Assembly: GCF_003609605.1 (NCBI RefSeq)
Contig: NZ_MCHY01000008.1
Span: forward strand, 186,001-250,000
Direction: 5' to 3'
DNA: 64,000 nucleotides
DNA from: Ammoniphilus oxalaticus
Lineage (GTDB): Bacteria > Bacillota > Bacilli > Aneurinibacillales > RAOX-1
The notes under the pieces were generated by a model that ran no database searches, was not told where the DNA came from, and saw only the letters and a program-made list of their open reading frames with translations. Within the stretch, counting starts at the first letter, position 1, and each line of letters begins with the position of its first letter. A program made the position numbers and the translations under genes. Of the stretch, positions 1 to 64,000 are shown one piece after another.

Positions 1-56
1 AGCAATATTCCTGCAACAATTCCGTAAATATAGGAGGGTAGGAATATTGCTTTTTT
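1..56 (+). terminator. Intrinsic terminator of an upstream gene outside the window
   Basis: A perfect 12-bp inverted repeat (positions 1-12 and 40-51) is followed by a run of T. It probably ends the gene lying just left of the window. The loop is rather long (27 nt). Confidence 0.7.
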
Positions 57-68
57 GAATGATGAAGC

Positions 69-97
69 TTTACAATCGATATATATTCAAAGATAAT
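69..97 (+). promoter_or_regulatory. Candidate sigma-A promoter of rel
   Basis: TTTACA at 69-74 and GATAAT at 92-97 are separated by 17 bp and lie about 45 bp upstream of the rel start. Assigned by eye from the consensus. Confidence 0.5.
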
Positions 98-141
98 GGA
101 AGATAAAATACAGGTTCGAATAGGCGAAGGGTGAATTTTAT

Positions 142-2325
142 ATGAGCGTGGATACTGTTGCAATTGAACACGTTGCTGAACAAGCGATTGCCAAATCAAA
201 AAGGTATCTTCCTAAGAAAGATGTAGATATGCTAATGAGCGCCTTTGAACTTGCGCGGGATGCCCACGCAGGGCAAGTACGCAAATCAGGCGCGCCTTAT
301 ATTGTCCATCCGATTGCCGTTGCGGAAATTTTGATTGACATGCAAATGGATGCGGTTACTGTCGCTGCCGGTTTCATGCATGATGTTGTTGAAGATACAT
401 CTGTTACTCTTGATGAAATTAAACAAATATTTGGAGAAGATACAGCTAACCTTATTGATGGGGTTACAAAATTGGGTCGGATTAAGTACAAATCAAAAGA
501 AGAACAGCAAGCTGAGAATCATCGTAAAATGTTTTTGGCGATGGCTCAGGATGTGCGCGTCATTCTTATCAAGCTAGCGGACCGTCTACACAACATGAGG
601 ACGTTAAAACATCTTCCTGAAGAAAAACAAAGAAGGATTGCCAATGAAACGATGGAGATCTTTGCTCCTTTGGCGAATCGGCTGGGGATTGCTTCAATTA
701 AGTGGGAACTGGAAGATATCGCGTTACGCTACATCAATCCTCAACAATACTATCGCATTGTCAATTTGATGCAAAAGAAACGAACGGAACGTGAAAAATA
801 TATCGAGCAAGTGATGGAGGAGATCCGTCACCGATTAAAGGAAATGCGTATTGATGCGGATATTTCAGGTCGGCCTAAGCATCTTTATAGCATTTACCGC
901 AAGATGATCACGCAAAGTAAAGAGTTTAACGAAATTTATGATTTACTTGCTGTCCGCGTCATTGTCGAGGATATACGTGACTGTTACGCAACGCTTGGCA
1001 TCATTCATACACTTTGGAAGCCAATGCCTGGCCGATTTAAGGATTACATTGCGATGCCAAAGGCGAACATGTATCAATCGTTGCATACGACCGTGATTGG
1101 ACCGAACGGGGAGCCTCTTGAGGTGCAAATCCGCACGTATGAAATGCATCGCACCGCGGAATATGGGATTGCCGCGCACTGGGTGTACAAAGAAGGAAAA
1201 GGGGCAAGTAAAGACTCAGTTGAAAGTAAGCTAACTTGGTTTAGAGAAATTTTAGAATGGCAAGACGATGCAAAAGATGCTCAAGAGTTTATGGAATCGC
1301 TAAAAATGGATTTATTTACGGATGTTGTATTCGTATTTACTCCAAAAGGCGATGTCATCGAACTGCCAAAAGGTTCTGTGCCGCTTGATTTTGCTTACCG
1401 AATTCACTCTGAGGTCGGAAATCGGTGTATTGGAGCGAAAGTAAACAATAAAATTGTTACGTTAGATCATTCGCTAAAGACGGGCGATATTGTTGAGGTG
1501 CTCACATCTAAACATAGCTATGGCCCAAGTAGGGATTGGTTGAAAATAGCCCAGTCGTCACAGGCAAAGAATAAGATTAAGGCGTGGTTTAAAAAGGAAA
1601 AGCGAGACGAAAATGTTTTAAAGGGCAGAGAACTTGTTGAAAATGAACTGAAAAAACAAGGTTTTGAACCGAAAGAGGCTTTGAGTTCGGAAAACCTTGC
1701 CGAAGCGACGAACAAATTTAATTTTAATAATGAAGAAGATATGTATGCGGCGATCGGGTATGGTGGTTTAACAGCGGCCCAACTTGTGACGCGCGTAACG
1801 GAGAAAATCAGAAAAAACCGCGAGGAAAAATCGGTTCCTGAGTTCAAACAACAAGATTTTCATCGGCGGAAAAGACCAGATCAAGGTATTTCTGTCAAGG
1901 GCGTCAACAATTTATTGGTTCGCTTCTCTCGGTGCTGCACACCGATTCCAGGTGATGCGATCGTTGGCTTTATTACGCGAGGACGAGGGGTATCAATTCA
2001 CCGTTCCGACTGCTCGAATATTCAAAATGAGGTCGAGCAAGATCGGTTTATTCCGGTTGAATGGGAAGAAGAATTCACCCAGGAATACAATGTCGATATT
2101 GAAATCACAGGGCATGATCGCAGCGGTCTTTTAAATGAAGTATTGAGCGAAGTGTCAGACAGTAAAACAAATATCATTGCTGTCGAGGGGAAAGCGGACA
2201 AAAATAAAGTGGCTAGAATTCATATGACAATTGCGATTGTAAATAACAATCATCTGCAAAGAGTTGTTGAACGGGTTAAACGGATTAAAGATGTGTATTC
2301 TGTAAGAAGGGTATTAAACATCTAA
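142..2325 (+). CDS. rel: Bifunctional (p)ppGpp synthetase/hydrolase Rel
   Basis: Long RelA/SpoT homologue of 727 residues, the usual length for Firmicutes Rel, which makes and degrades the alarmone (p)ppGpp on the ribosome during the stringent response. An HD hydrolase domain (about residues 30-180) keeps the HDVVEDT motif, so hydrolase activity is expected. The synthetase domain (about 240-350) shows [19 protein letters not shown] and EVQIRT. A TGS domain (about 390-450, starting near [10 protein letters not shown]), a Cys-containing segment with CCTPIPGD and a C-terminal ACT domain (last 75 residues) follow. It is followed after 19 bp by dtd, the same order as in B. subtilis (relA-dtd-yrvJ). 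Confidence 0.97.
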
Positions 2326-2344
2326 GAAGGAGTTAAAATTTGCG

Positions 2345-2782
2345 ATGCGAGTAGTTGCGCAACGTTCTAAAGCATCTACAGTAACGATCGAAGGAAGAGT
2401 GAACGGTAAAATTGAATTTGGACTTGTATTATTAGTTGGAATAACGGAAAGCGACACGGAACAAGACGCTCGATATTTGGCCGAGAAAATTGCAAACCTA
2501 CGAATTTTTGAAGATGAAAGCGGAAAGATGAATCATTCTGTCAAAGATGTAAATGGGAGCGTTTTATCCATTTCACAATTCACTTTATATGGTGATACAC
2601 GTAAAGGAAGACGCCCTAATTTTATGGCGGCTGCCCGTCCAGAACAAGCTGAACCCTTGTATAATTTATTTAACGAGGCGCTGCGTGAGCAGGGGGTTGA
2701 GGTGCAAACAGGTGTTTTTGGAGCCATGATGGAAGTCAATTTGATCAATGATGGTCCGGTCACGCTCATAGTAGAAAGTTAA
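2345..2782 (+). CDS. dtd: D-aminoacyl-tRNA deacylase
   Basis: The 145-residue product matches the DTD family in length and sequence. It hydrolyses D-aminoacyl-tRNAs (such as D-Tyr-tRNA) and Gly-tRNA(Ala), preventing D-amino acid entry into protein. The two active-site signatures are visible: SQFTL near residue 78 and NDGPVT near the C-terminus (the cross-subunit Gly-cisPro motif). A ribosome binding site AAGGAG lies 15 nt before the ATG. It is probably cotranscribed with rel, and a strong bidirectional terminator follows. Confidence 0.96.
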
Positions 2783-2785
2783 GAA

Positions 2786-2829
2786 GAAAAATAACCAGGC
2801 GAGCTCAAGAGCTTTCCTGGTTATTTTTC
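2786..2829. terminator. Bidirectional terminator between dtd and yrvJ
   Basis: A 14-bp inverted repeat (2786-2799 with 2816-2829) has A-runs and T-runs on both sides, so it can end both the rightward dtd transcript and the leftward amidase transcript. It overlaps the end of the amidase coding region. Confidence 0.85.
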
Positions 2830-4356
2830 TTCGTTTGCAAAGTATTGCAAGAGTCCATTGACGATCCCCGCCGCTGCTTGCTGTTGAAAAGTATCTGTAT
2901 TTACCGTTACTTCCTCTTCGAAGTTGGTCAGGAAACCAAGCTCACAAAGCACAGCAAGGCGCGTATTCTCTCTTAGAATCAAGAAGTTGCCAAAGCGAGC
3001 CTCAAGATCGGTTAAACCGGTGCTGTTTACCGTTTCTGATTGAATGGCATGCGCTAGTTTACGGTTTTTATCATTTCCGTAAAAGTAAGTGATAATTCCA
3101 TTTATTTGTTCGTTTTCGATTGTATTATGATGAATGCTAATAAAGGCGTCGATATTTTGAACATTGGCCAGGTAGACGCGATCTTCTAAGGAAACCTTTC
3201 GATCGTCTGATCTTGTAAACCGTACGGTTGCTCCAGCCGCTTCCAATTTTTGTCCAAGCAATCGGCTTACTTTTAAATTGATTTCTTTTTCCAATGTGCC
3301 TAAGTGTGGACCCACTGCCCCCGCGTCACTACCACCGTGACCAGGGTCGATGAGAATGACCTTTCCTTGCAGAGTCCCATGACGACTCTGATTCGTTTCC
3401 TTCCGTTCGACTGGGGGTAGACCATGGGCCGAGACGATCCATCCAGCAACATACCCAGTTTGACCATTTTCTAAGCGTACTTTAAACCAGTCACCTTCTT
3501 TGGCGAGGGCAGGAATCACTTCAGCCTGACTTGCGATATGGATAATTTCATGTTTTTCTTCTGGACCAGAACGGATATGGGTTCCACTTTTTAATGTTTT
3601 TACGAAAGGGGCGTGATCTTTATTTTCGGGCTGCGCTGCGCTGTCCACTTCTTCTAGCAGCCAATCCGCCACCCAACCGACTAGATTATCCCGTTGAATT
3701 TGTGTCCAGTCCCCTTGACGAGCTAAAATCTCGGCTGACTCGTTTTGCGTTAATTGTCCAATAATTTCAGAGGATGAGCTTGGTTTAGCGCGGATGTTTA
3801 ACAAGGGATTCGTGGCGATTGCAACCGCTCGGATCTCATCCTCGTCTTTATCATCCGCTGTCGCCGAGTTGCTTAACCAATTTGCAATCCATCCTGTTTG
3901 GCCAGATGGCAGCTCAATTTTCGTCCAATCGCCATTAGATTCAACCTGTGTGAATTTTTCTCCACGATTGATTGTGGCGATTGACCGGAAGTCCGCGCTA
4001 GGGCCTGTCCGAACTTGTAATCCATCGATAAGAGGGGTCCTCAAGTCCTTTAACGTCTTAAATGAGGTTGGTTCAACTTCAACAAGCCAATCGGCAATCC
4101 AACCTTTTTCCCCATTATCTAATTTGATTTGAATCCATTCGTCTTTAATAGCTTCAACAGTGTATCGCTGTTCTTGTTTAACCTGTGTTATCACGGGGTG
4201 GCTGAGTCCAGGCTTCGTCCGAACGTTCAACTTACTTACCGCGATTTTAACCGTTCCTTGTCCCTTAGCCGCTAATGTTGGTGAAGCTATTGACCAACTT
4301 ACTCCATTGAACATTAACGAAAGAGCAAGTCCATATGATAGGGATCGACGTAACAT
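2821..4356 (-). CDS. yrvJ: N-acetylmuramoyl-L-alanine amidase with four SH3b repeats
   Basis: Predicted secreted cell-wall hydrolase of 511 residues. An N-terminal signal peptide (about residues 1-29) precedes four bacterial SH3 repeats (roughly 35-96, 105-165, 175-238 and 250-313), each with a W..DWL or NWL end, which would bind peptidoglycan. The Amidase_3 catalytic domain (about 330-505) starts with ILIDPGHGGSDAGAVG (zinc-binding His) and has SIHHN further on. It cuts the bond between N-acetylmuramate and L-alanine. Its place after dtd on the opposite strand matches B. subtilis yrvJ. The symbol is by synteny and domain layout. Confidence 0.9.
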   Translation of the reverse strand: MLRRSLSYGLALSLMFNGVSWSIASPTLAAKGQGTVKIAVSKLNVRTKPGLSHPVITQVKQEQRYTVEAIKDEWIQIKLDNGEKGWIADWLVEVEPTSFKTLKDLRTPLIDGLQVRTGPSADFRSIATINRGEKFTQVESNGDWTKIELPSGQTGWIANWLSNSATADDKDEDEIRAVAIATNPLLNIRAKPSSSSEIIGQLTQNESAEILARQGDWTQIQRDNLVGWVADWLLEEVDSAAQPENKDHAPFVKTLKSGTHIRSGPEEKHEIIHIASQAEVIPALAKEGDWFKVRLENGQTGYVAGWIVSAHGLPPVERKETNQSRHGTLQGKVILIDPGHGGSDAGAVGPHLGTLEKEINLKVSRLLGQKLEAAGATVRFTRSDDRKVSLEDRVYLANVQNIDAFISIHHNTIENEQINGIITYFYGNDKNRKLAHAIQSETVNSTGLTDLEARFGNFLILRENTRLAVLCELGFLTNFEEEVTVNTDTFQQQAAAGIVNGLLQYFANEEK

Positions 4357-4552
4357 ATATGATAATCCTTTCTAATTTATTCCTTCCAACAGTTACCATT
4401 CGTTACCAAGTTGAAAAACCCTCCAATATTTAAGCAACAAAAGACCAGAATTGGGCAGAATAGATAAAAAGAACCAGAGGATAACGAATGTGCAGTTTTA
4501 GTAGGCGACCATTTAGCATGTTCTGAATCAAGAGAAGGGGAGGGAAGTGGCA

Positions 4553-4726
4553 ATGAGAGCGTGCAGTAAAACCTGGAAGGTGAATCAGTCAATGCGATCG
4601 ATTAACGGGACCGATTTTCGGGATAAAATTATGGAATTTGATGATCACGAGCGAATTCAGTTCAAACCAATCAGCAAAGGGATTCGCTCAAATTCTTGCG
4701 CAGTATTTACTGAAATGTTAAATTAA
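4553..4726 (+). CDS. Possible small protein of 57 residues, unknown
   Basis: The 514-bp gap between yrvJ and hemZ holds one small ORF with a plausible ribosome binding site (GGGGAGGGAAG about 6 nt before the ATG). The product would be hydrophilic with mixed charge, starting MRACSKTWKV; I do not recognise it. A short hairpin (about 4796-4815) and an unexplained stretch follow before hemZ. Coding status is uncertain: no homologue is known to me and the reading frame is short. Confidence 0.3.
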   Translation: MRACSKTWKVNQSMRSINGTDFRDKIMEFDDHERIQFKPISKGIRSNSCAVFTEMLN

Positions 4727-4870
4727 ACACGATAAGCTTCTCCGATGGAGAGATTAACTGGGGTTCAGCCAGAATTTGAACGCCCGCTATATCGGAGTGA
4801 ATACCCATTCACTTCTTTATGTAATAAAGTAGGGGATTGCAGCTGAATTCAGTTAAAAAGGAGTTTAAAG

Positions 4871-6382
4871 ATGTTTATTCGTGTGATCGGGATTGATCGG
4901 ACGATGGAGCGGCAAGTCGCCCATATCGTTCAGCTCTTTTTTGAAGATGCAAAAGTCATCTTTACAAATGAACAAGAAACAACACTTCAGTTGGAATTCA
5001 TCGAACATATAAGCGAGCAGATGATCCAAGTAAAAGCTCAGTTGCTCGTTGTAGACACAGATATAATGACGGAAGAATTTCAAGAAGCGTCTTTTCCGTC
5101 CAACTTCAATGCGGAAGAAAAAAGAAAGCATCGTCGACGTGTGATCCATCAGACTTTGTTACTTTTATTAGAAGCCTACACAGGAATGCGACAGCCTTGG
5201 GGGATTTTGACAGGAATTCGACCTACAAAATTGGCGCATCGCAAGCGAAGGGAAGGTTTGGGCGCTGAGCAGGCGCAATTACAACTTCAAGAGGAGTATT
5301 TACTCACCGCGGAAAAAGTGGAATTGATGCAACAAATCACGGAGCGACAACTACAAGCGGCCCCAGATCTTTATCGGCTTGGCGAAGAGGTCAGTATTTA
5401 TATTGGAATCCCATTTTGCCCAACGAAATGCGCTTATTGTACGTTCCCCGCTTACTCGATCCAAGGACAGCAGGGTTCTGTTGATTCTTTTTTGGGTGGA
5501 TTGCATTATGAAATGCAGCAAATTGGGGAATGGTTGAAAAATCGCGGGATTGCGATCACAACGGTTTATTTTGGCGGCGGAACGCCGACAAGCATATCTG
5601 CCGAGGAAATGGCGGCGCTTTATGGGCGGATGTTTGATTCATTTCCAAACGTGAATGACATTCGGGAAATTACAGTAGAGGCGGGGCGCCCTGATACGAT
5701 TACCCCAGAAAAGTTAGCTGTGCTGAATCGGTTTGAAATCGATCGGATCAGTATTAATCCGCAATCATATCATCAAGAAACGCTCGATGCGATCGGTCGG
5801 CATCATACAGTTGAAGAAACGATTGAAAAGTTCAGGTTGGCGCGGGAAATGGGCATCGATAATATAAATATGGATTTAATTATCGGATTGCCGGGTGAAG
5901 GTTTAGATGAATTCCAGCATACGTTGCGAGAAACGGAAAAATTGATGCCCGAATCGTTGACTGTGCACACCCTTTCTTTTAAACGCGCCTCGGAAATGAC
6001 GCAAAATAAAAGTAAGTATAAAGTAGCGGACCGCGATGAAGTTGTGGAAATGATGAAGTTAGCGGAACGATGGACCGCCCAACAGGGGTATGTTCCTTAT
6101 TACTTGTATCGACAGAAAAATATATTGGGCAATTTAGAAAATGTCGGTTACGCCAAACCAGGACTTGAAAGTCTTTACAATATTATGATTATGGAAGAAG
6201 TTCAGACAATCATTGGGTTAGGTTGCGGCGCGTCCAGCAAGTTCATTCATCCGCGCACAGGTAAAATTACTCGATTTGCGAATCCGAAGGAGCCGCGGGC
6301 ATACAACTTAGCGTTTGAAAAATATACAGAAGACAAATTAAAGTTGCTTGACGAGCACTTTGAATCTATATATTCTTCGTAA
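4871..6382 (+). CDS. hemZ: Radical SAM coproporphyrinogen dehydrogenase-like protein HemZ
   Basis: A 503-residue radical SAM protein of the HemZ type. An N-terminal domain of about 170 residues is specific to HemZ, then comes IPFCPTKCAYC (Cys near residues 183, 187 and 190), the CxxxCxxC ligand set for the 4Fe-4S cluster, followed by the glycine-rich FGGGTPT motif. HemZ has been proposed to act in oxygen-independent coproporphyrinogen oxidation in haem synthesis, although activity is not well established for this subgroup. AAAAGGAG lies about 9 nt before the ATG. Placement before hisS matches B. subtilis. Confidence 0.93.
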   Translation: MFIRVIGIDRTMERQVAHIVQLFFEDAKVIFTNEQETTLQLEFIEHISEQMIQVKAQLLVVDTDIMTEEFQEASFPSNFNAEEKRKHRRRVIHQTLLLLLEAYTGMRQPWGILTGIRPTKLAHRKRREGLGAEQAQLQLQEEYLLTAEKVELMQQITERQLQAAPDLYRLGEEVSIYIGIPFCPTKCAYCTFPAYSIQGQQGSVDSFLGGLHYEMQQIGEWLKNRGIAITTVYFGGGTPTSISAEEMAALYGRMFDSFPNVNDIREITVEAGRPDTITPEKLAVLNRFEIDRISINPQSYHQETLDAIGRHHTVEETIEKFRLAREMGIDNINMDLIIGLPGEGLDEFQHTLRETEKLMPESLTVHTLSFKRASEMTQNKSKYKVADRDEVVEMMKLAERWTAQQGYVPYYLYRQKNILGNLENVGYAKPGLESLYNIMIMEEVQTIIGLGCGASSKFIHPRTGKITRFANPKEPRAYNLAFEKYTEDKLKLLDEHFESIYSS

Positions 6383-6385
6383 AAC

Positions 6386-6414
6386 TTGACAACCAATCGT
6401 GTTATCAGTAACAT
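6386..6414 (+). promoter_or_regulatory. Promoter of the hisS-aspS T-box leader
   Basis: TTGACA (6386-6391), 17-bp spacer, TAACAT (6409-6414). It sits directly after hemZ and upstream of the T-box leader. Confidence 0.75.
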
Positions 6415-6435
6415 GAAAACAGTTAAATAGTTGAT

Positions 6436-6690
6436 CCGGTGAAAGGAACAGTAGCGAGCAAGATCGGCTAGCGCAGAGAGGAAGTGACCAAGGCTGAAAT
6501 CACTTCCCTAGACAGTGTTCGTGAAACGACATCCTTGAGGACCATAGGTGAACGAGAGTAGCCTATCGGCGCGCGCAGCGTTATGTGAATGAGTGGAATT
6601 TATCGTAAGTTCCAATGTAGGGTGGTACCACGGGTGAATCATAATCTCTCGTCCCTGACGGTTATTGTCAGTGGCGGGAGATTTTTCTGT
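6436..6690 (+). promoter_or_regulatory. T-box riboswitch of hisS-aspS
   Basis: The leader contains the canonical T-box sequence AGGGTGGTACCACGGG at 6619-6634, followed by a terminator hairpin (about 6645-6675) and a T-rich run. Stem I elements are visible (GAGAGG near 6476, GGCTGAAA near 6492). In the 3' side of Stem I the sequence GAAACGACATCC (6523-6534) contains overlapping codons GAC (6528-6530, Asp) and CAT (6530-6532, His). Uncharged tRNA would stabilise the antiterminator and turn on hisS and aspS. Which codon is read cannot be settled by eye. Confidence 0.93.
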
Positions 6691-6771
6691 TTACCCCTAT
6701 TTTTAGATTCCCATGAGGTAGGCTTGTTGGGCGCGTAGGAGCAGTGATTGAAAAGGAGGATGAACAAAACA

Positions 6772-8055
6772 ATGTCGATTCATATTCCACGAGGAACCGC
6801 AGATGTATTGCCAGGGGAAGTGGAACTTTGGCAGTTTATTGAACAGAAGTCACGTGATTTATGTCAGCGGTTCAATTATAAGGAAATAAGAACGCCTATT
6901 TTTGAACATACTGAACTTTTTCAACGCGGAGTTGGAGAAACAACGGATATTGTTGAGAAAGAAATGTACACGTTTCAAGATAAAGGCGGGAGGAATATTA
7001 CGTTGCGTCCAGAAGGGACAGCGGCGGTGGTTCGTTCTTTTGCGGAGCACAAACTGTTTGGCGATCCAAATCAGCCAGTAAAGCTGTATTACATTGGACC
7101 AATGTTTCGCTATGAGCGTCCCCAGGCGGGGCGTATGAGACAGTTTACGCAATTCGGTGTAGAAGCGCTTGGATCGTATGATCCGTCAATCGACGCGGAA
7201 GTGATTGCCTTGGCAATGGGATTATATGAAGAACTTGGGATACACGATTTAAGATTGGAAGTCAACAGTGTCGGTTGCAACACGTGTCGTCCTGTTCACC
7301 GAGACCATCTTGTCCAACATCTAGGCGAGAGACGGGAAGAACTGTGCGCAGATTGTCAGTCCCGATTTGATCGAAACCCACTACGGATTTTGGATTGTAA
7401 AGCTGAGAAATGCAAAGAGATTACGAAACAAGCGCCAAACATTACGGAACATCTGTGTGATGATTGTTCGCCTAATTTTGAGCAAGTGAAGGAACACTTA
7501 ACCCGTCTCGGGATCGCATACCATGTCAACCCAAGAATGGTGCGCGGACTTGATTATTATACGCAAACAGCTTTTGAGATTATGGCGGAGGGCTTCGGCG
7601 CGATTACAACGATTTGCGGCGGTGGCCGCTACAACGGATTAGTCGAATCAATTGGCGGGCATGATAGTCCGGGAATTGGCTTTGCAATGAGCATTGAACG
7701 GGTGCTGCTAACGTTGCAAAGTCAAAAGATCGAGTTGCCAGTGAAACGTGAACTGGATTGTTATGTCGTTGCGGTGGGCGAGCAAGCGGAGAAAGAGGCT
7801 GTATGTATATTAAACAAATTGCGTAAGCATGGTCTGCGAGCTGACAAAGATTATCAAGGGCGGCGGATGAGGGCTCAATTCAAAGCGGCGGACCGTAATC
7901 AGGCCCGCGTCACATTGATCATTGGCGATGATGAACTTGAAAAAGGAATCGCTGTCGTCAGGACGATGGCGACTGGAGAACAACAAGAAGTAAATTTAAA
8001 CGAGGTCGTAAACTTTATAGCAACTAATATGAATACGATTGAGGAGGAAAAGTAA
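6772..8055 (+). CDS. hisS: Histidyl-tRNA synthetase
   Basis: Class II synthetase that charges tRNA(His). The N-terminus [14 protein letters not shown] matches the family, so I start at 6772 rather than at the in-frame TTG upstream; AAGGAGG lies 12 nt before this ATG. Motif 2 region [17 protein letters not shown], the HisA motif [12 protein letters not shown] and motif 3 ([14 protein letters not shown]) are all present, and the C-terminal anticodon-binding domain covers about the last 95 residues. The stop codon overlaps the aspS start by one base, so the two are translationally coupled behind the T-box. Confidence 0.97.
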
Positions 8056-9836
8056 TGGCTTATTACCGTACGCATCAATGCGGCAAACTGAGTAAGACAG
8101 AGATTGGGCAAGAGGTAACACTATGCGGATGGGTTCAACGTCGTCGGGATTTAGGCGGTGTCATCTTTATCGATTTCCGTGATCGCAGCGGACTAGTTCA
8201 AATTGTGATGAACCCTGAATACAATCAGGAAGCTCATCGGATCGGTGATCGGGTCCGTAATGAGTATGTTTTAAAAGTGAAAGGAAATATCGTAGAAAGA
8301 TCTGCGGAAACAGTGAATCCAAAGATTAGCACGGGTGAAATTGAAGTGCATATTTCTGATGTGGAAATATTGAACGAAGCGAAAAACCCGCCGTTTCAAA
8401 TAGAGGATCAAGTGGAAGTCGATGAGAACATTCGACTAAAGTATCGCTACTTAGACTTGCGCCGTCCAGCGATGCAACAATCGATTATATTGCGTCATAA
8501 AGTGAGTAAAGCGTTTCGCGATTTTTTAGATGAAAATGATTTTCTTGAGATTGAAACGCCCATGTTAACGAAAAGCACGCCAGAGGGAGCGCGCGATTAT
8601 TTAGTGCCAAGCCGAGTTCATCCCGGTGAATTCTTTGCCTTGCCACAGTCCCCGCAATTGTTCAAGCAATTGTTAATGGTGTCTGGATATGAACGCTATT
8701 TCCAAATTGTTCGCTGTTTTCGGGATGAGGACTTAAGGGCGGATCGTCAACCTGAATTCACGCAAGTTGATATTGAAACATCCTTCTTAACGATGGAGGA
8801 GTTACTGCCGTTGATGGAAAAAATGGTTGCTCAAGTTTGTGAACAGTCGATCGGATTGAAAGTAGAGGCGCCTTTCCAGCGCTTAACGTATCGTGAAGCC
8901 ATTGATCGATATGGTTCGGACAAGCCTGATTTACGATTTGGCATGGAGTTGACAGATGTGTCCGATATTGCGGCTGCATGTGGATTTAAAGTATTTAGCG
9001 GCGCAGTGGAACGCGGTGGGCAAGTGAAAGGAATTAACGTAAAGGGGTGCGGTCATTTTTCCCGTAAAGATGTCGATGATTTGATGGGATTCGCCGCTCG
9101 ATACGGGGCAAAAGGTCTTGCATGGATCGCTTATCAGGATGGTGAAATAAGAGGACCGATCGCGCGATTCTTTACAAAGGAAGAGATGGCTCAGTTTAAA
9201 GAGCGGTTTGCTGTAAGTGAAGGGGATTTGTTGTTGTTTGTTGCTGATACTGCGAAAGTCGTTGCCGATACGTTGGGGGCGCTTCGTACGAAATTTGGTA
9301 AGGAGTTAGGATTGATCGACTCTTCCGTGTTTAAGTTTGCCTGGGTTGTAGATTTCCCGCTCGTAGAATACGACGAAGACCAGAAACGGTATGTTGCTTT
9401 ACATCATCCGTTTACAATGCCCGTCGAAGAGGACCTTGAATTGTTTGATACTGACCCAGGTCAAATTAGAGCCCAAGCCTATGATCTTGTGTTAAATGGT
9501 TTTGAGGTGGGCGGCGGCAGTATGCGTATTTATAAGCGCGATATTCAAGAGAAGATGTTTAAAGCGCTTGGGTTTAGCCAAGAAGAGGCCACGGATAAAT
9601 TCGGCTTCCTGTTAGATGCTTTTGAGTATGGCACGCCGCCGCATGGGGGGATCGCCCTAGGATTGGATCGCTTTGTAATGTTATTGGCTGGTCGCTCGAA
9701 CTTACGCGAGGTGATCGCTTTCCCGAAAACAGCAAGCGCGGCCGATCCAATGACAGACGCTCCTGGAGAGGTAGACGAGAAGCAATTGGATGAATTAAGC
9801 ATCTCCCTACAATTACCAGAAGAAGTAACAAAATAG
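8055..9836 (+). CDS. aspS: Aspartyl-tRNA synthetase
   Basis: Bacterial-type AspRS of 593 residues charging tRNA(Asp). It has the N-terminal OB-fold anticodon domain (about 1-105), class II motif 2 ([14 protein letters not shown]), the GAD insert domain typical of bacterial AspRS (about 290-410) and motif 3 ([15 protein letters not shown]). Coupled to hisS by a one-base overlap (TAATG) and under the same T-box. A 6S RNA gene begins about 50 bp downstream. Confidence 0.97.
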
Positions 9837-9849
9837 ACTTATATACGCC

Positions 9850-9878
9850 TTGCAAACGCTTTAATTATAGAGTATTAT
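9850..9878 (+). promoter_or_regulatory. Promoter of the 6S RNA gene
   Basis: TTGCAA (9850-9855), 17-bp spacer, TATTAT (9873-9878). The expected start, about 7 nt further on, coincides with the 5' end of the 6S closing stem. Confidence 0.7.
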
Positions 9879-9884
9879 AAAGCT

Positions 9885-10081
9885 ATAAGAGTCCTGAGAT
9901 GTACGTAAAACCGATACGTTTTGAGCCCAACATTCAGACATGTAGAATTCCAGATTTCTTTAGGAAATGAAGCCGTGATTTTTGTGGAACAGGAACTAAA
10001 GGAACAGGATGGACCCTCTCTTAGGGATTAGTTTTGAGCAGGTTCAAAACTAAGGATTGTACGGCATAATGGGACTCTTTT
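9885..10081 (+). ncRNA. ssrS: 6S RNA (RNA polymerase-binding regulatory RNA)
   Basis: About 195 nt between aspS and tcdA, the same place as bsrA (6S-1) in B. subtilis. The ends close into a stem: AAGAGTCC (about 9888-9895) with GGACTCTT (about 10072-10079). Between them are long partly paired arms around a large central bulge, the layout by which 6S RNA mimics an open promoter and binds sigma-A RNA polymerase. It has its own promoter and a downstream terminator. No ORF with a ribosome binding site fits here. Assignment rests on synteny, size and closing stem, not on a covariance search. Confidence 0.82.
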
Positions 10082-10100
10082 AATGAAAACAACGAACAGA

Positions 10101-10129
10101 GACCTTTCTAAGCGAAAGGTCTTTTTTTT
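10101..10129 (+). terminator. Intrinsic terminator after 6S RNA
   Basis: GACCTTTC (10101-10108) and GAAAGGTC (10114-10121) form an 8-bp stem followed by eight T. Confidence 0.9.
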
Positions 10130-10240
10130 GTGGCTGTTCGTTCGAAAACGGGACTTTTCTTTTCAATTATGCTATATTTACTATTTAATAAATAGGAAAC
10201 CATATATGAAAACTTGTCTTTTTGAAAGGGGAAGCATCAG

Positions 10241-11017
10241 ATGCTGCATCAGTTTTCGCGCGCGGAGCTCGCTGTTGGAGTAGAGGGAATTGAAGTGTTG
10301 AAGAACAGTACGGTTGCTGTGTTAGGCGTCGGCGGCGTTGGTTCTTTCACAGCTGAAGCTCTTGCTCGTTCAGGCGTAGGTCGGATCATTCTATTAGATA
10401 AAGATGTTGTTGACATCACGAATATAAACCGCCAAATCCATGCCTTGTTGGACACGGTCGGTCAAGAAAAAACAGAATTGATGAAGGAAAGGATCGCCAA
10501 GATTAACCCGCATTGTGAAGCGATCGTTTTAAACATGTTTTACAATGAACAAACATTTGAGCAGTTGTTTTCCGCTGTTGAACAGATCGATTATATTGTA
10601 GATGCAATGGATACAATATCGAGCAAAATTCATCTTGTAAAAGAAGCAAAAGCAAGGGGAATTAAGATTATTTCCAGTATGGGGGCGGCGAATAAGACGG
10701 ATCCGACACGTTTCGAAGTAACGGACCTGTTTAAAACGTCGTACGATCCGATTGCTAAAGTGATGCGCAGAGAATTACGAAAAAGCGGGATTAATAAAGG
10801 GGTTAAGGTTGTTTTTTCAACAGAAATTCCTGTTAAACAAAAAGTGGATGTGCTGCAGCAGGTCGCTCCGAATCAAGAGACGCCGATTCGAAAAGCTAAA
10901 ATGCCGCCATCGAGTAATGCTTTCGTCCCATCCGTTGCTGGGTTAATTATGGCTGGCGTTGTCATTAACGATCTATTGGAAGAAGCAAACATTAAAATTG
11001 AACGAGTAAATGAATAA
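10241..11017 (+). CDS. tcdA: tRNA threonylcarbamoyladenosine dehydratase
   Basis: A 258-residue ThiF/E1-like protein that uses ATP to dehydrate t6A37 of ANN-decoding tRNAs to its cyclic form. The nucleotide-binding loop GVGGVGS lies near residues 27-33, followed by LLDKDVVDITNINRQ, typical of the family; DAMDTISSK carries the conserved Asp. AAAGGGG precedes the ATG. The neighbours (aspS-6S-tcdA-rarA-cymR) match the yrvM locus of B. subtilis. Confidence 0.93.
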   Translation: MLHQFSRAELAVGVEGIEVLKNSTVAVLGVGGVGSFTAEALARSGVGRIILLDKDVVDITNINRQIHALLDTVGQEKTELMKERIAKINPHCEAIVLNMFYNEQTFEQLFSAVEQIDYIVDAMDTISSKIHLVKEAKARGIKIISSMGAANKTDPTRFEVTDLFKTSYDPIAKVMRRELRKSGINKGVKVVFSTEIPVKQKVDVLQQVAPNQETPIRKAKMPPSSNAFVPSVAGLIMAGVVINDLLEEANIKIERVNE

Positions 11018-11048
11018 AAAGCGCTGAGTTCAATGAAAAGGAGGAAAT

Positions 11049-12386
11049 ATGGACTTATTTTCGTTCGAATATGACAATAATAATCAAGGAGAGCAACGTT
11101 TACAGCCGCTTGCCGCGCGTATGAGACCGAAGACGATTGATCAATTTGTTGGACAAGAACAGATTGTTGGAAAAGGCAAGCTGTTGCGTCGGGCGATTGA
11201 GGCTGATCAAATCTCCTCACTAATTTTTTATGGGCCGCCTGGCACGGGTAAAACTACATTGGCAAAAGTGATTGCTGGCGCAACGCAAACTTTTTTTACT
11301 GAGCTAAATGCCGTGACGGCAGGTGTCGCAGATATTCGCAAGGTGATTGAACAAGCAAAAGAAACTTATCTAATGAGCCGACGCAGGACGATCTTGTTTA
11401 TCGATGAGATTCATCGTTTTAATAAAGCGCAGCAGGATGCCTTGCTTCCCTATGTTGAAGAAGGTACGATTATTTTAATAGGAGCAACGACGGAAAATCC
11501 TTATTTTGAAGTCAATGCGGCTCTGTTGTCGCGCTCGCAAGTTTTTCAGTTGGAGCTGCTTTCGAATGAACATTTAGCGATTATCTTGGACGCTACCTTA
11601 AACGATGTTCAAGATGGTTATGGAGAATTAAAAATTAAGATCAGTGAGGAAGCGCGAGAACATTTGTTACAATACTCATCTGGCGATGCTCGGCGTTTGT
11701 TGAATGCTTTGGAACTAGCGGTAACGACGACTGTCCCGAATGCGGAACAAGTGATTGAAATTGATTTGCAAGTAGCGATGGAATCCATTCAACGGCGCGC
11801 CGTTCGTTATGATAAATCAGGTGACGCCCATTATGACACAGTTTCCGCTTTCATTAAATCGATTCGGGGTTCAGACCCAGATGCCGCGTTGTTTTGGCTG
11901 GCTCAAATGATTGAGGCTGGCGAGGATCCCTTATTTATTGCCCGTCGCGTTGTCATCGCCGCATCAGAAGACATTGGCAATGCGGATCCGATGGCGTTGT
12001 CGATTGCTGTTTCCGCTTTTCAAGCCTTGCAATTTTTGGGTATGCCTGAAGGAAGAATCCCGCTTGCCCAGGCGGTAACCTATTGCGCTTCGGCCCCGAA
12101 AAGTAACGCATCGTATAAAGGGATCAATGAGGCGATGAGTTGGGTGAAGAATAACGGACAACAGCCTGTTCCAAATCATTTAAAGGACGCTCATTATAAA
12201 GGAGCAGCTAAGCTAGGGCGCGGACAAGGTTATTTATATCCGCATCATTTCCCGGAAAATGTCGTGGAACAGCAATATCTGCCTGATGGCGTTTCAGAAC
12301 AGTTTTATCGTCCGACGGAAAATGGCCATGAGCAGAAGATTTCCATGTACCTTAAGCGTGTAGATACAGGAAAAAAAGGGTTATAG
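11049..12386 (+). CDS. rarA: Replication-associated recombination protein A (RarA/MgsA AAA ATPase)
   Basis: AAA+ ATPase of 445 residues acting at stalled replication forks. Walker A GPPGTGKTT is near residues 61-69 and Walker B ILFIDEIHRF near 117-126, with a sensor region GATTENPYFE. The C-terminal half holds the clamp-loader-like helical and tetramerisation domains (MgsA_C) with DPMALSIAVS and APKSNASYKG. GGAGG lies 6 nt before the ATG, and cymR starts only 14 bp after the stop, so they may share a transcript. Confidence 0.95.
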   Translation: MDLFSFEYDNNNQGEQRLQPLAARMRPKTIDQFVGQEQIVGKGKLLRRAIEADQISSLIFYGPPGTGKTTLAKVIAGATQTFFTELNAVTAGVADIRKVIEQAKETYLMSRRRTILFIDEIHRFNKAQQDALLPYVEEGTIILIGATTENPYFEVNAALLSRSQVFQLELLSNEHLAIILDATLNDVQDGYGELKIKISEEAREHLLQYSSGDARRLLNALELAVTTTVPNAEQVIEIDLQVAMESIQRRAVRYDKSGDAHYDTVSAFIKSIRGSDPDAALFWLAQMIEAGEDPLFIARRVVIAASEDIGNADPMALSIAVSAFQALQFLGMPEGRIPLAQAVTYCASAPKSNASYKGINEAMSWVKNNGQQPVPNHLKDAHYKGAAKLGRGQGYLYPHHFPENVVEQQYLPDGVSEQFYRPTENGHEQKISMYLKRVDTGKKGL

Positions 12387-12400
12387 AGGAGAGGTTGGAC

Positions 12401-12820
12401 ATGAAAATTTCCACGAAAGGTCGCTACGGACTGACAATAATGATGGAATTGGGGCAACGTTTGGGTGAAGGGCCGACATCGCTAAAAACGATTGCGCAGC
12501 GGCACAATCTATCTGAGCACTACTTAGAGCAATTGGTAGCCCCTTTACGTAACGCGGAATTAGTAAAAAGTGTGCGCGGCGCCTATGGCGGTTACATTCT
12601 TAGTAAAAATCCAGAAGAGATCACAGCCGGTGATATTATTCGGGTATTGGAAGGTCCGATTAGTCCGGTTGAATTTGAAGAAGAAGAAGATCCCGCTAAG
12701 CGCAATTTGTGGTTAAGCATCCGAGATGCGATTTCCGAGGTATTAGATTCAACGACGCTAGAGGATTTGATTGTGTACGAAGAAGAGGGAGATCGCGGCT
12801 CTTATATGTTTTATATTTAA
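12401..12820 (+). CDS. cymR: Rrf2-family cysteine-metabolism repressor CymR
   Basis: Rrf2-type winged-helix regulator of 139 residues, starting MKISTKGRYGLTIMMELG; the ATG at 12401 has GGAGAGG 8 nt before it. In B. subtilis CymR, in complex with the cysteine synthase CysK, represses cysteine and sulfur uptake genes. No cysteines of the IscR Fe-S type are present, which favours CymR over IscR. It stands directly upstream of a cysteine desulfurase, as in B. subtilis (cymR-yrvO-mnmA). Confidence 0.9.
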   Translation: MKISTKGRYGLTIMMELGQRLGEGPTSLKTIAQRHNLSEHYLEQLVAPLRNAELVKSVRGAYGGYILSKNPEEITAGDIIRVLEGPISPVEFEEEEDPAKRNLWLSIRDAISEVLDSTTLEDLIVYEEEGDRGSYMFYI

Positions 12821-12854
12821 TAAAATCATCCCGTAAAAGGAATGGTGATTGTGG

Positions 12855-15782
<2,928 letters not shown>

Positions 15783-15788
15783 GACATA

Positions 15789-15832
15789 GACCCTCCTTCA
15801 ATTCCACATAATAAGGGTGCGGAAGGAGGGTC
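15789..15832 (+). promoter_or_regulatory. Hairpin sequestering the yrrD ribosome binding site
   Basis: A perfect 11-bp inverted repeat, GACCCTCCTTC (15789-15799) with GAAGGAGGGTC (15822-15832). The 3' arm contains the AAGGAGG ribosome binding site of the next gene (ATG 15838). There is no T-run after it, so translational control fits better than termination. Confidence 0.6.
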
Positions 15833-15837
15833 TTCCC

Positions 15838-16335
15838 ATGCTTAAAGCAAATGAAGTGATCAGCTTGCCGGTGCTTGATTTGGAATCAGGTCAGGAGCGC
15901 GGAAATGTTCGGGATGTTCTATTTTGCGATGATTGGACATTTCAAGGTTTGCTTGTGGAGGTAAAAGCCCTTTTCCGAAAAAATCGATTTGTTCCTTTAC
16001 ACAAAGTCCATGCATTTGGAGAGGATTTTGTGGTCATTAAAAATGAGCAGGGCTTACAACCAGCCCAAGACGCAGAAGGCTATAATGGAATTCGAACAGG
16101 GCCTGTTGTTGTTATTGGGAAGCCTGCAATTAGTTCAGACGGTCAATTTTTGGGGCAAATTGAAGATGTTTATTTTCAAACAGAATTTGGCGAAATCGTC
16201 GGCTATGAACTTTCTGACGGCATTTTTTCCGATATCGTTGAGGGTAGAAAGACGGTTTCTCACGTGGAAAACGCTAAAATTAGTGATGATGCCGTAATCT
16301 TACCATCTACGCAAATAGAACAGGAGGAGATTTAA
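15838..16335 (+). CDS. yrrD: PRC-barrel domain protein (YrrD-like)
   Basis: About 165 residues with two PRC-barrel-like halves: MLKANEVISLPVLDLESGQERG near the N-terminus and GPVVVIGKPAISSDGQFLGQIEDVYF near residue 86. The exact role is unknown; PRC barrels occur in RimM and photosynthetic reaction centre H subunits and bind RNA or protein. The start at ATG 15838 is set by AAGGAGG 8 nt upstream, which lies inside a perfect hairpin. Matches B. subtilis yrrD by content and place. Confidence 0.82.
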   Translation: MLKANEVISLPVLDLESGQERGNVRDVLFCDDWTFQGLLVEVKALFRKNRFVPLHKVHAFGEDFVVIKNEQGLQPAQDAEGYNGIRTGPVVVIGKPAISSDGQFLGQIEDVYFQTEFGEIVGYELSDGIFSDIVEGRKTVSHVENAKISDDAVILPSTQIEQEEI

Positions 16336-16514
16336 TGAACAGAACAAGAATGTCTTGGATGGTCGGTTTGGGCGCAATCAGTCTTGCTATGTTCGGATGG
16401 GTGTCGAAAAGAAATCGAAGTCCGATGAGTAAAATGACACATTGGACAAATCGATCATTCGGATGGATCCGTCGCGGTCGAATCACTCGAATGTTAAGCA
16501 GAATGGTTCGGTAA
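16335..16514 (+). CDS. yrzQ: Small YrzQ-like (DUF3918) protein
   Basis: A 59-residue basic peptide beginning MNRTRMSWMVGLGAISLA, with one hydrophobic segment (about residues 8-24) and an Arg-rich tail. The ATG overlaps the last base of the yrrD stop codon and is preceded by AGGAGGAG. The family (DUF3918, B. subtilis YrzQ) is of unknown function and sits in the same neighbourhood, just before a strong terminator. Family assignment is from memory of the pattern. Confidence 0.75.
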   Translation: MNRTRMSWMVGLGAISLAMFGWVSKRNRSPMSKMTHWTNRSFGWIRRGRITRMLSRMVR

Positions 16515-16523
16515 TTTGTAAGA

Positions 16524-16573
16524 AGGGCGAGCGGAGACGGCGGTGCGCCGGATCTCCGCTTCGCCCTTTTTTT
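16524..16573 (+). terminator. Strong intrinsic terminator after yrzQ
   Basis: A GC-rich stem AGGGCGAGCGGAGA (16524-16537) with TCTCCGCTTCGCCCT (16553-16567), an inner hairpin in the loop, and seven T afterwards. Confidence 0.92.
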
Positions 16574-16643
16574 CGTTTGCGATATTCTTCGCCCCTTTTG
16601 GAAACGATAAGGTTACCATTAAAAAGAGGGGAAGGGGGATAGC

Positions 16644-17717
16644 GTGGATCAAAAAACCTCACAGAAATGGATTAAGATTTTGTTTGCGCTAGTCGCAATT
16701 TTACTTGCGGTATGTAGTTTGTATCTCATCATCGACTTATCCCCTCGACTAAATTGGTTTTGGCGTATTTTAAAGGCATTAATTTTTCCGCTGTTTATCT
16801 CAATCGTGATTGCCTATCTGCTTAATCCAATTGTTCACGCTTTGCATCGGCGTCAGGTCCCGCGGGGAATTGCAGTCCTGACTATCTACTTTACGTTTCT
16901 GCTGATCAGTATTGTGTTCTTAATGAAAGTCATTCCAGCATCGATTATTCAGTTTAAGGATTTCGGAGAACACTTGCCAGACTTAATTCGTACTTACCAA
17001 GGGTGGCTGGATGAAATTCATGAACATAAATATGATTTGCCTGATAGCTTGAGGTTAAGTATCGATCATGCGTTGATAACTATGGAGCAAAAAACATCGT
17101 TGTTCTTTTCGAGTGTATTAAATGGGGCTGGCGAACTATTATCTAAGATGATCGGCTTCCTAGTCATTCCCTTTCTTGTTTTTTATTTATTGAAAGATAT
17201 GAAGGTCATTCAAAAAGGAATTTTGCTGCTTATACCGCGCAGCCATCGTAAAGAATTTGGAAAAGTAATTGCAGAGGTTGACGATGCGTTAGGAAATTAC
17301 GTGGCGGGTCAATTGATTGTTGCATTTGTAATCGGGGGTTTGGCCTACTTAGGTTATTGGATTTTGGGAATGCCTTATGCTATTATTTTGGCCTTTATTA
17401 TTATGGTTACGAACATTATCCCTTACTTTGGGCCGTTAATCGGAGCGATCCCTTCCATTTTTGTAGCGTTAACGATCTCTGTAAAAATGACGATTTGGGT
17501 GCTTGTCATTAACCTAATCATTCAGATTGTTGAAGGAAATATTCTTTCGCCTCTCATTATGGGCAAAAAGTTGCGACTGCATCCGATCTTAATCATCTTA
17601 GCTTTACTTGTTGGCGGTGAAGTTGGTGGCCTGGTTGGGTTAATCTTTGCTGTACCAATCGTTGCCGTGAGCCGTGTCGTTTTTAACCATGCCGTCGCCC
17701 GTCTTGTGAAACATTGA
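16644..17717 (+). CDS. yrrI: AI-2E family transporter (YrrI-like)
   Basis: A 357-residue membrane protein with about seven to eight transmembrane helices, two close to the N-terminus, a soluble region (about 100-150), and a C-terminal block with NIIPYFGPLIGAIPS, the signature of the AI-2E/PerM (UPF0118) family. Members are described as autoinducer exporters or Na+/H+ antiporters; the substrate here is unknown. GTG start with GGGGG upstream. It precedes the alaS T-box as in B. subtilis. Confidence 0.9.
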   Translation: MDQKTSQKWIKILFALVAILLAVCSLYLIIDLSPRLNWFWRILKALIFPLFISIVIAYLLNPIVHALHRRQVPRGIAVLTIYFTFLLISIVFLMKVIPASIIQFKDFGEHLPDLIRTYQGWLDEIHEHKYDLPDSLRLSIDHALITMEQKTSLFFSSVLNGAGELLSKMIGFLVIPFLVFYLLKDMKVIQKGILLLIPRSHRKEFGKVIAEVDDALGNYVAGQLIVAFVIGGLAYLGYWILGMPYAIILAFIIMVTNIIPYFGPLIGAIPSIFVALTISVKMTIWVLVINLIIQIVEGNILSPLIMGKKLRLHPILIILALLVGGEVGGLVGLIFAVPIVAVSRVVFNHAVARLVKH

Positions 17718-17742
17718 CAAGGGATGATGGAATAACTATAAT
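17714..17742 (+). promoter_or_regulatory. Consensus sigma-A promoter of alaS
   Basis: TTGACA (17714-17719), exactly 17 bp, TATAAT (17737-17742). A perfect match to both hexamers; the -35 overlaps the yrrI stop codon. Confidence 0.92.
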
Positions 17743-17749
17743 GTCAGGT

Positions 17750-18006
17750 GAATATGGATATTTGATTGATGAAGGATCCAGTAAATTATGTTCGCTTCTT
17801 TGCAGAGAGGGACCCCTGGGCTGTAAGGGTTCTAAGAAGGCATAGTTGAACGCTAATCCAGAGAGCAGTAAACCCTGCCGATCTCACCTCGTTACGGTGA
17901 AGGAGAAGGAGGCCATGCCCGTTTTTATGAAAACGAGTTGGCAACCAGGGTGGTACCGCGTGAGCACAACTCTCGTCCCTGATTTTTAGGGATGGGAGTT
18001 TTTTGG
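17750..18006 (+). promoter_or_regulatory. T-box riboswitch of alaS
   Basis: The T-box sequence AGGGTGGTACCGCG is at 17947-17960, followed by a terminator (about 17969-17998) and a T-run. Stem I is recognisable (GAGAGG near 17804) and its 3' side has GAACGCTAA with GCT at 17852-17854, the expected alanine specifier. It should read through when tRNA(Ala) is uncharged and raise alaS expression. Confidence 0.93.
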
Positions 18007-18046
18007 TTTTTTATAAATTTATGCTAATGACGATGGAGGTTTTTTT

Positions 18047-20680
18047 GTGAAGAAGCTTACTTCTAATGAGATACGGCAACTATTTATAGACTTTTTTGAA
18101 TCGAAGGGACATCGCATCGAACCAAGCGCCCCGCTTGTTCCGCATGACGACCCATCGCTACTTTGGATTAACTGTGGAATGGCCCCGCTTAAAAAATATT
18201 TTGATGGAACGGTGATTCCAGAAAACCCGCGCATCGCCAATTCACAAAAATCTTTGCGCACAAATGATATTGAAAATGTAGGAAAAACAGCGAGACACCA
18301 TACCTTCTTTGAAATGCTTGGTAACTTCTCAATTGGCGATTATTTTAAGGAAGACGCGATTATTTGGGCGTGGGAATTCCTTACCGATGAGAATTGGATC
18401 GGTTTTGACGCGGACAAGCTATCAATCACGATCCATCCGGAAGACGATGAAGCATTTGATATTTGGAATAAAACAGTCGGTGTGCCAGAGGAACGAATTA
18501 TTCGGTTGGAAGGGAACTTTTGGGATATTGGAGAAGGGCCTTGCGGACCAAACAGTGAGATATTTTACGATCGCGGCGAAGCTTTCGGCAACGATCCTAA
18601 CGACCCGGAATTATTTCCCGGCGGCGAAAACGAACGCTATTTAGAAATCTGGAATCTTGTATTTTCCCAATACAATCACAATGCGGATGGTTCGTATACC
18701 CCGTTGCCAAAGAAAAATATTGACACCGGGATGGGTTTAGAGAGACTGGCATCGATCATTCAAGACGTAAGTAATAACTATGAAACTGATCTGCTATTCC
18801 CTATTATTGAAGCAACAAGTAAAATATCGGGCGTAAAATATGGCGCTGCTGAGGAAACCGATGTGGGCTTGAAAGTCATCGCCGATCACGTTCGAACCAT
18901 TGCGTTTTCGATTGCTGATGGCGCCTTGCCATCGAATGAAGGACGCGGCTATGTCATTCGCCGTTTGTTGCGACGCGCCGTTCGCTATGGCATGGTGCTT
19001 GGCGTGGAAAAACCATTTTTATATCAATTGGCGGCGGTTGTCGGTGAAGTGATGGGGAAACATTACCCAGAGGTCGTCGAAAAACGCGAATTTATTGAAC
19101 GGGTTGTTCGTGGGGAAGAGGAACGTTTTCATGAAACATTGCATGACGGGATTGCTATTTTAGAGCAGATGGTCGAAACGGCGAAAAGAGTTGATCGAAC
19201 CCAATTAAGCGGCGAAGAGTTATTCCGACTTTATGATACGTATGGCTTCCCTGTTGATCTATCAGAAGACTTTGCGCAGGAACATGGACTTTTTGTCGAT
19301 CGGGCAGGTTTCGAAAATGCCATGGAACAACAACGAGCCCGCGCTCGTTCCGCCCGACAAGAAGTGGGCAGCATGAAAACCCAGGGAGGCATTCTTTCTG
19401 AAATAAAGGTTAAGAGTGAGTTTGTTGGGTATAATGAATTGGTAGCAAGCGCCAAAGTGGTTGCTTTGATCGTGAATGATCAGTTGGTAGACTTTGTTTC
19501 AGAGGGACAGCAGTGTCAAGTTATCTTGGACCGAACGCCTTTTTACGCCGAGAGCGGAGGGCAGGTTGCCGACCAAGGATTACTCGTGAGCGGCGATATC
19601 CAATTAAAGGTAGAGGCTGTGTTTAAGGGGCCGAATGGCCAACACGTTCATGACGTGATTGCGCAGCAAGGAAGCCTGAAGGTCGGAGCGACTGTGGAAG
19701 CAGTTGTTGACCAACAAGCTCGATTAAATATTATTAAAAACCATACGGCTACCCATTTACTGCACCGCGCTTTGAAGGATACGTTAGGCGAGCATGTCAA
19801 CCAAGCAGGTTCACTTGTCGCCAGCAGTCGTCTTCGATTTGACTTTACGCATATTAGCTCGATTAGTTCGACAGAACTTGAAACAATCGAAGCTTTGGTC
19901 AATCAAAAAATTTGGGAACAGATTGACGTAGATACGATGCAAAAAGGGATTGAAGAAGCGAAAGCGATGGGGGCGATGGCCCTCTTTGGTGAAAAGTATG
20001 GGGATGTCGTCCGTATCGTGCAAGTTGGCGATTATAGTTTAGAGTTGTGCGGCGGCTGTCATGTTAGCAATACAGCAGAAATAGGCCTGTTTAAAATTGT
20101 GAGTGAAGCGGGGATTGGCGCGGGAACGAGGAGAATTGAGGCTGTTACAGGTCAGTCCGCGTTTGAATTCCTGAACAATCAAGCGGAAACATTGCATCAG
20201 TTGGCTGATGACTTAAAAGCAAAAGTCGAAGAAGTGCCCAAGCGAATTGGTCTATTAAGGAATCAAATTCGTGACCTGGAAAGGGAGAATGAATCCCTTA
20301 AAGCGAAGCTTAGTCACGTTGAAGCGTCCTCTTTAACAGATCAAATGCAAGAAGTGAACGGGGTCAAGGTGCTCGCGGCTGCAGTTAACGGGATGGATAT
20401 GGAAAACTTGCGCAATATGGTTGATGAACTCAAAGGGAAATTGGGTTCCGCTGTTGTTGTAATCGGTTCGGTTCAGGGAGAAAAAGTGAATTTAACGGCA
20501 GGCGTAACGAAAGATCTGGTGGAACAAGGTTATCATGCAGGTAAACTGATCAAGGAAGTAGCTACCCGCTGTGGCGGAGGCGGAGGCGGGCGTCCGGATA
20601 TGGCTCAAGCGGGCGGAAGGAATCCAGCCCAATTAAATGAAGCCCTTCAATATGTATCAACTTGGGTTGAACAACGATAA
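18047..20680 (+). CDS. alaS: Alanyl-tRNA synthetase
   Basis: Full-length AlaRS of 877 residues. Class II catalytic core in the first 240 residues ([20 protein letters not shown]), editing domain with HTATHLLH (about residues 566-573) and the zinc ligands CGGCH (about 668-672), then the C-terminal coiled coil and DHHA1 domain ending with the Gly-rich [19 protein letters not shown] start with GGAGG upstream. Under an alanine T-box. Confidence 0.98.
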
Positions 20681-20794
20681 ACGCGCCAATACACGTAATC
20701 TTTTAAGAAAATAAAGGAAATAGGGAGTGTCTATCGAAAAAACTAGGTATAGGATTTATTGGTAGTTAAGATATATCTAAAAGAGGTGTTGATG

Positions 20795-21058
20795 ATGAGT
20801 TCATTGGACAGAACCATGAAATTCAATCTAAAGTTAGATGAAGCGGATGTGCAAGTGAAGGATGCCCTTTTAACGGTGTATGATGCTTTGGAGGAAAAAG
20901 GATACAATCCAATTAACCAAGTGGTCGGCTATTTACTATCTGGGGATCCTGCTTATATCCCAAGACACAATAACGCGCGAAGCATCATTCGTAAATTAGA
21001 AAGAGACGAAATAATTGAAGAATTGGTGCGTTCTTATTTGGCTCAACATCGTACGTAA
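20795..21058 (+). CDS. ireB: IreB family regulatory phosphoprotein
   Basis: UPF0297 (YrzL/IreB) protein of about 87 residues. [11 protein letters not shown] at the N-terminus matches the family, where the threonine is a target of the PASTA kinase IreK in Enterococcus. Start chosen at ATG 20795 with AGAGGTG 6 nt before it; a second ATG is 3 bases upstream. The order alaS-ireB-ruvX-yrzB is strongly conserved in Firmicutes. Confidence 0.94.
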
Positions 21059-21082
21059 AATGAGATAGAGGAGAATGCGCGC

Positions 21083-21496
21083 ATGCGTATTATGGGTTTA
21101 GATTTAGGAGATAAAACGATCGGTGTTGCGGTAAGCGATGAATTAGGTTGGACAGCGCAAGGTATCGAGACAATTAGACGATCGGACATCGAGGAAGATT
21201 TGAAAAAGTTAAAGGCATTGCTGGAACAATATGAAGCGCGGGAGATCGTCGTTGGATTACCGAAAAACATGAACGGAACCATTGGACCGCGTGGGGAGTT
21301 GTCTCAACAATTTGCCGCATTATTAGAAGAAACGTTTGCGATGCCCGTCCATTTGTGGGATGAGCGATTGACGACGATGGCTGCGGAAAAAATGCTAGTC
21401 GCTGCAGACGTAAGCAGAAAGAAACGAAAAAAAGTGATTGATAAGATGGCGGCGGTTATGATCTTGCAAGGATTTTTAGATTTTAAACAAACGTAA
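21083..21496 (+). CDS. ruvX: Holliday junction resolvase-like YqgF/RuvX
   Basis: 137-residue RNase H-fold nuclease. [19 protein letters not shown] contains the first catalytic Asp, [10 protein letters not shown] the second strand region and DERLTT the DE motif. YqgF acts in 16S rRNA 5' end maturation and has been proposed to resolve recombination intermediates. AGAGGAG precedes the start; yrzB follows after 12 bp. Confidence 0.95.
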
Positions 21497-21508
21497 GGGG
21501 ATGAAAAC

Positions 21509-21778
21509 ATGGATGAAGAACTAGTGGGACAAGTCGTCACATTAGCGGATGACGAAACTGGCGAAGAACGCGACTTTGAAGTTATGTACATGTTCGATAT
21601 TGAAGGGCGAACCTACTTATGTTTGGTGCCGGATGATCAGCGGGAACAAGAAGAAGTAGAAGTTCACTTTCTGCGTTTAGATAAATCGGATGGCATGTTG
21701 TACCCGATTGAGTCGGAAGAAGAGCAAGAAAATGTAATTGCTACGTTTGAAACTTTAGAAGCCGAATTTGAGTCCTAA
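21509..21778 (+). CDS. yrzB: DUF1292 protein (YrzB-like)
   Basis: 89-residue very acidic protein with the family pattern (VTLADDETGEERDFEVMYMF and TYLCLVPDD). Its function is unknown; it is conserved downstream of ruvX across Bacillales and probably cotranscribed with ireB-ruvX. A terminator follows directly. Confidence 0.9.
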   Translation: MDEELVGQVVTLADDETGEERDFEVMYMFDIEGRTYLCLVPDDQREQEEVEVHFLRLDKSDGMLYPIESEEEQENVIATFETLEAEFES

Positions 21779-21784
21779 AGCCAT

Positions 21785-21820
21785 GAAGCTACGTCGAACT
21801 TAATGCGATGTAGCTTTTTC
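21785..21820 (+). terminator. Intrinsic terminator of the ireB-ruvX-yrzB unit
   Basis: AAGCTACGTCG (21786-21796) and CGATGTAGCTT (21806-21816) form a stem with one G-T pair, followed by T. Confidence 0.85.
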
Positions 21821-21939
21821 ATTTTCTGCTCCTCCTAACGGTTAAAAATGAAGTATAATGTAGAATGTTGTCAACATTTGAACTTTGTTTCTGTTTGAAT
21901 TGTTGATAATGTGGGAACCTAAGGGGGAGGAGTAGTGAA

Positions 21940-22956
21940 ATGAAAAGATTTGTTAAAGTCAGTCTTTTGGTTGTAATCGCGTTAGCGGGTTTTTATCAGT
22001 TGTATCAGTTCTCTTTGCAACCGACAAAACCAGGCAATGCTGTTATTATAGATATTCCGCAAGGGAGTTCTAGCTCCCAAATCGCCTCGTTATTAGAGGA
22101 GCATCACATTATCAAAAATAAGCAATCATTTATTGTCTATTTGCGTCAAACAGGGAAGGGTAGGCAATTGCAAGCCGGTAAGTATCAATTTCAGCCGGGC
22201 GAATCGGTGGATCGCGTCATCGATCAATTGGCCAGTGGTCAAGTGTATGTCGATTCGATTGATGTGACCATACCCGAAGGATGGACCGTGAAACAAATCG
22301 CGGGATTATTAGCCGAAAAGGGTTTGGTCGATGAGAAGAAATTCTTAAATGAAGTGAACAAAGGGAGCTTTTCTTACCCATTTGTAAAAGACATCCCCAA
22401 ATCCTTACCTTATCGCTTAGAAGGCTATTTATTCCCAAAAACATACCAATTTCAAAAGGAATTATCTGAGCATGAGATTATCGATCGGATGTTGGCCCAG
22501 TTTGATAAAGAATACAATCCCGCTTGGAGCGAGCAACTAAACAAACACAACTTTACGATTCATGAGATGGTCACGTTAGCCTCGATTGTAGAGCGGGAAG
22601 TAGCGGTTGCGAAAGAGCGACCGATTGTGGCGGGGGTTTACTTTAATCGAATTCAACAAGACATTATGTTGCAGGCGGATGCGACTGTGCAGTATGGGTT
22701 AGGCGAACAAAAGGATCGATTAACTTATAAAGATCTGGAATTGGACCATCCTTATAATACGTATAAACACAAAGGATTGCCCCCTGGACCGATTGCCGCT
22801 CCAGGGATCTCAGCGCTTGAAGCCGTCGTTAACCCGACATCCCATGAGTTTCTCTTTTATGTAACAAAAAAGGATGGGTCTGGGGAACACTTTTTTTCGA
22901 AAACATATCAAGAGCACTTAAGAAATATTGCGGTTAGCAAACAAACCGCTCGATAG
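21940..22956 (+). CDS. mltG: Endolytic murein transglycosylase MltG
   Basis: 338-residue membrane-anchored YceG/MltG protein. One N-terminal transmembrane helix (about 5-22), a LysM-like segment, then the YceG catalytic region containing LASIVEREVAVAKERP with the active-site Glu (about residue 218), and the C-terminal NTYKHKGLPPGPIAAPG signature. It cuts nascent glycan strands near the synthesis machinery. GGGGGAGG precedes the ATG. Confidence 0.95.
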   Translation: MKRFVKVSLLVVIALAGFYQLYQFSLQPTKPGNAVIIDIPQGSSSSQIASLLEEHHIIKNKQSFIVYLRQTGKGRQLQAGKYQFQPGESVDRVIDQLASGQVYVDSIDVTIPEGWTVKQIAGLLAEKGLVDEKKFLNEVNKGSFSYPFVKDIPKSLPYRLEGYLFPKTYQFQKELSEHEIIDRMLAQFDKEYNPAWSEQLNKHNFTIHEMVTLASIVEREVAVAKERPIVAGVYFNRIQQDIMLQADATVQYGLGEQKDRLTYKDLELDHPYNTYKHKGLPPGPIAAPGISALEAVVNPTSHEFLFYVTKKDGSGEHFFSKTYQEHLRNIAVSKQTAR

Positions 22957-23025
22957 CGATGTTAGATCGGTTTGTGTTAAGATAAATCAAGTTTTGAAAT
23001 GCAAAGACATAGGAGTGTCTTCGTC

Positions 23026-23664
23026 ATGATTGTATATGAGAATATAAATCGTTATATTGAGCAAATGGTTCCTGAACGGAATCATCTGTTGAACCGTCTT
23101 GAACAAGAAGCGGAGCAAGAAAAAATTCCGATTATTCAACTGTCCAGTATTCAATTCATTCGAACGTTATTGCTTAGTCATAGACCTAAAAAAATATTAG
23201 AGATTGGCGCGGCGATTGGTTATTCAACGATTTGGCTTGCTCAGGCGGCGCCCGAGGCAAAAATTACGACAATTGAAATAGATCAAGAAAGAAGCCAACG
23301 GGCTCTGTTAAATTTTAAAGAGGCCGGAATATGTGATCGTGTCGAGTTGGTCGTCGGTGATGCAGGGGATGGTTTACCCGAAGAGTTGCGGTTTGATTGT
23401 TTGTTTTTAGATGCCGCAAAAGGCCAATATAAAAACTATATCGATCTTTACTTACCGCAACTTGAAGTTGGCGGAATTATTATCTGCGATAATATTTTAT
23501 TTAAAGGATTAGTTGCCGAAGAGCATGTAGAACATAAACGATGGGCCCCAATGGTCAAAAAAATTCAAGCTTTTAATTGCTATTTAGTCGAGCATCCCCG
23601 TTTAGAAACCTCATTTATTCCGATTGGGGATGGACTGACGTTTTCGGTTAAGAAAGGTGAATGA
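23026..23664 (+). CDS. trmR: tRNA 5-hydroxyuridine methyltransferase TrmR
   Basis: About 212 residues, an O-methyltransferase of the class I SAM fold; the SAM loop EIGAAIGYSTIWLA lies near residues 61-74 and LFLDAAKGQY near 127. In B. subtilis the orthologue YrrM/TrmR methylates ho5U34 to mo5U34. The neighbouring U32 genes supply the ho5U substrate, which supports this role over a generic catechol-type methyltransferase. Start ATG 23026 chosen after GGAG; ATG 22999 is in frame. Confidence 0.88.
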   Translation: MIVYENINRYIEQMVPERNHLLNRLEQEAEQEKIPIIQLSSIQFIRTLLLSHRPKKILEIGAAIGYSTIWLAQAAPEAKITTIEIDQERSQRALLNFKEAGICDRVELVVGDAGDGLPEELRFDCLFLDAAKGQYKNYIDLYLPQLEVGGIIICDNILFKGLVAEEHVEHKRWAPMVKKIQAFNCYLVEHPRLETSFIPIGDGLTFSVKKGE

Positions 23665-23668
23665 CATA

Positions 23669-24601
23669 ATGATAAAACCAGAGCTAGTTACGCCTGCGGG
23701 CAATATAGAGGAACTCACGCGATTATTAGACGCTGGCGCCGATGCGGTCGTTGTTGGAGACGAAGCGTATTCCTTACGGCTACCTGGCGTTCTTACTATG
23801 AAGCAACTTGAACGGGCCGTATTAGTGACGCGTGAACGCGGCAAGAAAATTTATGTCGCCGTCAATGCCTTGTTTCATAATGAAATGTTGAGTGGATTAG
23901 ACCAATATATTGAAAAGTTGCGTGAACTTAAAGTGGACGCGATCGAATACGCCGATCCAGCCGTATTAATGGTTGCGAGGGAAGTTGCTCCAGATTTAAC
24001 GTTACATTGGAACCCTGAGATTATTGCGACAAGCGCGCAAACGTTGCAATACTGGCAGACAAAAGGGATCAAGCGAGCGTGGTTAGCGCGAGAGTTGAAT
24101 ATGGAAGAGGTTATTGATATTAAAGAGCAATCTGAACTGGAAATTGGCATTCAAGTTCATGGTGTATCTTGTATCTTTCATTCAAAGCGTCTGCTTGTCG
24201 ATTCGTATTTTGATCACCTGGAAAGCGACGCAAGAGAGGAAGGAATAGATATAGAGCGGGGCTTATATCTGAAAGAAGAGAAAAGAGAAGATATTACCTA
24301 CCCAATATATGAAGATCAAAGCGGGACACATATTTTGAGCAGCGATGATATTTGTATTTTAGACCATTTGGATGAACTGATTGATTCTGAAATAGATAGC
24401 TTTCGCATTGAAACATTATTAAAACCAATCGCATACAACGAGGTCGTCACACGGGCTTATCGGCAGGCTATCGATTTATATGTAGCTGACCCCGATCAAT
24501 ATTATGAAAAGATGGATACGTTATTGGCTTCCATTGAAGAATTTCAAGATCCAAAAAGACCGTTAACGACTGGCTTTTTCTTCAAAGAGTTAATTTTTTA
24601 A
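23669..24601 (+). CDS. trhP1: Peptidase U32-family tRNA hydroxylation protein TrhP1
   Basis: 310 residues, U32 family, starting MIKPELVTPAGNIEEL. In B. subtilis the YrrN/YrrO pair is needed for 5-hydroxylation of U34 in tRNA from prephenate. The family signature with four cysteines is reduced here to VHGVSCIFHSKR, so this subunit keeps only part of the cluster ligands, as is usual for the P1 partner. Starts 4 bp after trmR; AAAGGTG is upstream. Confidence 0.88.
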   Translation: MIKPELVTPAGNIEELTRLLDAGADAVVVGDEAYSLRLPGVLTMKQLERAVLVTRERGKKIYVAVNALFHNEMLSGLDQYIEKLRELKVDAIEYADPAVLMVAREVAPDLTLHWNPEIIATSAQTLQYWQTKGIKRAWLARELNMEEVIDIKEQSELEIGIQVHGVSCIFHSKRLLVDSYFDHLESDAREEGIDIERGLYLKEEKREDITYPIYEDQSGTHILSSDDICILDHLDELIDSEIDSFRIETLLKPIAYNEVVTRAYRQAIDLYVADPDQYYEKMDTLLASIEEFQDPKRPLTTGFFFKELIF

Positions 24602-24616
24602 AGTGAGGTGAGTTGG

Positions 24617-25900
24617 ATGAGTAAGACAATGGAACAGGCGCAACCAATTAAGCGTGGACCTATTTTACAAAAGCCAGAAGTTCTGGCTCCAGCGGGTAAC
24701 TTGGAAAAACTAAAAGTTGCGATTCACTATGGAGCGGATGCTGTTTATATCGGTGGTCAACAGTTTAGCTTGCGAGCGAACGCGGATAACTTTAGTTTTG
24801 AGGAAATGAGAGAAGGGGCCGAGTATGTTCATGCCCATAACGCAAAAATCTATGTGGCGGCAAACATCATTGCCCACAATGAGGATATGAAAGAGGTGGA
24901 AGCTTACTTCGCCAAACTATATGAGGTTGGAATCGACGCTGTGATTGTCGCCGATCCCGCTCTAATTGAAAGTTGCAAACGAGGCGCTCCTCATTTGGAA
25001 ATTCATCTGAGTACGCAGGCTTCTACGACCAACTGGCAATCAGTAAAGTTTTGGAAAGAAGAAGGTATTGCCAGAGTCGTGCTTGCCCGTGAAGTTTCAT
25101 TTGAGGAAATTCGGGAAATTAAAAAGAATGTAGATGTGGAAATCGAACAATTTATTCATGGCGCGATGTGCCCGGCCTACTCTGGTCGCTGCGTGCTTTC
25201 TAATCATATGACAGCCCGTGATTCAAATCGCGGCGGTTGTTGCCATTCTTGTAGGTGGAGCTATGACATGTTCGAAGATCCGTTGCAGCAAGCGACCGAA
25301 GAGGAGTTTCCTTTATTTACAGAAGGGGAAGCGCCGTTTAGCTTTAGTTCCAAAGACTTGTCAATGATCGAGCACATACCCGAGATCGTTGAATCAGGCA
25401 TCGATTCTCTAAAAATTGAGGGAAGAATGAAAAGTATTCATTATGTGGCAACGGTGGTCAACGCGTATCGCCAAGCGATTGATGCTTACTGCGCCGATCC
25501 AGATGGTTATCAGCTGAAGAAAGAATGGCTGGAGGAGGTTCATAAAGCGACCCATCGTTCTACGACAACAGGTTTCTTTTTCGATACGCCGAGCGCAGTA
25601 GATCATTTATACCAAGAAGCTGAAGTGTTGGCCGAATCTGAATTCGCGGGAATCGTGTTAGACTATGACGCCGAACATTCTATCGCTTCAATTGAGCAAA
25701 GAAATCACTTTGCTGTGGGACAGACCGTTGAATTTTTCGGTCCGAATGGTTTGTTTTTTAGACAAACAGCGCAACAAATGTGGGATGAAAAAGGTAACAA
25801 GATCGATCGCGCCCCACATCCATTAATGGTCGTAAATTTGAAAGTTGATCATCCCGTTAGTCCATTGGATATCATGCGAAAACTTGAGGATAAATCGTAA
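24617..25900 (+). CDS. trhP2: Peptidase U32-family tRNA hydroxylation protein TrhP2
   Basis: 427 residues, U32 family with the Cys motif intact: FIHGAMCPAYSGRC followed by NRGGCCHSCRW, which is expected to bind an Fe-S cluster. N-terminus has KPEVLAPAGNLEKL. Together with trhP1 and trmR it forms a complete route from U34 to mo5U34 in tRNA. It starts 15 bp after trhP1. In B. subtilis udk and greA follow; here a PBP gene follows directly. Confidence 0.9.
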   Translation: MSKTMEQAQPIKRGPILQKPEVLAPAGNLEKLKVAIHYGADAVYIGGQQFSLRANADNFSFEEMREGAEYVHAHNAKIYVAANIIAHNEDMKEVEAYFAKLYEVGIDAVIVADPALIESCKRGAPHLEIHLSTQASTTNWQSVKFWKEEGIARVVLAREVSFEEIREIKKNVDVEIEQFIHGAMCPAYSGRCVLSNHMTARDSNRGGCCHSCRWSYDMFEDPLQQATEEEFPLFTEGEAPFSFSSKDLSMIEHIPEIVESGIDSLKIEGRMKSIHYVATVVNAYRQAIDAYCADPDGYQLKKEWLEEVHKATHRSTTTGFFFDTPSAVDHLYQEAEVLAESEFAGIVLDYDAEHSIASIEQRNHFAVGQTVEFFGPNGLFFRQTAQQMWDEKGNKIDRAPHPLMVVNLKVDHPVSPLDIMRKLEDKS

Positions 25901-25911
25901 TTGAACCGAAT

Positions 25912-25954
25912 GAACACCCCATTTTCAGGCAACAATGTTGGAAATGGGGTGTTC
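25912..25954 (+). promoter_or_regulatory. Perfect 13-bp hairpin covering the pbpI ribosome binding site
   Basis: GAACACCCCATTT (25912-25924) pairs with AAATGGGGTGTTC (25942-25954). The 3' arm contains GGGGTG, the only Shine-Dalgarno-like element before ATG 25957, and there is no T-run. Either a weak terminator for trhP2 or a translational block. Confidence 0.55.
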
Positions 25955-25956
25955 TT

Positions 25957-27765
25957 ATGTCTAAACCAATCAAAAATGCAATAAAACGCAGAATTGTTCT
26001 AATTTTATTTTCTTTTGTATTACTATGGGGTGGATTAATCTCGAGGTTGTTTTGGATTCAAGTGGTTGATGTTAAACAATTTTCAAAACACCGTATTAAT
26101 CTAATAGAAGAAGCTGTTTCCCAGCGAAAGCAAGCCATTGTCTTACATACGGGAAGAGGAGATATTAAAGATCGCGACGGCGTATCGCTGACGGGAAGTG
26201 AAGTGGTCGGAGTCGCTGTCTTTCCGTTAGTTCGTGGTTATTTGGAGGAACAAAAAGTTTCGGAATTGGCAAAAATGCTTTCGATGGATCCAAATACTTT
26301 ATTGAAATTTATGGAGAAGGTTAAAGAACCTACTTTCCTTCGTGATTTTCCAGGGAAAGTAATCGCGCTGAGTGAAGCTGAAGTTAAACGTGTCGAAGCA
26401 TTGAAGTTGCCAGGTGTGCTGGCTCTGCCGATTACGGAGAGATATCAAACAGATGGGATCGCGAATCATCTGATCGGCTATATTAGTCAAAATCCAGATT
26501 GGATCGCGAAGCATTACGCGGCTGAACTCAAAAGTGGTGAGATGAGTCGAAAAAGTTTAGTTGGCGCGTCAGGTTTGGAGCGCAGTTTTGATCGATTTTT
26601 GCAAGGGGTTGGACCGACAACGGTTTCGTATTTCGTGGATGGAAAAGGCAATCCGCTGAATGGGTTAAAGTCCCGCCTGATTCAACAAGATAATCAATTT
26701 TATCCGTTGTCATTAATTACAACGATTGATCGCGAGTTGCAACAAAAAGTAGAGCAATGGATGGAGGAGCAACAGATTGAACAAGGGGCGGCTGTCGTTC
26801 TCGACGCAAAAACGCGAGAGGTTTTAGCGATGACAAGTTTGCCTGCATTTCATCCTTCACAAATTGACTTAGAGCAGGGGAACTGGGTGAATCACGCTCT
26901 GAAACAAACAGCGCCGGGTTCGATCTTTAAGACGGTTTTAGCTGGAGCGTTGTTGGAAGAAGGATTGGTTACGCCTGAGGAGAAATTTCATTGCGAAGGG
27001 GAGTATGGTAAATACGGGTTTTCCTGCTGGAAAGATGGGGGCCATGGTCAACTCACGTTTTCTGAAGCGTACGCTGAGTCCTGCAACATTGCCTTTGCCG
27101 AGGCTACATCCCGCTTGTCCCCCGAAAAAATAGAGGAGTATTCTAAAAAAATGGGGTTAACGCAAGAAGTGGGATGGCAACAACAACCCTTTTATAAAAT
27201 GGACTCATTTAAGCAGTTTTCTGGTGAAAATCGCGGTCAAATTTTTGCGTCGGGTACAGACAAAAATGACGAAGGGGTGTTGATTCAAACAGCGATTGGA
27301 CAACGCGATACGCAAATGACACCGCTTCAGGCGGCCAACATGGTTGCGACGATTGTGAATGGCGGGCAGCTCGAAAGTGTTCGCGCGGTAAAAGAGATCC
27401 GATATAAAACGGGTTCTTTATTTCATTCTTTTGCGGCAAAGCAAATTGAAGGAGAGCGGATTGACTCTTATACAGCCTACCAGTTGCAAAAAATGATGGA
27501 AAGGGTTGTGCAAGAGGGAACAGGACAGGCTCTGCTTGACGCAAAATGGAAGCTTGGCGGGAAAACAGGCACAGCCCAAATCAACGAGGGGAAAAATAAT
27601 CAATGGTTTATCGGTTATGGTCCTGTTGAGGACCCACAATATGTTGTGGCCGTAGTCGCTGAACGCGAGAAAAAGAACGCTTCCAATAAAGTTATCCCGA
27701 TTTTCAAAAATATAATGGATGAACTTGCCGAAAATCGCGAACAGAAAAAAGAGGGATCCGAATAA
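25957..27765 (+). CDS. pbpI: Class B penicillin-binding protein (PbpI-like transpeptidase)
   Basis: 602-residue membrane-anchored transpeptidase. N-terminal transmembrane helix (about 12-32), dimerisation/pedestal domain (about 50-220), then the transpeptidase domain with SIFK (active Ser near residue 322), SCN (in AESCNIAF) and KTGT (in GGKTGTAQ). Such enzymes crosslink peptidoglycan; the order yrrO-(udk-greA)-yrrR in B. subtilis identifies it as the PbpI/YrrR type, linked there to sporulation. Its only ribosome binding site lies in a hairpin. Confidence 0.9.
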   Translation: MSKPIKNAIKRRIVLILFSFVLLWGGLISRLFWIQVVDVKQFSKHRINLIEEAVSQRKQAIVLHTGRGDIKDRDGVSLTGSEVVGVAVFPLVRGYLEEQKVSELAKMLSMDPNTLLKFMEKVKEPTFLRDFPGKVIALSEAEVKRVEALKLPGVLALPITERYQTDGIANHLIGYISQNPDWIAKHYAAELKSGEMSRKSLVGASGLERSFDRFLQGVGPTTVSYFVDGKGNPLNGLKSRLIQQDNQFYPLSLITTIDRELQQKVEQWMEEQQIEQGAAVVLDAKTREVLAMTSLPAFHPSQIDLEQGNWVNHALKQTAPGSIFKTVLAGALLEEGLVTPEEKFHCEGEYGKYGFSCWKDGGHGQLTFSEAYAESCNIAFAEATSRLSPEKIEEYSKKMGLTQEVGWQQQPFYKMDSFKQFSGENRGQIFASGTDKNDEGVLIQTAIGQRDTQMTPLQAANMVATIVNGGQLESVRAVKEIRYKTGSLFHSFAAKQIEGERIDSYTAYQLQKMMERVVQEGTGQALLDAKWKLGGKTGTAQINEGKNNQWFIGYGPVEDPQYVVAVVAEREKKNASNKVIPIFKNIMDELAENREQKKEGSE

Positions 27766-27775
27766 TCGATCCCTC
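27744..27775 (-). terminator. Terminator of sigK (minus strand)
   Basis: GAGGGATC (27751-27758) with GATCCCTC (27768-27775); read on the minus strand it is followed by six T (complement of 27745-27750). It overlaps the 3' end of pbpI. Confidence 0.7.
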
Positions 27776-27786
27776 TCTGAATCAAG

Positions 27787-28075
27787 TTAATCTTGTTGTT
27801 CGCGTGGTTTCCTATAAAACTCGTTGAACAGTTTCATTAACGCTCTTTTTTCAATTCTTGAAACATAAGATCTCGAAATGCCAAGTTCTTTTGCAATCTC
27901 ACGTTGTGTTTTCTCTTCTTGTGTTTCCAATCCGAAGCGACCGATAATAACTTCTCTTTCTCGTTCATCAAGAATGTGAATATGTTGATATATTTTGCTC
28001 TTTTCAATTTGTAATTGCACTTGATCCAGCACATCGTTTATATCTGTTCCGAGTACATCGATTAAGCTTATTTCA
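27787..28075 (-). pseudogene. sigK: sigK 3' segment (sigma-K C-terminal part), separated by the inserted element
   Basis: Encodes the last 94 or so residues of the mother-cell sporulation sigma factor sigma-K, from [13 protein letters not shown] to the C-terminus, including region 4 with [20 protein letters not shown] (helix-turn-helix). There is no start codon with a ribosome binding site: this is the downstream part of a split gene, not a free gene. It is marked pseudogene only because it is interrupted in this DNA. Joined to 32054-32479 by deletion of 28072-32053 it gives one in-frame protein of about 236 residues. Confidence 0.95.
28072..28075. other. Left attachment core of the sigK-intervening element
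   Basis: TTCA at 28072-28075 equals TTCA at 32054-32057. Reading across from either copy restores the sigma-K frame DKEGNE-ISLID. The shared core is short, as expected for a large serine recombinase that exchanges at a 2-bp overlap. Confidence 0.75.
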
Positions 28076-28107
28076 ATTAGATGCGCGGTTTATCTGTATG
28101 GGTTGGG

Positions 28108-29664
28108 TTATTGGGGAATTTTGGGGTAAAGCACCAATGTGAAGTGATCATTGCTCTGTTCTTTCTCTTTCGTATAAATTGCATAATTAAGGACAGATTT
28201 CAGGAGGTTGTTTTTATCCGCTGGATCATCCGAGTGATTGTAAAGCGCAAGAATTTGTTCAAAATTTGGAATGAAATCTTTTTTAACTTTTAGACGCTGC
28301 TTTTCAGCTTGCAAATCTTTTTTTGCCTCTGCAATGGCCGCGTTCGTATTTTCAATTCGTTTGGTAAGTTGTTTAGCTCTTTCTAGATACGTAGGTTCAT
28401 CATAGATGCCCTTTTCTAAAAGGTCATGTAGGCGGTTTTTTTGGTTGTTTACTTCATCCAATTCACGTTCAAGCGTTCGCAGCGCCTTCTCTTTAATTTT
28501 AAATGTTTGATTTGGGTCATTTTGCTGATGATGTTCAATCCAGGTCGTCCAATCCGCTTTATAATCACGAAGCCAGTCTGTTAAAGCATGTATCAAACGT
28601 TGTTCTACATAGGTAAACCGACTGCTTTTCGTTGGGCATTGCGTATTGTAACAAATGAGGTGCGGTTGTTGTCTTGTATACGCGCGTAAGACCATCGCTC
28701 CATTGCAAAGACCACATTTGATTAAGCCGGCCAATGGGTTTGTTAGTCGATTGGTTACTTGATAAGGAACATGGTAGCGACGTTTTAGAATATTTTGCGC
28801 CTTCTGATATTGCTCCACAGAAATGAGCGGAGCATGTTTACCTTCGACATCAATCCATTCCTCTCGAGGTCTTGTTCTTGTTTCATATGCGACCCCTGGC
28901 TCGGTAGCCTTTACTGTCTCTCTTTTTTTCCATTGGATTCGACCGATATAAACAGCGTTTTTTATAATATTTAAGACAGCTGATGAGGTCCAACGTCTGC
29001 CTGTATAAGAGGTATGGCCTAACCGATTCAACTCGTTCGCAATTCGATTTCCTCCCATTCGAACGCGCGGATCGTCATGTGTGTACCAGTCGTAAATTAG
29101 TTTTACAATCGGGGCCTGATCAGGATGTGGAACAAGCGCGCGTTCTTTTTCCGTTTTATGGATGACATATCCATAAGGAGGATGGGCCCCAATGTAATTT
29201 CCATCTTTTACAGATTGAACTCGACCTCGTTGCATCCTTCGTGTAATTACTTTGAGTTCACGCCGCGCCATAAAGGCTTCAAATTCTGTGTATTCCTCAT
29301 CCCATTCGTTATCTAGGTCGTAAACTTTGTTAGGGGTAATAATTTTTGTTTTCGATGTTTTGAAAGCGCGTAAGATCGTCCCTTGATCGATCATATCGCC
29401 GCGACCTAATCGATCAATATCCATGACTAACACTGCATCAAATAGTTGATCTTCCACCGCCCTAAGTAGCTTCATCGCTTCAGGTCGATCCATAATTCGT
29501 TCTCCCGACACAACTTCTTCAAAAATTTGTATCACTTGTAATTTCATTTGATTGGCAACTGAGATTAGTTGACGTCGGTGTTTTGTAAGCGTCTCGCCTT
29601 CCCCGCGCGCCTCAGCTTCTAGATCGGCTCTTGATTTACGTAAATAAATCGCGATTCGTTCCAT
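28108..29664 (-). CDS. spoIVCA: Large serine recombinase, SpoIVCA type
   Basis: About 518 residues. N-terminal resolvase domain (about 1-150) with the catalytic serine in IYLRKSRAD and VMDIDRLGRGD; then the recombinase domain (about 165-270, GAHPPYGYV), a zinc beta ribbon with CGLCNGAM and a later CYNTQC, and a coiled coil (about 400-460). It would catalyse site-specific excision of the element and rebuild sigK. Start set at ATG 29664 with GAGGAGG upstream. It is the gene nearest the left end and is transcribed in the same direction as sigK. Confidence 0.95.
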   Translation of the reverse strand: MERIAIYLRKSRADLEAEARGEGETLTKHRRQLISVANQMKLQVIQIFEEVVSGERIMDRPEAMKLLRAVEDQLFDAVLVMDIDRLGRGDMIDQGTILRAFKTSKTKIITPNKVYDLDNEWDEEYTEFEAFMARRELKVITRRMQRGRVQSVKDGNYIGAHPPYGYVIHKTEKERALVPHPDQAPIVKLIYDWYTHDDPRVRMGGNRIANELNRLGHTSYTGRRWTSSAVLNIIKNAVYIGRIQWKKRETVKATEPGVAYETRTRPREEWIDVEGKHAPLISVEQYQKAQNILKRRYHVPYQVTNRLTNPLAGLIKCGLCNGAMVLRAYTRQQPHLICYNTQCPTKSSRFTYVEQRLIHALTDWLRDYKADWTTWIEHHQQNDPNQTFKIKEKALRTLERELDEVNNQKNRLHDLLEKGIYDEPTYLERAKQLTKRIENTNAAIAEAKKDLQAEKQRLKVKKDFIPNFEQILALYNHSDDPADKNNLLKSVLNYAIYTKEKEQSNDHFTLVLYPKIPQ

Positions 29665-29927
29665 CGTCACCCTCCTCTAAGATGTAGACTTGGCTAGACA
29701 TTCCTTTAGTAGATATTATGATGAAAAGAAGATGACCATTCATGAGTTGACATAGCCAGTCTGTCTGAGAGCGATGCTTCGTTGTTCGTAGTCGAGATTG
29801 TCATTTATAAAACAATGATTGATGTTAGTTGAATTTTTTTATATTATCATAATTATAAAAGAAGGTGGTAAGGACGTTCTTCTTATAACGTGGCAAGCAT
29901 ACATTTTGTTTCAGAGGTGATAAATGC

Positions 29928-30098
29928 ATGCGGGAACGGGAACAAAATTATGATGCCACATACCATGTTGGAAACACGAGGGTCTACGTTGTGGCCCCAA
30001 CTGTCACAAACGAAGAGAAAAGCCGCGTCCTTGCTAACTTTCATCAAGCTGGTTGGAACATCCTTGAAAAACTACATCGGGAGGAAGCGAGGGAGTAG
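29928..30098 (+). CDS. Small conserved-looking protein encoded beside the recombinase
   Basis: 56 residues starting MREREQNYDATYHVGN, then a beta-strand-like TRVYVVAP, a TNEEKSR helix start and NFHQAGWNILEKL. I recall similar small proteins (pattern VGNTxVxVVAPPP...EyHxAGW) near integrases in Bacillaceae but know no function. AGAGGTG lies 8 nt before the ATG at 29928. Divergent from the recombinase, with about 260 bp between them that should hold both promoters. It could be an excision accessory (directionality) factor, which is inference. Confidence 0.75.
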   Translation: MREREQNYDATYHVGNTRVYVVAPTVTNEEKSRVLANFHQAGWNILEKLHREEARE

Positions 30099-30219
30099 CG
30101 TTAGCATCGACAATAATTCTGTCAATTTAGAAAATAAAAAAGATTTGACATTTTCGTGAAGTTGATTATAATTACTTATAACATATTGAAAAAGTGAATA
30201 AGCTTTTTAACGTAATTTG

Positions 30220-30256
30220 GAGGAGCCTGTCACCAAGGCTCCTCTATGCGTTTTTT
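30220..30256 (+). terminator. Intrinsic terminator after the 56-residue gene
   Basis: GAGGAGCC (30220-30227) with GGCTCCTC (30237-30244), then a T-run at 30251-30256 after a 6-nt gap. Lies in the 326-bp gap before the antiporter gene. Confidence 0.6.
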
Positions 30257-30298
30257 AGAAAGCTATTCCATTTTACTAAATAAAAGAGGGGAGGGATC

Positions 30299-30328
30299 AT
30301 GTATGAAGCGCGCATAATGCGCTTATAA
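30299..30328 (+). other. Possible 9-codon leader ORF before the antiporter gene
   Basis: GAGGGGAGGGATC immediately precedes ATG 30299, a strong ribosome binding site, but the frame encodes only MYEARIMRL. The codons themselves form a small hairpin (AAGCGC with GCGCTT). An ACCTC just after it could pair with the GAGGT of the antiporter ribosome binding site. This suggests a leader peptide with translational control, which is inference. Confidence 0.35.
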
Positions 30329-30424
30329 CACCTCAGTTTTCGTTTCGTTGAAACCGCTACCAATCCCGTGTGTATAACCTTGCTCTGATTTATTCCGAAA
30401 ATAATGTATAGGAGGTAATATGCT

Positions 30425-31594
30425 TTGGTAATAGAATTCATACTACAAATTTCGATTGTTTTACTTGCAACTAAAATTGCTGGTCATATAAGTGTTCGAT
30501 TAGGGCAGCCGTCTGTATTAGGTAAAATTATCATTGGTATTATTATAGGACCGGCCTTGCTTGGTTGGATCCAAGATACACAAATTATCGCTGTGTTTAG
30601 TCAGATCGGTGTTCTTTTATTAATGTTCTTAGCAGGTTTGGAGACAGATTTAGATGATTTAAGTAAAAGCGCGAAGTCCGCTTTGTTAATCGCGCTTGGC
30701 GGTGTTATCCTGCCGATCGCTATGGGCTACGCGGGATCGCAAGTGTTCGGTTTTTCAACAGGCGCATCCATATTCATGGGATTGTTATTAGCGGCTACTT
30801 CAGTTAGTATATCGGTTCAAACGTTAAGAGAGCTCGGCTGGTTGAATACAAAGGAAGGTTCTGCATTACTAGGCGCTGCCGTATTGGATGATGTGATTGT
30901 TGTTATTCTAATTGCGGTTGCAATGGGCTTCTTTGGTGAAGGAGATGCCAATATTGGATGGCTTCTCGGACAGCAAGTCATATTCTTTGTTGTCATTTTT
31001 GCAGTTGCTAAATTGTTGTTGCCTAAATTTATTCAGTTATTTGCTAACTTCCAGGTAACGGAGGTTACTTTAAGCGCCGGACTCATTATCGCTTTTGCTT
31101 TTGCGTATTTTGGAGAAATGCTTGGAGTTGCGGGAATTATCGGTACATTCTTTGCGGGTATTGCTATCTCTACAACGAAATTCAAAAAGGAAATTGAACA
31201 GAAGACTGAACCGATTGCAAATGGAATTTTTGTTCCGTTCTTCTTTGTCAGCATCGGGTTGCCTGTTACATTTCAAGGAATCGGCAATCAAATAGGATTT
31301 TTAGTTATCTTTTCGGTGATCGCGTTAGTGTCCAAGTTTGTCGGCTGTGGTCTTGGCGCGAAGCTTTCAGGATTTAGCATGAGATCTTCCATGGGGATTG
31401 GCTCTGGGATGATATCAAGAGGTGAGGTTGCCCTAATCTTAGCGGCAATGGGATTAAGTAGTGGTTTAATACCTGCTGAATATTATACCTCAGTCATTAT
31501 TGTAGTCATCTTGACGACATTAGTCACACCTCCATTGTTGAAAATCTTCTTTGGAACCCGAACTGAAGATGCGGACAGTGAAGTAGCTATGTAG
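30425..31594 (+). CDS. CPA2-family cation/proton antiporter (NapA/GerN type)
   Basis: 389-residue integral membrane protein with about 12-13 helices. It has the CPA2 pattern: LGKIIIGIIIGPALLG, FLAGLETDLDDL, ATSVSISVQTLRELG and the ion-binding motif AAVLDDVIVV with the Asp-Asp pair (about residues 158-159). Length and sequence resemble NapA and GerN, the latter a Na+/H+-K+ antiporter needed for inosine-triggered spore germination in B. cereus. There is no C-terminal TrkA-N domain. Start is TTG 30425, 9 nt after GGAGG; the nearer ATG at 30420 is out of frame and stops at once. Cargo of the sigK element. Confidence 0.9.
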   Translation: MVIEFILQISIVLLATKIAGHISVRLGQPSVLGKIIIGIIIGPALLGWIQDTQIIAVFSQIGVLLLMFLAGLETDLDDLSKSAKSALLIALGGVILPIAMGYAGSQVFGFSTGASIFMGLLLAATSVSISVQTLRELGWLNTKEGSALLGAAVLDDVIVVILIAVAMGFFGEGDANIGWLLGQQVIFFVVIFAVAKLLLPKFIQLFANFQVTEVTLSAGLIIAFAFAYFGEMLGVAGIIGTFFAGIAISTTKFKKEIEQKTEPIANGIFVPFFFVSIGLPVTFQGIGNQIGFLVIFSVIALVSKFVGCGLGAKLSGFSMRSSMGIGSGMISRGEVALILAAMGLSSGLIPAEYYTSVIIVVILTTLVTPPLLKIFFGTRTEDADSEVAM

Positions 31595-31675
31595 TAAACG
31601 AAATCTCGTATAACCTGGTCAGATGAAATTAAACGAACAATCTAGGTGACTTTATAAATGAAAGGTAGATATTAT

Positions 31676-31987
31676 ATGCCAACATGCCAAAGTTGTAAAA
31701 GAAAGTGGACTTGGAAAGAAACAATAAAAACATCGCTAGCTTTAAAAGATAGTAGCATGAACTGTCCACATTGTAGTAAGCTACAATACTTAACGGCAAA
31801 ATCAAAAAAAAGAAGCACCATGAGTATGTTTTTTATTATTGCTCCACTTGCTATATTTTTTAACGACTCACCTTTCATTGGCTTAGTAGCTTTAATTGTG
31901 ACTTGTTTGTTGTTTATGGGAATTTGGCCGTTTTTAATTGAGTTGTCAAATAAAAAGGAATCGCTTCGTTCCAATTCTAAATCTTAA
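31676..31987 (+). CDS. Small CxxC...CxxC membrane protein (TIGR04104-like)
   Basis: About 103 residues. The N-terminus MPTCQSCKRKWTWKE and NCPHCSKLQYLTAKSKK form a CxxC-n-CxxC zinc ribbon typical of the cxxc_20_cxxc family; two transmembrane helices follow (about residues 43-58 and 65-85). Function unknown. Start chosen at ATG 31676 (homologues begin MPxC); an ATG at 31658 in frame is also possible. Last gene of the element, followed by a terminator. Confidence 0.78.
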   Translation: MPTCQSCKRKWTWKETIKTSLALKDSSMNCPHCSKLQYLTAKSKKRSTMSMFFIIAPLAIFFNDSPFIGLVALIVTCLLFMGIWPFLIELSNKKESLRSNSKS

Positions 31988-32000
31988 TATTCGATCGTTG

Positions 32001-32029
32001 CCTTCGACGCCTGCGTCGGAGGTTTTTTT
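32001..32029 (+). terminator. Terminator at the right end of the element
   Basis: CCTTCGACGC (32001-32010) with GCGTCGGAGG (32013-32022) and seven T. It may insulate sigK from transcription of the cargo genes. Confidence 0.82.
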
Positions 32030-32053
32030 GTACATGTAAAGCGTTGATGTTTA

Positions 32054-32057
32054 TTCA
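32054..32057. other. Right attachment core of the sigK-intervening element
   Basis: TTCA matching 28072-28075. On the minus strand the sigK frame reads GGT AAT GAA and then meets TAA inside the element (32051-32053). Confidence 0.75.
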
Positions 32058-32479
32058 TTACCTTCCTTGTCTGTGCCAATCGGATCGTGTAAGGAAACAT
32101 CCTTTCGTGTCTTCTTCAATGAACGCAAATGCATTAGGATCTCGTTCTCGATACAGCGGGCTGCATAAGTAGCTAATTTTGTCCCCTTATTTGTTTTGTA
32201 ACTTTCGATAGCCTTAATGAGCCCGATCGTACCGATTGAAATCAAGTCTTCGCTGTCTTCGCCTGTGTTTTCAAATTTCTTAACAATGTGAGCAACAAGG
32301 CGTAGATTGTGCTCGATCAACATATTCCTGGCAAATTCGTCTCCGCCCTCCAGCTTTTGTAAATACTTTAATTCATCATCATCGGGAAGTGGTTGTGGGA
32401 AGGCATTGTTCTTAATGTACGAGATAAAAAGAACCAACTCTTTAACGAATAAAGAGATGGCTGTTAAAAATCCAGGCAA
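32054..32479 (-). pseudogene. sigK: sigK 5' segment (sigma-K N-terminal part), separated by the inserted element
   Basis: Encodes residues 1 to about 142 of pro-sigma-K: a hydrophobic pro-sequence ([20 protein letters not shown]), then KNNAFPQPL and region 2 ([19 protein letters not shown] and [14 protein letters not shown]). Sequence is very close to B. subtilis SigK and ends at [11 protein letters not shown] before a stop inside the element. Start is probably TTG 32479, 6 nt after GGAGGTG; the in-frame ATG at 32497 lies within this ribosome binding site region. The gene is functional only after excision; it is not decayed. Confidence 0.95.
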
Positions 32480-32564
32480 GGCTTTCACCTCCAACATAGG
32501 GAACTGATATAAGCCTATGTGATGAACAATTTGTCCGTGCCTGTACAGCCCAAATTAAATCTAT

Positions 32565-32604
32565 TTATGCGCGCGCATACGTGATGCGGTATGTGTGCGC
32601 ATAG
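32565..32604. promoter_or_regulatory. Long imperfect palindrome upstream of the copper chaperone gene
   Basis: TGCGCGCGCATAC (32568-32580) and GTATGTGTGCGCA (32589-32601) pair with G-T wobbles and extend by two to three A-T or G-T pairs. It lies between the divergent sigK and copZ-like starts. It may be an operator or a sigK leader structure; no T-run follows on either strand. Confidence 0.4.
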
Positions 32605-32660
32605 GGTGTGAACATGTTAATATAGAAGCGAATAAATGAAAAGAAAGGGGGATGAAAAGA

Positions 32661-32858
32661 ATGAGTATTGTCTTGAAAGTGGATGGGATGTCTTGTGACC
32701 ATTGCGTACAGACTGTAGAAGGAGCGCTTCGTAAATTAGGAGCGAACGGAAAGGTTAATTTGGTTGAAAAAACGGTAGCGGTAGATTACGATGAAGCGAA
32801 ACTTTCGCTCGATACGATTAAACAAGCAATTGAGGATCAAGGTTTTGATGTCTTATAG
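32661..32858 (+). CDS. copZ: Heavy-metal-associated domain protein, copper chaperone type
   Basis: 65 residues forming a single HMA domain, with the metal motif GMSCDHC near residues 9-15 and the family's beta-alpha-beta-beta-alpha-beta layout ending in EDQGFDVL. It would carry Cu(I) in the cytoplasm, normally to a CopA ATPase; no copA or csoR is visible within this window. Start chosen at ATG 32661, 8 nt after AGGGGG; ATG 32652 is directly against that site. Confidence 0.85.
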   Translation: MSIVLKVDGMSCDHCVQTVEGALRKLGANGKVNLVEKTVAVDYDEAKLSLDTIKQAIEDQGFDVL

Positions 32859-32930
32859 CGGTACTGAAAATGGCTCAATTTACATACGCTTTATATGCCA
32901 AGTATAAAAAATAAGTTCCATTTGTCAAAA

Positions 32931-32958
32931 ACTCAAAGGACAACCTTTGGGTTTTTTT
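32931..32958 (+). terminator. Intrinsic terminator after copZ
   Basis: CTCAAAGG (32932-32939) with CCTTTGGG (32944-32951), ACAA loop, seven T. Confidence 0.85.
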
Positions 32959-33102
32959 GTATGAAGATGCGCTATTTTAATGTGGCCATATCCCCAGTTT
33001 ATAGGTATAGTAATGTTAATAAGGTATAAAACGGAAATGGAAAAATTAGATCTATTTACTAAAGATAAATTGGGAAGTCACTTCCTTTGGGGAGAGGGAT
33101 AA

Positions 33103-34155
33103 ATGGGATTTAGTAGAGCTCCGATCGTTGTGATTGGCGGTGGCATATCGGGAATAATGGCAGCAAGAACGTTAATCGATTCAGGAGAAGAGAATGTGTT
33201 GTTGTTGGAGCGAAGTCGCGACTTAGGCGGGAGAATGACGACCAGAGAATTTGCGGGAGCGAAATTTGATCATGGCTCTCAATATTTTACAGCTCAAACG
33301 GAACTCTTTAAAAAGGTTGTTGCCAATTGGAAGGAATCGGGTTGGATTGAGGAATTTTCAAAGGCGAGTAATAGTTTTATTGGCAGTGGCGGAATGACCG
33401 CCTTGATTCGCCAACTTGCAGACCCGATTGATTTTTGTTTAAGGGTGCGAGTTACGAAAGTGCAGCAAGGGCGAGGGCGCTGGATTCTTCGATGGGTATC
33501 AGAGGGGAAACCTTATGTGCCGCAAACATATAAAGAGGTCGCTAGCGATGAAGTTTACGATCCAGGCGGTGGGGCAAGTATCAACGCCCGCGCTATCATC
33601 ATGACAACCCCCGTTCCGCAAACGATGTTCTTGTTAGAGCAAGGGAATAACGAATTAGATTCATCGGTTAAAAGCTTGCTAGCCACGATTGAGTATGAGC
33701 CCTGCTTGGCGATTATGTTTACAATAGAGGGAGATCATTTACTCTCTAGCGGATATGCTGGAGGGGATTTACCCGATCCATTGTACAGCATTGTCGACAA
33801 TAAAAAGAAAGGGATTTCTCCGATTCCATCTTTAACGATTCAGGCTAGTGAAAGCTGGTCTAAGCAAAACTTTTGGAATACGAGCGATGAATTAGCCGCG
33901 GAATTAACGAAAGCGGCGGAACCGTGGATTGGAAAAGTAAACATCGAAGAAAAACAAGTGAAAAGATGGACATTTTCGCGGGCAAAACAAAAAATAAAGC
34001 AGCCCTTTTTGGATGCTGGCTTTGAATATCCGCTTGTATTCGCGGGAGACGCGTTTGGGCAAATAGATCAATCCGGCCAATTGGGCGGGGTGGAAACAGC
34101 GGTATTGTCTGGTATAGAAGCTGCCAACTACTTGTTGGAGCAACTCAAAAATTAA
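33103..34155 (+). CDS. FAD-dependent amine oxidase-like (renalase-type) oxidoreductase
   Basis: 350 residues. An N-terminal Rossmann motif VIGGGISGIMAARTL (about 10-24), ERSRDLGGRMTTR and FDHGSQYFTA are typical of the renalase-like flavin oxidoreductases. The C-terminal FAD-binding end has VFAGDAFGQ and GGVETAVLSGIEAA. Substrate unknown. A segment near residues 140-160 (PQTYKEVASDEVYDPGGGAS) looks like a variable insertion. Monocistronic by spacing. Confidence 0.82.
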   Translation: MGFSRAPIVVIGGGISGIMAARTLIDSGEENVLLLERSRDLGGRMTTREFAGAKFDHGSQYFTAQTELFKKVVANWKESGWIEEFSKASNSFIGSGGMTALIRQLADPIDFCLRVRVTKVQQGRGRWILRWVSEGKPYVPQTYKEVASDEVYDPGGGASINARAIIMTTPVPQTMFLLEQGNNELDSSVKSLLATIEYEPCLAIMFTIEGDHLLSSGYAGGDLPDPLYSIVDNKKKGISPIPSLTIQASESWSKQNFWNTSDELAAELTKAAEPWIGKVNIEEKQVKRWTFSRAKQKIKQPFLDAGFEYPLVFAGDAFGQIDQSGQLGGVETAVLSGIEAANYLLEQLKN

Positions 34156-34231
34156 GCAGAGTGAAATATGTCACTGCGAAACGGGTTTGTTTACGATAAG
34201 ATGAAGTCATCCTAACTGTGGGGTGATAAAT

Positions 34232-34363
34232 ATGGGAACATGTGAATATTGCTATAAGACGGTACAAGGTGGACAGTCGTTTGATCATTGGATTTGTATG
34301 GATTGTAAAATGAAAACCAAAGCGGAAGATCAGAAAAAGAATGGTGAGGAAACGACTCGTTAA
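34232..34363 (+). CDS. Small CxxC-CxxC zinc-finger-like protein, 43 residues
   Basis: Starts MGTCEYCYKTVQGGQSFDHW with a second pair in WICMDCKMK, so four cysteines could bind one zinc. The rest is a charged tail. TGGGGTGATAA precedes the ATG and a clean terminator follows 10 bp after the stop, which supports a real gene. I do not recognise a named family. Confidence 0.6.
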   Translation: MGTCEYCYKTVQGGQSFDHWICMDCKMKTKAEDQKKNGEETTR

Positions 34364-34373
34364 TGAATAGTAG

Positions 34374-34398
34374 ATCCAGTCAATGAGACTGGATTTTT
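34374..34398 (+). terminator. Intrinsic terminator after the 43-residue gene
   Basis: ATCCAGTC (34374-34381) with GACTGGAT (34387-34394), followed by T. Confidence 0.87.
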
Positions 34399-34429
34399 TG
34401 TTTTGAATAGTCTGAATATTCGTGAAACT

Positions 34430-34500
34430 TGTCGAAAGGTTTACCTAGGCTTGGGAGTAAAAGCGTGGTAAACTCAAGTTACAAATTTCCAACCACCATA
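34430..34500 (+). promoter_or_regulatory. Conserved promoter-like block of permease module 1
   Basis: TGTCGAAAGGTTTACCTAGG is followed by a GGTAAACTC element and TTACAAATTTCCAACC. The same ordered elements occur at 37251 and 39850 before the other two copies. The stretch from 34364 to 35059 has no convincing gene; it holds this block, the cre-like site at 34672 and a long leader. Confidence 0.55.
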
Positions 34501-34671
34501 AACGCTATTTTAAAATACTTATCCTGACTTAATCTAGATAATCCAAAAGAAGTGTCAGTGTCTATTGTAGCTGTGGATTGGAATGGAAATACAAGGGGAG
34601 GAGATGCTAGAGACCGATTCAAACAGTTAGTTCGATAAAGTAATTCGTCACCCTGTTTACCACTTCATTTA

Positions 34672-34695
34672 TGAAAGCGCTTTTTTTAAAGCGCT
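34672..34695 (+). promoter_or_regulatory. cre-like CcpA site in leader 1
   Basis: TGAAAGCGCTTTTT starts at 34672 and fits the catabolite-responsive-element pattern well. An overlapping inverted repeat AGCGCTTT (34676-34683) and AAAGCGCT (34688-34695) is also seen. Position downstream of the promoter-like block would allow a transcription roadblock. Confidence 0.6.
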
Positions 34696-35059
34696 GGTAC
34701 CGAAAAGATTTCTTAACCGGATGAATCGTGTGAAAAGAAATCGCGCATTTGCCATTTTTCTCTTTTAAAATGATGAAGTGGCAACAACAGAATAGCTTTT
34801 GTGGTGATCTTAAGACGGAAGAGGATTTGTTGTATCTTCGGGACACGAAGTGTGGGGCCGTGATTATGGAAAAAGAGGGTGTTGTCATTTTCCCATTAAA
34901 TAAACCAGAACTGTGTCTTGAATATGAAAATGAGAATGAATAAAAAAATCCTCAAACGACAAACACTGCATCCATTAACTATTGGCCTTTTGTGTCATAA
35001 ATTTTCGGAATATTAAAAAGATAGCAAAGATTGAAAAATGTTAATAACAGGAGGTACTT

Positions 35060-36670
35060 ATGGGTATTGATATGACACAAGTCGGCCTTCCGGAACTGTC
35101 GATGCTAACATGGTTATTGGCCGCTTCACCAATTGCGCTTGTCCTAATTCTAATGATGGGTTTTAAAATGAGCGGAGCTCGCGCAGGTGTAATTGCGTGG
35201 ATATTGGCAATGGGGGTTACATTCTTCGCCTTCGGCGGTGGAATTGATGTACTTGCAAACGGTTCAGCGAAAGGACTTTGGACGACGATCTTTGTACTCT
35301 GTATCATCTGGGGTTCGATGTACATGTATAACATCGTTGATCTAACGGGCAGTTTTAAAGTCATTGCCGCAACCTTTACGAGGATGACAAATGGAAATCA
35401 ATTGTTGCAAATATTGATTCTCGGTTGGGCGTTCCCAACATTCATTCAAGGAGTTTGTGGTTTCGGTGTTCCCGTTGCAGTGGCTACCCCACTCTTAATC
35501 GGTCTTGGTTTTAGCCCTGTTAAAGCAGTTATTACGACTTTACTCGGGCACTCATGGGGTGTTACGTTTGGTTCCTTAGGATCATCCTACTCCATTCTAA
35601 TTTCACTAAGCCCAGTTGATCCTAGTGGAATGGCATTTTGGGGATCGATCTTGATTGCCTTTGGCGGATTAATTGTTGGCTTCTGTATTTTACACAATTA
35701 CGGCGGATTCAAAGCTTTTAAAGAAGGGTTTTTAGCGGCTCTGTTCATGGGGCTTGTTATGAGTACAACGATGATCATCACTTGTACTTTCATTTCACCA
35801 AACGTTGGTTGTTTCGTATCCGGGATTGTGGGACTGATTGCGGGAAGCTTTATTTTACCTAAACTTCCAGCTTATCGTCCAGCGCCAGACGCGGCTCCAA
35901 TTGAAGAAGATCCAGAAGTTAAAGGAAAATCTTTTGTTACTGCCTTCTCAGCGTATATCATTATGATCGGTGTTGTGTTTACGATTTACCTCATTGGCCC
36001 AATTAAGAAGTACTTGGATCAGTTTACAGTGGGACTTCCATTCGGGGAAACAAGTACAGCTTACGGTTACCTAGAGGAAGCCGCCGCTAAGTTTTCCGCT
36101 TTGAAAGTCTTTACAATGCCAGGAACGCTCATTATCATTTCTATTGTTCTAGCCGCTTCTTTCTATAAATCCAAAGGGCTTTTGCCTCAAGGCGCAATGA
36201 AGGAAGCTTGGGAGAGAACATTGAAACAATCTTTAGGGGCAACGGCTACAATTATTGCAATGACAATGATGGCGGTATTGATGACAGTCAGTGGCATGAC
36301 AACGTATCTCGCTTACGGTATTGCCGTAACTACGGGTGAGTTGTTCCCGTTATTATCTCCATTTATCGGAGTGTTAGGGGCGTTTGTAACAAGCTCGAAT
36401 ACTTCCGCAAACATTTTGTTTACAGGATTGCAATATGAGGTAGCAAGTATCTTAAGTATCTCGGCATTCATTATTTTGGCGGCTCAAACGACCGGGGCAG
36501 CTCTCGCGAATTCCTTTGCTCCAGCTAACGCAGCGCTTGGTACAGGTGTTGCTGGAATCGCCGGACAAGAGGGAGAAATCCTGAAAGTAACCGGGGTGTA
36601 TAACATCTTGCAAGGGATTCTCGTCGGTATTCTTACATTCGTATTAATAAAACTCGGGTTAGGTATATAA
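35060..36670 (+). CDS. LctP-family (lactate/glycolate) permease, copy 1
   Basis: 536-residue polytopic membrane protein of the L-lactate permease family (TC 2.A.14), with about 12-14 hydrophobic helices. Family-typical stretches are ILGWAFPTFIQGVCGFGVP, GHSWGVTFGSLGSSYS and VTSSNTSANILF. Members take up lactate or glycolate with protons; the substrate here is not determinable. Start ATG 35060 follows AGGAGGT. Near-identical in most positions to copy 2 and more distant from copy 3. A 72-residue membrane protein follows after 13 bp. Confidence 0.88.
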   Translation: MGIDMTQVGLPELSMLTWLLAASPIALVLILMMGFKMSGARAGVIAWILAMGVTFFAFGGGIDVLANGSAKGLWTTIFVLCIIWGSMYMYNIVDLTGSFKVIAATFTRMTNGNQLLQILILGWAFPTFIQGVCGFGVPVAVATPLLIGLGFSPVKAVITTLLGHSWGVTFGSLGSSYSILISLSPVDPSGMAFWGSILIAFGGLIVGFCILHNYGGFKAFKEGFLAALFMGLVMSTTMIITCTFISPNVGCFVSGIVGLIAGSFILPKLPAYRPAPDAAPIEEDPEVKGKSFVTAFSAYIIMIGVVFTIYLIGPIKKYLDQFTVGLPFGETSTAYGYLEEAAAKFSALKVFTMPGTLIIISIVLAASFYKSKGLLPQGAMKEAWERTLKQSLGATATIIAMTMMAVLMTVSGMTTYLAYGIAVTTGELFPLLSPFIGVLGAFVTSSNTSANILFTGLQYEVASILSISAFIILAAQTTGAALANSFAPANAALGTGVAGIAGQEGEILKVTGVYNILQGILVGILTFVLIKLGLGI

Positions 36671-36683
36671 GGAGGTTGTTAGA

Positions 36684-36902
36684 ATGAGTGTACAAGAATT
36701 AGCTGAAAAGCGACTAGAGGAAGCGCCGGTTAAGCAAGTTAAAAAAGATAAAGTTGTCCAACAAAAACTATTTAGTGTAATATTCATTTGGATTGCGTTT
36801 ATCGCTTTGTATTTTGCAGTCAGCAGTGGTAGTGATGCGGTGATGTGGGGTGGTTTAGGACTTACCGTTGTTGCCGCAGCGGTCCTGTTTCTGAGAAATT
36901 AA
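36684..36902 (+). CDS. Small membrane protein paired with permease copy 1
   Basis: 72 residues: a charged, Lys/Glu-rich N-terminus (about 1-28) with DKVVQQK, then two hydrophobic segments, FSVIFIWIAFIALYFAVSSG and MWGGLGLTVVAAAVLFL, ending RN. Each of the three permease genes has one such partner directly downstream, so it is probably a subunit or stabiliser of the transporter. I know no named family. Confidence 0.82.
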   Translation: MSVQELAEKRLEEAPVKQVKKDKVVQQKLFSVIFIWIAFIALYFAVSSGSDAVMWGGLGLTVVAAAVLFLRN

Positions 36903-36911
36903 TTCGTTTAG

Positions 36912-36945
36912 CACCCCCTTGAGGTTATCCTCAGGGGGTGTTTTT
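36912..36945 (+). terminator. Terminator of permease module 1
   Basis: CACCCCCTTGAGG (36912-36924) with CCTCAGGGGGTG (36929-36940), then five T. Confidence 0.92.
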
Positions 36946-37250
36946 AAATTGCAACAATTATTTTTTGTTGAGTTTGTCGAATTTATTTTAAACATATGGC
37001 GATAAGTAACTTACCAAAAAACTGTTTAAAAAAAAGATATATTAATTTTGGGAGCGTTTGTTTGGATATGTGAAATGCGCAATAAAAATTATGATAAAAT
37101 TACTTATCTAAATCAATTGATTGGGCAAGATGTATAAATCATTAAGTGGTAACAAATACCCAGACGCCGATTATTAATCAGATAATAGTAACTTTTCAGA
37201 ATCTTTGTAAGGTTATAAAGATAATGAACAGGCAGAACATTGCGAAAAAT

Positions 37251-37320
37251 GTCGACAGATTTCCCTAGGCTTACAATAAAAAAAATGTTAACATCAATTT
37301 ACAAATTCCCAACTTGCATA
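37251..37320 (+). promoter_or_regulatory. Conserved promoter-like block of permease module 2
   Basis: GTCGACAGATTTCCCTAGGC, then TGTTAACATC and TTACAAATTCCCAACTTGC, aligned with the blocks at 34430 and 39850. The 850-bp gap 36903-37752 holds this block, the cre-like site and an AT-rich leader; I see no gene in it. Confidence 0.58.
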
Positions 37321-37460
37321 AACATGATTTTAAACATCTCTAAATCAAAAATCTTAAAGTCAGAATATGTTGGGAAAAATAATGGATGGGAGGCGAAGCG
37401 GCGGTAACATTTGAATACTAGATGAATAGTAGGGTCGTTGCTTTTGGTGCTTTCTGATTA

Positions 37461-37474
37461 TGAAAACGCTTTTT
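37461..37474 (+). promoter_or_regulatory. cre-like CcpA site in leader 2
   Basis: TGAAAACGCTTTTT, 210 bp downstream of the conserved block; matches the cre pattern and the sites in leaders 1 and 3. Confidence 0.6.
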
Positions 37475-37752
37475 TAAAGAAAATGTTGAGATCTAAGGCA
37501 AGATGAGTGGGACGGAATCGCGCTACCGATCAAGGATTCAGAAATAATAATGTTCATGAAATGACAGTTGAAAGCCCTTTCTCTGAGGGTGATATTGAGT
37601 TTATGCCATTTTTTTTTATCTTTTGAGGTGGCGACATAATCTTTTCGAGCCAAGACAGAGATGCATCTTGATAGCGTTGGCATTCTTTTATTTTAAATTT
37701 TCTAAATCTTTTAAAGATGATAAATATTGGGATATATTATTAGGAGGTACTT

Positions 37753-39363
37753 ATGGGTATTGATATGTCAACAGTCGGCCTACCGGAACTGTCGATGCTT
37801 ACGTGGTTATTGGCAGCTTCTCCAATCGCGCTTGTGCTAGTTTTAATGATGGCATTTAAAATGAGCGGGGCTCGCGCGGGTGTTATTGCCTGGGTATTGG
37901 CGATGGGGGTTACGTTCTTTGCATTCGGCGGCGGAATTGATGTTTTAGCAAACGGTTCAGCGAAAGGTTTATGGACAACGATTTTTGTACTCTTTATTAT
38001 TTGGGGTTCCATGTACATGTATAACGTCGTTGATTTAACAGGTAGTTTTAAAGTCATTGCGGCGACGTTTACAAGACTAACAAACGGAAATCAATTGTTG
38101 CAATTATTAATTCTTGGTTGGGCATTCCCGACATTCATTCAAGGAGTATGTGGATTTGGTGTACCCGTTGCGGTTGCAACTCCACTATTGATTGGTCTAG
38201 GTTTTAGCCCGATTAAAGCTGTTATTACAACATTACTTGGTCACTCATGGGGTGTTACGTTTGGTTCCTTAGGATCATCCTACTCCATTCTTACATCATT
38301 AACGCCAGTTGACCCTGACGGGATGGCATTCTGGGGATCGATCTCGATTGCTTTCGGCGGATTAATTGTTGGTTTCTGTATTTTGCACAACTACGGTGGA
38401 TTCAAAGCTTTTAAAGATGGATTTGTCGCAACTCTTTTCATGGGCGTTGTGATGAGTACTACGATGATCTTAACTTGCGCTTTTATTTCACCAAACGTTG
38501 GTTGTTTCGCATCTGGAATCGTGGGACTGATCGCGGGAAGCTTTATTTTACCAAAACTTCCAGCTTATCGCCCAGCGCCAAACGCAGCTCCAATTGAAGA
38601 AGATCCAGAAGTAAGAGGGAAATCGTTCGTTACAGCTTTCTCGGCTTATATCATTATGATCGGTGTTGTATTCGTTATTTACTTGATCGGTCCAATTAAA
38701 AAATTCTTGGATAAGTATACGGTGGGTCTTCCGTTTTCAGAGACTGTAACAGGTTTCGGTTACCTTGAAGAAGCCGCCACTAAATTTTCGGCCCTAAAAG
38801 TATTTACGATGCCAGGTACTTTAATAGTAATTTCCATTATCTTTGCTGCTCTTTTCTATAAGTCAAAAGGACTTTTACCTAAAGGAGCAATGGGTGAGGC
38901 ATGGCAACGAACACTAAAACAGTCTTTAGGAGCAACGGCTACGATCATTGCAATGACTATGATGGCTGTATTGATGACGGTGAGTGGAATGACAACGTAT
39001 CTTGCTTATGGTATTGCGGTAACAACGGGAGAAATGTTCCCAGTTCTATCACCATTCATTGGAATCTTGGGGGCATTCGTAACGAGTTCCAACACGTCAG
39101 CAAATATTTTGTTTACAACGTTACAATATGAAGTTGCAAATATTTTAAGTATCTCTGCTTTCATTATTTTGGCGGCTCAAACAACAGGGGCAGCGCTTGC
39201 GAATTCCTTTGCTCCAGCGAATGCGGCTCTTGGAACAGGTGTAGCTGGAATTGCCGGTCAAGAAGGAGAAATTCTGAAAGTAACGGGTGTTTACAACATC
39301 TTACAAGGAATTCTCGTTGGTATATTAACATTTGTGCTAATTAAACTCGGCTTAGGTGTCTAG
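37753..39363 (+). CDS. LctP-family (lactate/glycolate) permease, copy 2
   Basis: 536 residues, collinear with copy 1 with only scattered changes (for example MSTVGLPELSM against MTQVGLPELSM at the N-terminus). Same family motifs (GVCGFGVP, GHSWGVTFGSLGSSYS). AGGAGGT lies 7 nt before the ATG. The close similarity and equal length of copies 1 and 2 point to a fairly recent duplication of the whole module including leader and partner gene. Confidence 0.88.
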   Translation: MGIDMSTVGLPELSMLTWLLAASPIALVLVLMMAFKMSGARAGVIAWVLAMGVTFFAFGGGIDVLANGSAKGLWTTIFVLFIIWGSMYMYNVVDLTGSFKVIAATFTRLTNGNQLLQLLILGWAFPTFIQGVCGFGVPVAVATPLLIGLGFSPIKAVITTLLGHSWGVTFGSLGSSYSILTSLTPVDPDGMAFWGSISIAFGGLIVGFCILHNYGGFKAFKDGFVATLFMGVVMSTTMILTCAFISPNVGCFASGIVGLIAGSFILPKLPAYRPAPNAAPIEEDPEVRGKSFVTAFSAYIIMIGVVFVIYLIGPIKKFLDKYTVGLPFSETVTGFGYLEEAATKFSALKVFTMPGTLIVISIIFAALFYKSKGLLPKGAMGEAWQRTLKQSLGATATIIAMTMMAVLMTVSGMTTYLAYGIAVTTGEMFPVLSPFIGILGAFVTSSNTSANILFTTLQYEVANILSISAFIILAAQTTGAALANSFAPANAALGTGVAGIAGQEGEILKVTGVYNILQGILVGILTFVLIKLGLGV

Positions 39364-39387
39364 AAAATAGAAGAAGGGGGATTGCAA

Positions 39388-39612
39388 ATGAGTATGCAAG
39401 AGGTAGTAGAAAAGAATTATGAAGAACCGGTCAAACAGGTTGCGCAGCCCAAGAAAGATAAAGTTGTACAACAAAAATTAGGAAGCGTAATATTCATTTG
39501 GGTCTCTTTTGTCGCTTTGTATTTTGCGGTTAGCAGCGGGAATGAGACAATGATGTGGGGCGGATTAGGTCTTACAGTCCTAGCTTCAGCGATGCTTTAT
39601 CTAAGAAACTAA
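39388..39612 (+). CDS. Small membrane protein paired with permease copy 2
   Basis: 74 residues from ATG 39388 (AAGAAGGGGG 7 nt upstream; an in-frame TTG lies at 39382). Charged N-terminus with KKDKVVQQK, then GSVIFIWVSFVALYFAVSSG and a second hydrophobic segment ending YLRN. Differs from partner 1 mainly by a short insertion in the N-terminal tail. Confidence 0.82.
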   Translation: MSMQEVVEKNYEEPVKQVAQPKKDKVVQQKLGSVIFIWVSFVALYFAVSSGNETMMWGGLGLTVLASAMLYLRN

Positions 39613-39629
39613 CAATCAGAGATAGGTGA

Positions 39630-39667
39630 AATCCCTGGGGAATATAGAATTCTCCAGGGATTTTTTA
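39630..39667 (+). terminator. Terminator of permease module 2
   Basis: AATCCCTGGGGAAT (39630-39643) with ATTCTCCAGGGATT (39649-39662), followed by T. Confidence 0.9.
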
Positions 39668-39849
39668 TTTCTTAATTACAAAAGTCACTTTTTTTTAGAA
39701 CATCTAATGCGTGGCTAAAGTCTACTTCATAAACTTTAGGTATCTCACTGTAAGCTTGTCCTTAATGGGTTTTGTCAGTATAAAGTGAGAGAAATATCCT
39801 TTAAAGAAATTACCCAATTGGTCGAAAATGTCGAATTTTCGCATAATTA

Positions 39850-39916
39850 GTCGACAGGTTTCCCTAGGCTTCTCTAAAAAAAAATGTTAATATCATTTTT
39901 ACAAACTCCTAATCAT
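39850..39916 (+). promoter_or_regulatory. Conserved promoter-like block of permease module 3
   Basis: GTCGACAGGTTTCCCTAGGC, then TGTTAATATC and TTACAAACTCCTAA, aligned with the blocks of modules 1 and 2. The 792-bp gap 39613-40404 has no gene I can support; besides this block it has a terminator, a cre-like site and a short internal duplication. Confidence 0.58.
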
Positions 39917-40125
39917 TGTTTTCACCGTAATAATCTTTTTAATTCATTTGATGAACCTTGCGCTTGGATGAATTTTTTCGGATTAGAAAATGTGGGTTAG
40001 GGTTATTTGAAACAAAGGGAGGCGGTTAACTTCTAAGAGAAATCAAGTGTTTTGACTATTTAACTGGAATTGGGGAGAGGCGGAATTCATTTACTCATAA
40101 ATCAGGTCTTTTAAATAGATCTGTT

Positions 40126-40139
40126 TGAAAACGCTTTTT
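40126..40139 (+). promoter_or_regulatory. cre-like CcpA site in leader 3
   Basis: TGAAAACGCTTTTT, the same 14 bases as in leader 2, about 276 bp downstream of the conserved block. Confidence 0.6.
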
Positions 40140-40248
40140 TGAAGAGATCCTCCCTACAATTACTGAATTTTTACAAAAGTTTATTTTGGAAGCCCTTACT
40201 TTCGAGGGAGAGTCTAATTTTAAAATTAATTTTTTTGTTTTAAATTTT

Positions 40249-40397
40249 CTCAATCTTTCAAAGAGGTCAAATGTTTTACATGTTTAGATTAGTGGGAAGG
40301 TTAACATAAGTTTGTGCGTAAACCTGTAATTTGAATTTTTTCAATCTTTTTAAAAGGGTAAATACTTTATTCATTATGTTTATAGGGAAAGTAAGGA
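40249..40397 (+). repeat. Imperfect direct duplication in leader 3
   Basis: A stretch beginning with AAATTTTCTCAATCTTTCAA (about 40249) and one beginning GAATTTTTTCAATCTTTTTA (about 40333) look like two copies of the segment found once before copy 2 (37693). Each continues into an AT-rich spacer. Confidence 0.4.
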
Positions 40398-40404
40398 GGC
40401 ACTT

Positions 40405-42012
40405 ATGGGTATTGATATGGCGCAAGTCGGTCTTCCGGATTTGTCGGTCCTGACGTGGATATTGGCAGCACTCCCGGTTGTTCTCGTACTTACTTTAATG
40501 ATGGGTTTTAAGATGAGCGGGGCGCGAGCGGGTGTAATAGCTTGGTTAGTTGCAGTTGCGGTAGCTTATTTTACATTTGGCGGCGGAATTGAAGTTGTTG
40601 CAAACGGCACAGCAAAAGGGCTTTGGACTACTATATTCGTACTTTTTATTATTTGGGCGTCGATGTACATGTATAACATCGTCGATTTAACTGGCAGCTT
40701 TAAGGTCATTGCCGCTACTTTTACAAAGTTGACGAATGGTAACAAGATGTTGCAATTATTAATTCTCGGTTGGGCTTTCCCAACGTTTATTCAAGGAGTA
40801 TGTGGTTTTGGAGTCCCGGTTGCAGTAGCGACCCCGCTTTTAATTGGACTTGGATTCAGTCCAATTACGTCCGTAATTACGACGTTACTTGGACACTCGT
40901 GGGGAATCACATTTGGGTCTCTAGGTTCTTCTTATTCCGTGTTACTTTCATTAAGCTCGGTTGAAGCTGCTCCGATGGCATTTTGGGGATCTTTGTTTAT
41001 AGCCTTTGGGGGTTTTATTACAGGATTTTGTGTTTTGCATAATTACGGTGGATTCAGAGCTTTTAAAGAAGGAACCGTTGCTGTTCTATTCTTATCATTC
41101 GTAATGGGCGGCGCTTTAATCGCGACCTGTCTCGTTTCACCTAACGTTGGTTGTTTCGTAGCCGGGGGTGTTGGACTGATTGCCGGTAGCTTTATTTTAC
41201 CTAAGTTTAAAGCGTACCGTCCCGCTGAAGACGCGGCGCCGATGGAAGAAGACCCTGAGATTGCGGGTAGATCTTTTGTAGACGCTTTCTCAGCGTACAT
41301 TATTTTGATTCTCGTTGTGTTTGCGATCTATCTGATCGGACCGATCAAGAATTATTTAGATCAATTCCAACTTGGCCTTCCGTTCACAGAAACGACCACA
41401 GCGTTCGGCTATATGCAAGAGTCTGCTGAAAAGTATTCAGCTTTAAAAATATTAACGACACCAGGCACGCTGATTGTTATTTCATGCGCGCTCGCAGCTG
41501 CTTACTATAAATCTAAGGGTCTCTTGCCGCAAGGGGCATTTCGAGCGGCTTGGAAACGAACATTGGGACAATCTCTAGGTTCGACGGCAACGATTATTTC
41601 AATGACGATGATGGCGGTCTTGATGACAGTCGGTGGTTTAACTACTTATCTCGCCTATGGAATTGCTGTGACTACTGGAGAGTTATTCCCATTGTTATCT
41701 CCGTTCATTGGTATTTTGGGCGGCTTTGTTACAAGTTCCGGTACTTCTTCAAATATCTTGTTCACAGGATTGCAATATGAAGTAGCTACTGTTTTAAGCA
41801 TTTCAGCAACGATTATTTTGTCTGCGCAAACAGCGGGAGCATCGTTGTCTAACTCGTTCTCTCCAGGTAACGCGGCTTTAGGAGCGGGTGTGTCTGGTTT
41901 AGCGGGACGTGAAGGAGATATTTTGAAAGTCACGGTTGTATACAATATTTTGCAAGGATTACTTGTCGGTATTCTCGCGTTTATTTTAATAAAGATTGGG
42001 ATGGGTGTATAA
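40405..42012 (+). CDS. LctP-family (lactate/glycolate) permease, copy 3
   Basis: 535 residues, same family and same start (MGIDMAQVGLPDLS) but clearly more diverged than copies 1 and 2 are from each other. Differences are concentrated in the N-terminal helices (AALPVVLVLTLMMGF), the stretch after SSYS (VLLSLSSVEAAP) and the SSGTSSNILF region. The shared motifs GVCGFGVP and GHSWG are kept. It may have a different affinity or substrate. AAGGAGGC lies 7 nt before the ATG. Confidence 0.88.
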   Translation: MGIDMAQVGLPDLSVLTWILAALPVVLVLTLMMGFKMSGARAGVIAWLVAVAVAYFTFGGGIEVVANGTAKGLWTTIFVLFIIWASMYMYNIVDLTGSFKVIAATFTKLTNGNKMLQLLILGWAFPTFIQGVCGFGVPVAVATPLLIGLGFSPITSVITTLLGHSWGITFGSLGSSYSVLLSLSSVEAAPMAFWGSLFIAFGGFITGFCVLHNYGGFRAFKEGTVAVLFLSFVMGGALIATCLVSPNVGCFVAGGVGLIAGSFILPKFKAYRPAEDAAPMEEDPEIAGRSFVDAFSAYIILILVVFAIYLIGPIKNYLDQFQLGLPFTETTTAFGYMQESAEKYSALKILTTPGTLIVISCALAAAYYKSKGLLPQGAFRAAWKRTLGQSLGSTATIISMTMMAVLMTVGGLTTYLAYGIAVTTGELFPLLSPFIGILGGFVTSSGTSSNILFTGLQYEVATVLSISATIILSAQTAGASLSNSFSPGNAALGAGVSGLAGREGDILKVTVVYNILQGLLVGILAFILIKIGMGV

Positions 42013-42027
42013 AAAGGAGGCGTTAGG

Positions 42028-42255
42028 ATGGGTATGCAAGAGGTAGTAGAAAAAACTTCAGAAAGAGTATCGGTTCAAGAGACCGCGGAGCGTAAGAAGG
42101 ATCGAGTTGTACAACAAAAATTGATGAGCGTCATTTTCATTTGGGTTGCTTTCGTTGTTCTGTATCTAGCGGTAAGCAGCGGAAGTGAAACATTTATGTG
42201 GGCTGGACTAGGAATGACAATTCTGGCCTCAGGATTGCTTTATGTAAGGAACTAG
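42028..42255 (+). CDS. Small membrane protein paired with permease copy 3
   Basis: 75 residues, charged N-terminus (KKDRVVQQK), then MSVIFIWVAFVVLYLAVSSG and MWAGLGMTILASGLLYVRN. AAAAGGAGG lies 8 nt before the ATG; 15 bp after the permease stop. No terminator directly follows, but a new promoter starts at 42317. Confidence 0.82.
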   Translation: MGMQEVVEKTSERVSVQETAERKKDRVVQQKLMSVIFIWVAFVVLYLAVSSGSETFMWAGLGMTILASGLLYVRN

Positions 42256-42316
42256 CTGTTGTGATCTATTTACTAGCTATAATTGAAAAATAATTCTGAA
42301 TAATTAAAAGTGATGC

Positions 42317-42345
42317 TTGACCAATGTAGTGTTTTGGTATACAAT
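42317..42345 (+). promoter_or_regulatory. Strong promoter of the intergenic RNA unit
   Basis: TTGACC (42317-42322), 17 bp, TACAAT (42340-42345). Near consensus, with no ORF having a good ribosome binding site downstream. Confidence 0.75.
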
Positions 42346-42351
42346 GTATAT

Positions 42352-42783
42352 ACAAGACGTGATTGGGATGAACATTCGTAGGATTGGTGTCTGTGAAACT
42401 TCTACAACTTAAAATCTAGGGAGTCTGATAAAGCGTCGGACTCTCCTAAAAAAGCCTCAGTTTGGCAGTCGGATCTGAAAGTAGCCCCATCTATTTTTAG
42501 TATTTTATCTGTCCTACTGAAATTGATTTCCGCAGCAAAAGGTAGCCAAGCTTTTACCCCATAAAAGCAATGCTTGCTGTGAAAAGCTGCCGGATCAAAA
42601 GGCAATATCTTTAGCAGAAGAAACAAATCCATAGTTAGAAGTTGGAAAAGTAGGTTGGAATCGGCTTGGTCTCCCATGTAAAGAGGGTGAACGTCGTCAG
42701 CGCAATCCTACGAAAGAGGCTCCAATCAAAAGAAGAAACGACCTGCTCTATCATTGATAGAACAGGTCGTTTTCTTTTTTATT
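42352..42783 (+). ncRNA. Candidate structured non-coding RNA of about 430 nt, unidentified
   Basis: The unit runs from a near-consensus promoter (42317-42345) to a strong terminator (42734-42782) without a credible ORF. Several stems are visible: GGGAGTC with GACTCTCC near 42419-42445 (one bulge), GCTTTTA with TAAAAGC near 42552-42570 inside GGTAGC/GCTGCC, and GGTTGGA near 42653 with TCCAATC near 42721. A 14-codon frame starting at about 42369 is the only small ORF near the 5' end. Sequence does not match my memory of RNase P RNA, tmRNA, SRP RNA, 6S RNA or T-boxes. Confidence 0.5.
42734..42782 (+). terminator. Terminator of the intergenic RNA unit
   Basis: GAAACGACCTG pairs with CAGGTCGTTTTC around an inner TATCATTGATA hairpin, followed by a long T-run. 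Confidence 0.9.
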
Positions 42784-42848
42784 TTAAACATGTGAGTGAT
42801 CACCGCTATTTTTTATATTCAAGAGCGGCGCGAGATGTTTCGGTTAAA

Positions 42849-42878
42849 TTGACCGTACAAACAACCCTTTGCTAGAAT
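42849..42878 (+). promoter_or_regulatory. Candidate promoter of the Zur-like gene
   Basis: TTGACC (42849-42854), 18 bp, TAGAAT (42873-42878), about 30 bp before the start codon. Confidence 0.55.
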
Positions 42879-42909
42879 GGTCTTAGGAGAACTGGGAGGA
42901 GATTCTCAC

Positions 42910-43326
42910 ATGAATGTAAATAAAGCAATTGATCTGCTTAAACAAGAGGGTTATAAATTTACGGATAAACGTGAAGAATTGATACGTATTTTTGCCAAAC
43001 AAAAAAGATATATGACGGCTAAGGAAGTGCTGGACTTTATGAAAGACGCTTTTCCAAGTCTGAGTTTTGATACGATCTATCGCAATTTATCATTGTTCTC
43101 TGAACTAGGTATAATTGAAGAAACAGAATTAAACGGAGAACGCAGGTATCGGTTTCAATGTAGCGGCGCTGATGAACATCATCACCATGTTATTTGTTTA
43201 AGCTGTGGTAAAACAAAACACTTAGAGGCTTGTCCTTTAGAGAAAATGGTAGAACCGAGCGATGATTTTGTGATTACGGGTCATAAATTTGAAATATACG
43301 GTTATTGTAAAACATGTGAGATCTAA
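42910..43326 (+). CDS. zur: Fur-family zinc uptake regulator, Zur-like
   Basis: About 138 residues. N-terminal winged helix with LSFDTIYRNLSLFSELG, then HHHHVICLSCGKTKHLEACP and the C-terminal CKTC, giving the structural CxxC...CxxC zinc site and a His-rich sensing site. It is much closer to B. subtilis Zur (MNV..AL.LLK..GYK.T.KRE and GHKFEIYG) than to Fur or PerR, from memory of those sequences. GGGAGGAG precedes the ATG at 42910. It should repress zinc uptake genes; targets are not in this window. Confidence 0.87.
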   Translation: MNVNKAIDLLKQEGYKFTDKREELIRIFAKQKRYMTAKEVLDFMKDAFPSLSFDTIYRNLSLFSELGIIEETELNGERRYRFQCSGADEHHHHVICLSCGKTKHLEACPLEKMVEPSDDFVITGHKFEIYGYCKTCEI

Positions 43327-43348
43327 ACCAGGCTAAGCCTGGTTTTTT
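43326..43348 (+). terminator. Terminator of zur
   Basis: AACCAGGC (43326-43333) with GCCTGGTT (43337-43344), then T. A second weaker hairpin with T-run lies near 43481-43510. Confidence 0.9.
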
Positions 43349-43567
43349 ACATTCAATTGTAGATTTTAGCGGTAGGAATTCGAGGAAAGGTATGTATACC
43401 AAATGGGTTGAATGGGCTATAATGGAGGTTGGAATTTTATAGCTTATTTAACCTAAATCGTTATTTTTCAGCTCCAAGTGAACTGTCGGCTATTGCCTGC
43501 AGTTTTTTTAACTATAAATAGCTTTCGGAGTAGTAAGTAAATTTAATAAATTGAATGGTGTGAGGCT

Positions 43568-44089
43568 GTGCTTTTAAAAAAGTTACTTCCTAATCTTTAT
43601 GTATCTTCCATCTATCAGATAGATTTACAAGCATTAAAACAAAAAGGGATTAAGGGAATTATTACAGATTTGGATAATACGTTGATTGAATGGGATCGTC
43701 CAGACGCGACGCCTGAACTATTGGAATGGCTGAAACAATTGAGGGAAGAAGGGTTTAAGGTGATCGTTGTCTCTAACAATAATCAACCAAGGGTCTCTTC
43801 TTTTGCGGAACCGTTGGGTATTCCTTACATATCTAGAGCGAAGAAGCCAAGCCGCGCCTCTTTTCACAAAGCGATGAACATACTAGGGGTATCCGCTAAT
43901 CAAATTGTGATGATTGGGGACCAAATGTTGACAGATATTTTAGGCGGGAATCGGCTCGGGCTCTATACCATTCTGGTTAGTCCTGTTGCTCAAACCGATG
44001 GCTTTTTCACTAAAATAAACCGAGGCATAGAACGTATTGCGCTTGCTCGCTTAAGAAAAAAAGGGTTGATTACTTGGGAGGAAAAATAA
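43568..44089 (+). CDS. yqeG: YqeG-family HAD-type phosphatase
   Basis: 173 residues of the HAD IIIA type; the nucleophile motif is DLDNTLIEW (about residues 34-42), motif II VVSNNN and motif III GDQMLTDILGGN. Substrate unknown; the family sits with yqeH in nearly all Bacillales. GTG start at 43568. One base separates its stop from yqeH. Confidence 0.93.
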   Translation: MLLKKLLPNLYVSSIYQIDLQALKQKGIKGIITDLDNTLIEWDRPDATPELLEWLKQLREEGFKVIVVSNNNQPRVSSFAEPLGIPYISRAKKPSRASFHKAMNILGVSANQIVMIGDQMLTDILGGNRLGLYTILVSPVAQTDGFFTKINRGIERIALARLRKKGLITWEEK

Positions 44090-44090
44090 A

Positions 44091-45209
44091 ATGACAGAGA
44101 TCATTGAAACAAAGAGTTGCGCTGGATGTGGCGTTACCCTGCAGACGGAAAATCAGCGGTTGCCTGGATTTATTCCAAACAGCGCGATCGATAAGGAACA
44201 AGTTATTTGTCAACGATGCTTTCGGATTAAACATTACAATGAAGTCGCTCAAGTATCGATGGATGATGACGATTTTGTTCAAATTTTAAATGGGATTGCT
44301 TCAACAGATTCGTTGGTTGTTAAAGTAGTTGATATTTTTGATTTTAACGGTAGTTGGCTATCGGGGCTGCATCGTTTTGTAGGCAACAATCCTATTTTAT
44401 TAGTTGGCAACAAGCTCGATCTGCTGCCACAAGCTATTAATCCGAACCGATTGGTCAATTGGATGAGGTATGAAGCAAAACAACTGGGCTTAAAACCTGT
44501 TGACGTGATGCTTTGCAGCGCGAAACAAGGAAGGGGTCTGGATCAGTTAGTCGAGGCGATCGTTCGCTATCGCCGCCAAGAAGATATTTATATTGTTGGG
44601 GCTACAAATGTTGGAAAATCGACTTTGATCAACACCTTGCTTCGCCATTATGGAGAAAACGAATTAGAATTGACGACGTCGCGATTTCCGGGGACTACGT
44701 TGGATATGATCGAGATTCCAATCGATGAGCGTCATTCGTTATTTGACACGCCGGGCATTATTAATAAGGATCAAATTGTTCATATGGTTGATCCCGAAGA
44801 TTTGAAACTGATATCCCCGGAAACGAGGATCAATCCGAAAGTATTCCAACTTAACGATCAGCAAACGCTGTTTCTCGGCGGTATGGCTCGCGTTGATTTT
44901 GTAAGCGGAAAACGCCAACCTTTCGTTGTTTACGTATCCAATCGGATGCATATCCATCGAACAAAACTGGAAAAGGCTGATGAGCTGTTCGAAACACATG
45001 CCGGTTCGAAGATTTTGTCGCCGCCGCATGGCGAAAACCACAAGAAATTACCGCCATTACAGAGACGAACATTTAGAATTAGACCAGGTGAAAAAAAGGA
45101 TATCGTTATTTCCGGGCTAGGCTGGATAACCGTCGGTGAGGTAGGGGCAAGTGTGGATGTCCATGCTCCAAGAGGGGTATCTGTTATTTTGCGAAATGCG
45201 CTCATATAA
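44091..45209 (+). CDS. yqeH: Ribosome biogenesis GTPase YqeH
   Basis: 372-residue circularly permuted GTPase needed for 30S subunit assembly. An N-terminal zinc ribbon (CAGCG at about 11-15 and CQRCFRIKHY), then the permuted G motifs: NKLDLLP before GATNVGKST (about residues 173-181), DTPG later. The C-terminal half binds RNA. GGAGG precedes the ATG. Confidence 0.96.
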   Translation: MTEIIETKSCAGCGVTLQTENQRLPGFIPNSAIDKEQVICQRCFRIKHYNEVAQVSMDDDDFVQILNGIASTDSLVVKVVDIFDFNGSWLSGLHRFVGNNPILLVGNKLDLLPQAINPNRLVNWMRYEAKQLGLKPVDVMLCSAKQGRGLDQLVEAIVRYRRQEDIYIVGATNVGKSTLINTLLRHYGENELELTTSRFPGTTLDMIEIPIDERHSLFDTPGIINKDQIVHMVDPEDLKLISPETRINPKVFQLNDQQTLFLGGMARVDFVSGKRQPFVVYVSNRMHIHRTKLEKADELFETHAGSKILSPPHGENHKKLPPLQRRTFRIRPGEKKDIVISGLGWITVGEVGASVDVHAPRGVSVILRNALI

Positions 45210-45241
45210 ATTGGGATAAGAGAGAGGGAGGAGAGGCGGAA

Positions 45242-46081
45242 ATGAATAATCAGACCGTGTTGACAGGCCTATTTGGCAATCCAGTGAGTCAATCGATGTC
45301 TCCTAATATGCATAATGCCGCATTTCAGCAACTCGGTTTAAATTTCGCGTATATGGCATTTGCTGTGGAGCATGCGCAACTTGGCGCCGCCGTAGAAGCG
45401 ATCCGAGCGTTATCCATTCGGGGCGTTAATGTTACGATCCCGCATAAAGTTGCTGTGATGAAGTTTCTTGATGAAATCGACGCGGAAGCTTTAGATATCG
45501 GAGCTGTAAATACGATTGTAAACGACGGTGGAAAATTAATTGGGTATAATACAGATGGAAGAGGTTATGTTCACTCCTTATTGGAAGAGACAAGGGTTAC
45601 ATTGTCCGATAAACGTATTTTATTGGTCGGCGCCGGCGGAGCGGCAAGGGCGGTTGGTGTATCGCTTGCGAGAGAAGGGGTCAAACAGATTACGATTGCG
45701 AATCGTTCGATTGAACGCGCTGTGGAACTTGCCGATGATTTGTCGCGTCATGTTCAGTCCGAACCCGTTGGCTTAGGAGATGTTCAAGATTTGCGACAAG
45801 TTGATATCGTAATCAACACCAGTTCGGTCGGTATGTATCCAAACATGGGGGAGACACCGCTTCCAACGGATTTATTACATGCTGATTTGTTAGTCAGTGA
45901 TTTAATTTACAACCCGTTGTATACGGAACTTTTAAATCAAGCTCGGGGGATTGGAGCGAAAGTACACAATGGCTTAGGCATGTTTGTCCACCAGGGCGCA
46001 TTGGCGTTTGAATTGTGGACAGAGAATGAAGCGCCCCTGGAGCTAATGAGGAAAACAGTTGAGCAGCAACTAGGGCGATAA
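45242..46081 (+). CDS. aroE: Shikimate 5-dehydrogenase
   Basis: 279 residues. The substrate-binding N-terminal domain has GNPVSQSMSPNMHNAAF and NVTIPHK (catalytic Lys); the NADP site is VGAGGAARAV. Reduces 3-dehydroshikimate to shikimate in aromatic amino acid synthesis. Gene order yqeH-aroE-yqeI is conserved, but here an 843-bp repeat array separates aroE from yqeI. Confidence 0.97.
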   Translation: MNNQTVLTGLFGNPVSQSMSPNMHNAAFQQLGLNFAYMAFAVEHAQLGAAVEAIRALSIRGVNVTIPHKVAVMKFLDEIDAEALDIGAVNTIVNDGGKLIGYNTDGRGYVHSLLEETRVTLSDKRILLVGAGGAARAVGVSLAREGVKQITIANRSIERAVELADDLSRHVQSEPVGLGDVQDLRQVDIVINTSSVGMYPNMGETPLPTDLLHADLLVSDLIYNPLYTELLNQARGIGAKVHNGLGMFVHQGALAFELWTENEAPLELMRKTVEQQLGR

Positions 46082-46110
46082 TCGGGGCGCGTCGAGCGCG
46101 ATGATTTACC

Positions 46111-46953
46111 GAGAGAAACTCCGCTTAATTCGCGGTTGAGTCGGTGTATCCGCGTCGTGTCTGATCGGAATCCCAATTTAGTCGGAGAAACTCCGCTTAA
46201 TTCGCGGTTGAGTCGGTGTATCCGCGTCGTGTCTGATCGAAGGCCCAATTTAGTCGGAGAAACTCCGCTTAAATTACGGTTGAGTCGGTGTATCCGCGTC
46301 GTGTCTGATCGGAATCCCAATTTAGTCGGAGAAACTCCGCTTAATTCGCGGTTGAGTCCGTGTATCCGCGTCGTGTCTGATCGAAGGCCCAATTTAGTCG
46401 GAGAAACTCCGCTTAAATTACGGTTGAGTCGGTGTATCCGCGTCGTGTCTGATCGGAATCCCAATTTAGTCGGAGAAACTCCGCTTAATTCGCGGTTGAG
46501 TCCGTGTATCCGCGTCGTGTCTGATCGAAGGCCCAATTTAGTCGGAGAAACTCCGCTTAAATTACGGTTGAGTCGGTGTATCCGCGTCGTGTCTGATCGG
46601 AATCCCAATTTAGTCGGAGAAACTCCGCTTAATTCGCGGTTGAGTCCGTGTATCCGCGTCGTGTCTGATCGAAGGCCCAATTTAGTCGGAGAAACTCCGC
46701 TTAAATTACGGTTGAGTCGGTGTATCCGCGTCGTGTCTGATCGGAATCCCAATTTAGTCGGAGAAACTCCGCTTAATTCGCGGTTGAGTCCGTGTATCCG
46801 CGTCGTGTCTGATCGAAGGCCCAATTTAGTCGGAGAAACTCCGCTTAAATTACGGTTGAGTCGGTGTATCCGCGTCGTGTCTGATCGGAATCCCAATTTA
46901 GTCGGAGAAACTCCGCTTAATTCGCGGTTGAGTCCGTCCATCCGCGTCGGATC
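46111..46953. repeat. Tandem array of 72-bp units with 144-bp A/B alternation
   Basis: Eleven full 72-bp units start at 46133 and every 72 bp to 46853, with partial units on both sides. Two variants alternate: A (ATCGGAATCCC and TTAATTCG) and B (ATCGAAGGCCC and TTAAATTA); from unit 3 on, B units also have GAGTCCG and A units GAGTCGG. Every unit holds CGGAGAAACTCCG, a 5-bp stem with an AAA loop that extends by further pairs into flanking AT bases. 72 is a multiple of three, so both strands stay open throughout, but no start with a ribosome binding site exists. It occupies the whole aroE-yqeI gap. Confidence 0.95.
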
Positions 46954-46985
46954 TATCATCATTATAAAGGAGGAAGGAGAATCTT

Positions 46986-47279
46986 ATGTTAACGGGAAAA
47001 CAAAAACGATTTTTACGTTCGGAAGCGCACCATTTGACTCCGATTTTTCAAGTAGGAAAAGGGGGAGTCAATGACAATTTGATTAAGCAAGTGGGGGAAG
47101 CGCTTGAAGTGAGAGAACTGATTAAGGTTTCGATTTTAGATACGTGCGCAACAGGTAAAAATGAGGTCGCCCAGTCTTTAGCTGAGGGGTCCAATGCTGA
47201 ACTCGTGCAGTTGATCGGTCGAACAGTGGTCTTGTACAAAGAGTCAAAGGAACAAAAAAAGCTGGAGCTGCCGCATTAA
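46986..47279 (+). CDS. yqeI: YhbY/YqeI-family RNA-binding protein
   Basis: 97 residues, a single CRM domain with LTGKQKRFLRSEAHHL and the loop VGKGGVND (GxxG motif). Thought to bind the large ribosomal subunit precursor. AAAGGAGGAAGGAG lies just upstream. The gene nadD starts 2 bp after the stop. Confidence 0.95.
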   Translation: MLTGKQKRFLRSEAHHLTPIFQVGKGGVNDNLIKQVGEALEVRELIKVSILDTCATGKNEVAQSLAEGSNAELVQLIGRTVVLYKESKEQKKLELPH

Positions 47280-47281
47280 AA

Positions 47282-47857
47282 ATGAAAATTGGAATTTTGG
47301 GCGGAACATTTGATCCGATCCATCTGGTTCACCTCATGATCGCAGAACAGACGCGCGAGGAGGCTGATTTAGATGAGATTTGGTTCATGCCTTCGCGGAT
47401 TCCGCCTCATAAGGACAATCGCCATGTGACTCCCGCAATGGATCGGCTGGAAATGGTCAAATTAGCAATCCAAGGGGCTCCTTATTTTAAAGCAATCTCG
47501 ATTGAGTTAGACAGACCGGGACCATCCTACACAATTAAAACGGTGGAGGAGCTAAAACAGAAGTACCCGCAACATACATTTTCGTTTATTATCGGCGGAG
47601 ACATGATTGATTATTTACCCCACTGGCACCGAATCGATGAATTAATCAAAATGATTCAATTTATTGGGGTTCAGCGACCTGGCGCGCAATTGACCGATTC
47701 TCCATACTCAAAATATACGCGGATGGTTCACATCCCGCAGATGGACATTTCATCGACGATCATACGAGATAAGATCAGGAACAGAAAAACGATTCGCTAT
47801 ATGGTCCCTGAAGAAGTTAGAATGTACATAAAGGGGCAGGGTTTGTATGAATCGTGA
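47282..47857 (+). CDS. nadD: Nicotinate-nucleotide adenylyltransferase
   Basis: 191 residues with MKIGILGGTFDPIHLVH (nucleotide-binding, HxxH-like motif) and the C-terminal ISSTIIRDKI (ISSTxxR motif). It makes nicotinate adenine dinucleotide from nicotinate mononucleotide and ATP. Overlaps yqeK by 11 bp. Confidence 0.97.
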   Translation: MKIGILGGTFDPIHLVHLMIAEQTREEADLDEIWFMPSRIPPHKDNRHVTPAMDRLEMVKLAIQGAPYFKAISIELDRPGPSYTIKTVEELKQKYPQHTFSFIIGGDMIDYLPHWHRIDELIKMIQFIGVQRPGAQLTDSPYSKYTRMVHIPQMDISSTIIRDKIRNRKTIRYMVPEEVRMYIKGQGLYES

Positions 47858-48443
47858 GCAATTGTTGCGGAGGGTAAAAGAGGAACTGCCTGACCATCGT
47901 TATCAACATACTGTCAGAGTTGCGGAGACAGCGGTTAAATTAGCTAAAATCCACGGTGTTGATTCAAATCGCGTAAATCGCGTTGAGTTGGCAGCTATTT
48001 TACACGATTATTGCAAGTACTGGGACTCTGAACGAATGAAGACAATCATTAAAGCGAACACTCAGCTTTCATCTGATTTGCTCAATTATGATAAAGAACT
48101 TTGGCACGGACCTGTTGGCGCAATCATTGCTAAGGAATCGTTTGGGGTAACTGACTCAGCAACGCTTGCCGCGATTGCCAATCACACATCGGGAAGGCCG
48201 GGAATGTGTCTGATAGAGAAAGTGGTGTGGTTAGCAGATTATATTGAGCCAGGTCGACAGTTCCCCGGGGTGGAGGAAATACGCGCCTTAGCCGAGCGAA
48301 ATTTGGATCAAGCGATGTTGAAAGCTCTCGCAAACACGATTGTTTTTTTGGTTAAACGGGAGAAGCAGGTTTATCCGCTAACGCTAGCTACTTATAATGA
48401 ACTCACTAAATTGTGTTCGAGCGACGATGACGTGAATCGATAG
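47847..48443 (+). CDS. yqeK: HD-domain hydrolase YqeK (Ap4A hydrolase type)
   Basis: 198 residues. HD residues are in HRYQHTVRVAETA and AAILHDYCKYW, with NHTSG and WLADYIEPGR further on, matching the YqeK/CoaX-unrelated HD family shown to cleave diadenosine tetraphosphate symmetrically. Translationally coupled with nadD. Confidence 0.94.
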   Translation: MNREQLLRRVKEELPDHRYQHTVRVAETAVKLAKIHGVDSNRVNRVELAAILHDYCKYWDSERMKTIIKANTQLSSDLLNYDKELWHGPVGAIIAKESFGVTDSATLAAIANHTSGRPGMCLIEKVVWLADYIEPGRQFPGVEEIRALAERNLDQAMLKALANTIVFLVKREKQVYPLTLATYNELTKLCSSDDDVNR

Positions 48444-48520
48444 AAGAAGGTTCCATGCGTGTTTCATTGGGCTGAAGATGAAAAATTAGGCAATCAGTAT
48501 AAGAGAGAGGACTAAATAAA

Positions 48521-48856
48521 ATGGATATATTGCAAATCGCGCAACAAGTGGCAGGTGTTTTGGAAGATAAAAAGGCTGAAAATATTGTTACCCTTGATAT
48601 CAAAGATCTCTCCACAATCGCTGATTACTTCGTTATTTGTCACGGTAATTCATCAACACAGGTGCAAGCGTTAGCTGCTGAACTAAGGAAAAACTTAATG
48701 GAGTCTGAGATTGAAATTAGTAAAATAGTCGGATACGATGCCGCAAGATGGGTGTTGGTTGACTTAGGCGATGTGGTTGTTCATATATTCCACAGAGATG
48801 AAAGGGAATATTACAATCTGGAAAGAATTTGGGGAGATGCCAGCATTGTCGGTTAG
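48521..48856 (+). CDS. rsfS: Ribosomal silencing factor RsfS
   Basis: 111 residues with DLSTIADYFVICHG and DLGDVVVHIF, typical of RsfS/Iojap. It binds L14 (uL14) on the 50S subunit and blocks subunit joining in starvation. Its 3' end overlaps the start of the next gene. Confidence 0.96.
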   Translation: MDILQIAQQVAGVLEDKKAENIVTLDIKDLSTIADYFVICHGNSSTQVQALAAELRKNLMESEIEISKIVGYDAARWVLVDLGDVVVHIFHRDEREYYNLERIWGDASIVG

Positions 48857-49592
48857 CTATACGCGGCTCGCTCAAGTGTATGATCGGTTTATGGCTGATG
48901 CTCCATATGAAGAGTGGGTTCGTTTCGCGGAATCAGAGTGGATGCAGTTTCAACTCACCCCTAAAAAAGTGATGGATTTGGCGTGCGGAACGGGCTCGAT
49001 CTCCGTCCTTTTAGCCAAGAGGGGTTATCAGGTAACTGGGATTGATCTGTCTGAAGAAATGTTGACCATCGCGGAGGAAAAAGGGCGTGGTGAAGGCGTT
49101 CGACTGCAATTGTACCAACAAGACATGGTTGAATTAAGATCTCCTGAACCAATGGATAGTATTATTTGCTTTTGTGATTCTTTAAATTATATTACAGATC
49201 CGCAAGCTGTTTTTCAGACCTTTGAAGGCGTGTACCGCTCGCTTAAGCCAGGCGGCGTGTTTTTATTTGATGTTCATTCGCTTTATAAGATTAAGGACCT
49301 GTTTGCCGATCAATCGTTTCACTGGATTGAAGATGATCTTGTCTATGTTTGGGACTGTCAAGCTGAGGAAGAGAATCTGGTTACCCATTTCCTTACCTTT
49401 TTTGCGCGTGAGGGAGAACTTTATAGGCGGTTTGAGGAAACGCATCTACAACGCGGTTATTCGGAACAGCAATTGCGAACCTGGTTAGAGGAAGTCGGGT
49501 TTGCGAATATTCACTGTCACGCTGATTTAACAAACATGCCGCCCGTTCCAACAAGCGAGAGGTTGTTTTTCTCTTGCCAAAGACCAATGTGA
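48837..49592 (+). CDS. yqeM: Class I SAM-dependent methyltransferase YqeM
   Basis: About 251 residues with the SAM motif VMDLACGTGSISVLL and later MDSIICFCDSLNYI. Substrate unknown. The start is uncertain: ATG 48837 is given, but TTG 48846, nine bases after GGGGAG, has the better ribosome binding site; both overlap the rsfS end. Last gene of the yqeG-yqeM cluster. Confidence 0.9.
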   Translation: MPALSVSYTRLAQVYDRFMADAPYEEWVRFAESEWMQFQLTPKKVMDLACGTGSISVLLAKRGYQVTGIDLSEEMLTIAEEKGRGEGVRLQLYQQDMVELRSPEPMDSIICFCDSLNYITDPQAVFQTFEGVYRSLKPGGVFLFDVHSLYKIKDLFADQSFHWIEDDLVYVWDCQAEEENLVTHFLTFFAREGELYRRFEETHLQRGYSEQQLRTWLEEVGFANIHCHADLTNMPPVPTSERLFFSCQRPM

Positions 49593-49630
49593 AATAGCCT
49601 CTTGCTCATGACAAGGGGCTATTTCTTTTT
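49591..49630. terminator. Bidirectional terminator between yqeM and yyaC
   Basis: GAAATAGCC...CTTG pairs with CAAG...GGCTATTTC, with T-runs rightward and A-runs leftward. Confidence 0.85.
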
Positions 49631-50155
49631 TACGGCTAATATAACCGATTGGGAAATCACTTTTGCCATTTGCATCACTGTAAACAAGCGGGTATTTAAC
49701 AATACCATCGCATCTAAAATCCCACTCGTGTTAACGATCCCTTTAATATGAAAGTGACCGACAGGAGGCAATATTTTACGGACTCCCATACCGGGCCGCA
49801 GCGGACCGTCAACCAACTGGATGTCCCCGACGCAACTTGTTATTCCCAAACTAGCATCAACAGAGATCACCAAGGGGTTGGACATAAGGCTAAGTCGGTA
49901 GAGGGCATCTTTTAGGTTAAGAGCATGGATTGGCCTTTCCAACGTTCCCCACACTTGAATATCAGGTACATTTGCTTGTTGTAAGAACATCCCGACTAGA
50001 GGTCCAAGTGAATCTCCAGTACACCGATCCGTTCCAATACAAAAAAGCACAATATCTGAAAATGATTTTTCGTTCTTCATTCTTTTCTTAATTCCAGTAG
50101 ATATTTGGGATACAGCCTGTTTGTCTTTATGTGATATTTGTAATAACAGGGACAC
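49619..50155 (-). CDS. yyaC: Spore protease-like protein YyaC
   Basis: About 178 residues of the YyaC family, related to the germination protease fold: FCIGTDRCTGDSLGPLVG and VISVDASLG match the Asp-containing motifs of that fold. Role in sporulation is inferred from the family; the substrate is unknown. Start chosen at GTG 50155, nine bases after AGGAGG; TTG 50161 is closer. Inserted here between yqeM and comER. Confidence 0.88.
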   Translation of the reverse strand: MSLLLQISHKDKQAVSQISTGIKKRMKNEKSFSDIVLFCIGTDRCTGDSLGPLVGMFLQQANVPDIQVWGTLERPIHALNLKDALYRLSLMSNPLVISVDASLGITSCVGDIQLVDGPLRPGMGVRKILPPVGHFHIKGIVNTSGILDAMVLLNTRLFTVMQMAKVISQSVILAVKKK

Positions 50156-50235
50156 TCTCAATCACCTCCTATAATCTATGCAGAAAAGAGGAAGTGGGTA
50201 TATGGGTAACCGCGGAATTATCTGTTCTTTAATAA

Positions 50236-50273
50236 AATAAAAAAGAGCCAAATCCCTGTAGGGATAACGGCTC
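50236..50273 (-). terminator. Terminator of comER (minus strand)
   Basis: GAGCC/GGCTC and inner TCCC/GGGA stems; on the minus strand a T-rich run follows. Confidence 0.82.
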
Positions 50274-51099
50274 AGTGATTAGTCCCATAAAACATATCGG
50301 ATACGTCTTTTAAGTCCTCGTCATATCTCTTTTGCGTATTTTTATACATATGATTAAAAACATCACCGATTTGCTCCAAAGCCAAAATTCCTGCTCCTGT
50401 CACGCCACCTGGGACGCATACCCGTTGCTGAAGTGTTGGTAGATCAAATGGTCCTCTTGAGAGGAGGGCTGCGAGACCGATAACCATTTCAGTTGTCAAG
50501 AAGGTCGCTTCCTCGTTACTTATGCCCGTTTCCTCAACGGCTGCATGAATAAACCGTTGCAGTAAATAGCTTATGAAAGCCGGTCCGCAACTCACAATAT
50601 CAGAGGACACCCTAACCTTCGACTCCTCAATCTCCAAGGGACGGCTGATCTGCTCAAACAAATTTCGGACTTTAATGCGATCCGCTTTTCCGCATCTGTT
50701 GCCGAACATTAATAAGGAGGCTCCAGCTGCCACTGAGTTTGTGATACTTGGAATCACCTTGGCAATCTTACAAGGCATTTGCTTTTCTAAATCTTCAATT
50801 AGAATTGGACTGGTAATTGATATAACGATTTTATTCGAGCCGAGATGAGGTGAAACATCGTCGATAACACGTTTGAATTCGAGCGGTTTTACACATAGAA
50901 AGATGATTTCGCTCATCTGAACGGTTTGAATGTTCGTTTCCGCGACAGTCAGTCCTGGGAAACGATCGCTCAATAATAGAGCTTTTTCCCTCGTTCGGTT
51001 ACTTACAATAATTTGATCAGGTGTTAGGGTTTTAGCAGTAAGAAAAGCGTCTACTAGGATACTCCCCATACTCCCTGTTCCGATAAAGCCGACTTTCAT
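50272..51099 (-). CDS. comER: ComER, pyrroline-5-carboxylate reductase-like protein
   Basis: About 275 residues. N-terminal NAD(P)-binding MKVGFIGTGSMGSILVDAFL and the dimerisation domain with SCGPAFISYLLQ and CVPGGVTGAGILAL, as in ProC. ComER lies divergently upstream of comEA in Bacillales; it has been linked to biofilm and sporulation control. Start at 51099, the second Met of MMK. Confidence 0.93.
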   Translation of the reverse strand: MKVGFIGTGSMGSILVDAFLTAKTLTPDQIIVSNRTREKALLLSDRFPGLTVAETNIQTVQMSEIIFLCVKPLEFKRVIDDVSPHLGSNKIVISITSPILIEDLEKQMPCKIAKVIPSITNSVAAGASLLMFGNRCGKADRIKVRNLFEQISRPLEIEESKVRVSSDIVSCGPAFISYLLQRFIHAAVEETGISNEEATFLTTEMVIGLAALLSRGPFDLPTLQQRVCVPGGVTGAGILALEQIGDVFNHMYKNTQKRYDEDLKDVSDMFYGTNH

Positions 51100-51223
51100 C
51101 ATTTGACTCCCTCCGTCACTAAGCTATAAGTAATGTCTATGAATGAGAAGGGAGTTCCATACGTAAAAATTGACCTCTTGATTTAAAAGAAATAATTGCT
51201 GCCTGGCTATCGGTTAAGCTATA

Positions 51224-51478
51224 CTAAGCTTGGTGACAAATTTCATTTATCATGTCAACCGTAACCTGTTTTCTTAAAGGGAGATGATGTGTCGCGGCAT
51301 ATTGATTCAACGCTTCTGTCACTCGATTAATGGACTCGACCGAAAACGTTTCTTTTTGTTTTGCCCGCTGAATTGCTTCCTCAATTTCCCTCTCTCTTAA
51401 CCCATCTAATCGTTTGTATTCCCCAATAATCTGTCGAATCGACTTAACATTTTTAGAAATTTCAAGATGAACACCCAT
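51224..51478 (-). CDS. ypbS: DUF2533 (YpbS-like) protein
   Basis: 84 residues, mostly helical and charged: MGVHLEISKNVKSIRQIIG, REREIEEAIQRAK and a C-terminal PLRKQVTVDMINEI. Resembles the DUF2533 family (B. subtilis YpbS), function unknown. It is not next to comEA in B. subtilis, so this is a local rearrangement. Family call is from memory. Confidence 0.7.
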   Translation of the reverse strand: MGVHLEISKNVKSIRQIIGEYKRLDGLREREIEEAIQRAKQKETFSVESINRVTEALNQYAATHHLPLRKQVTVDMINEICHQA

Positions 51479-51594
51479 GATTACAATCCCCCGCTGAGCT
51501 AGATTATTCTTTTAATTTCCTTAATTATAAAGAAACCCGTCATAGAAGACAAGCAATCTATCGGCTCTGTCTTTCCGTGACAAGGAGGTTGCTC

Positions 51595-52233
51595 ATGAAA
51601 TTTGAATGGACGAGCAGGGAGAAAAAACTGATCGTTTTCGTTCTTGTTTTTATCGTATTGATGGGAAGTGTGGCTGCCTATTTTATTAGTGAAGCCAATC
51701 GCCCGCAGGGCGCAGTGGCCTTTTCAGCTTATCCTACGGAATCGGCAGATTTAACAGAGGATGGCTCTCAACCGAATGAGCCGAAATCGGCGGAAGAAAT
51801 CGTTTGGATTGACCTGAAAGGAGCGGTAGTTAAGCAAGGCGTGTATCAACTTGCGGCTGAATCTAGGATGATCGATGCGGTTCAACTGGCTGGTGGATTT
51901 GCTGAAAACGCCGAACAGAGGGTCATTAATTTAGCGGAACGTATCCAGGATGGCCAGATGATTTATATTCCTTATGTAGGCGAGTCAGAGGCGGAGTTTC
52001 CAGCGCGTGTAATAACTGGAGCGGGGAGCGCGGATCGCGCCTTAATTTCAATTAATCGAGCGGATGAAGGTCAACTAACGCAATTGCCAGGTATTGGACC
52101 TGCTCGAGCAGCGGCAATTATCGCTTACCGTGAGGAACATGGACCCTTTAAACGAAAAGAAGATTTAATGGAGATTTCGGGGATTGGTCAAAAGACTTTT
52201 GAGAAATTACGGGATTTGGTTGCTGTTGATTAA
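51595..52233 (+). CDS. comEA: Competence DNA receptor ComEA
   Basis: 212 residues: membrane anchor (about 12-32), flexible acidic linker, SLBB domain (about 70-140, WIDLKGAVVKQGVYQL) and a C-terminal helix-hairpin-helix pair (SINRADEGQLTQLPGIGPARAAAI). Binds incoming DNA at the cell surface. AAGGAGG precedes ATG 51595. In B. subtilis comEB and comEC follow directly; here metY-like and asnB genes intervene. Confidence 0.95.
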   Translation: MKFEWTSREKKLIVFVLVFIVLMGSVAAYFISEANRPQGAVAFSAYPTESADLTEDGSQPNEPKSAEEIVWIDLKGAVVKQGVYQLAAESRMIDAVQLAGGFAENAEQRVINLAERIQDGQMIYIPYVGESEAEFPARVITGAGSADRALISINRADEGQLTQLPGIGPARAAAIIAYREEHGPFKRKEDLMEISGIGQKTFEKLRDLVAVD

Positions 52234-52261
52234 TAATTCCGCCTTTTTCAGTACAAGTTAA

Positions 52262-52290
52262 TTGACAGAATTGAATTTGAAACGTTATCA
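52262..52290 (+). promoter_or_regulatory. Candidate promoter of the sulfhydrylase gene
   Basis: TTGACA (52262-52267), 17 bp, TTATCA (52285-52290). The leader is too short for an S-box or T-box. Confidence 0.6.
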
Positions 52291-52309
52291 TCAAGAAGAA
52301 TAGTATTAA

Positions 52310-53647
<1,338 letters not shown>

Positions 53648-53660
53648 TAAAGCGAACAAT

Positions 53661-53700
53661 AAATGCCCAGTATGGAACGTTACCATACTGGGCATTTACT
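53661..53700. terminator. Bidirectional terminator between metY and asnB
   Basis: A perfect 15-bp stem, AAATGCCCAGTATGG (53661-53675) with CCATACTGGGCATTT (53683-53697), 7-nt loop. Confidence 0.88.
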
Positions 53701-53730
53701 TTTATACTGAGCAACGGATAGTATCAACGC

Positions 53731-55638
53731 TTATCTCGCTTGCTGTCGGCGGGATTCAATATAGGGGCTAACATAAGGACCAAACGAAATCTTTTGCTCG
53801 ATAAAGATTTGGTGCCACAGCATAAACACAAGCAATGTCCAAATTTTTCGACCGTAATCGGCTTTTCCTTCTTTGTGCGCTTTAAGCATATGGAGCGCGA
53901 AGGATTTGTTGATCCACTCGTCCGTTTCTGATGTATAAATTAAGTTCCTGGCCCAGTCATAAAAGTCATGTTTAAGCCAATGACGAGTGGGAACGGGAAA
54001 ACCGAGTTTTTTCCTGCTTTTAATTTGCGGAGGTAATAGGTCTTTCATCGCTTCCCGTAATACATATTTTGTTGTTCCGTTCGCTATTTTGTACTTTGTT
54101 GGGATCGTTGCCGCGAATTCAAACACTTTCGGATCGACAAACGGGACACGTAGTTCCAATGAATTTGCCATCGTCATTTTGTCTGCTTTCATGAGAATGT
54201 TTCCGCGCATCCATGTATGGATGTCTAAATATTGCATTTTCGTTACGTCGTCATAAGCGTGGGCCCGTTCGTATATTTCTGCCGTAATTTCATCCGCTCG
54301 CCTATACGCGGGATCTGCGCCTAAGTTTGTTGTCGCTATTTTTTGTTTCATCTCCTCGGAAAAAATCAATGCATTTCCGAAGAATCGATCTTCCACTTCT
54401 TTTGATCCTCTAATCAAGAAACTCTTTCCTTTGACACCTTCGGGCAACAAGGAAGCAAAGTTGCCTAACGAAGCTCGCATCCAAGTCGGCATACGGGTTA
54501 GGTGACGCAACGAATGAGGTTCTCGATAGATGTTGTACCCGCCAAAAAATTCGTCAGCTCCTTCGCCTGATAACACAACAGACGCATGTTGACTGGCAAG
54601 TTCCGCCGCAAAGTAAAGAGCGATTGCGGAGGGATCTGCAACAGGTTCATCTTGATGCCAAATTAGCCGTGGCAATTCTTCGAGATAGCGATCCGCGGTG
54701 ATTTTCAGTTCGTAATGATCCGACTTTAAAAATTGCGCCGTCTCTCGAGCAATGTCTAGCTCGCTATATCCAGGAATATCAAAGCCAACCGTAAATGTTT
54801 TTACATCCTCATGCTGTCTCATTAAGGCGACTATGCTAGATGAATCGATTCCGCTAGATAAAAATGAGCCTCGGGCAACATCGCTAACGAGGTGTTTGTC
54901 GACAGACTCCTTTAGCGCTTCTCTTGTTCCTTCCACAAAATGGGAGAAAGGGCGATCTTCCGGTTTAAATTCAACCGACCAGTAGGGTTCGATTTTCATC
55001 TCGCCCTCTTTGATCGTGATGCTATGACCGGGCGGGAGTTTGTGAATGCCCTCGAACATCGTATCTGGGTCTGGAACGTATTGAAAGGTTAAGTAGTGAT
55101 AAAAGGAAGTCGGGTTTACCTTCCTTTCTGTTCCTGGCGCTTCCAAAAGACTTTTAATTTCAGAGCCAAACGCAAAAGAATCGGCAGTCTCTGTCCAGTA
55201 AAAAGGTTTGACGCCAAAATGGTCTCTTGCCCCGAACAAAATTTGCTTCTTCCGATCCCAGATCATAAACGAGAACATCCCGCGCAAGTGCTTAGGACAA
55301 TCAAAACCGACTTCTTCATAGAGGTGGACGATCGTTTCCGTATCCGAATCTGTTTTAAATCGGTGGCCACGATCTTTGAGCCAGCTTTGTAATTCTTGAT
55401 AATTGTAAATCTCACCATTAAATGTAATCCAAATGTCTCCTGTCTCATTGCAAAGGGGTTGTCTTCCGCCTTTTAGATCAATGATGCTTAGGCGACGGAA
55501 GCCAAGGCCAACATATTTGTCAAGATGGGAACCAGCATCATCTGGTCCCCGATGGGAGAGCAAGTCTGTCATTTGATTTAAACTTGTTTGAGAAACAGGT
55601 TGTTTCGTTTTATTGTAAAGAGCAACAAATCCACACAT
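53731..55638 (-). CDS. asnB: Asparagine synthase (glutamine-hydrolysing)
   Basis: About 635 residues. The start at 55638 puts the catalytic Cys at position 2 (MCGFVALYN), needed for the N-terminal glutaminase domain; AAAGGAG precedes it. The synthetase domain has the PP-loop SSGIDSSSIVAL and LSGEGADEFFGGY. It converts aspartate, glutamine and ATP to asparagine. Size and C-terminal extension resemble the AsnO/AsnB3 type more than the short AsnB. Opposite strand within the comE region. Confidence 0.94.
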   Translation of the reverse strand: MCGFVALYNKTKQPVSQTSLNQMTDLLSHRGPDDAGSHLDKYVGLGFRRLSIIDLKGGRQPLCNETGDIWITFNGEIYNYQELQSWLKDRGHRFKTDSDTETIVHLYEEVGFDCPKHLRGMFSFMIWDRKKQILFGARDHFGVKPFYWTETADSFAFGSEIKSLLEAPGTERKVNPTSFYHYLTFQYVPDPDTMFEGIHKLPPGHSITIKEGEMKIEPYWSVEFKPEDRPFSHFVEGTREALKESVDKHLVSDVARGSFLSSGIDSSSIVALMRQHEDVKTFTVGFDIPGYSELDIARETAQFLKSDHYELKITADRYLEELPRLIWHQDEPVADPSAIALYFAAELASQHASVVLSGEGADEFFGGYNIYREPHSLRHLTRMPTWMRASLGNFASLLPEGVKGKSFLIRGSKEVEDRFFGNALIFSEEMKQKIATTNLGADPAYRRADEITAEIYERAHAYDDVTKMQYLDIHTWMRGNILMKADKMTMANSLELRVPFVDPKVFEFAATIPTKYKIANGTTKYVLREAMKDLLPPQIKSRKKLGFPVPTRHWLKHDFYDWARNLIYTSETDEWINKSFALHMLKAHKEGKADYGRKIWTLLVFMLWHQIFIEQKISFGPYVSPYIESRRQQAR

Positions 55639-55789
55639 GGTAAAGCTCCTTTTATTGTAAAATGTACGATTACACTTTAGCATTCTTTTTTTTGAGAAGC
55701 AATTTTTTCTTGATCAATCTGTATATCTTATAATCTTAGCGCTTGCTGTGGTACAATGTGAATGAGTCGAAAGAGCGGGAGGAATAGGC

Positions 55790-56203
55790 ATGAGGAAATC
55801 GTGGGATGAATACTTTTTAGATATAGCTGATGTTGTGGCCACGCGATCAACCTGCAACAAATTAGCGGTTGGTTGTGTCATCGTTAAAGAGAGAGCGATT
55901 GTTTCCACTGGCTATAATGGATCCATCCAGGGGCATGAACATTGTACGGAAGTAGGGTGTTTGCTTAATGAGCAAGGCCGTTGCATCCGCACGATTCATG
56001 CCGAGCAAAATGCGATTATCCACGCGCGAAGAAACGAAATCCAAGGCGCCACGGCTTATGTCACACATGAGCCTTGTGAAACTTGTTCTAAGCTGCTCAA
56101 TCAAGCGGGAGTCAGGCGCATTGTGTTTAGTCACCCGTACAAGAATGAACGGAATCGCGTTTTCTTACAAGGAGTGGAAGTTGTTCACTTAGCTCGAGAG
56201 TAA
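55790..56203 (+). CDS. comEB: ComEB, deoxycytidylate deaminase-type protein
   Basis: 137 residues with the zinc motifs HAEQNAI and PCETCSK and ST.NKLAVGCVIV. It would deaminate dCMP to dUMP; it is part of the comE operon but dispensable for DNA uptake in B. subtilis. Shorter than the 189-residue B. subtilis protein, lacking its C-terminal extension. GGGAGGA lies 9 nt upstream. Confidence 0.92.
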   Translation: MRKSWDEYFLDIADVVATRSTCNKLAVGCVIVKERAIVSTGYNGSIQGHEHCTEVGCLLNEQGRCIRTIHAEQNAIIHARRNEIQGATAYVTHEPCETCSKLLNQAGVRRIVFSHPYKNERNRVFLQGVEVVHLARE

Positions 56204-56279
56204 GTCGCGGTTTCTAGTAGATCCTAACTCCTAGAAGCGGGGACTATAACCGTTTTGGATGTGGGAGAAGAAAACAATC

Positions 56280-56585
56280 ATGGAGGAACGTCAATTGGGA
56301 CCAATATCTGCGCTGATTTTACAAGGGGCTGTCAAACTTATCGAGCTGTATTATTATGCATTAATCGCGAGGATCCTTTTATCTTGGTTGCCCCAACTGC
56401 AAGGTAATCGGTTCGCGGAATTTCTCTTTCGTATAACCGAGCCATACTTATCAATATTTCGTCGTTTTATTCCGCCACTAGGAATGATTGATATTTCGCC
56501 GATTGTTGCTTTTATCGCTTATCGTTTTTTGTCTGGATTTTTGCTGGACGGATTGGTTCAAGTATTTCGATTTATAAACGTATAG
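56280..56585 (+). CDS. YggT family membrane protein
   Basis: About 101 residues with two hydrophobic blocks, IELYYYALIARILLSWLP and ISPIVAFIAYRFLSGFLL, and the family's RITEPYLSIFRRFIPP between them. Usually placed near cell division genes; here between comEB and comEC. Start is uncertain: TTG 56295 lies 8 nt after GGAGG and would give MGPISALIL; ATG 56280 is given. Confidence 0.88.
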   Translation: MEERQLGPISALILQGAVKLIELYYYALIARILLSWLPQLQGNRFAEFLFRITEPYLSIFRRFIPPLGMIDISPIVAFIAYRFLSGFLLDGLVQVFRFINV

Positions 56586-56614
56586 TTTTCAACCGAATGT
56601 TCGAAAAGTTTACA

Positions 56615-56642
56615 TAGTCCCCTTTTAGGAGGGGCTTTTTTT
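56615..56642 (+). terminator. Terminator after the YggT gene
   Basis: AGTCCC pairs with GGGGCT (with a wobble) around TTTTAGGA, followed by seven T. Confidence 0.7.
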
Positions 56643-56689
56643 CTGCCAATAATCAGGTATGATAAAGGGAAGAAAGGAGAGGATGCTTT

Positions 56690-59080
56690 TTGAAGAAAAG
56701 ACCCCTTTACTGGGTGTCGCTTTTGTATGTTTTCAGCTTGCTTTGCGCCCATTTTTTTCTAAACACTCACAAATGGGCTGCGGCTTTGGCGTTGCTGATC
56801 GTGTCTGTTGTGGCCCTGACCACGATGGCATTTACAAAACAATGGAAACTCCTGCTCATTTGTTTGCTCCTTTGGTCATTCGGGGTCGGTTACTACACGT
56901 TTTACGATCGGATCCATCAAACGCAACTGTCTGCTTCAACAGAATTGCAACATATTGAAGGTGACATCCTTTCTCCTGTAAAAGTTGATGGTGATTCGAT
57001 GCGGTTTACACTTCGAATTCGAAACATAGCGGGAGCGTCTGTCAATGAAAAAACGGAGTGTTATATTCCCCTGAAAAATAAACAGGAACGCGAACAAGCC
57101 GAACAACTCCGTTCTGGCGCCTCACTAACATTTCTCTCACCGATCCTCGCTGTAAACCCACCGCGTAATCCCAACGCATTTGATTATAAACGCTATTTGT
57201 ATTATCAAGGAATCCATTGGACCCTAAAACCCGCTTCGTATTCTGACTTGAAAATTGTTCCTCCCTCTCCATTCAATCCACGCTATCGAGTCGACCAGCT
57301 GCAGCAAAGGATTGCCCAAGTGGTTGAGGATGTGTTTCCCAGTTCGACAAGCGGATTGATTAAGGGATTGACTTTGGGCATGCGTCATGATTTATCCGCG
57401 GAAATAACGGATACATACGCCAAGTTAGGGTTGGCTCATGTGTTGGCTATTTCAGGTCTTCATATGTCGGTGTTAGTCGGGGGCTTGTTCAAATTGAGCG
57501 GGCTGGCGGGGCTAACGAGGGAAACAAAACTGATCTTAACGATTTTGTTCGTTCCGCTCTATGCCTTGGTAGTTGGGGCCGCGCCGTCTGTAACTAGGGC
57601 TGCGGTTATGGCCATCGCCGTGTTGATTGCCCGCTATTTTCATCGCTCCAGCGATGGTTTGAATTTTTGGGGCGTCGCTTGCTTGTTGATATTGCTGATG
57701 GATCCTTACCAACTGTGGCATGTTGGATTTCAATTATCGTTTGTCGTTACGTGGGGGTTGTTAATCTTGACGGGCCCGTTAATGGAACGGCTTCCTGGTG
57801 GTCAGTTCATTCGTTCTTTACTCGCTGTGACGATTAGCGCCCAATTAGCCTCGACGCCGCTCCTCCTCTATTACTTTCATCAATTTCATTTTCTTTCCCC
57901 CCTCATTAACTTCGTGTTTGTTCCTCTTTTTTCTTATATCATCATTCCATTCGGTTTCATTTCTGCGCTGCTCGGTTTGATTCATCCGTCCCTTCCGTTT
58001 CTATTGGCTAATTTGATTTCTAAAATGTTGGAGTGGGTATACGCTGTCTTAGAGTGGGCGGCAGGAATAAACCATATGCAAACGTATGTATCAAGTCCTT
58101 CACTCTGGTGGTGTATCGTCTACTACATTACGCTCATGCTGTTGCCGCATATTTTACGCGGTCGTCGGTGGCTCCATCCGCATTTGGGGCGATTGCTCAT
58201 AATCCTGTGTTTACCGCTGCTCTCTTTTCAAGATGAAAAGGTAGTGATAACATTTTTAGATGTTGGCCAAGGTGATGCGATCGTGGTGGAGACACCGCAA
58301 CGTCGCGTTTATTTAACCGATAGCGGCGGCGCTGCGCCATATTATCATGATGAGCAGGATAGTTGGAGAAAACGAAAAGAACCGTATGATCCTGGGAAAA
58401 AGGTTGTCGTCCCCTTTCTAAAAGCGAAGGGGATCAATCGAATCGATACTGTGATCATGACGCACGGTCATAGTGATCATATCGGCGGGCTGGCTGCCGT
58501 CTTTAGGGAAATGAAGGTTGAGCAAGTAATTGGTAATGGACAAGCTCCTGACACTGTGTTGGAAAAAGAGCTGTTTACTACTTTAAAACAAAAAGCGATC
58601 CCGCTCTATTGGGGCAAAAGAGGGGACCAGTGGCGAGATTCGGAGTCAGTCGCTTGGACGATTCTTCATCCGACGGAAAATCCAATGTCTAACGCGAATA
58701 ATGAATCGATTACATTACTACTCGAGGCCTATGGTAAACGGATTTTATTTACAGGGGATTTAGAGGAAGAGGGAGAGCGGCAATTGCTTGAAGCAAATAT
58801 AGTCGGTCCGGTTGATGTTTTAAAAGTTGGACATCACGGAAGTAAGACTTCGACTGGTAAAGAGTGGGTCGCTGCATTGAAACCGAGTATTGCAGTTATT
58901 ACCGTCGGTAATAAAAATCGTTTTGGACACCCTCATCCCAATACGTTGGCTACGCTGGAAGAGTATCATGCGAAAATTTTACGTACAGATCAATCGGGAT
59001 CGATTACACTAGAGATAGGCAAAGTAGATTGGAATGTGATGACATCCCTGCAACATAATAAGGGGCGGATGCGTCAGTAA
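56690..59080 (+). CDS. comEC: Competence DNA channel protein ComEC/Rec2
   Basis: 796 residues. N-terminal membrane helices and ComEC_N region, the competence domain (about 210-480, GLTLGMRHDLSAEI and LAISGLHMSVLVGGL), and a C-terminal metallo-beta-lactamase domain (from about 510) with VGQGDAIVVETP and MTHGHSDHIGG. It carries one DNA strand across the membrane while the other is degraded. TTG start with AAAGGAGAGG upstream. Confidence 0.95.
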   Translation: MKKRPLYWVSLLYVFSLLCAHFFLNTHKWAAALALLIVSVVALTTMAFTKQWKLLLICLLLWSFGVGYYTFYDRIHQTQLSASTELQHIEGDILSPVKVDGDSMRFTLRIRNIAGASVNEKTECYIPLKNKQEREQAEQLRSGASLTFLSPILAVNPPRNPNAFDYKRYLYYQGIHWTLKPASYSDLKIVPPSPFNPRYRVDQLQQRIAQVVEDVFPSSTSGLIKGLTLGMRHDLSAEITDTYAKLGLAHVLAISGLHMSVLVGGLFKLSGLAGLTRETKLILTILFVPLYALVVGAAPSVTRAAVMAIAVLIARYFHRSSDGLNFWGVACLLILLMDPYQLWHVGFQLSFVVTWGLLILTGPLMERLPGGQFIRSLLAVTISAQLASTPLLLYYFHQFHFLSPLINFVFVPLFSYIIIPFGFISALLGLIHPSLPFLLANLISKMLEWVYAVLEWAAGINHMQTYVSSPSLWWCIVYYITLMLLPHILRGRRWLHPHLGRLLIILCLPLLSFQDEKVVITFLDVGQGDAIVVETPQRRVYLTDSGGAAPYYHDEQDSWRKRKEPYDPGKKVVVPFLKAKGINRIDTVIMTHGHSDHIGGLAAVFREMKVEQVIGNGQAPDTVLEKELFTTLKQKAIPLYWGKRGDQWRDSESVAWTILHPTENPMSNANNESITLLLEAYGKRILFTGDLEEEGERQLLEANIVGPVDVLKVGHHGSKTSTGKEWVAALKPSIAVITVGNKNRFGHPHPNTLATLEEYHAKILRTDQSGSITLEIGKVDWNVMTSLQHNKGRMRQ

Positions 59081-59100
59081 TTGTATAGGGGGGAACAGGA

Positions 59101-59649
59101 GTGACGGAAGCAGAGTTGATCAGAGCCGCTCAAACGGGCGACACCGATGCCCTCATTCAACTGCTTAGAGAAATAGAAAATGAAATCTACCGTACAGCAT
59201 TTTATGTTTTAAAAAATCAGCAAGATGCGATGGATGCCTCCCAGGAAGCGTTAATTCGAATCTATAAAAATATTAAAAGCTACCAGGCAAAAGCAAAGTT
59301 TTCAACCTGGACGCAACGGATCGTGATGAATGTTTGCATGGACCATTTTCGCAGGAAGCGAGATGCCGTTTCCATAGATGAACATGAATTTCCATTAGAG
59401 GATGACGCAAATGTTGAAGAAGAAGTTCAGTTATCACATATGGCCAAAGATATTCAAGACGCGATTAATTTACTGCCCAGTCGCCAGCGGCAAGTTGTCA
59501 TTCTTCGATACTTACAAGACTTTTCTTATGCGGAGATTTCCGAAACGTTAGAGCTACCGATTAATACGGTCAAATCGCACTTGTTTCGGGCTAGACAACA
59601 GTTGAAAGAACTTCTTTCAGATTATGAGAAAGGTGGTGTTCGAGTATGA
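59101..59649 (+). CDS. ECF RNA polymerase sigma factor (SigW-like)
   Basis: 182 residues. Region 2: AFYVLKNQQDAMDASQEALI and FSTWTQRIVMN; region 4: LPSRQRQVVILRYLQDFSY followed by an HTH ending INTVKSHLFRARQQL. GTG start. Its stop overlaps the next gene, a putative zinc anti-sigma factor, by 4 bases, which is typical of such pairs. B. subtilis has no sigma gene between comEC and holA. Confidence 0.92.
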   Translation: MTEAELIRAAQTGDTDALIQLLREIENEIYRTAFYVLKNQQDAMDASQEALIRIYKNIKSYQAKAKFSTWTQRIVMNVCMDHFRRKRDAVSIDEHEFPLEDDANVEEEVQLSHMAKDIQDAINLLPSRQRQVVILRYLQDFSYAEISETLELPINTVKSHLFRARQQLKELLSDYEKGGVRV

Positions 59650-60764
59650 GCTGCGCTGAGACGATGGAAAATATGCAAAGGGATCTAGATAATGATTTAA
59701 CGGAAAAACAATATTTAGCGATGGAACAGCACCTCAATCAGTGTCCCGAATGCCAAAAAATTTATACAAATTTAAAGAGCTTATCACTTAATTTAGAGAA
59801 TTTACCGCAGGTAAAGCCGCCGTACAGTCTTGTTGATGAAATTTTGCCTCAGTTAATAGAGGAAGCGCCTGAAGACAAGCTTATAACGGAAGATGATCGG
59901 GTCAGCAAACGACTTCACGAGATGAAAACGGCTCGATGGAAAAGTTGGTCGATCGTTGCGGGTGGACTGGCTGCTGCTTGTATGTGGGTTTTGTCGGATA
60001 AAATATTTACAACTTCTGATTTGAAGGATCAGATGATACGTTCAGAAAGCGCGCTGGAAGGGAAAATGCTAGATGATCGGACAACTGAACGATCGGAACC
60101 AACAGGTGATAGAGAAGATTCCACGCCAACAGAAAACCAATCCAAATCGATTGATGATACGCTGCTTGCGAAAGAGCAAGGCAGTGGAGACAAGTCCTTA
60201 AACAAGGATGTGGAGCGAAATAGGCAACCCGCTAAGGAGGAGGTAAAGCAAGAACCGCAAGCTGCTTCTGAATCCAAACCAGAAACTAAGCCTAACCCCC
60301 AACCCAACGCTTCGACTGAGCAGGAAACGGTCCAGCAACGAGAACCGAGCAAAACGGAAGAAAGGATCGATAAAAATGGTGTTGAAAGTGATAAGGATAA
60401 GGCGCTCGCGCTAGCTCCTGAAACTTCGCCGCAACAGAGATCCGCGGAATCGAAATCTTCTTTATTGGCCTCACCACTGCCGGAAAAGCTCATGAATCGA
60501 GCCATGATTTCGCTTCCTGAGCAAGACAATGGCATAACTTCGCCAGATGGTCAGTGGATCGCGCGCGTACAGGAAGATCGGATTGTGATTACAAATCGCG
60601 CGGGGACAGAGGTGTTTCGAACAGATGCGTGGGGGATTGAGGCGCAAGCGAGTTTTGAGTGGATTGATGGGACTCATTTACAGTATCGACTGGAATCCGC
60701 CGATTCGAAACAATCTGAAACGTGGTTGATTGATGTCAAAGAAAAACAAGTGGTGAAAAAATAA
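59646..60764 (+). CDS. Anti-sigma factor with zinc finger and extracytoplasmic domain
   Basis: 372 residues. N-terminal zinc finger (ZAS) with HLNQCPECQ (His, Cys, Cys; about 31-39), one transmembrane helix (about 99-114, WSIVAGGLAAACMWVL), a long Glu/Lys/Gln/Pro-rich linker (about 125-275) and a small C-terminal beta-rich domain (SPDGQWIARVQEDRIVI). It would hold the upstream sigma factor at the membrane until an envelope signal. Linker sequence is low-complexity. Confidence 0.85.
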   Translation: MSCAETMENMQRDLDNDLTEKQYLAMEQHLNQCPECQKIYTNLKSLSLNLENLPQVKPPYSLVDEILPQLIEEAPEDKLITEDDRVSKRLHEMKTARWKSWSIVAGGLAAACMWVLSDKIFTTSDLKDQMIRSESALEGKMLDDRTTERSEPTGDREDSTPTENQSKSIDDTLLAKEQGSGDKSLNKDVERNRQPAKEEVKQEPQAASESKPETKPNPQPNASTEQETVQQREPSKTEERIDKNGVESDKDKALALAPETSPQQRSAESKSSLLASPLPEKLMNRAMISLPEQDNGITSPDGQWIARVQEDRIVITNRAGTEVFRTDAWGIEAQASFEWIDGTHLQYRLESADSKQSETWLIDVKEKQVVKK

Positions 60765-60791
60765 GCGCGCAAAAAAGAAGGGGGAGGTACG

Positions 60792-61829
60792 GTGAATTAT
60801 CGAGAAATATTTAAGCAAGCTGGACAAGGCAAGATAGCTCCCGTGTATGTCCTGTATGGGGCAGAGACGTTTATGATCGAGGAATTTATTCAATTTATGA
60901 AACAACAAGTTCTTGACGAAGCGGCGATTGATTTTAATTTTAGCCTATACGATCTCGAGGAGACGCCTATTCAAGAGGCGGTGCTTGACGCAGAGACAAT
61001 GCCTTTTATGGACGAGCGAAGAATTGTCATTGTAAAAAACGCCTTTTTTCTGACAGGAGGGAAGTCGAACTCAGCTGTTGAGCATGACCTGGATTCTATT
61101 CAAAAATACGTTGATCAGCCAATGGAGACGACCGTGTTAATCCTGATTGCTGAGACGGAAAAACTAGACGGACGGAAAAAGATCGTCAAGCAGTTACAGA
61201 AGGATAATACGGTCGTATCTTTCCCGCCAATGCATGGACAAGAGCTCTGGGCCTGGATGGTTCGTCAGGCTAACAAACAGCATGCGCAGCTAGAGCAAGG
61301 GGCAGCGACGGCGCTAGAGCGAATCGTTGGGCAAGATTTACGCCGACTAACGCAGGAGATAGAAAAAATAGCTTCGTTTGTTGGACAGGGCGGGGTCATT
61401 ACAGAAGAGGTTGTCGATCAGCTCGTGTCTAGGACGCTAGAAGAGAATATTTTTGGTTTGATTGATAAAGTATCCGCGCTGGAATTAGAGCAGGCGATGC
61501 GGATTTTTTACGATCTACTAAAAAACAATGAAGAACCGCTCACTGTACTGCATTTATTGGCTCGTCAATTTCGGATGATACTTCAAGTTAAGGTACTTAC
61601 CCAGAAGGGATATACGCAACGCCAAATGGCTTCACAGCTTGGTGTTCACCCCTATCCGATAAAACTTGCGGCTGATAAATCCGCTCGGTTTAGCGAGGCT
61701 GCGTTGCGATCGATTTTGATTTATTTAGCGGAGGAAGATTTTCGAATAAAATCAGGTCAAATTGATAAAGTTCTATCGATGGAATTGTTTATGATGAAAA
61801 TAAAGGATTTGCTTCAGGTGAGAGCGTAG
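60792..61829 (+). CDS. holA: DNA polymerase III subunit delta
   Basis: 345 residues of the HolA/YqeN family: VYVLYGAETFMIEEFI at the N-terminus, DAETMPFMDERRIVIVKNA, and the three-domain clamp-loader layout. It opens the beta sliding clamp. GTG start after GGGGGAGG. In the usual place beside rpsT. Confidence 0.94.
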   Translation: MNYREIFKQAGQGKIAPVYVLYGAETFMIEEFIQFMKQQVLDEAAIDFNFSLYDLEETPIQEAVLDAETMPFMDERRIVIVKNAFFLTGGKSNSAVEHDLDSIQKYVDQPMETTVLILIAETEKLDGRKKIVKQLQKDNTVVSFPPMHGQELWAWMVRQANKQHAQLEQGAATALERIVGQDLRRLTQEIEKIASFVGQGGVITEEVVDQLVSRTLEENIFGLIDKVSALELEQAMRIFYDLLKNNEEPLTVLHLLARQFRMILQVKVLTQKGYTQRQMASQLGVHPYPIKLAADKSARFSEAALRSILIYLAEEDFRIKSGQIDKVLSMELFMMKIKDLLQVRA

Positions 61830-61833
61830 CAAA

Positions 61834-61893
61834 GAAAAAAAGGCTGATCTCAAATAAGTCAGAACAAGTGACTTATCTGAGTCAGCCTTTTTT
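61834..61893. terminator. Bidirectional terminator between holA and rpsT
   Basis: A long stem AAAAAGGCTGA...CTCA...ATAAGTCA with its complement TGACTTAT...TGAG...TCAGCCTTTTT; T-runs on both strands. Confidence 0.9.
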
Positions 61894-61899
61894 CATCAT

Positions 61900-62166
61900 C
61901 TACGCAGTTACGCCATTTACCTTTTGGGCTAAGCGCGACTTTCTGCGAGCAGCTTCGTTCTTATGGATAAGACCTTTAGTAGCAGCCTTGTCAAGCTTCT
62001 TAGCAGCAAGCTTGTACGCCCCTTGAGCTGCCGCAAGGTCATTTGTGGCAACCGCTAATTCTACGCTTTTAAGCGCTGTGCGAAGAGCAGATTTTTGAGC
62101 GGCGCGGCGCTCGCGTCTCTTCTCATTCTTTCTTGCGCTTTTGATTTGAGATCTAATATTTGGCAT
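61900..62166 (-). CDS. rpsT: 30S ribosomal protein S20
   Basis: 88 residues starting [20 protein letters not shown], Lys/Arg/Ala-rich and helical as usual for bS20. AGGAGGTG lies 7 nt before the ATG at 62166. Opposite orientation to holA and gpr, as in Bacillus. Confidence 0.97.
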
Positions 62167-62329
62167 CAGATTCACCTCCTTGAACTCGTTGAGGTAAGAT
62201 TTCTTAGTTTAAGACAACAAAAAATATATTATCATGTTTTTGACCAAATTGCAATGATGATTAGTATAAAAGAGTCGGTTTTATTGCATGATAGTTAATG
62301 TAAAAATATGTAAGGGTGAGGTGTGTGTG

Positions 62330-63469
62330 ATGCGTTCAGATCATGATGAGTTGAAGTCGGATGAACTTGATTTAAGTTATTATTCGATTCGAACAGATTT
62401 AGCTTTGGAAGCGCATCAGTTGGCTACGGAACGAACAGGCATAGTCCAATTTACCGGTGTGGAAATGAATTCCGAAGAAGCCGACGGAATTCGGTTAACG
62501 AGAGTCAATGTGAAAAACGTAGAAGGGGCTCAACAGATTGGCAAATTACCAGGGCGTTATCTTACGTTAGAAGTTCCGGGGCTAAGAAATAAAGATACGG
62601 AGTTACAAAATAGTGTGGCGACAAAATTTGCGCAAGCTTTCCATCAATTTTTGGTGGATGTCGGAATTGGACCCGATCATAAAGCGCTAGTTGTTGGACT
62701 GGGAAACTGGAATGTGACACCCGACGCCTTAGGTCCGATCGTCGTTGATCATTTGCTTGTTACCCGCCATTTATATGAATTAATGCCGGAACATGTAGAA
62801 GATGGCTATCGCCAAGTGAGCGCGATCTCGCCTGGTGTGTTGGGGATTACGGGAATCGAGACAAGCGAGATTGTGTACGGCATTGTTGAAAAAACAAGGC
62901 CTGACTTTGTAATTGCAATTGACGCGTTGGCTTCGCGCGCGTTAGAGCGGGTGAATACGACGATTCAAGTTTCAGATACAGGCATCAATCCCGGTTCGGG
63001 GGTTGGAAATAAAAGAAAACCGCTAACGAAACAGGCGTTAGGTATTCCTGTCATTGCGATTGGTGTTCCAACGGTAGTTGATGCGGCTTCCATCGCGAGT
63101 GATACGATTGATTACGTTTTAGCCCATTTAGGAAGACAGATAAATGAGAGCGCTAATCCGCCAGCCGCTAGCCGGTTGACGCCCGATGGAGTGAATTTGC
63201 CGATTGGAAACACCAAGCCGCTTACAGCGCAAGACCTCCCGACGGAAGAAGGGAAAAAAGTGATCATGGGTCTTGTTGGCTCCTTGTCTGAACAAGATAA
63301 ACGTCAATTAATCCGAGAAACGTTGCAGCCGTTAGGTCATAACTTAATCGTTACGCCGAAAGAAGTGGATGAATTCGTTGAGGACATGGCCAATATCATT
63401 GCAAACGGCTTAAACGCCGCGTTACACGAAAAAGTCGATAGAACAAATGTTGCAGCTTATACGCATTAA
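62330..63469 (+). CDS. gpr: Germination protease GPR
   Basis: About 379 residues, peptidase A25. It has an N-terminal pro-segment ([16 protein letters not shown] around the autocleavage region) and the core motifs [15 protein letters not shown] and [11 protein letters not shown] (conserved Asp residues). It degrades small acid-soluble spore proteins on germination. Start chosen at ATG 62330 after GGGTGAGG. An ortholog of spoIIP would be expected next in Bacillus; here yqxA follows. Confidence 0.96.
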
Positions 63470-63489
63470 AGGATGTTAGGGGGATGCGG

Positions 63490-63834
63490 ATGAAGTGGAG
63501 ACTGCAATTTATGACACTTGTGGCGCTAACGGGATTATTGATGATTACAGGCATTCATTTGGCTGAACAAGGGATTCGACACGTCGAAGGCGTGGCTGAT
63601 GGTCCCTCACAGTCTTTTCAATTGGCTCAACGCGGGGACGGAAAAATGGAGATGACTGTTTTGGGCAGAGATTACGTAATTGAGGAAGAAACTATTTTAC
63701 CGCTTTTTCAAACCTATTCAGCTACGTCAGGGGCAGGAAAGGAACAACCAGTCAGGCAACCAAGGGGAGATCAGATTGGACAATGGTTGACCTCAATTTC
63801 TCAAAAAGCGTTAGAGTGGATGACTCGTTTTTAA
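63490..63834 (+). CDS. yqxA: DUF3679 protein (YqxA-like)
   Basis: About 114 residues with a signal peptide or anchor (WRLQFMTLVALTGLLMITGIHLAEQGI would be the hydrophobic part, residues about 3-22) and an extracellular tail. The start matches the DUF3679/YqxA family found next to gpr and spoIIP in Bacillus. Function unknown. Start chosen at ATG 63490, 6 nt after GGGGG; ATG 63484 is in frame. Confidence 0.78.
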   Translation: MKWRLQFMTLVALTGLLMITGIHLAEQGIRHVEGVADGPSQSFQLAQRGDGKMEMTVLGRDYVIEEETILPLFQTYSATSGAGKEQPVRQPRGDQIGQWLTSISQKALEWMTRF

Positions 63835-63903
63835 ACGGATCATCGACTTTTGTCCTATAAATATGGAAGAGCGGTCAGGTTCTCGCCAGTTATTCAAAGT
63901 TAT

Positions 63904-63945
63904 GAACGTTCACCTCAATTGGCGGATGGTGGACGTTTTTTTATA
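63904..63945 (+). terminator. Terminator after gpr-yqxA
   Basis: AACGTTCACC (about 63905-63914) with GGTGGACGTT (about 63928-63937), one G-T pair, followed by a T-run. Confidence 0.85.
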
Positions 63946-64000
63946 CCCCTTAACCTGTGGCCCAAAGCAAATTATTGCCTCGTAACAGTTTCCCTGATAT

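Follow-up and report, generated by a model that had tools for sequence, protein, structure and literature searches.

In the window (the whole stretch of 64,000 nucleotides that was analysed), sigK is interrupted on the minus strand, and its two parts flank an element with four open reading frames (Table 1). The word TGAA is common to both halves (at 32057 and 28075), and among the tested shared words of 3-8 bases only TGAA and its sub-words yield the full joined protein. This joined SigK has 242 aa, is in frame and reads ...DKEGNEISLID... across the junction, which bears out the distance of 3,982 bp and the in-frame join that an earlier note on this DNA had claimed. No decay was seen in either half: each has an open frame and its sigma domain, Pfam Sigma70_r2 for the 5' part and Sigma70_r4 for the 3' part. 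The 5' part retains an N-terminus that we take to be pro-sequence-like. The earlier note had also raised the matter of a second intact sigK and of a comparison with relatives. In the 13-contig, 99.93%-complete genome, searched with the joined protein (E<=1e-18) and with the 5' half alone, no second sigK was found; the matches of the joined protein at that threshold were the two sigK halves (99%) and one paralogue (48%), which we read as SigE-like, and nothing else. The three other genomes of the family that were compared all have an uninterrupted sigK (88-89% match) among the same neighbouring genes as here, with the strand of sigK relative to these neighbours opposite to that in the window; inverted repeats bracketing sigK as a whole were looked for at the locus and none were found. 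The split of sigK is confirmed as real.

Table 1 Features of the interrupted sigK locus, in positions of the window.
Feature	Position	Strand	Remarks
sigK 3' part	27787..28080	-	...EISLID to stop; joined frame enters at core 28075
3'-side attachment site	28073..28097	-	arm ACAGATAA 28097-28090, exact; core ATTGA 28077-28073
Intervening element	28075..32057	.	3,982 bp between shared TGAA copies
Large serine recombinase	28108..29670	-	520 aa from GTG; site-3 sigK clade
-10-like box CATACATT	29898..29905	+	CATA to small gene ATG, 26 nt
56-aa protein, candidate recombination directionality factor	29928..30098	+	divergent from recombinase
CPA2-type cation/proton antiporter, cargo	30425..31594	+	389 aa
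Small zinc-ribbon (TIGR04104) protein, cargo	31658..31987	+	hydrophobic C-terminal half
Terminator-like hairpin and T run	31999..32030	+	end of cargo genes, adjoins 5'-side att arm; by eye
5'-side attachment site	32032..32059	-	core AATGA 32059-32055; arm TTACATGT 32039-32032
sigK 5' part	32051..32497	-	codons 1-147, reads ...GTDKEGNE, stop just past junction

A search of 299 genomes gave a match in 209, and in at least 45 of these, suspected cases having been searched a second time, sigK is split. Neighbouring pieces lie on one contig in 34 of the 45; the other 11 are drafts, where the apparent break might in principle reflect the end of a contig. Not counted as split were a diverged, intact gene (G084), an intact copy accompanied by two pieces (G180) and three genomes with one piece only (G068, G089 and G239); 18 genomes of family f4 (best E 1e-64 to 1e-71) stand outside this classification. 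The breaks recur at three sites, at about codons 74, 124 and 147 (sites 1 to 3), each with its own recombinase clade. The smallest elements are of about 2.4 kb and the largest exceed 50 kb, lengths being approximate for G083, G054 and G176 (imprecise joins); G147, G203 and the third G249 piece could not be joined by the automatic splice, and G265 was left unspliced. G203 (4.2-kb gap) was removed from the size list, its 5' part being without about codons 121-147. Elements of about 2.4-3.5 kb in other genomes rule out that the element of the window is uniquely small; it is near-minimal, and smaller ones occur.

A short core is repeated at both ends of the element, flanked by inverted arms. The full AATGA is present at the 5'-side only; the 3'-side core differs from it by one change, and TGA is common to both. 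Whereas the 3'-side arm is exact, the 5'-side arm TTACATGT is two mismatches from TTATCTGT, and this divergence on each side counts against the reading, set out below, that the element is excised. With the window included, 16 of 18 5'-sides and 16 of 20 3'-sides have an arm with at most two mismatches at a single fixed offset; at the other offsets tried, the numbers were at most 0 and 1, respectively. The count leaves out two 3'-sides (L046 and L062) that had been sorted automatically as intact and that by eye are both within two mismatches. Since the ends of the element bear conserved arms at fixed distances, the split is not a matter of chance. Judging from the sequence, the arms would give a near-palindromic attP in the excised circle.

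The recombinase frame is complete and open over its full length, with an alternative ATG start at 29664 behind AGGAGG (518 aa), and contains the stretch YLRKS, which we take to be the active-site motif. Among the sigK elements sampled, the recombinase tree places it in a site-3-only group (17/17 rows, support 100/100). The closest solved structures are those of the SPbeta integrase and of an SPbeta integrase-YotN fusion; YotN is presumably SprB, the directionality factor of the SPbeta integrase. A separate structure model of the recombinase has a pTM of 0.38. By eye, no promoter was recognised for the recombinase, which counts against excision. The recombinase is also the only one of the four open reading frames with a convincing PHROGs match (phrog_95 integrase and phrog_125 invertase), the other three giving nothing or E >=0.018. 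No phage structural or replication genes were recognised among the four by PHROGs, and these results rule out the element as a complete prophage.

By its association with this recombinase clade, the product of 29928-30098 is a candidate recombination directionality factor. Homologues were found by HMM in 19 of 20 site-3 sigK elements, 17 of these 19 loci having themselves contributed to the sequences behind the model; the matches in the other two (L038 and L059/L086) are weak, and that in L038 partly overlaps antisense recombinase DNA. A tblastn search with three seed proteins found homologues in 17 of the 20. The same HMM found none in 23 loci having only site-1/2 parts, a control set from which a 24th locus (L069) was dropped because some 8 kb of a site-3 element lies there as well. 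Two loci count against the assignment: at the site-3 locus of G123 no homologue was found, and the G133 homologue shares its strand with the recombinase and is some 50 kb away from it. The earlier note had counted three cargo genes beside the recombinase: two of them stand as cargo, and the third, 29928-30098, travels with the recombinase clade and probably belongs to the excision kit instead.

Ahead of the small gene lies the box CATACATT, which we assume to be a -10 of mother-cell type, and SpoIIID is encoded in the genome. The motif GTCC-N13/14-CATA, chosen post hoc, is present upstream of 17 of 20 small genes against 0.06 expected; it replaced an earlier pattern (CATA, three bases and T; 11/20 against 2.05 expected) once those same sequences had been inspected. 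Unlike most of its relatives, the small gene of the window has no GTCC at the usual spacing upstream, which also counts against excision. Of the small genes in viral contigs, some of them near-copies, 9 are next to a sigK match and 6 of these have the motif upstream; among the 45 others, 6 have it.

Both the recombinase and the small protein have relatives encoded by phages, some of them adjacent to a piece of sigK. Among 80 viral contigs that carry a relative of the recombinase, many of them near-copies, a homologue of the small gene is found on the opposite strand in 52 and a sigK match in 18; within the sequence searched, 28 gave no match to the small gene, which counts against the assignment. 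The Thermoanaerobacterium phage THSA-485A resembles the element in its integrase (50% identity), in a small protein on the opposite strand (40%) and in its circular junction, where 19-bp inverted arms enclose an AATGA. Unlike the element, it is a 41.9-kb phage. Its small gene sits among XRE regulator genes.

Published elements are compared here as described in the cited reports. The skin of B. subtilis likewise interrupts sigK and has an AATGA core (PMC10745906) and a large serine recombinase (SpoIVCA), a likeness taken from its published description. It is a prophage-like element of 48 kb, whereas the 3,982-bp element has no recognised phage structural gene; skr, encoding its small directionality factor (64 aa; PMC6957869), overlaps spoIVCA, whereas the small gene of the window is separate and divergent. 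The C. difficile skin is also a sigK-intervening element with a recombinase (CD1231), accompanied by a mother-cell-controlled directionality factor (CD1234, 72 aa); unlike the element of the window it has 19 genes, its site and orientation differ from those of the B. subtilis skin, and the sigmaK is described as being without a pro-sequence (PMC5025042). In the B. cereus group, insertions of 38,129 bp (AH820) and 39,036 bp (J7/J62), both with an AATGA core, and a 22-kb island IV in sigK, described there as having no phage proteins (PMC10745906), are five to ten times the size of our element, and island IV has a different position within sigK. In B. cereus ATCC10987, gerE contains the gin element, described as non-phage and 28.6 kb long (PMC5595907); it is also gene-intervening with a serine recombinase (GirC), there accompanied by an extra factor (GirX), and by its description it differs in having three recombinases and in the gene interrupted. 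An Alicyclobacillus MMB025 phage and the C. tetani site-A prophage integrate inside sigK beside a recombinase (PMC13141910, PMC5553647), and they differ from the element in size (105 kb and about 57 kb) and, in the former, in a TCTC core. The earlier note had described known elements as prophage-like and much larger; this is true of the B. subtilis and C. difficile elements and not in general, given the published 22-kb and 28.6-kb non-phage elements and those of a few kilobases in our survey.

We consider it highly probable that the element is a phage-derived sigK-intervening (skin-type) element that has been reduced to a near-minimum and that would be excised in the mother cell. The 56-aa protein would be made in that cell from a mother-cell promoter and may act as a directionality factor that enables the recombinase, which would recombine both att sites within AATGA, at its GA. 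A circle of about 4 kb would be released and sigK rebuilt, with a predicted junction reading GGTAATGAAATAAGC, and the spore line would retain the element. Its ancestor may have been a sigK-integrating temperate phage or the recombination unit of one; the phage genes would have been lost and the antiporter and zinc-ribbon genes gained afterwards. Because no transfer genes were recognised, inheritance was probably mainly vertical. The AATGA core as in the B. subtilis skin, the site-specific recombinase clade, the att arms and the in-frame rejoining agree with the small skin-like element in sigK that the earlier note had proposed. At 4 kb, with a recombinase, a candidate directionality factor and att sites, the element is small enough to be transferred whole to a laboratory strain and dissected, a compact system for what developmental excision requires and for why such elements persist after the loss of phage genes.

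It is possible, although rather unlikely, that 29928-30098 is a phage leftover with another role (e.g. as a regulator) and that the recombinase uses another factor or none, which would be compatible with excision. Neither a convincing named-family match nor a solved-structure match in a fold search was found for the 56-aa protein, and the XRE regulator neighbours in THSA-485A would suit such a role. What argues for a part in excision is that the small gene is linked to this recombinase clade and missing from the 23 loci having site-1/2 parts only, that a conserved promoter-like motif lies ahead of it in sigK elements and that the protein has a size like those described for Skr and CD1234. Clearly less probable is that the element is a fossil which once excised; because its att sites have diverged or its recombinase is not expressed, sigK would now stay split for good and sporulation would stop at a late stage. 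The core and arm differences, the missing GTCC and the smallest site-3 relative (G011), whose recombinase is split over two frames, would be expected of such a fossil, whereas the recombinase frame of the window is open throughout, the sigK halves are undecayed and TGA is kept in both cores. An assembly or contamination artefact, for which one might cite the draft state and the inverted sigK, is extremely improbable, as the locus is well inside a 962-kb contig and the att pattern and recombinase clade recur elsewhere, including in several single-contig genomes (e.g. G010, G117 and G292).

Beyond the excision of this single element, two or more sigK breaks are present in at least 17 genomes of the survey, one of which has the gene in four pieces. 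Phages and their remnants appear to have used sigK repeatedly as a target, at several sites. We lean towards the view that sigK in many Bacilli is multi-interrupted, with separate recombinase lineages at the three recurrent sites and elements over the whole size range given above; two or three sites would be occupied at once, needing two or three excisions (or, in two genomes, an inversion), and the smallest elements, like this one, would be phage-derived 'introns' at the DNA level that retain little apart from the recombination unit. In the open-access PMC literature searched, which leaves aside what Abe and others surveyed of intervening elements in 2013 (reference 18 of PMC4191935), we found no report of a multi-break sigK; that survey may list small or multiple insertions. 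If the multi-site reading is true, one could test in what order, and how faithfully, several excisions within one gene take place.

The sigK gene of the window is interrupted, and its two halves (see the table of features below) are offset by 3,982 bp. The motif TGAA is common to positions 32057 and 28075, and splicing there gives a full-length frame with a 242-aa SigK product, in agreement with the earlier note, which had described a skin-like element of about 4 kb splitting sigK in a joinable frame. In a Pfam search, Sigma70 region 2 was found in the first part and region 4 in the second. The earlier note had named a second intact sigK as a refuting finding. A search of the own genome (3.32 Mb in 13 contigs, 99.93% complete) with the joined protein as query (E<=1e-18) returned the two halves, one 48% paralogue and no further sigK. 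The comparison with relatives that the note had asked for showed an uninterrupted sigK, 88-89% identical, in all three other family genomes examined. SpoIIID is encoded in the own genome (138 bits, cut-off 27). The joined SigK keeps a pro-sequence-like N-terminal stretch, so that excision, by analogy with B. subtilis, would be one lock alongside proteolytic activation. The anatomy of the element, the clade of its recombinase, its att sites, its gene linkage and its uninterrupted relatives were all established by sequence comparison.

Features of the interrupted sigK and its intervening element
Feature	Position	Strand	Remarks
sigK, start	32497	-	break after codon 147 (GNE)
sigK, remainder	28074-27787	-	
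Large serine recombinase	28108-29670	-	Resolvase and Recombinase domains above cut-off; zinc-ribbon domain just below cut-off
Small gene, 56 aa	29928-30098	+	divergent from recombinase
Antiporter	30425-31594	+	Pfam Na_H_Exchanger, 254 bits
Zinc-finger protein TIGR04104	31658-31987	+	65.6 bits, cut-off 45

In a survey of sigK, 299 genomes of the class, evenly drawn and including the own genome, were searched (G-numbers denote genomes and L-numbers loci fetched from them or from relatives), and a sigK match was seen in 209. With genomes scored as split when they lack a full-length sigK and show two or more separate pieces of it, the gene is split in at least 45 genomes (9/15 genomes of the order, and 18/21 and 18/20 of those re-searched), with adjacent pieces on one contig in 34 of the 45. 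The breaks recur at approximately codons 74, 124 and 147 (sites 1, 2 and 3; the window element sits at site 3). The gene is broken more than once in at least 17 genomes (G004, G006, G008, G010, G013, G054, G083, G117, G136, G147, G175, G248, G265, G274, G283, G292 and G293), where every piece lies on a different contig in G175 and G248 and some pieces do in G004, G013 and G136. G010, G054, G117 and G292 are single-contig assemblies, and in G010 (233 aa), G117 (241 aa) and G292 (233 aa) removal of both elements gives an in-frame protein of SigK length. Two or more elements sit in one sigK at once, e.g. in L021, L039, L052 and L053, and where sites 2 and 3 are both occupied, a mini-exon of some 33 codons (119-151) remains between the two insertions. 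No published case of sigK divided into three or four pieces was found in the open-access literature searched. In G265 (contig 1, 348428-373930; L037, L085, L038) sigK is in four pieces, the last of them on the opposite strand, so that recombination at site 3, whose arms here are of the more diverged kind, would invert rather than excise the segment between. Two pieces on opposite strands are also seen on contig 1 of G266. G007 (contig 1, 1240500-1266000; L022, L023) carries an intact sigK with extra fragments nearby, three 5' and one 3', and G017, G072, G178 and G188 have extra fragments near an intact sigK, as if partial copies had been brought or left by elements; judging by match counts, G224 and G286 may be similar.

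Element lengths were calculated by splicing sigK at shared cores, values for G054, G083 and G176 being approximate: 2,425 bp (G011), 2,771 (G054), 3,029 (G083), 3,288 (G117), 3,491 (G012), 3,982 (window), 5,642 (G292), 5,959 (G096), 6,179 (G176), 6,247 (G010), 7,356 (G249), 9,302 (G213), 9,377 (G127), 9,614 (G050) and 16,469 bp (G263), with second elements of 6,650 (G054), 7,763 (G083), 10,553 (G292), 12,084 (G010) and 14,220 bp (G117). Further gaps that separate sigK pieces are as long as about 59 and 65 kb. The claim that the element is smaller than known ones holds for the published sizes compared, but five surveyed elements are shorter (2,425-3,491 bp). In the excerpts of the cited sources, skin has 48 kb (PMC6957869), B. 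cereus group insertions 22, 38 and 39 kb (PMC10745906), the gin element 28.6 kb (PMC5595907) and the MMB025 phage 105 kb (PMC13141910); together with a published degenerate 11-kb insertion in kamA, all of these (11-105 kb) are larger than the window element. A published sigK element this small was not found in the open-access literature searched. Among site-3 elements measured, only that of G011 is shorter, and since its recombinase (L019 1843-3365) is split over two frames, the window element is the smallest site-3 element found with an intact recombinase. The broken reading frame could mean that sigK is locked in G011, or it could be an error.

A tree of 44 recombinases of sigK elements (10 of site 1, 17 of site 2 and 17 of site 3, window included) gave one group per site, with supports of 99/99, 99/97 and 100/100, respectively, although some long branches meet; shuffled site labels gave such grouping in 0/500. 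The nearest row to the window recombinase is G069, at 61% identity. At site 3 the recombinase shares the strand of sigK and adjoins its 3' part in the window, L031, L054, L062 and L072, and is convergent with the 5' part in L009, L019, L036, L045, L059, L063 and L064; that of Halalkalibacter wakoensis (57% to the window's) also adjoins a sigK 5' part. The window protein matches the phrog_95 integrase (E 1.2e-108), and its nearest solved structures are SPbeta YokA (E 1.7e-48) and a YokA-YotN fusion (2.6e-48). Its relatives, as judged by sequence, are frequent among phages: matches covering at least 80% of the query, each below 60% identity, were found in 104 phage records. The window element is probably of phage ancestry and was probably inherited mainly vertically. 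A recombinase 39% identical to the window's adjoins a split yhbH in the own genome, so members of this broader family also occur away from sigK. This second interrupted gene (DUF444), which has a sporulation role, has its main part on contig 13 (about 35900-38500) and its tail near the start of contig 8 (about 1220-1363; 60% match to the query); bases 1-37,000 of contig 13 carry phage-like genes, with functions read by eye.

The att sites were compared with 17 other 5'-side and 19 other 3'-side junctions (abutting the 5' and 3' part, respectively) at the same sigK site, and the same design as in the window is seen there: AATGA followed at fixed distance by TTATCTGT on the 5'-side, and ACAGATAA, 12 bases and AATGA on the 3'-side. 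Window included, arms within 2 mismatches at one offset were found in 16/18 5'-sides and 16/20 3'-sides, as compared to at most 0 and 1 at the other offsets tested (20 and 24, respectively). The window arms are TTACATGT (2 mismatches) and ACAGATAA (exact). Combined, the arms yield an attP of 48 bp that is nearly palindromic around the GA of AATGA, the form usual for serine-integrase sites. The window cores differ at one base (AATGA vs ATTGA) with TGA in common, and joining at GA restores GGT AAT GAA ATA. AATGA, present at the window site, is also reported as the core of B. subtilis skin and of three B. cereus strains (PMC10745906).

The window element belongs to the known sigK-intervening elements, in a stripped form: no phage structural genes were recognised in it, and its cargo is unusual. 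Its GC content is 39.9% (window, 43.0%). The antiporter scores 235.7 bits with CPA2 model TIGR00932, just below the cut-off of 238.3. A 78% identical paralogue lies on contig 1 of the own genome (104045-105196; L083 7040-8200), and as the 16 kb around it contain no recombinase or small-gene match, the cargo may derive from the host lineage. Genes resembling arsR and an arsenite pump, read by eye, adjoin this paralogue.

In the three family relatives sigK is flanked by a penicillin-binding-protein gene on one side (some 7 kb away in G003) and by genes of window 42.8-46 kb on the other, with the same order and direction as in the window. However, sigK runs with these genes in all three (L181, L182, L183) and against them in the window. 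So sigK and its element (27766-32650) also appear to have been inverted in place; no flanking inverted repeats explaining it were found around them.

Homologues of the small gene were found in 17/20 site-3 elements by tblastn with three seed proteins (seeds counted), and an HMM from their alignment finds 19/20, the two additions being weak; the element of G123 gave none by either method. The gene lies divergent from the recombinase, adjoining it or up to about 5.5 kb off, except in G133 (some 50 kb, same strand). The HMM found none across about 244 kb in 23 loci that hold site-1 or site-2 parts alone. In a viral collection, 52 of the best 80 contigs with a related recombinase, many of them near-copies, have the gene on the opposite strand, and 18 of the 80 have a sigK match. 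Phage THSA-485A resembles the window element: it has homologues of the recombinase and of the small gene, and an AATGA enclosed by inverted arms. A CATA box with GTCC upstream precedes the gene by 21-26 nt in 17/20 sigK elements versus 0.06 expected from shuffles, for a motif picked after inspection of the sequences. In the window GCATACATT is retained at this distance, but GTCC is not. The CATA -10 box is common to sigmaE and sigmaK. GTCC-N13/14-CATA is conserved upstream of site-3 small genes, e.g. in L021, L036 and L063.

AlphaFold predicts a beta hairpin and a long helix for the 56-aa protein (pLDDT 85.5, pTM 0.43), and a fold search against solved structures gave no match. Known directionality factors are equally small, with Skr of 64 aa (PMC6957869) and CD1234 of 72 aa (PMC5025042), and those of such elements are described as all different (PMC10747680), in the excerpts of these sources. 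Given this size, the recombinase linkage and the motif, the 56-aa protein is a candidate directionality factor, a role that is quite probable. The gene would be expressed in the mother cell and its product would act in excision, the window element presumably leaving as a circle. In Halalkalibacter wakoensis (L009 5479-5712) a second small ORF, by eye like the 56-aa family, lies near the first.
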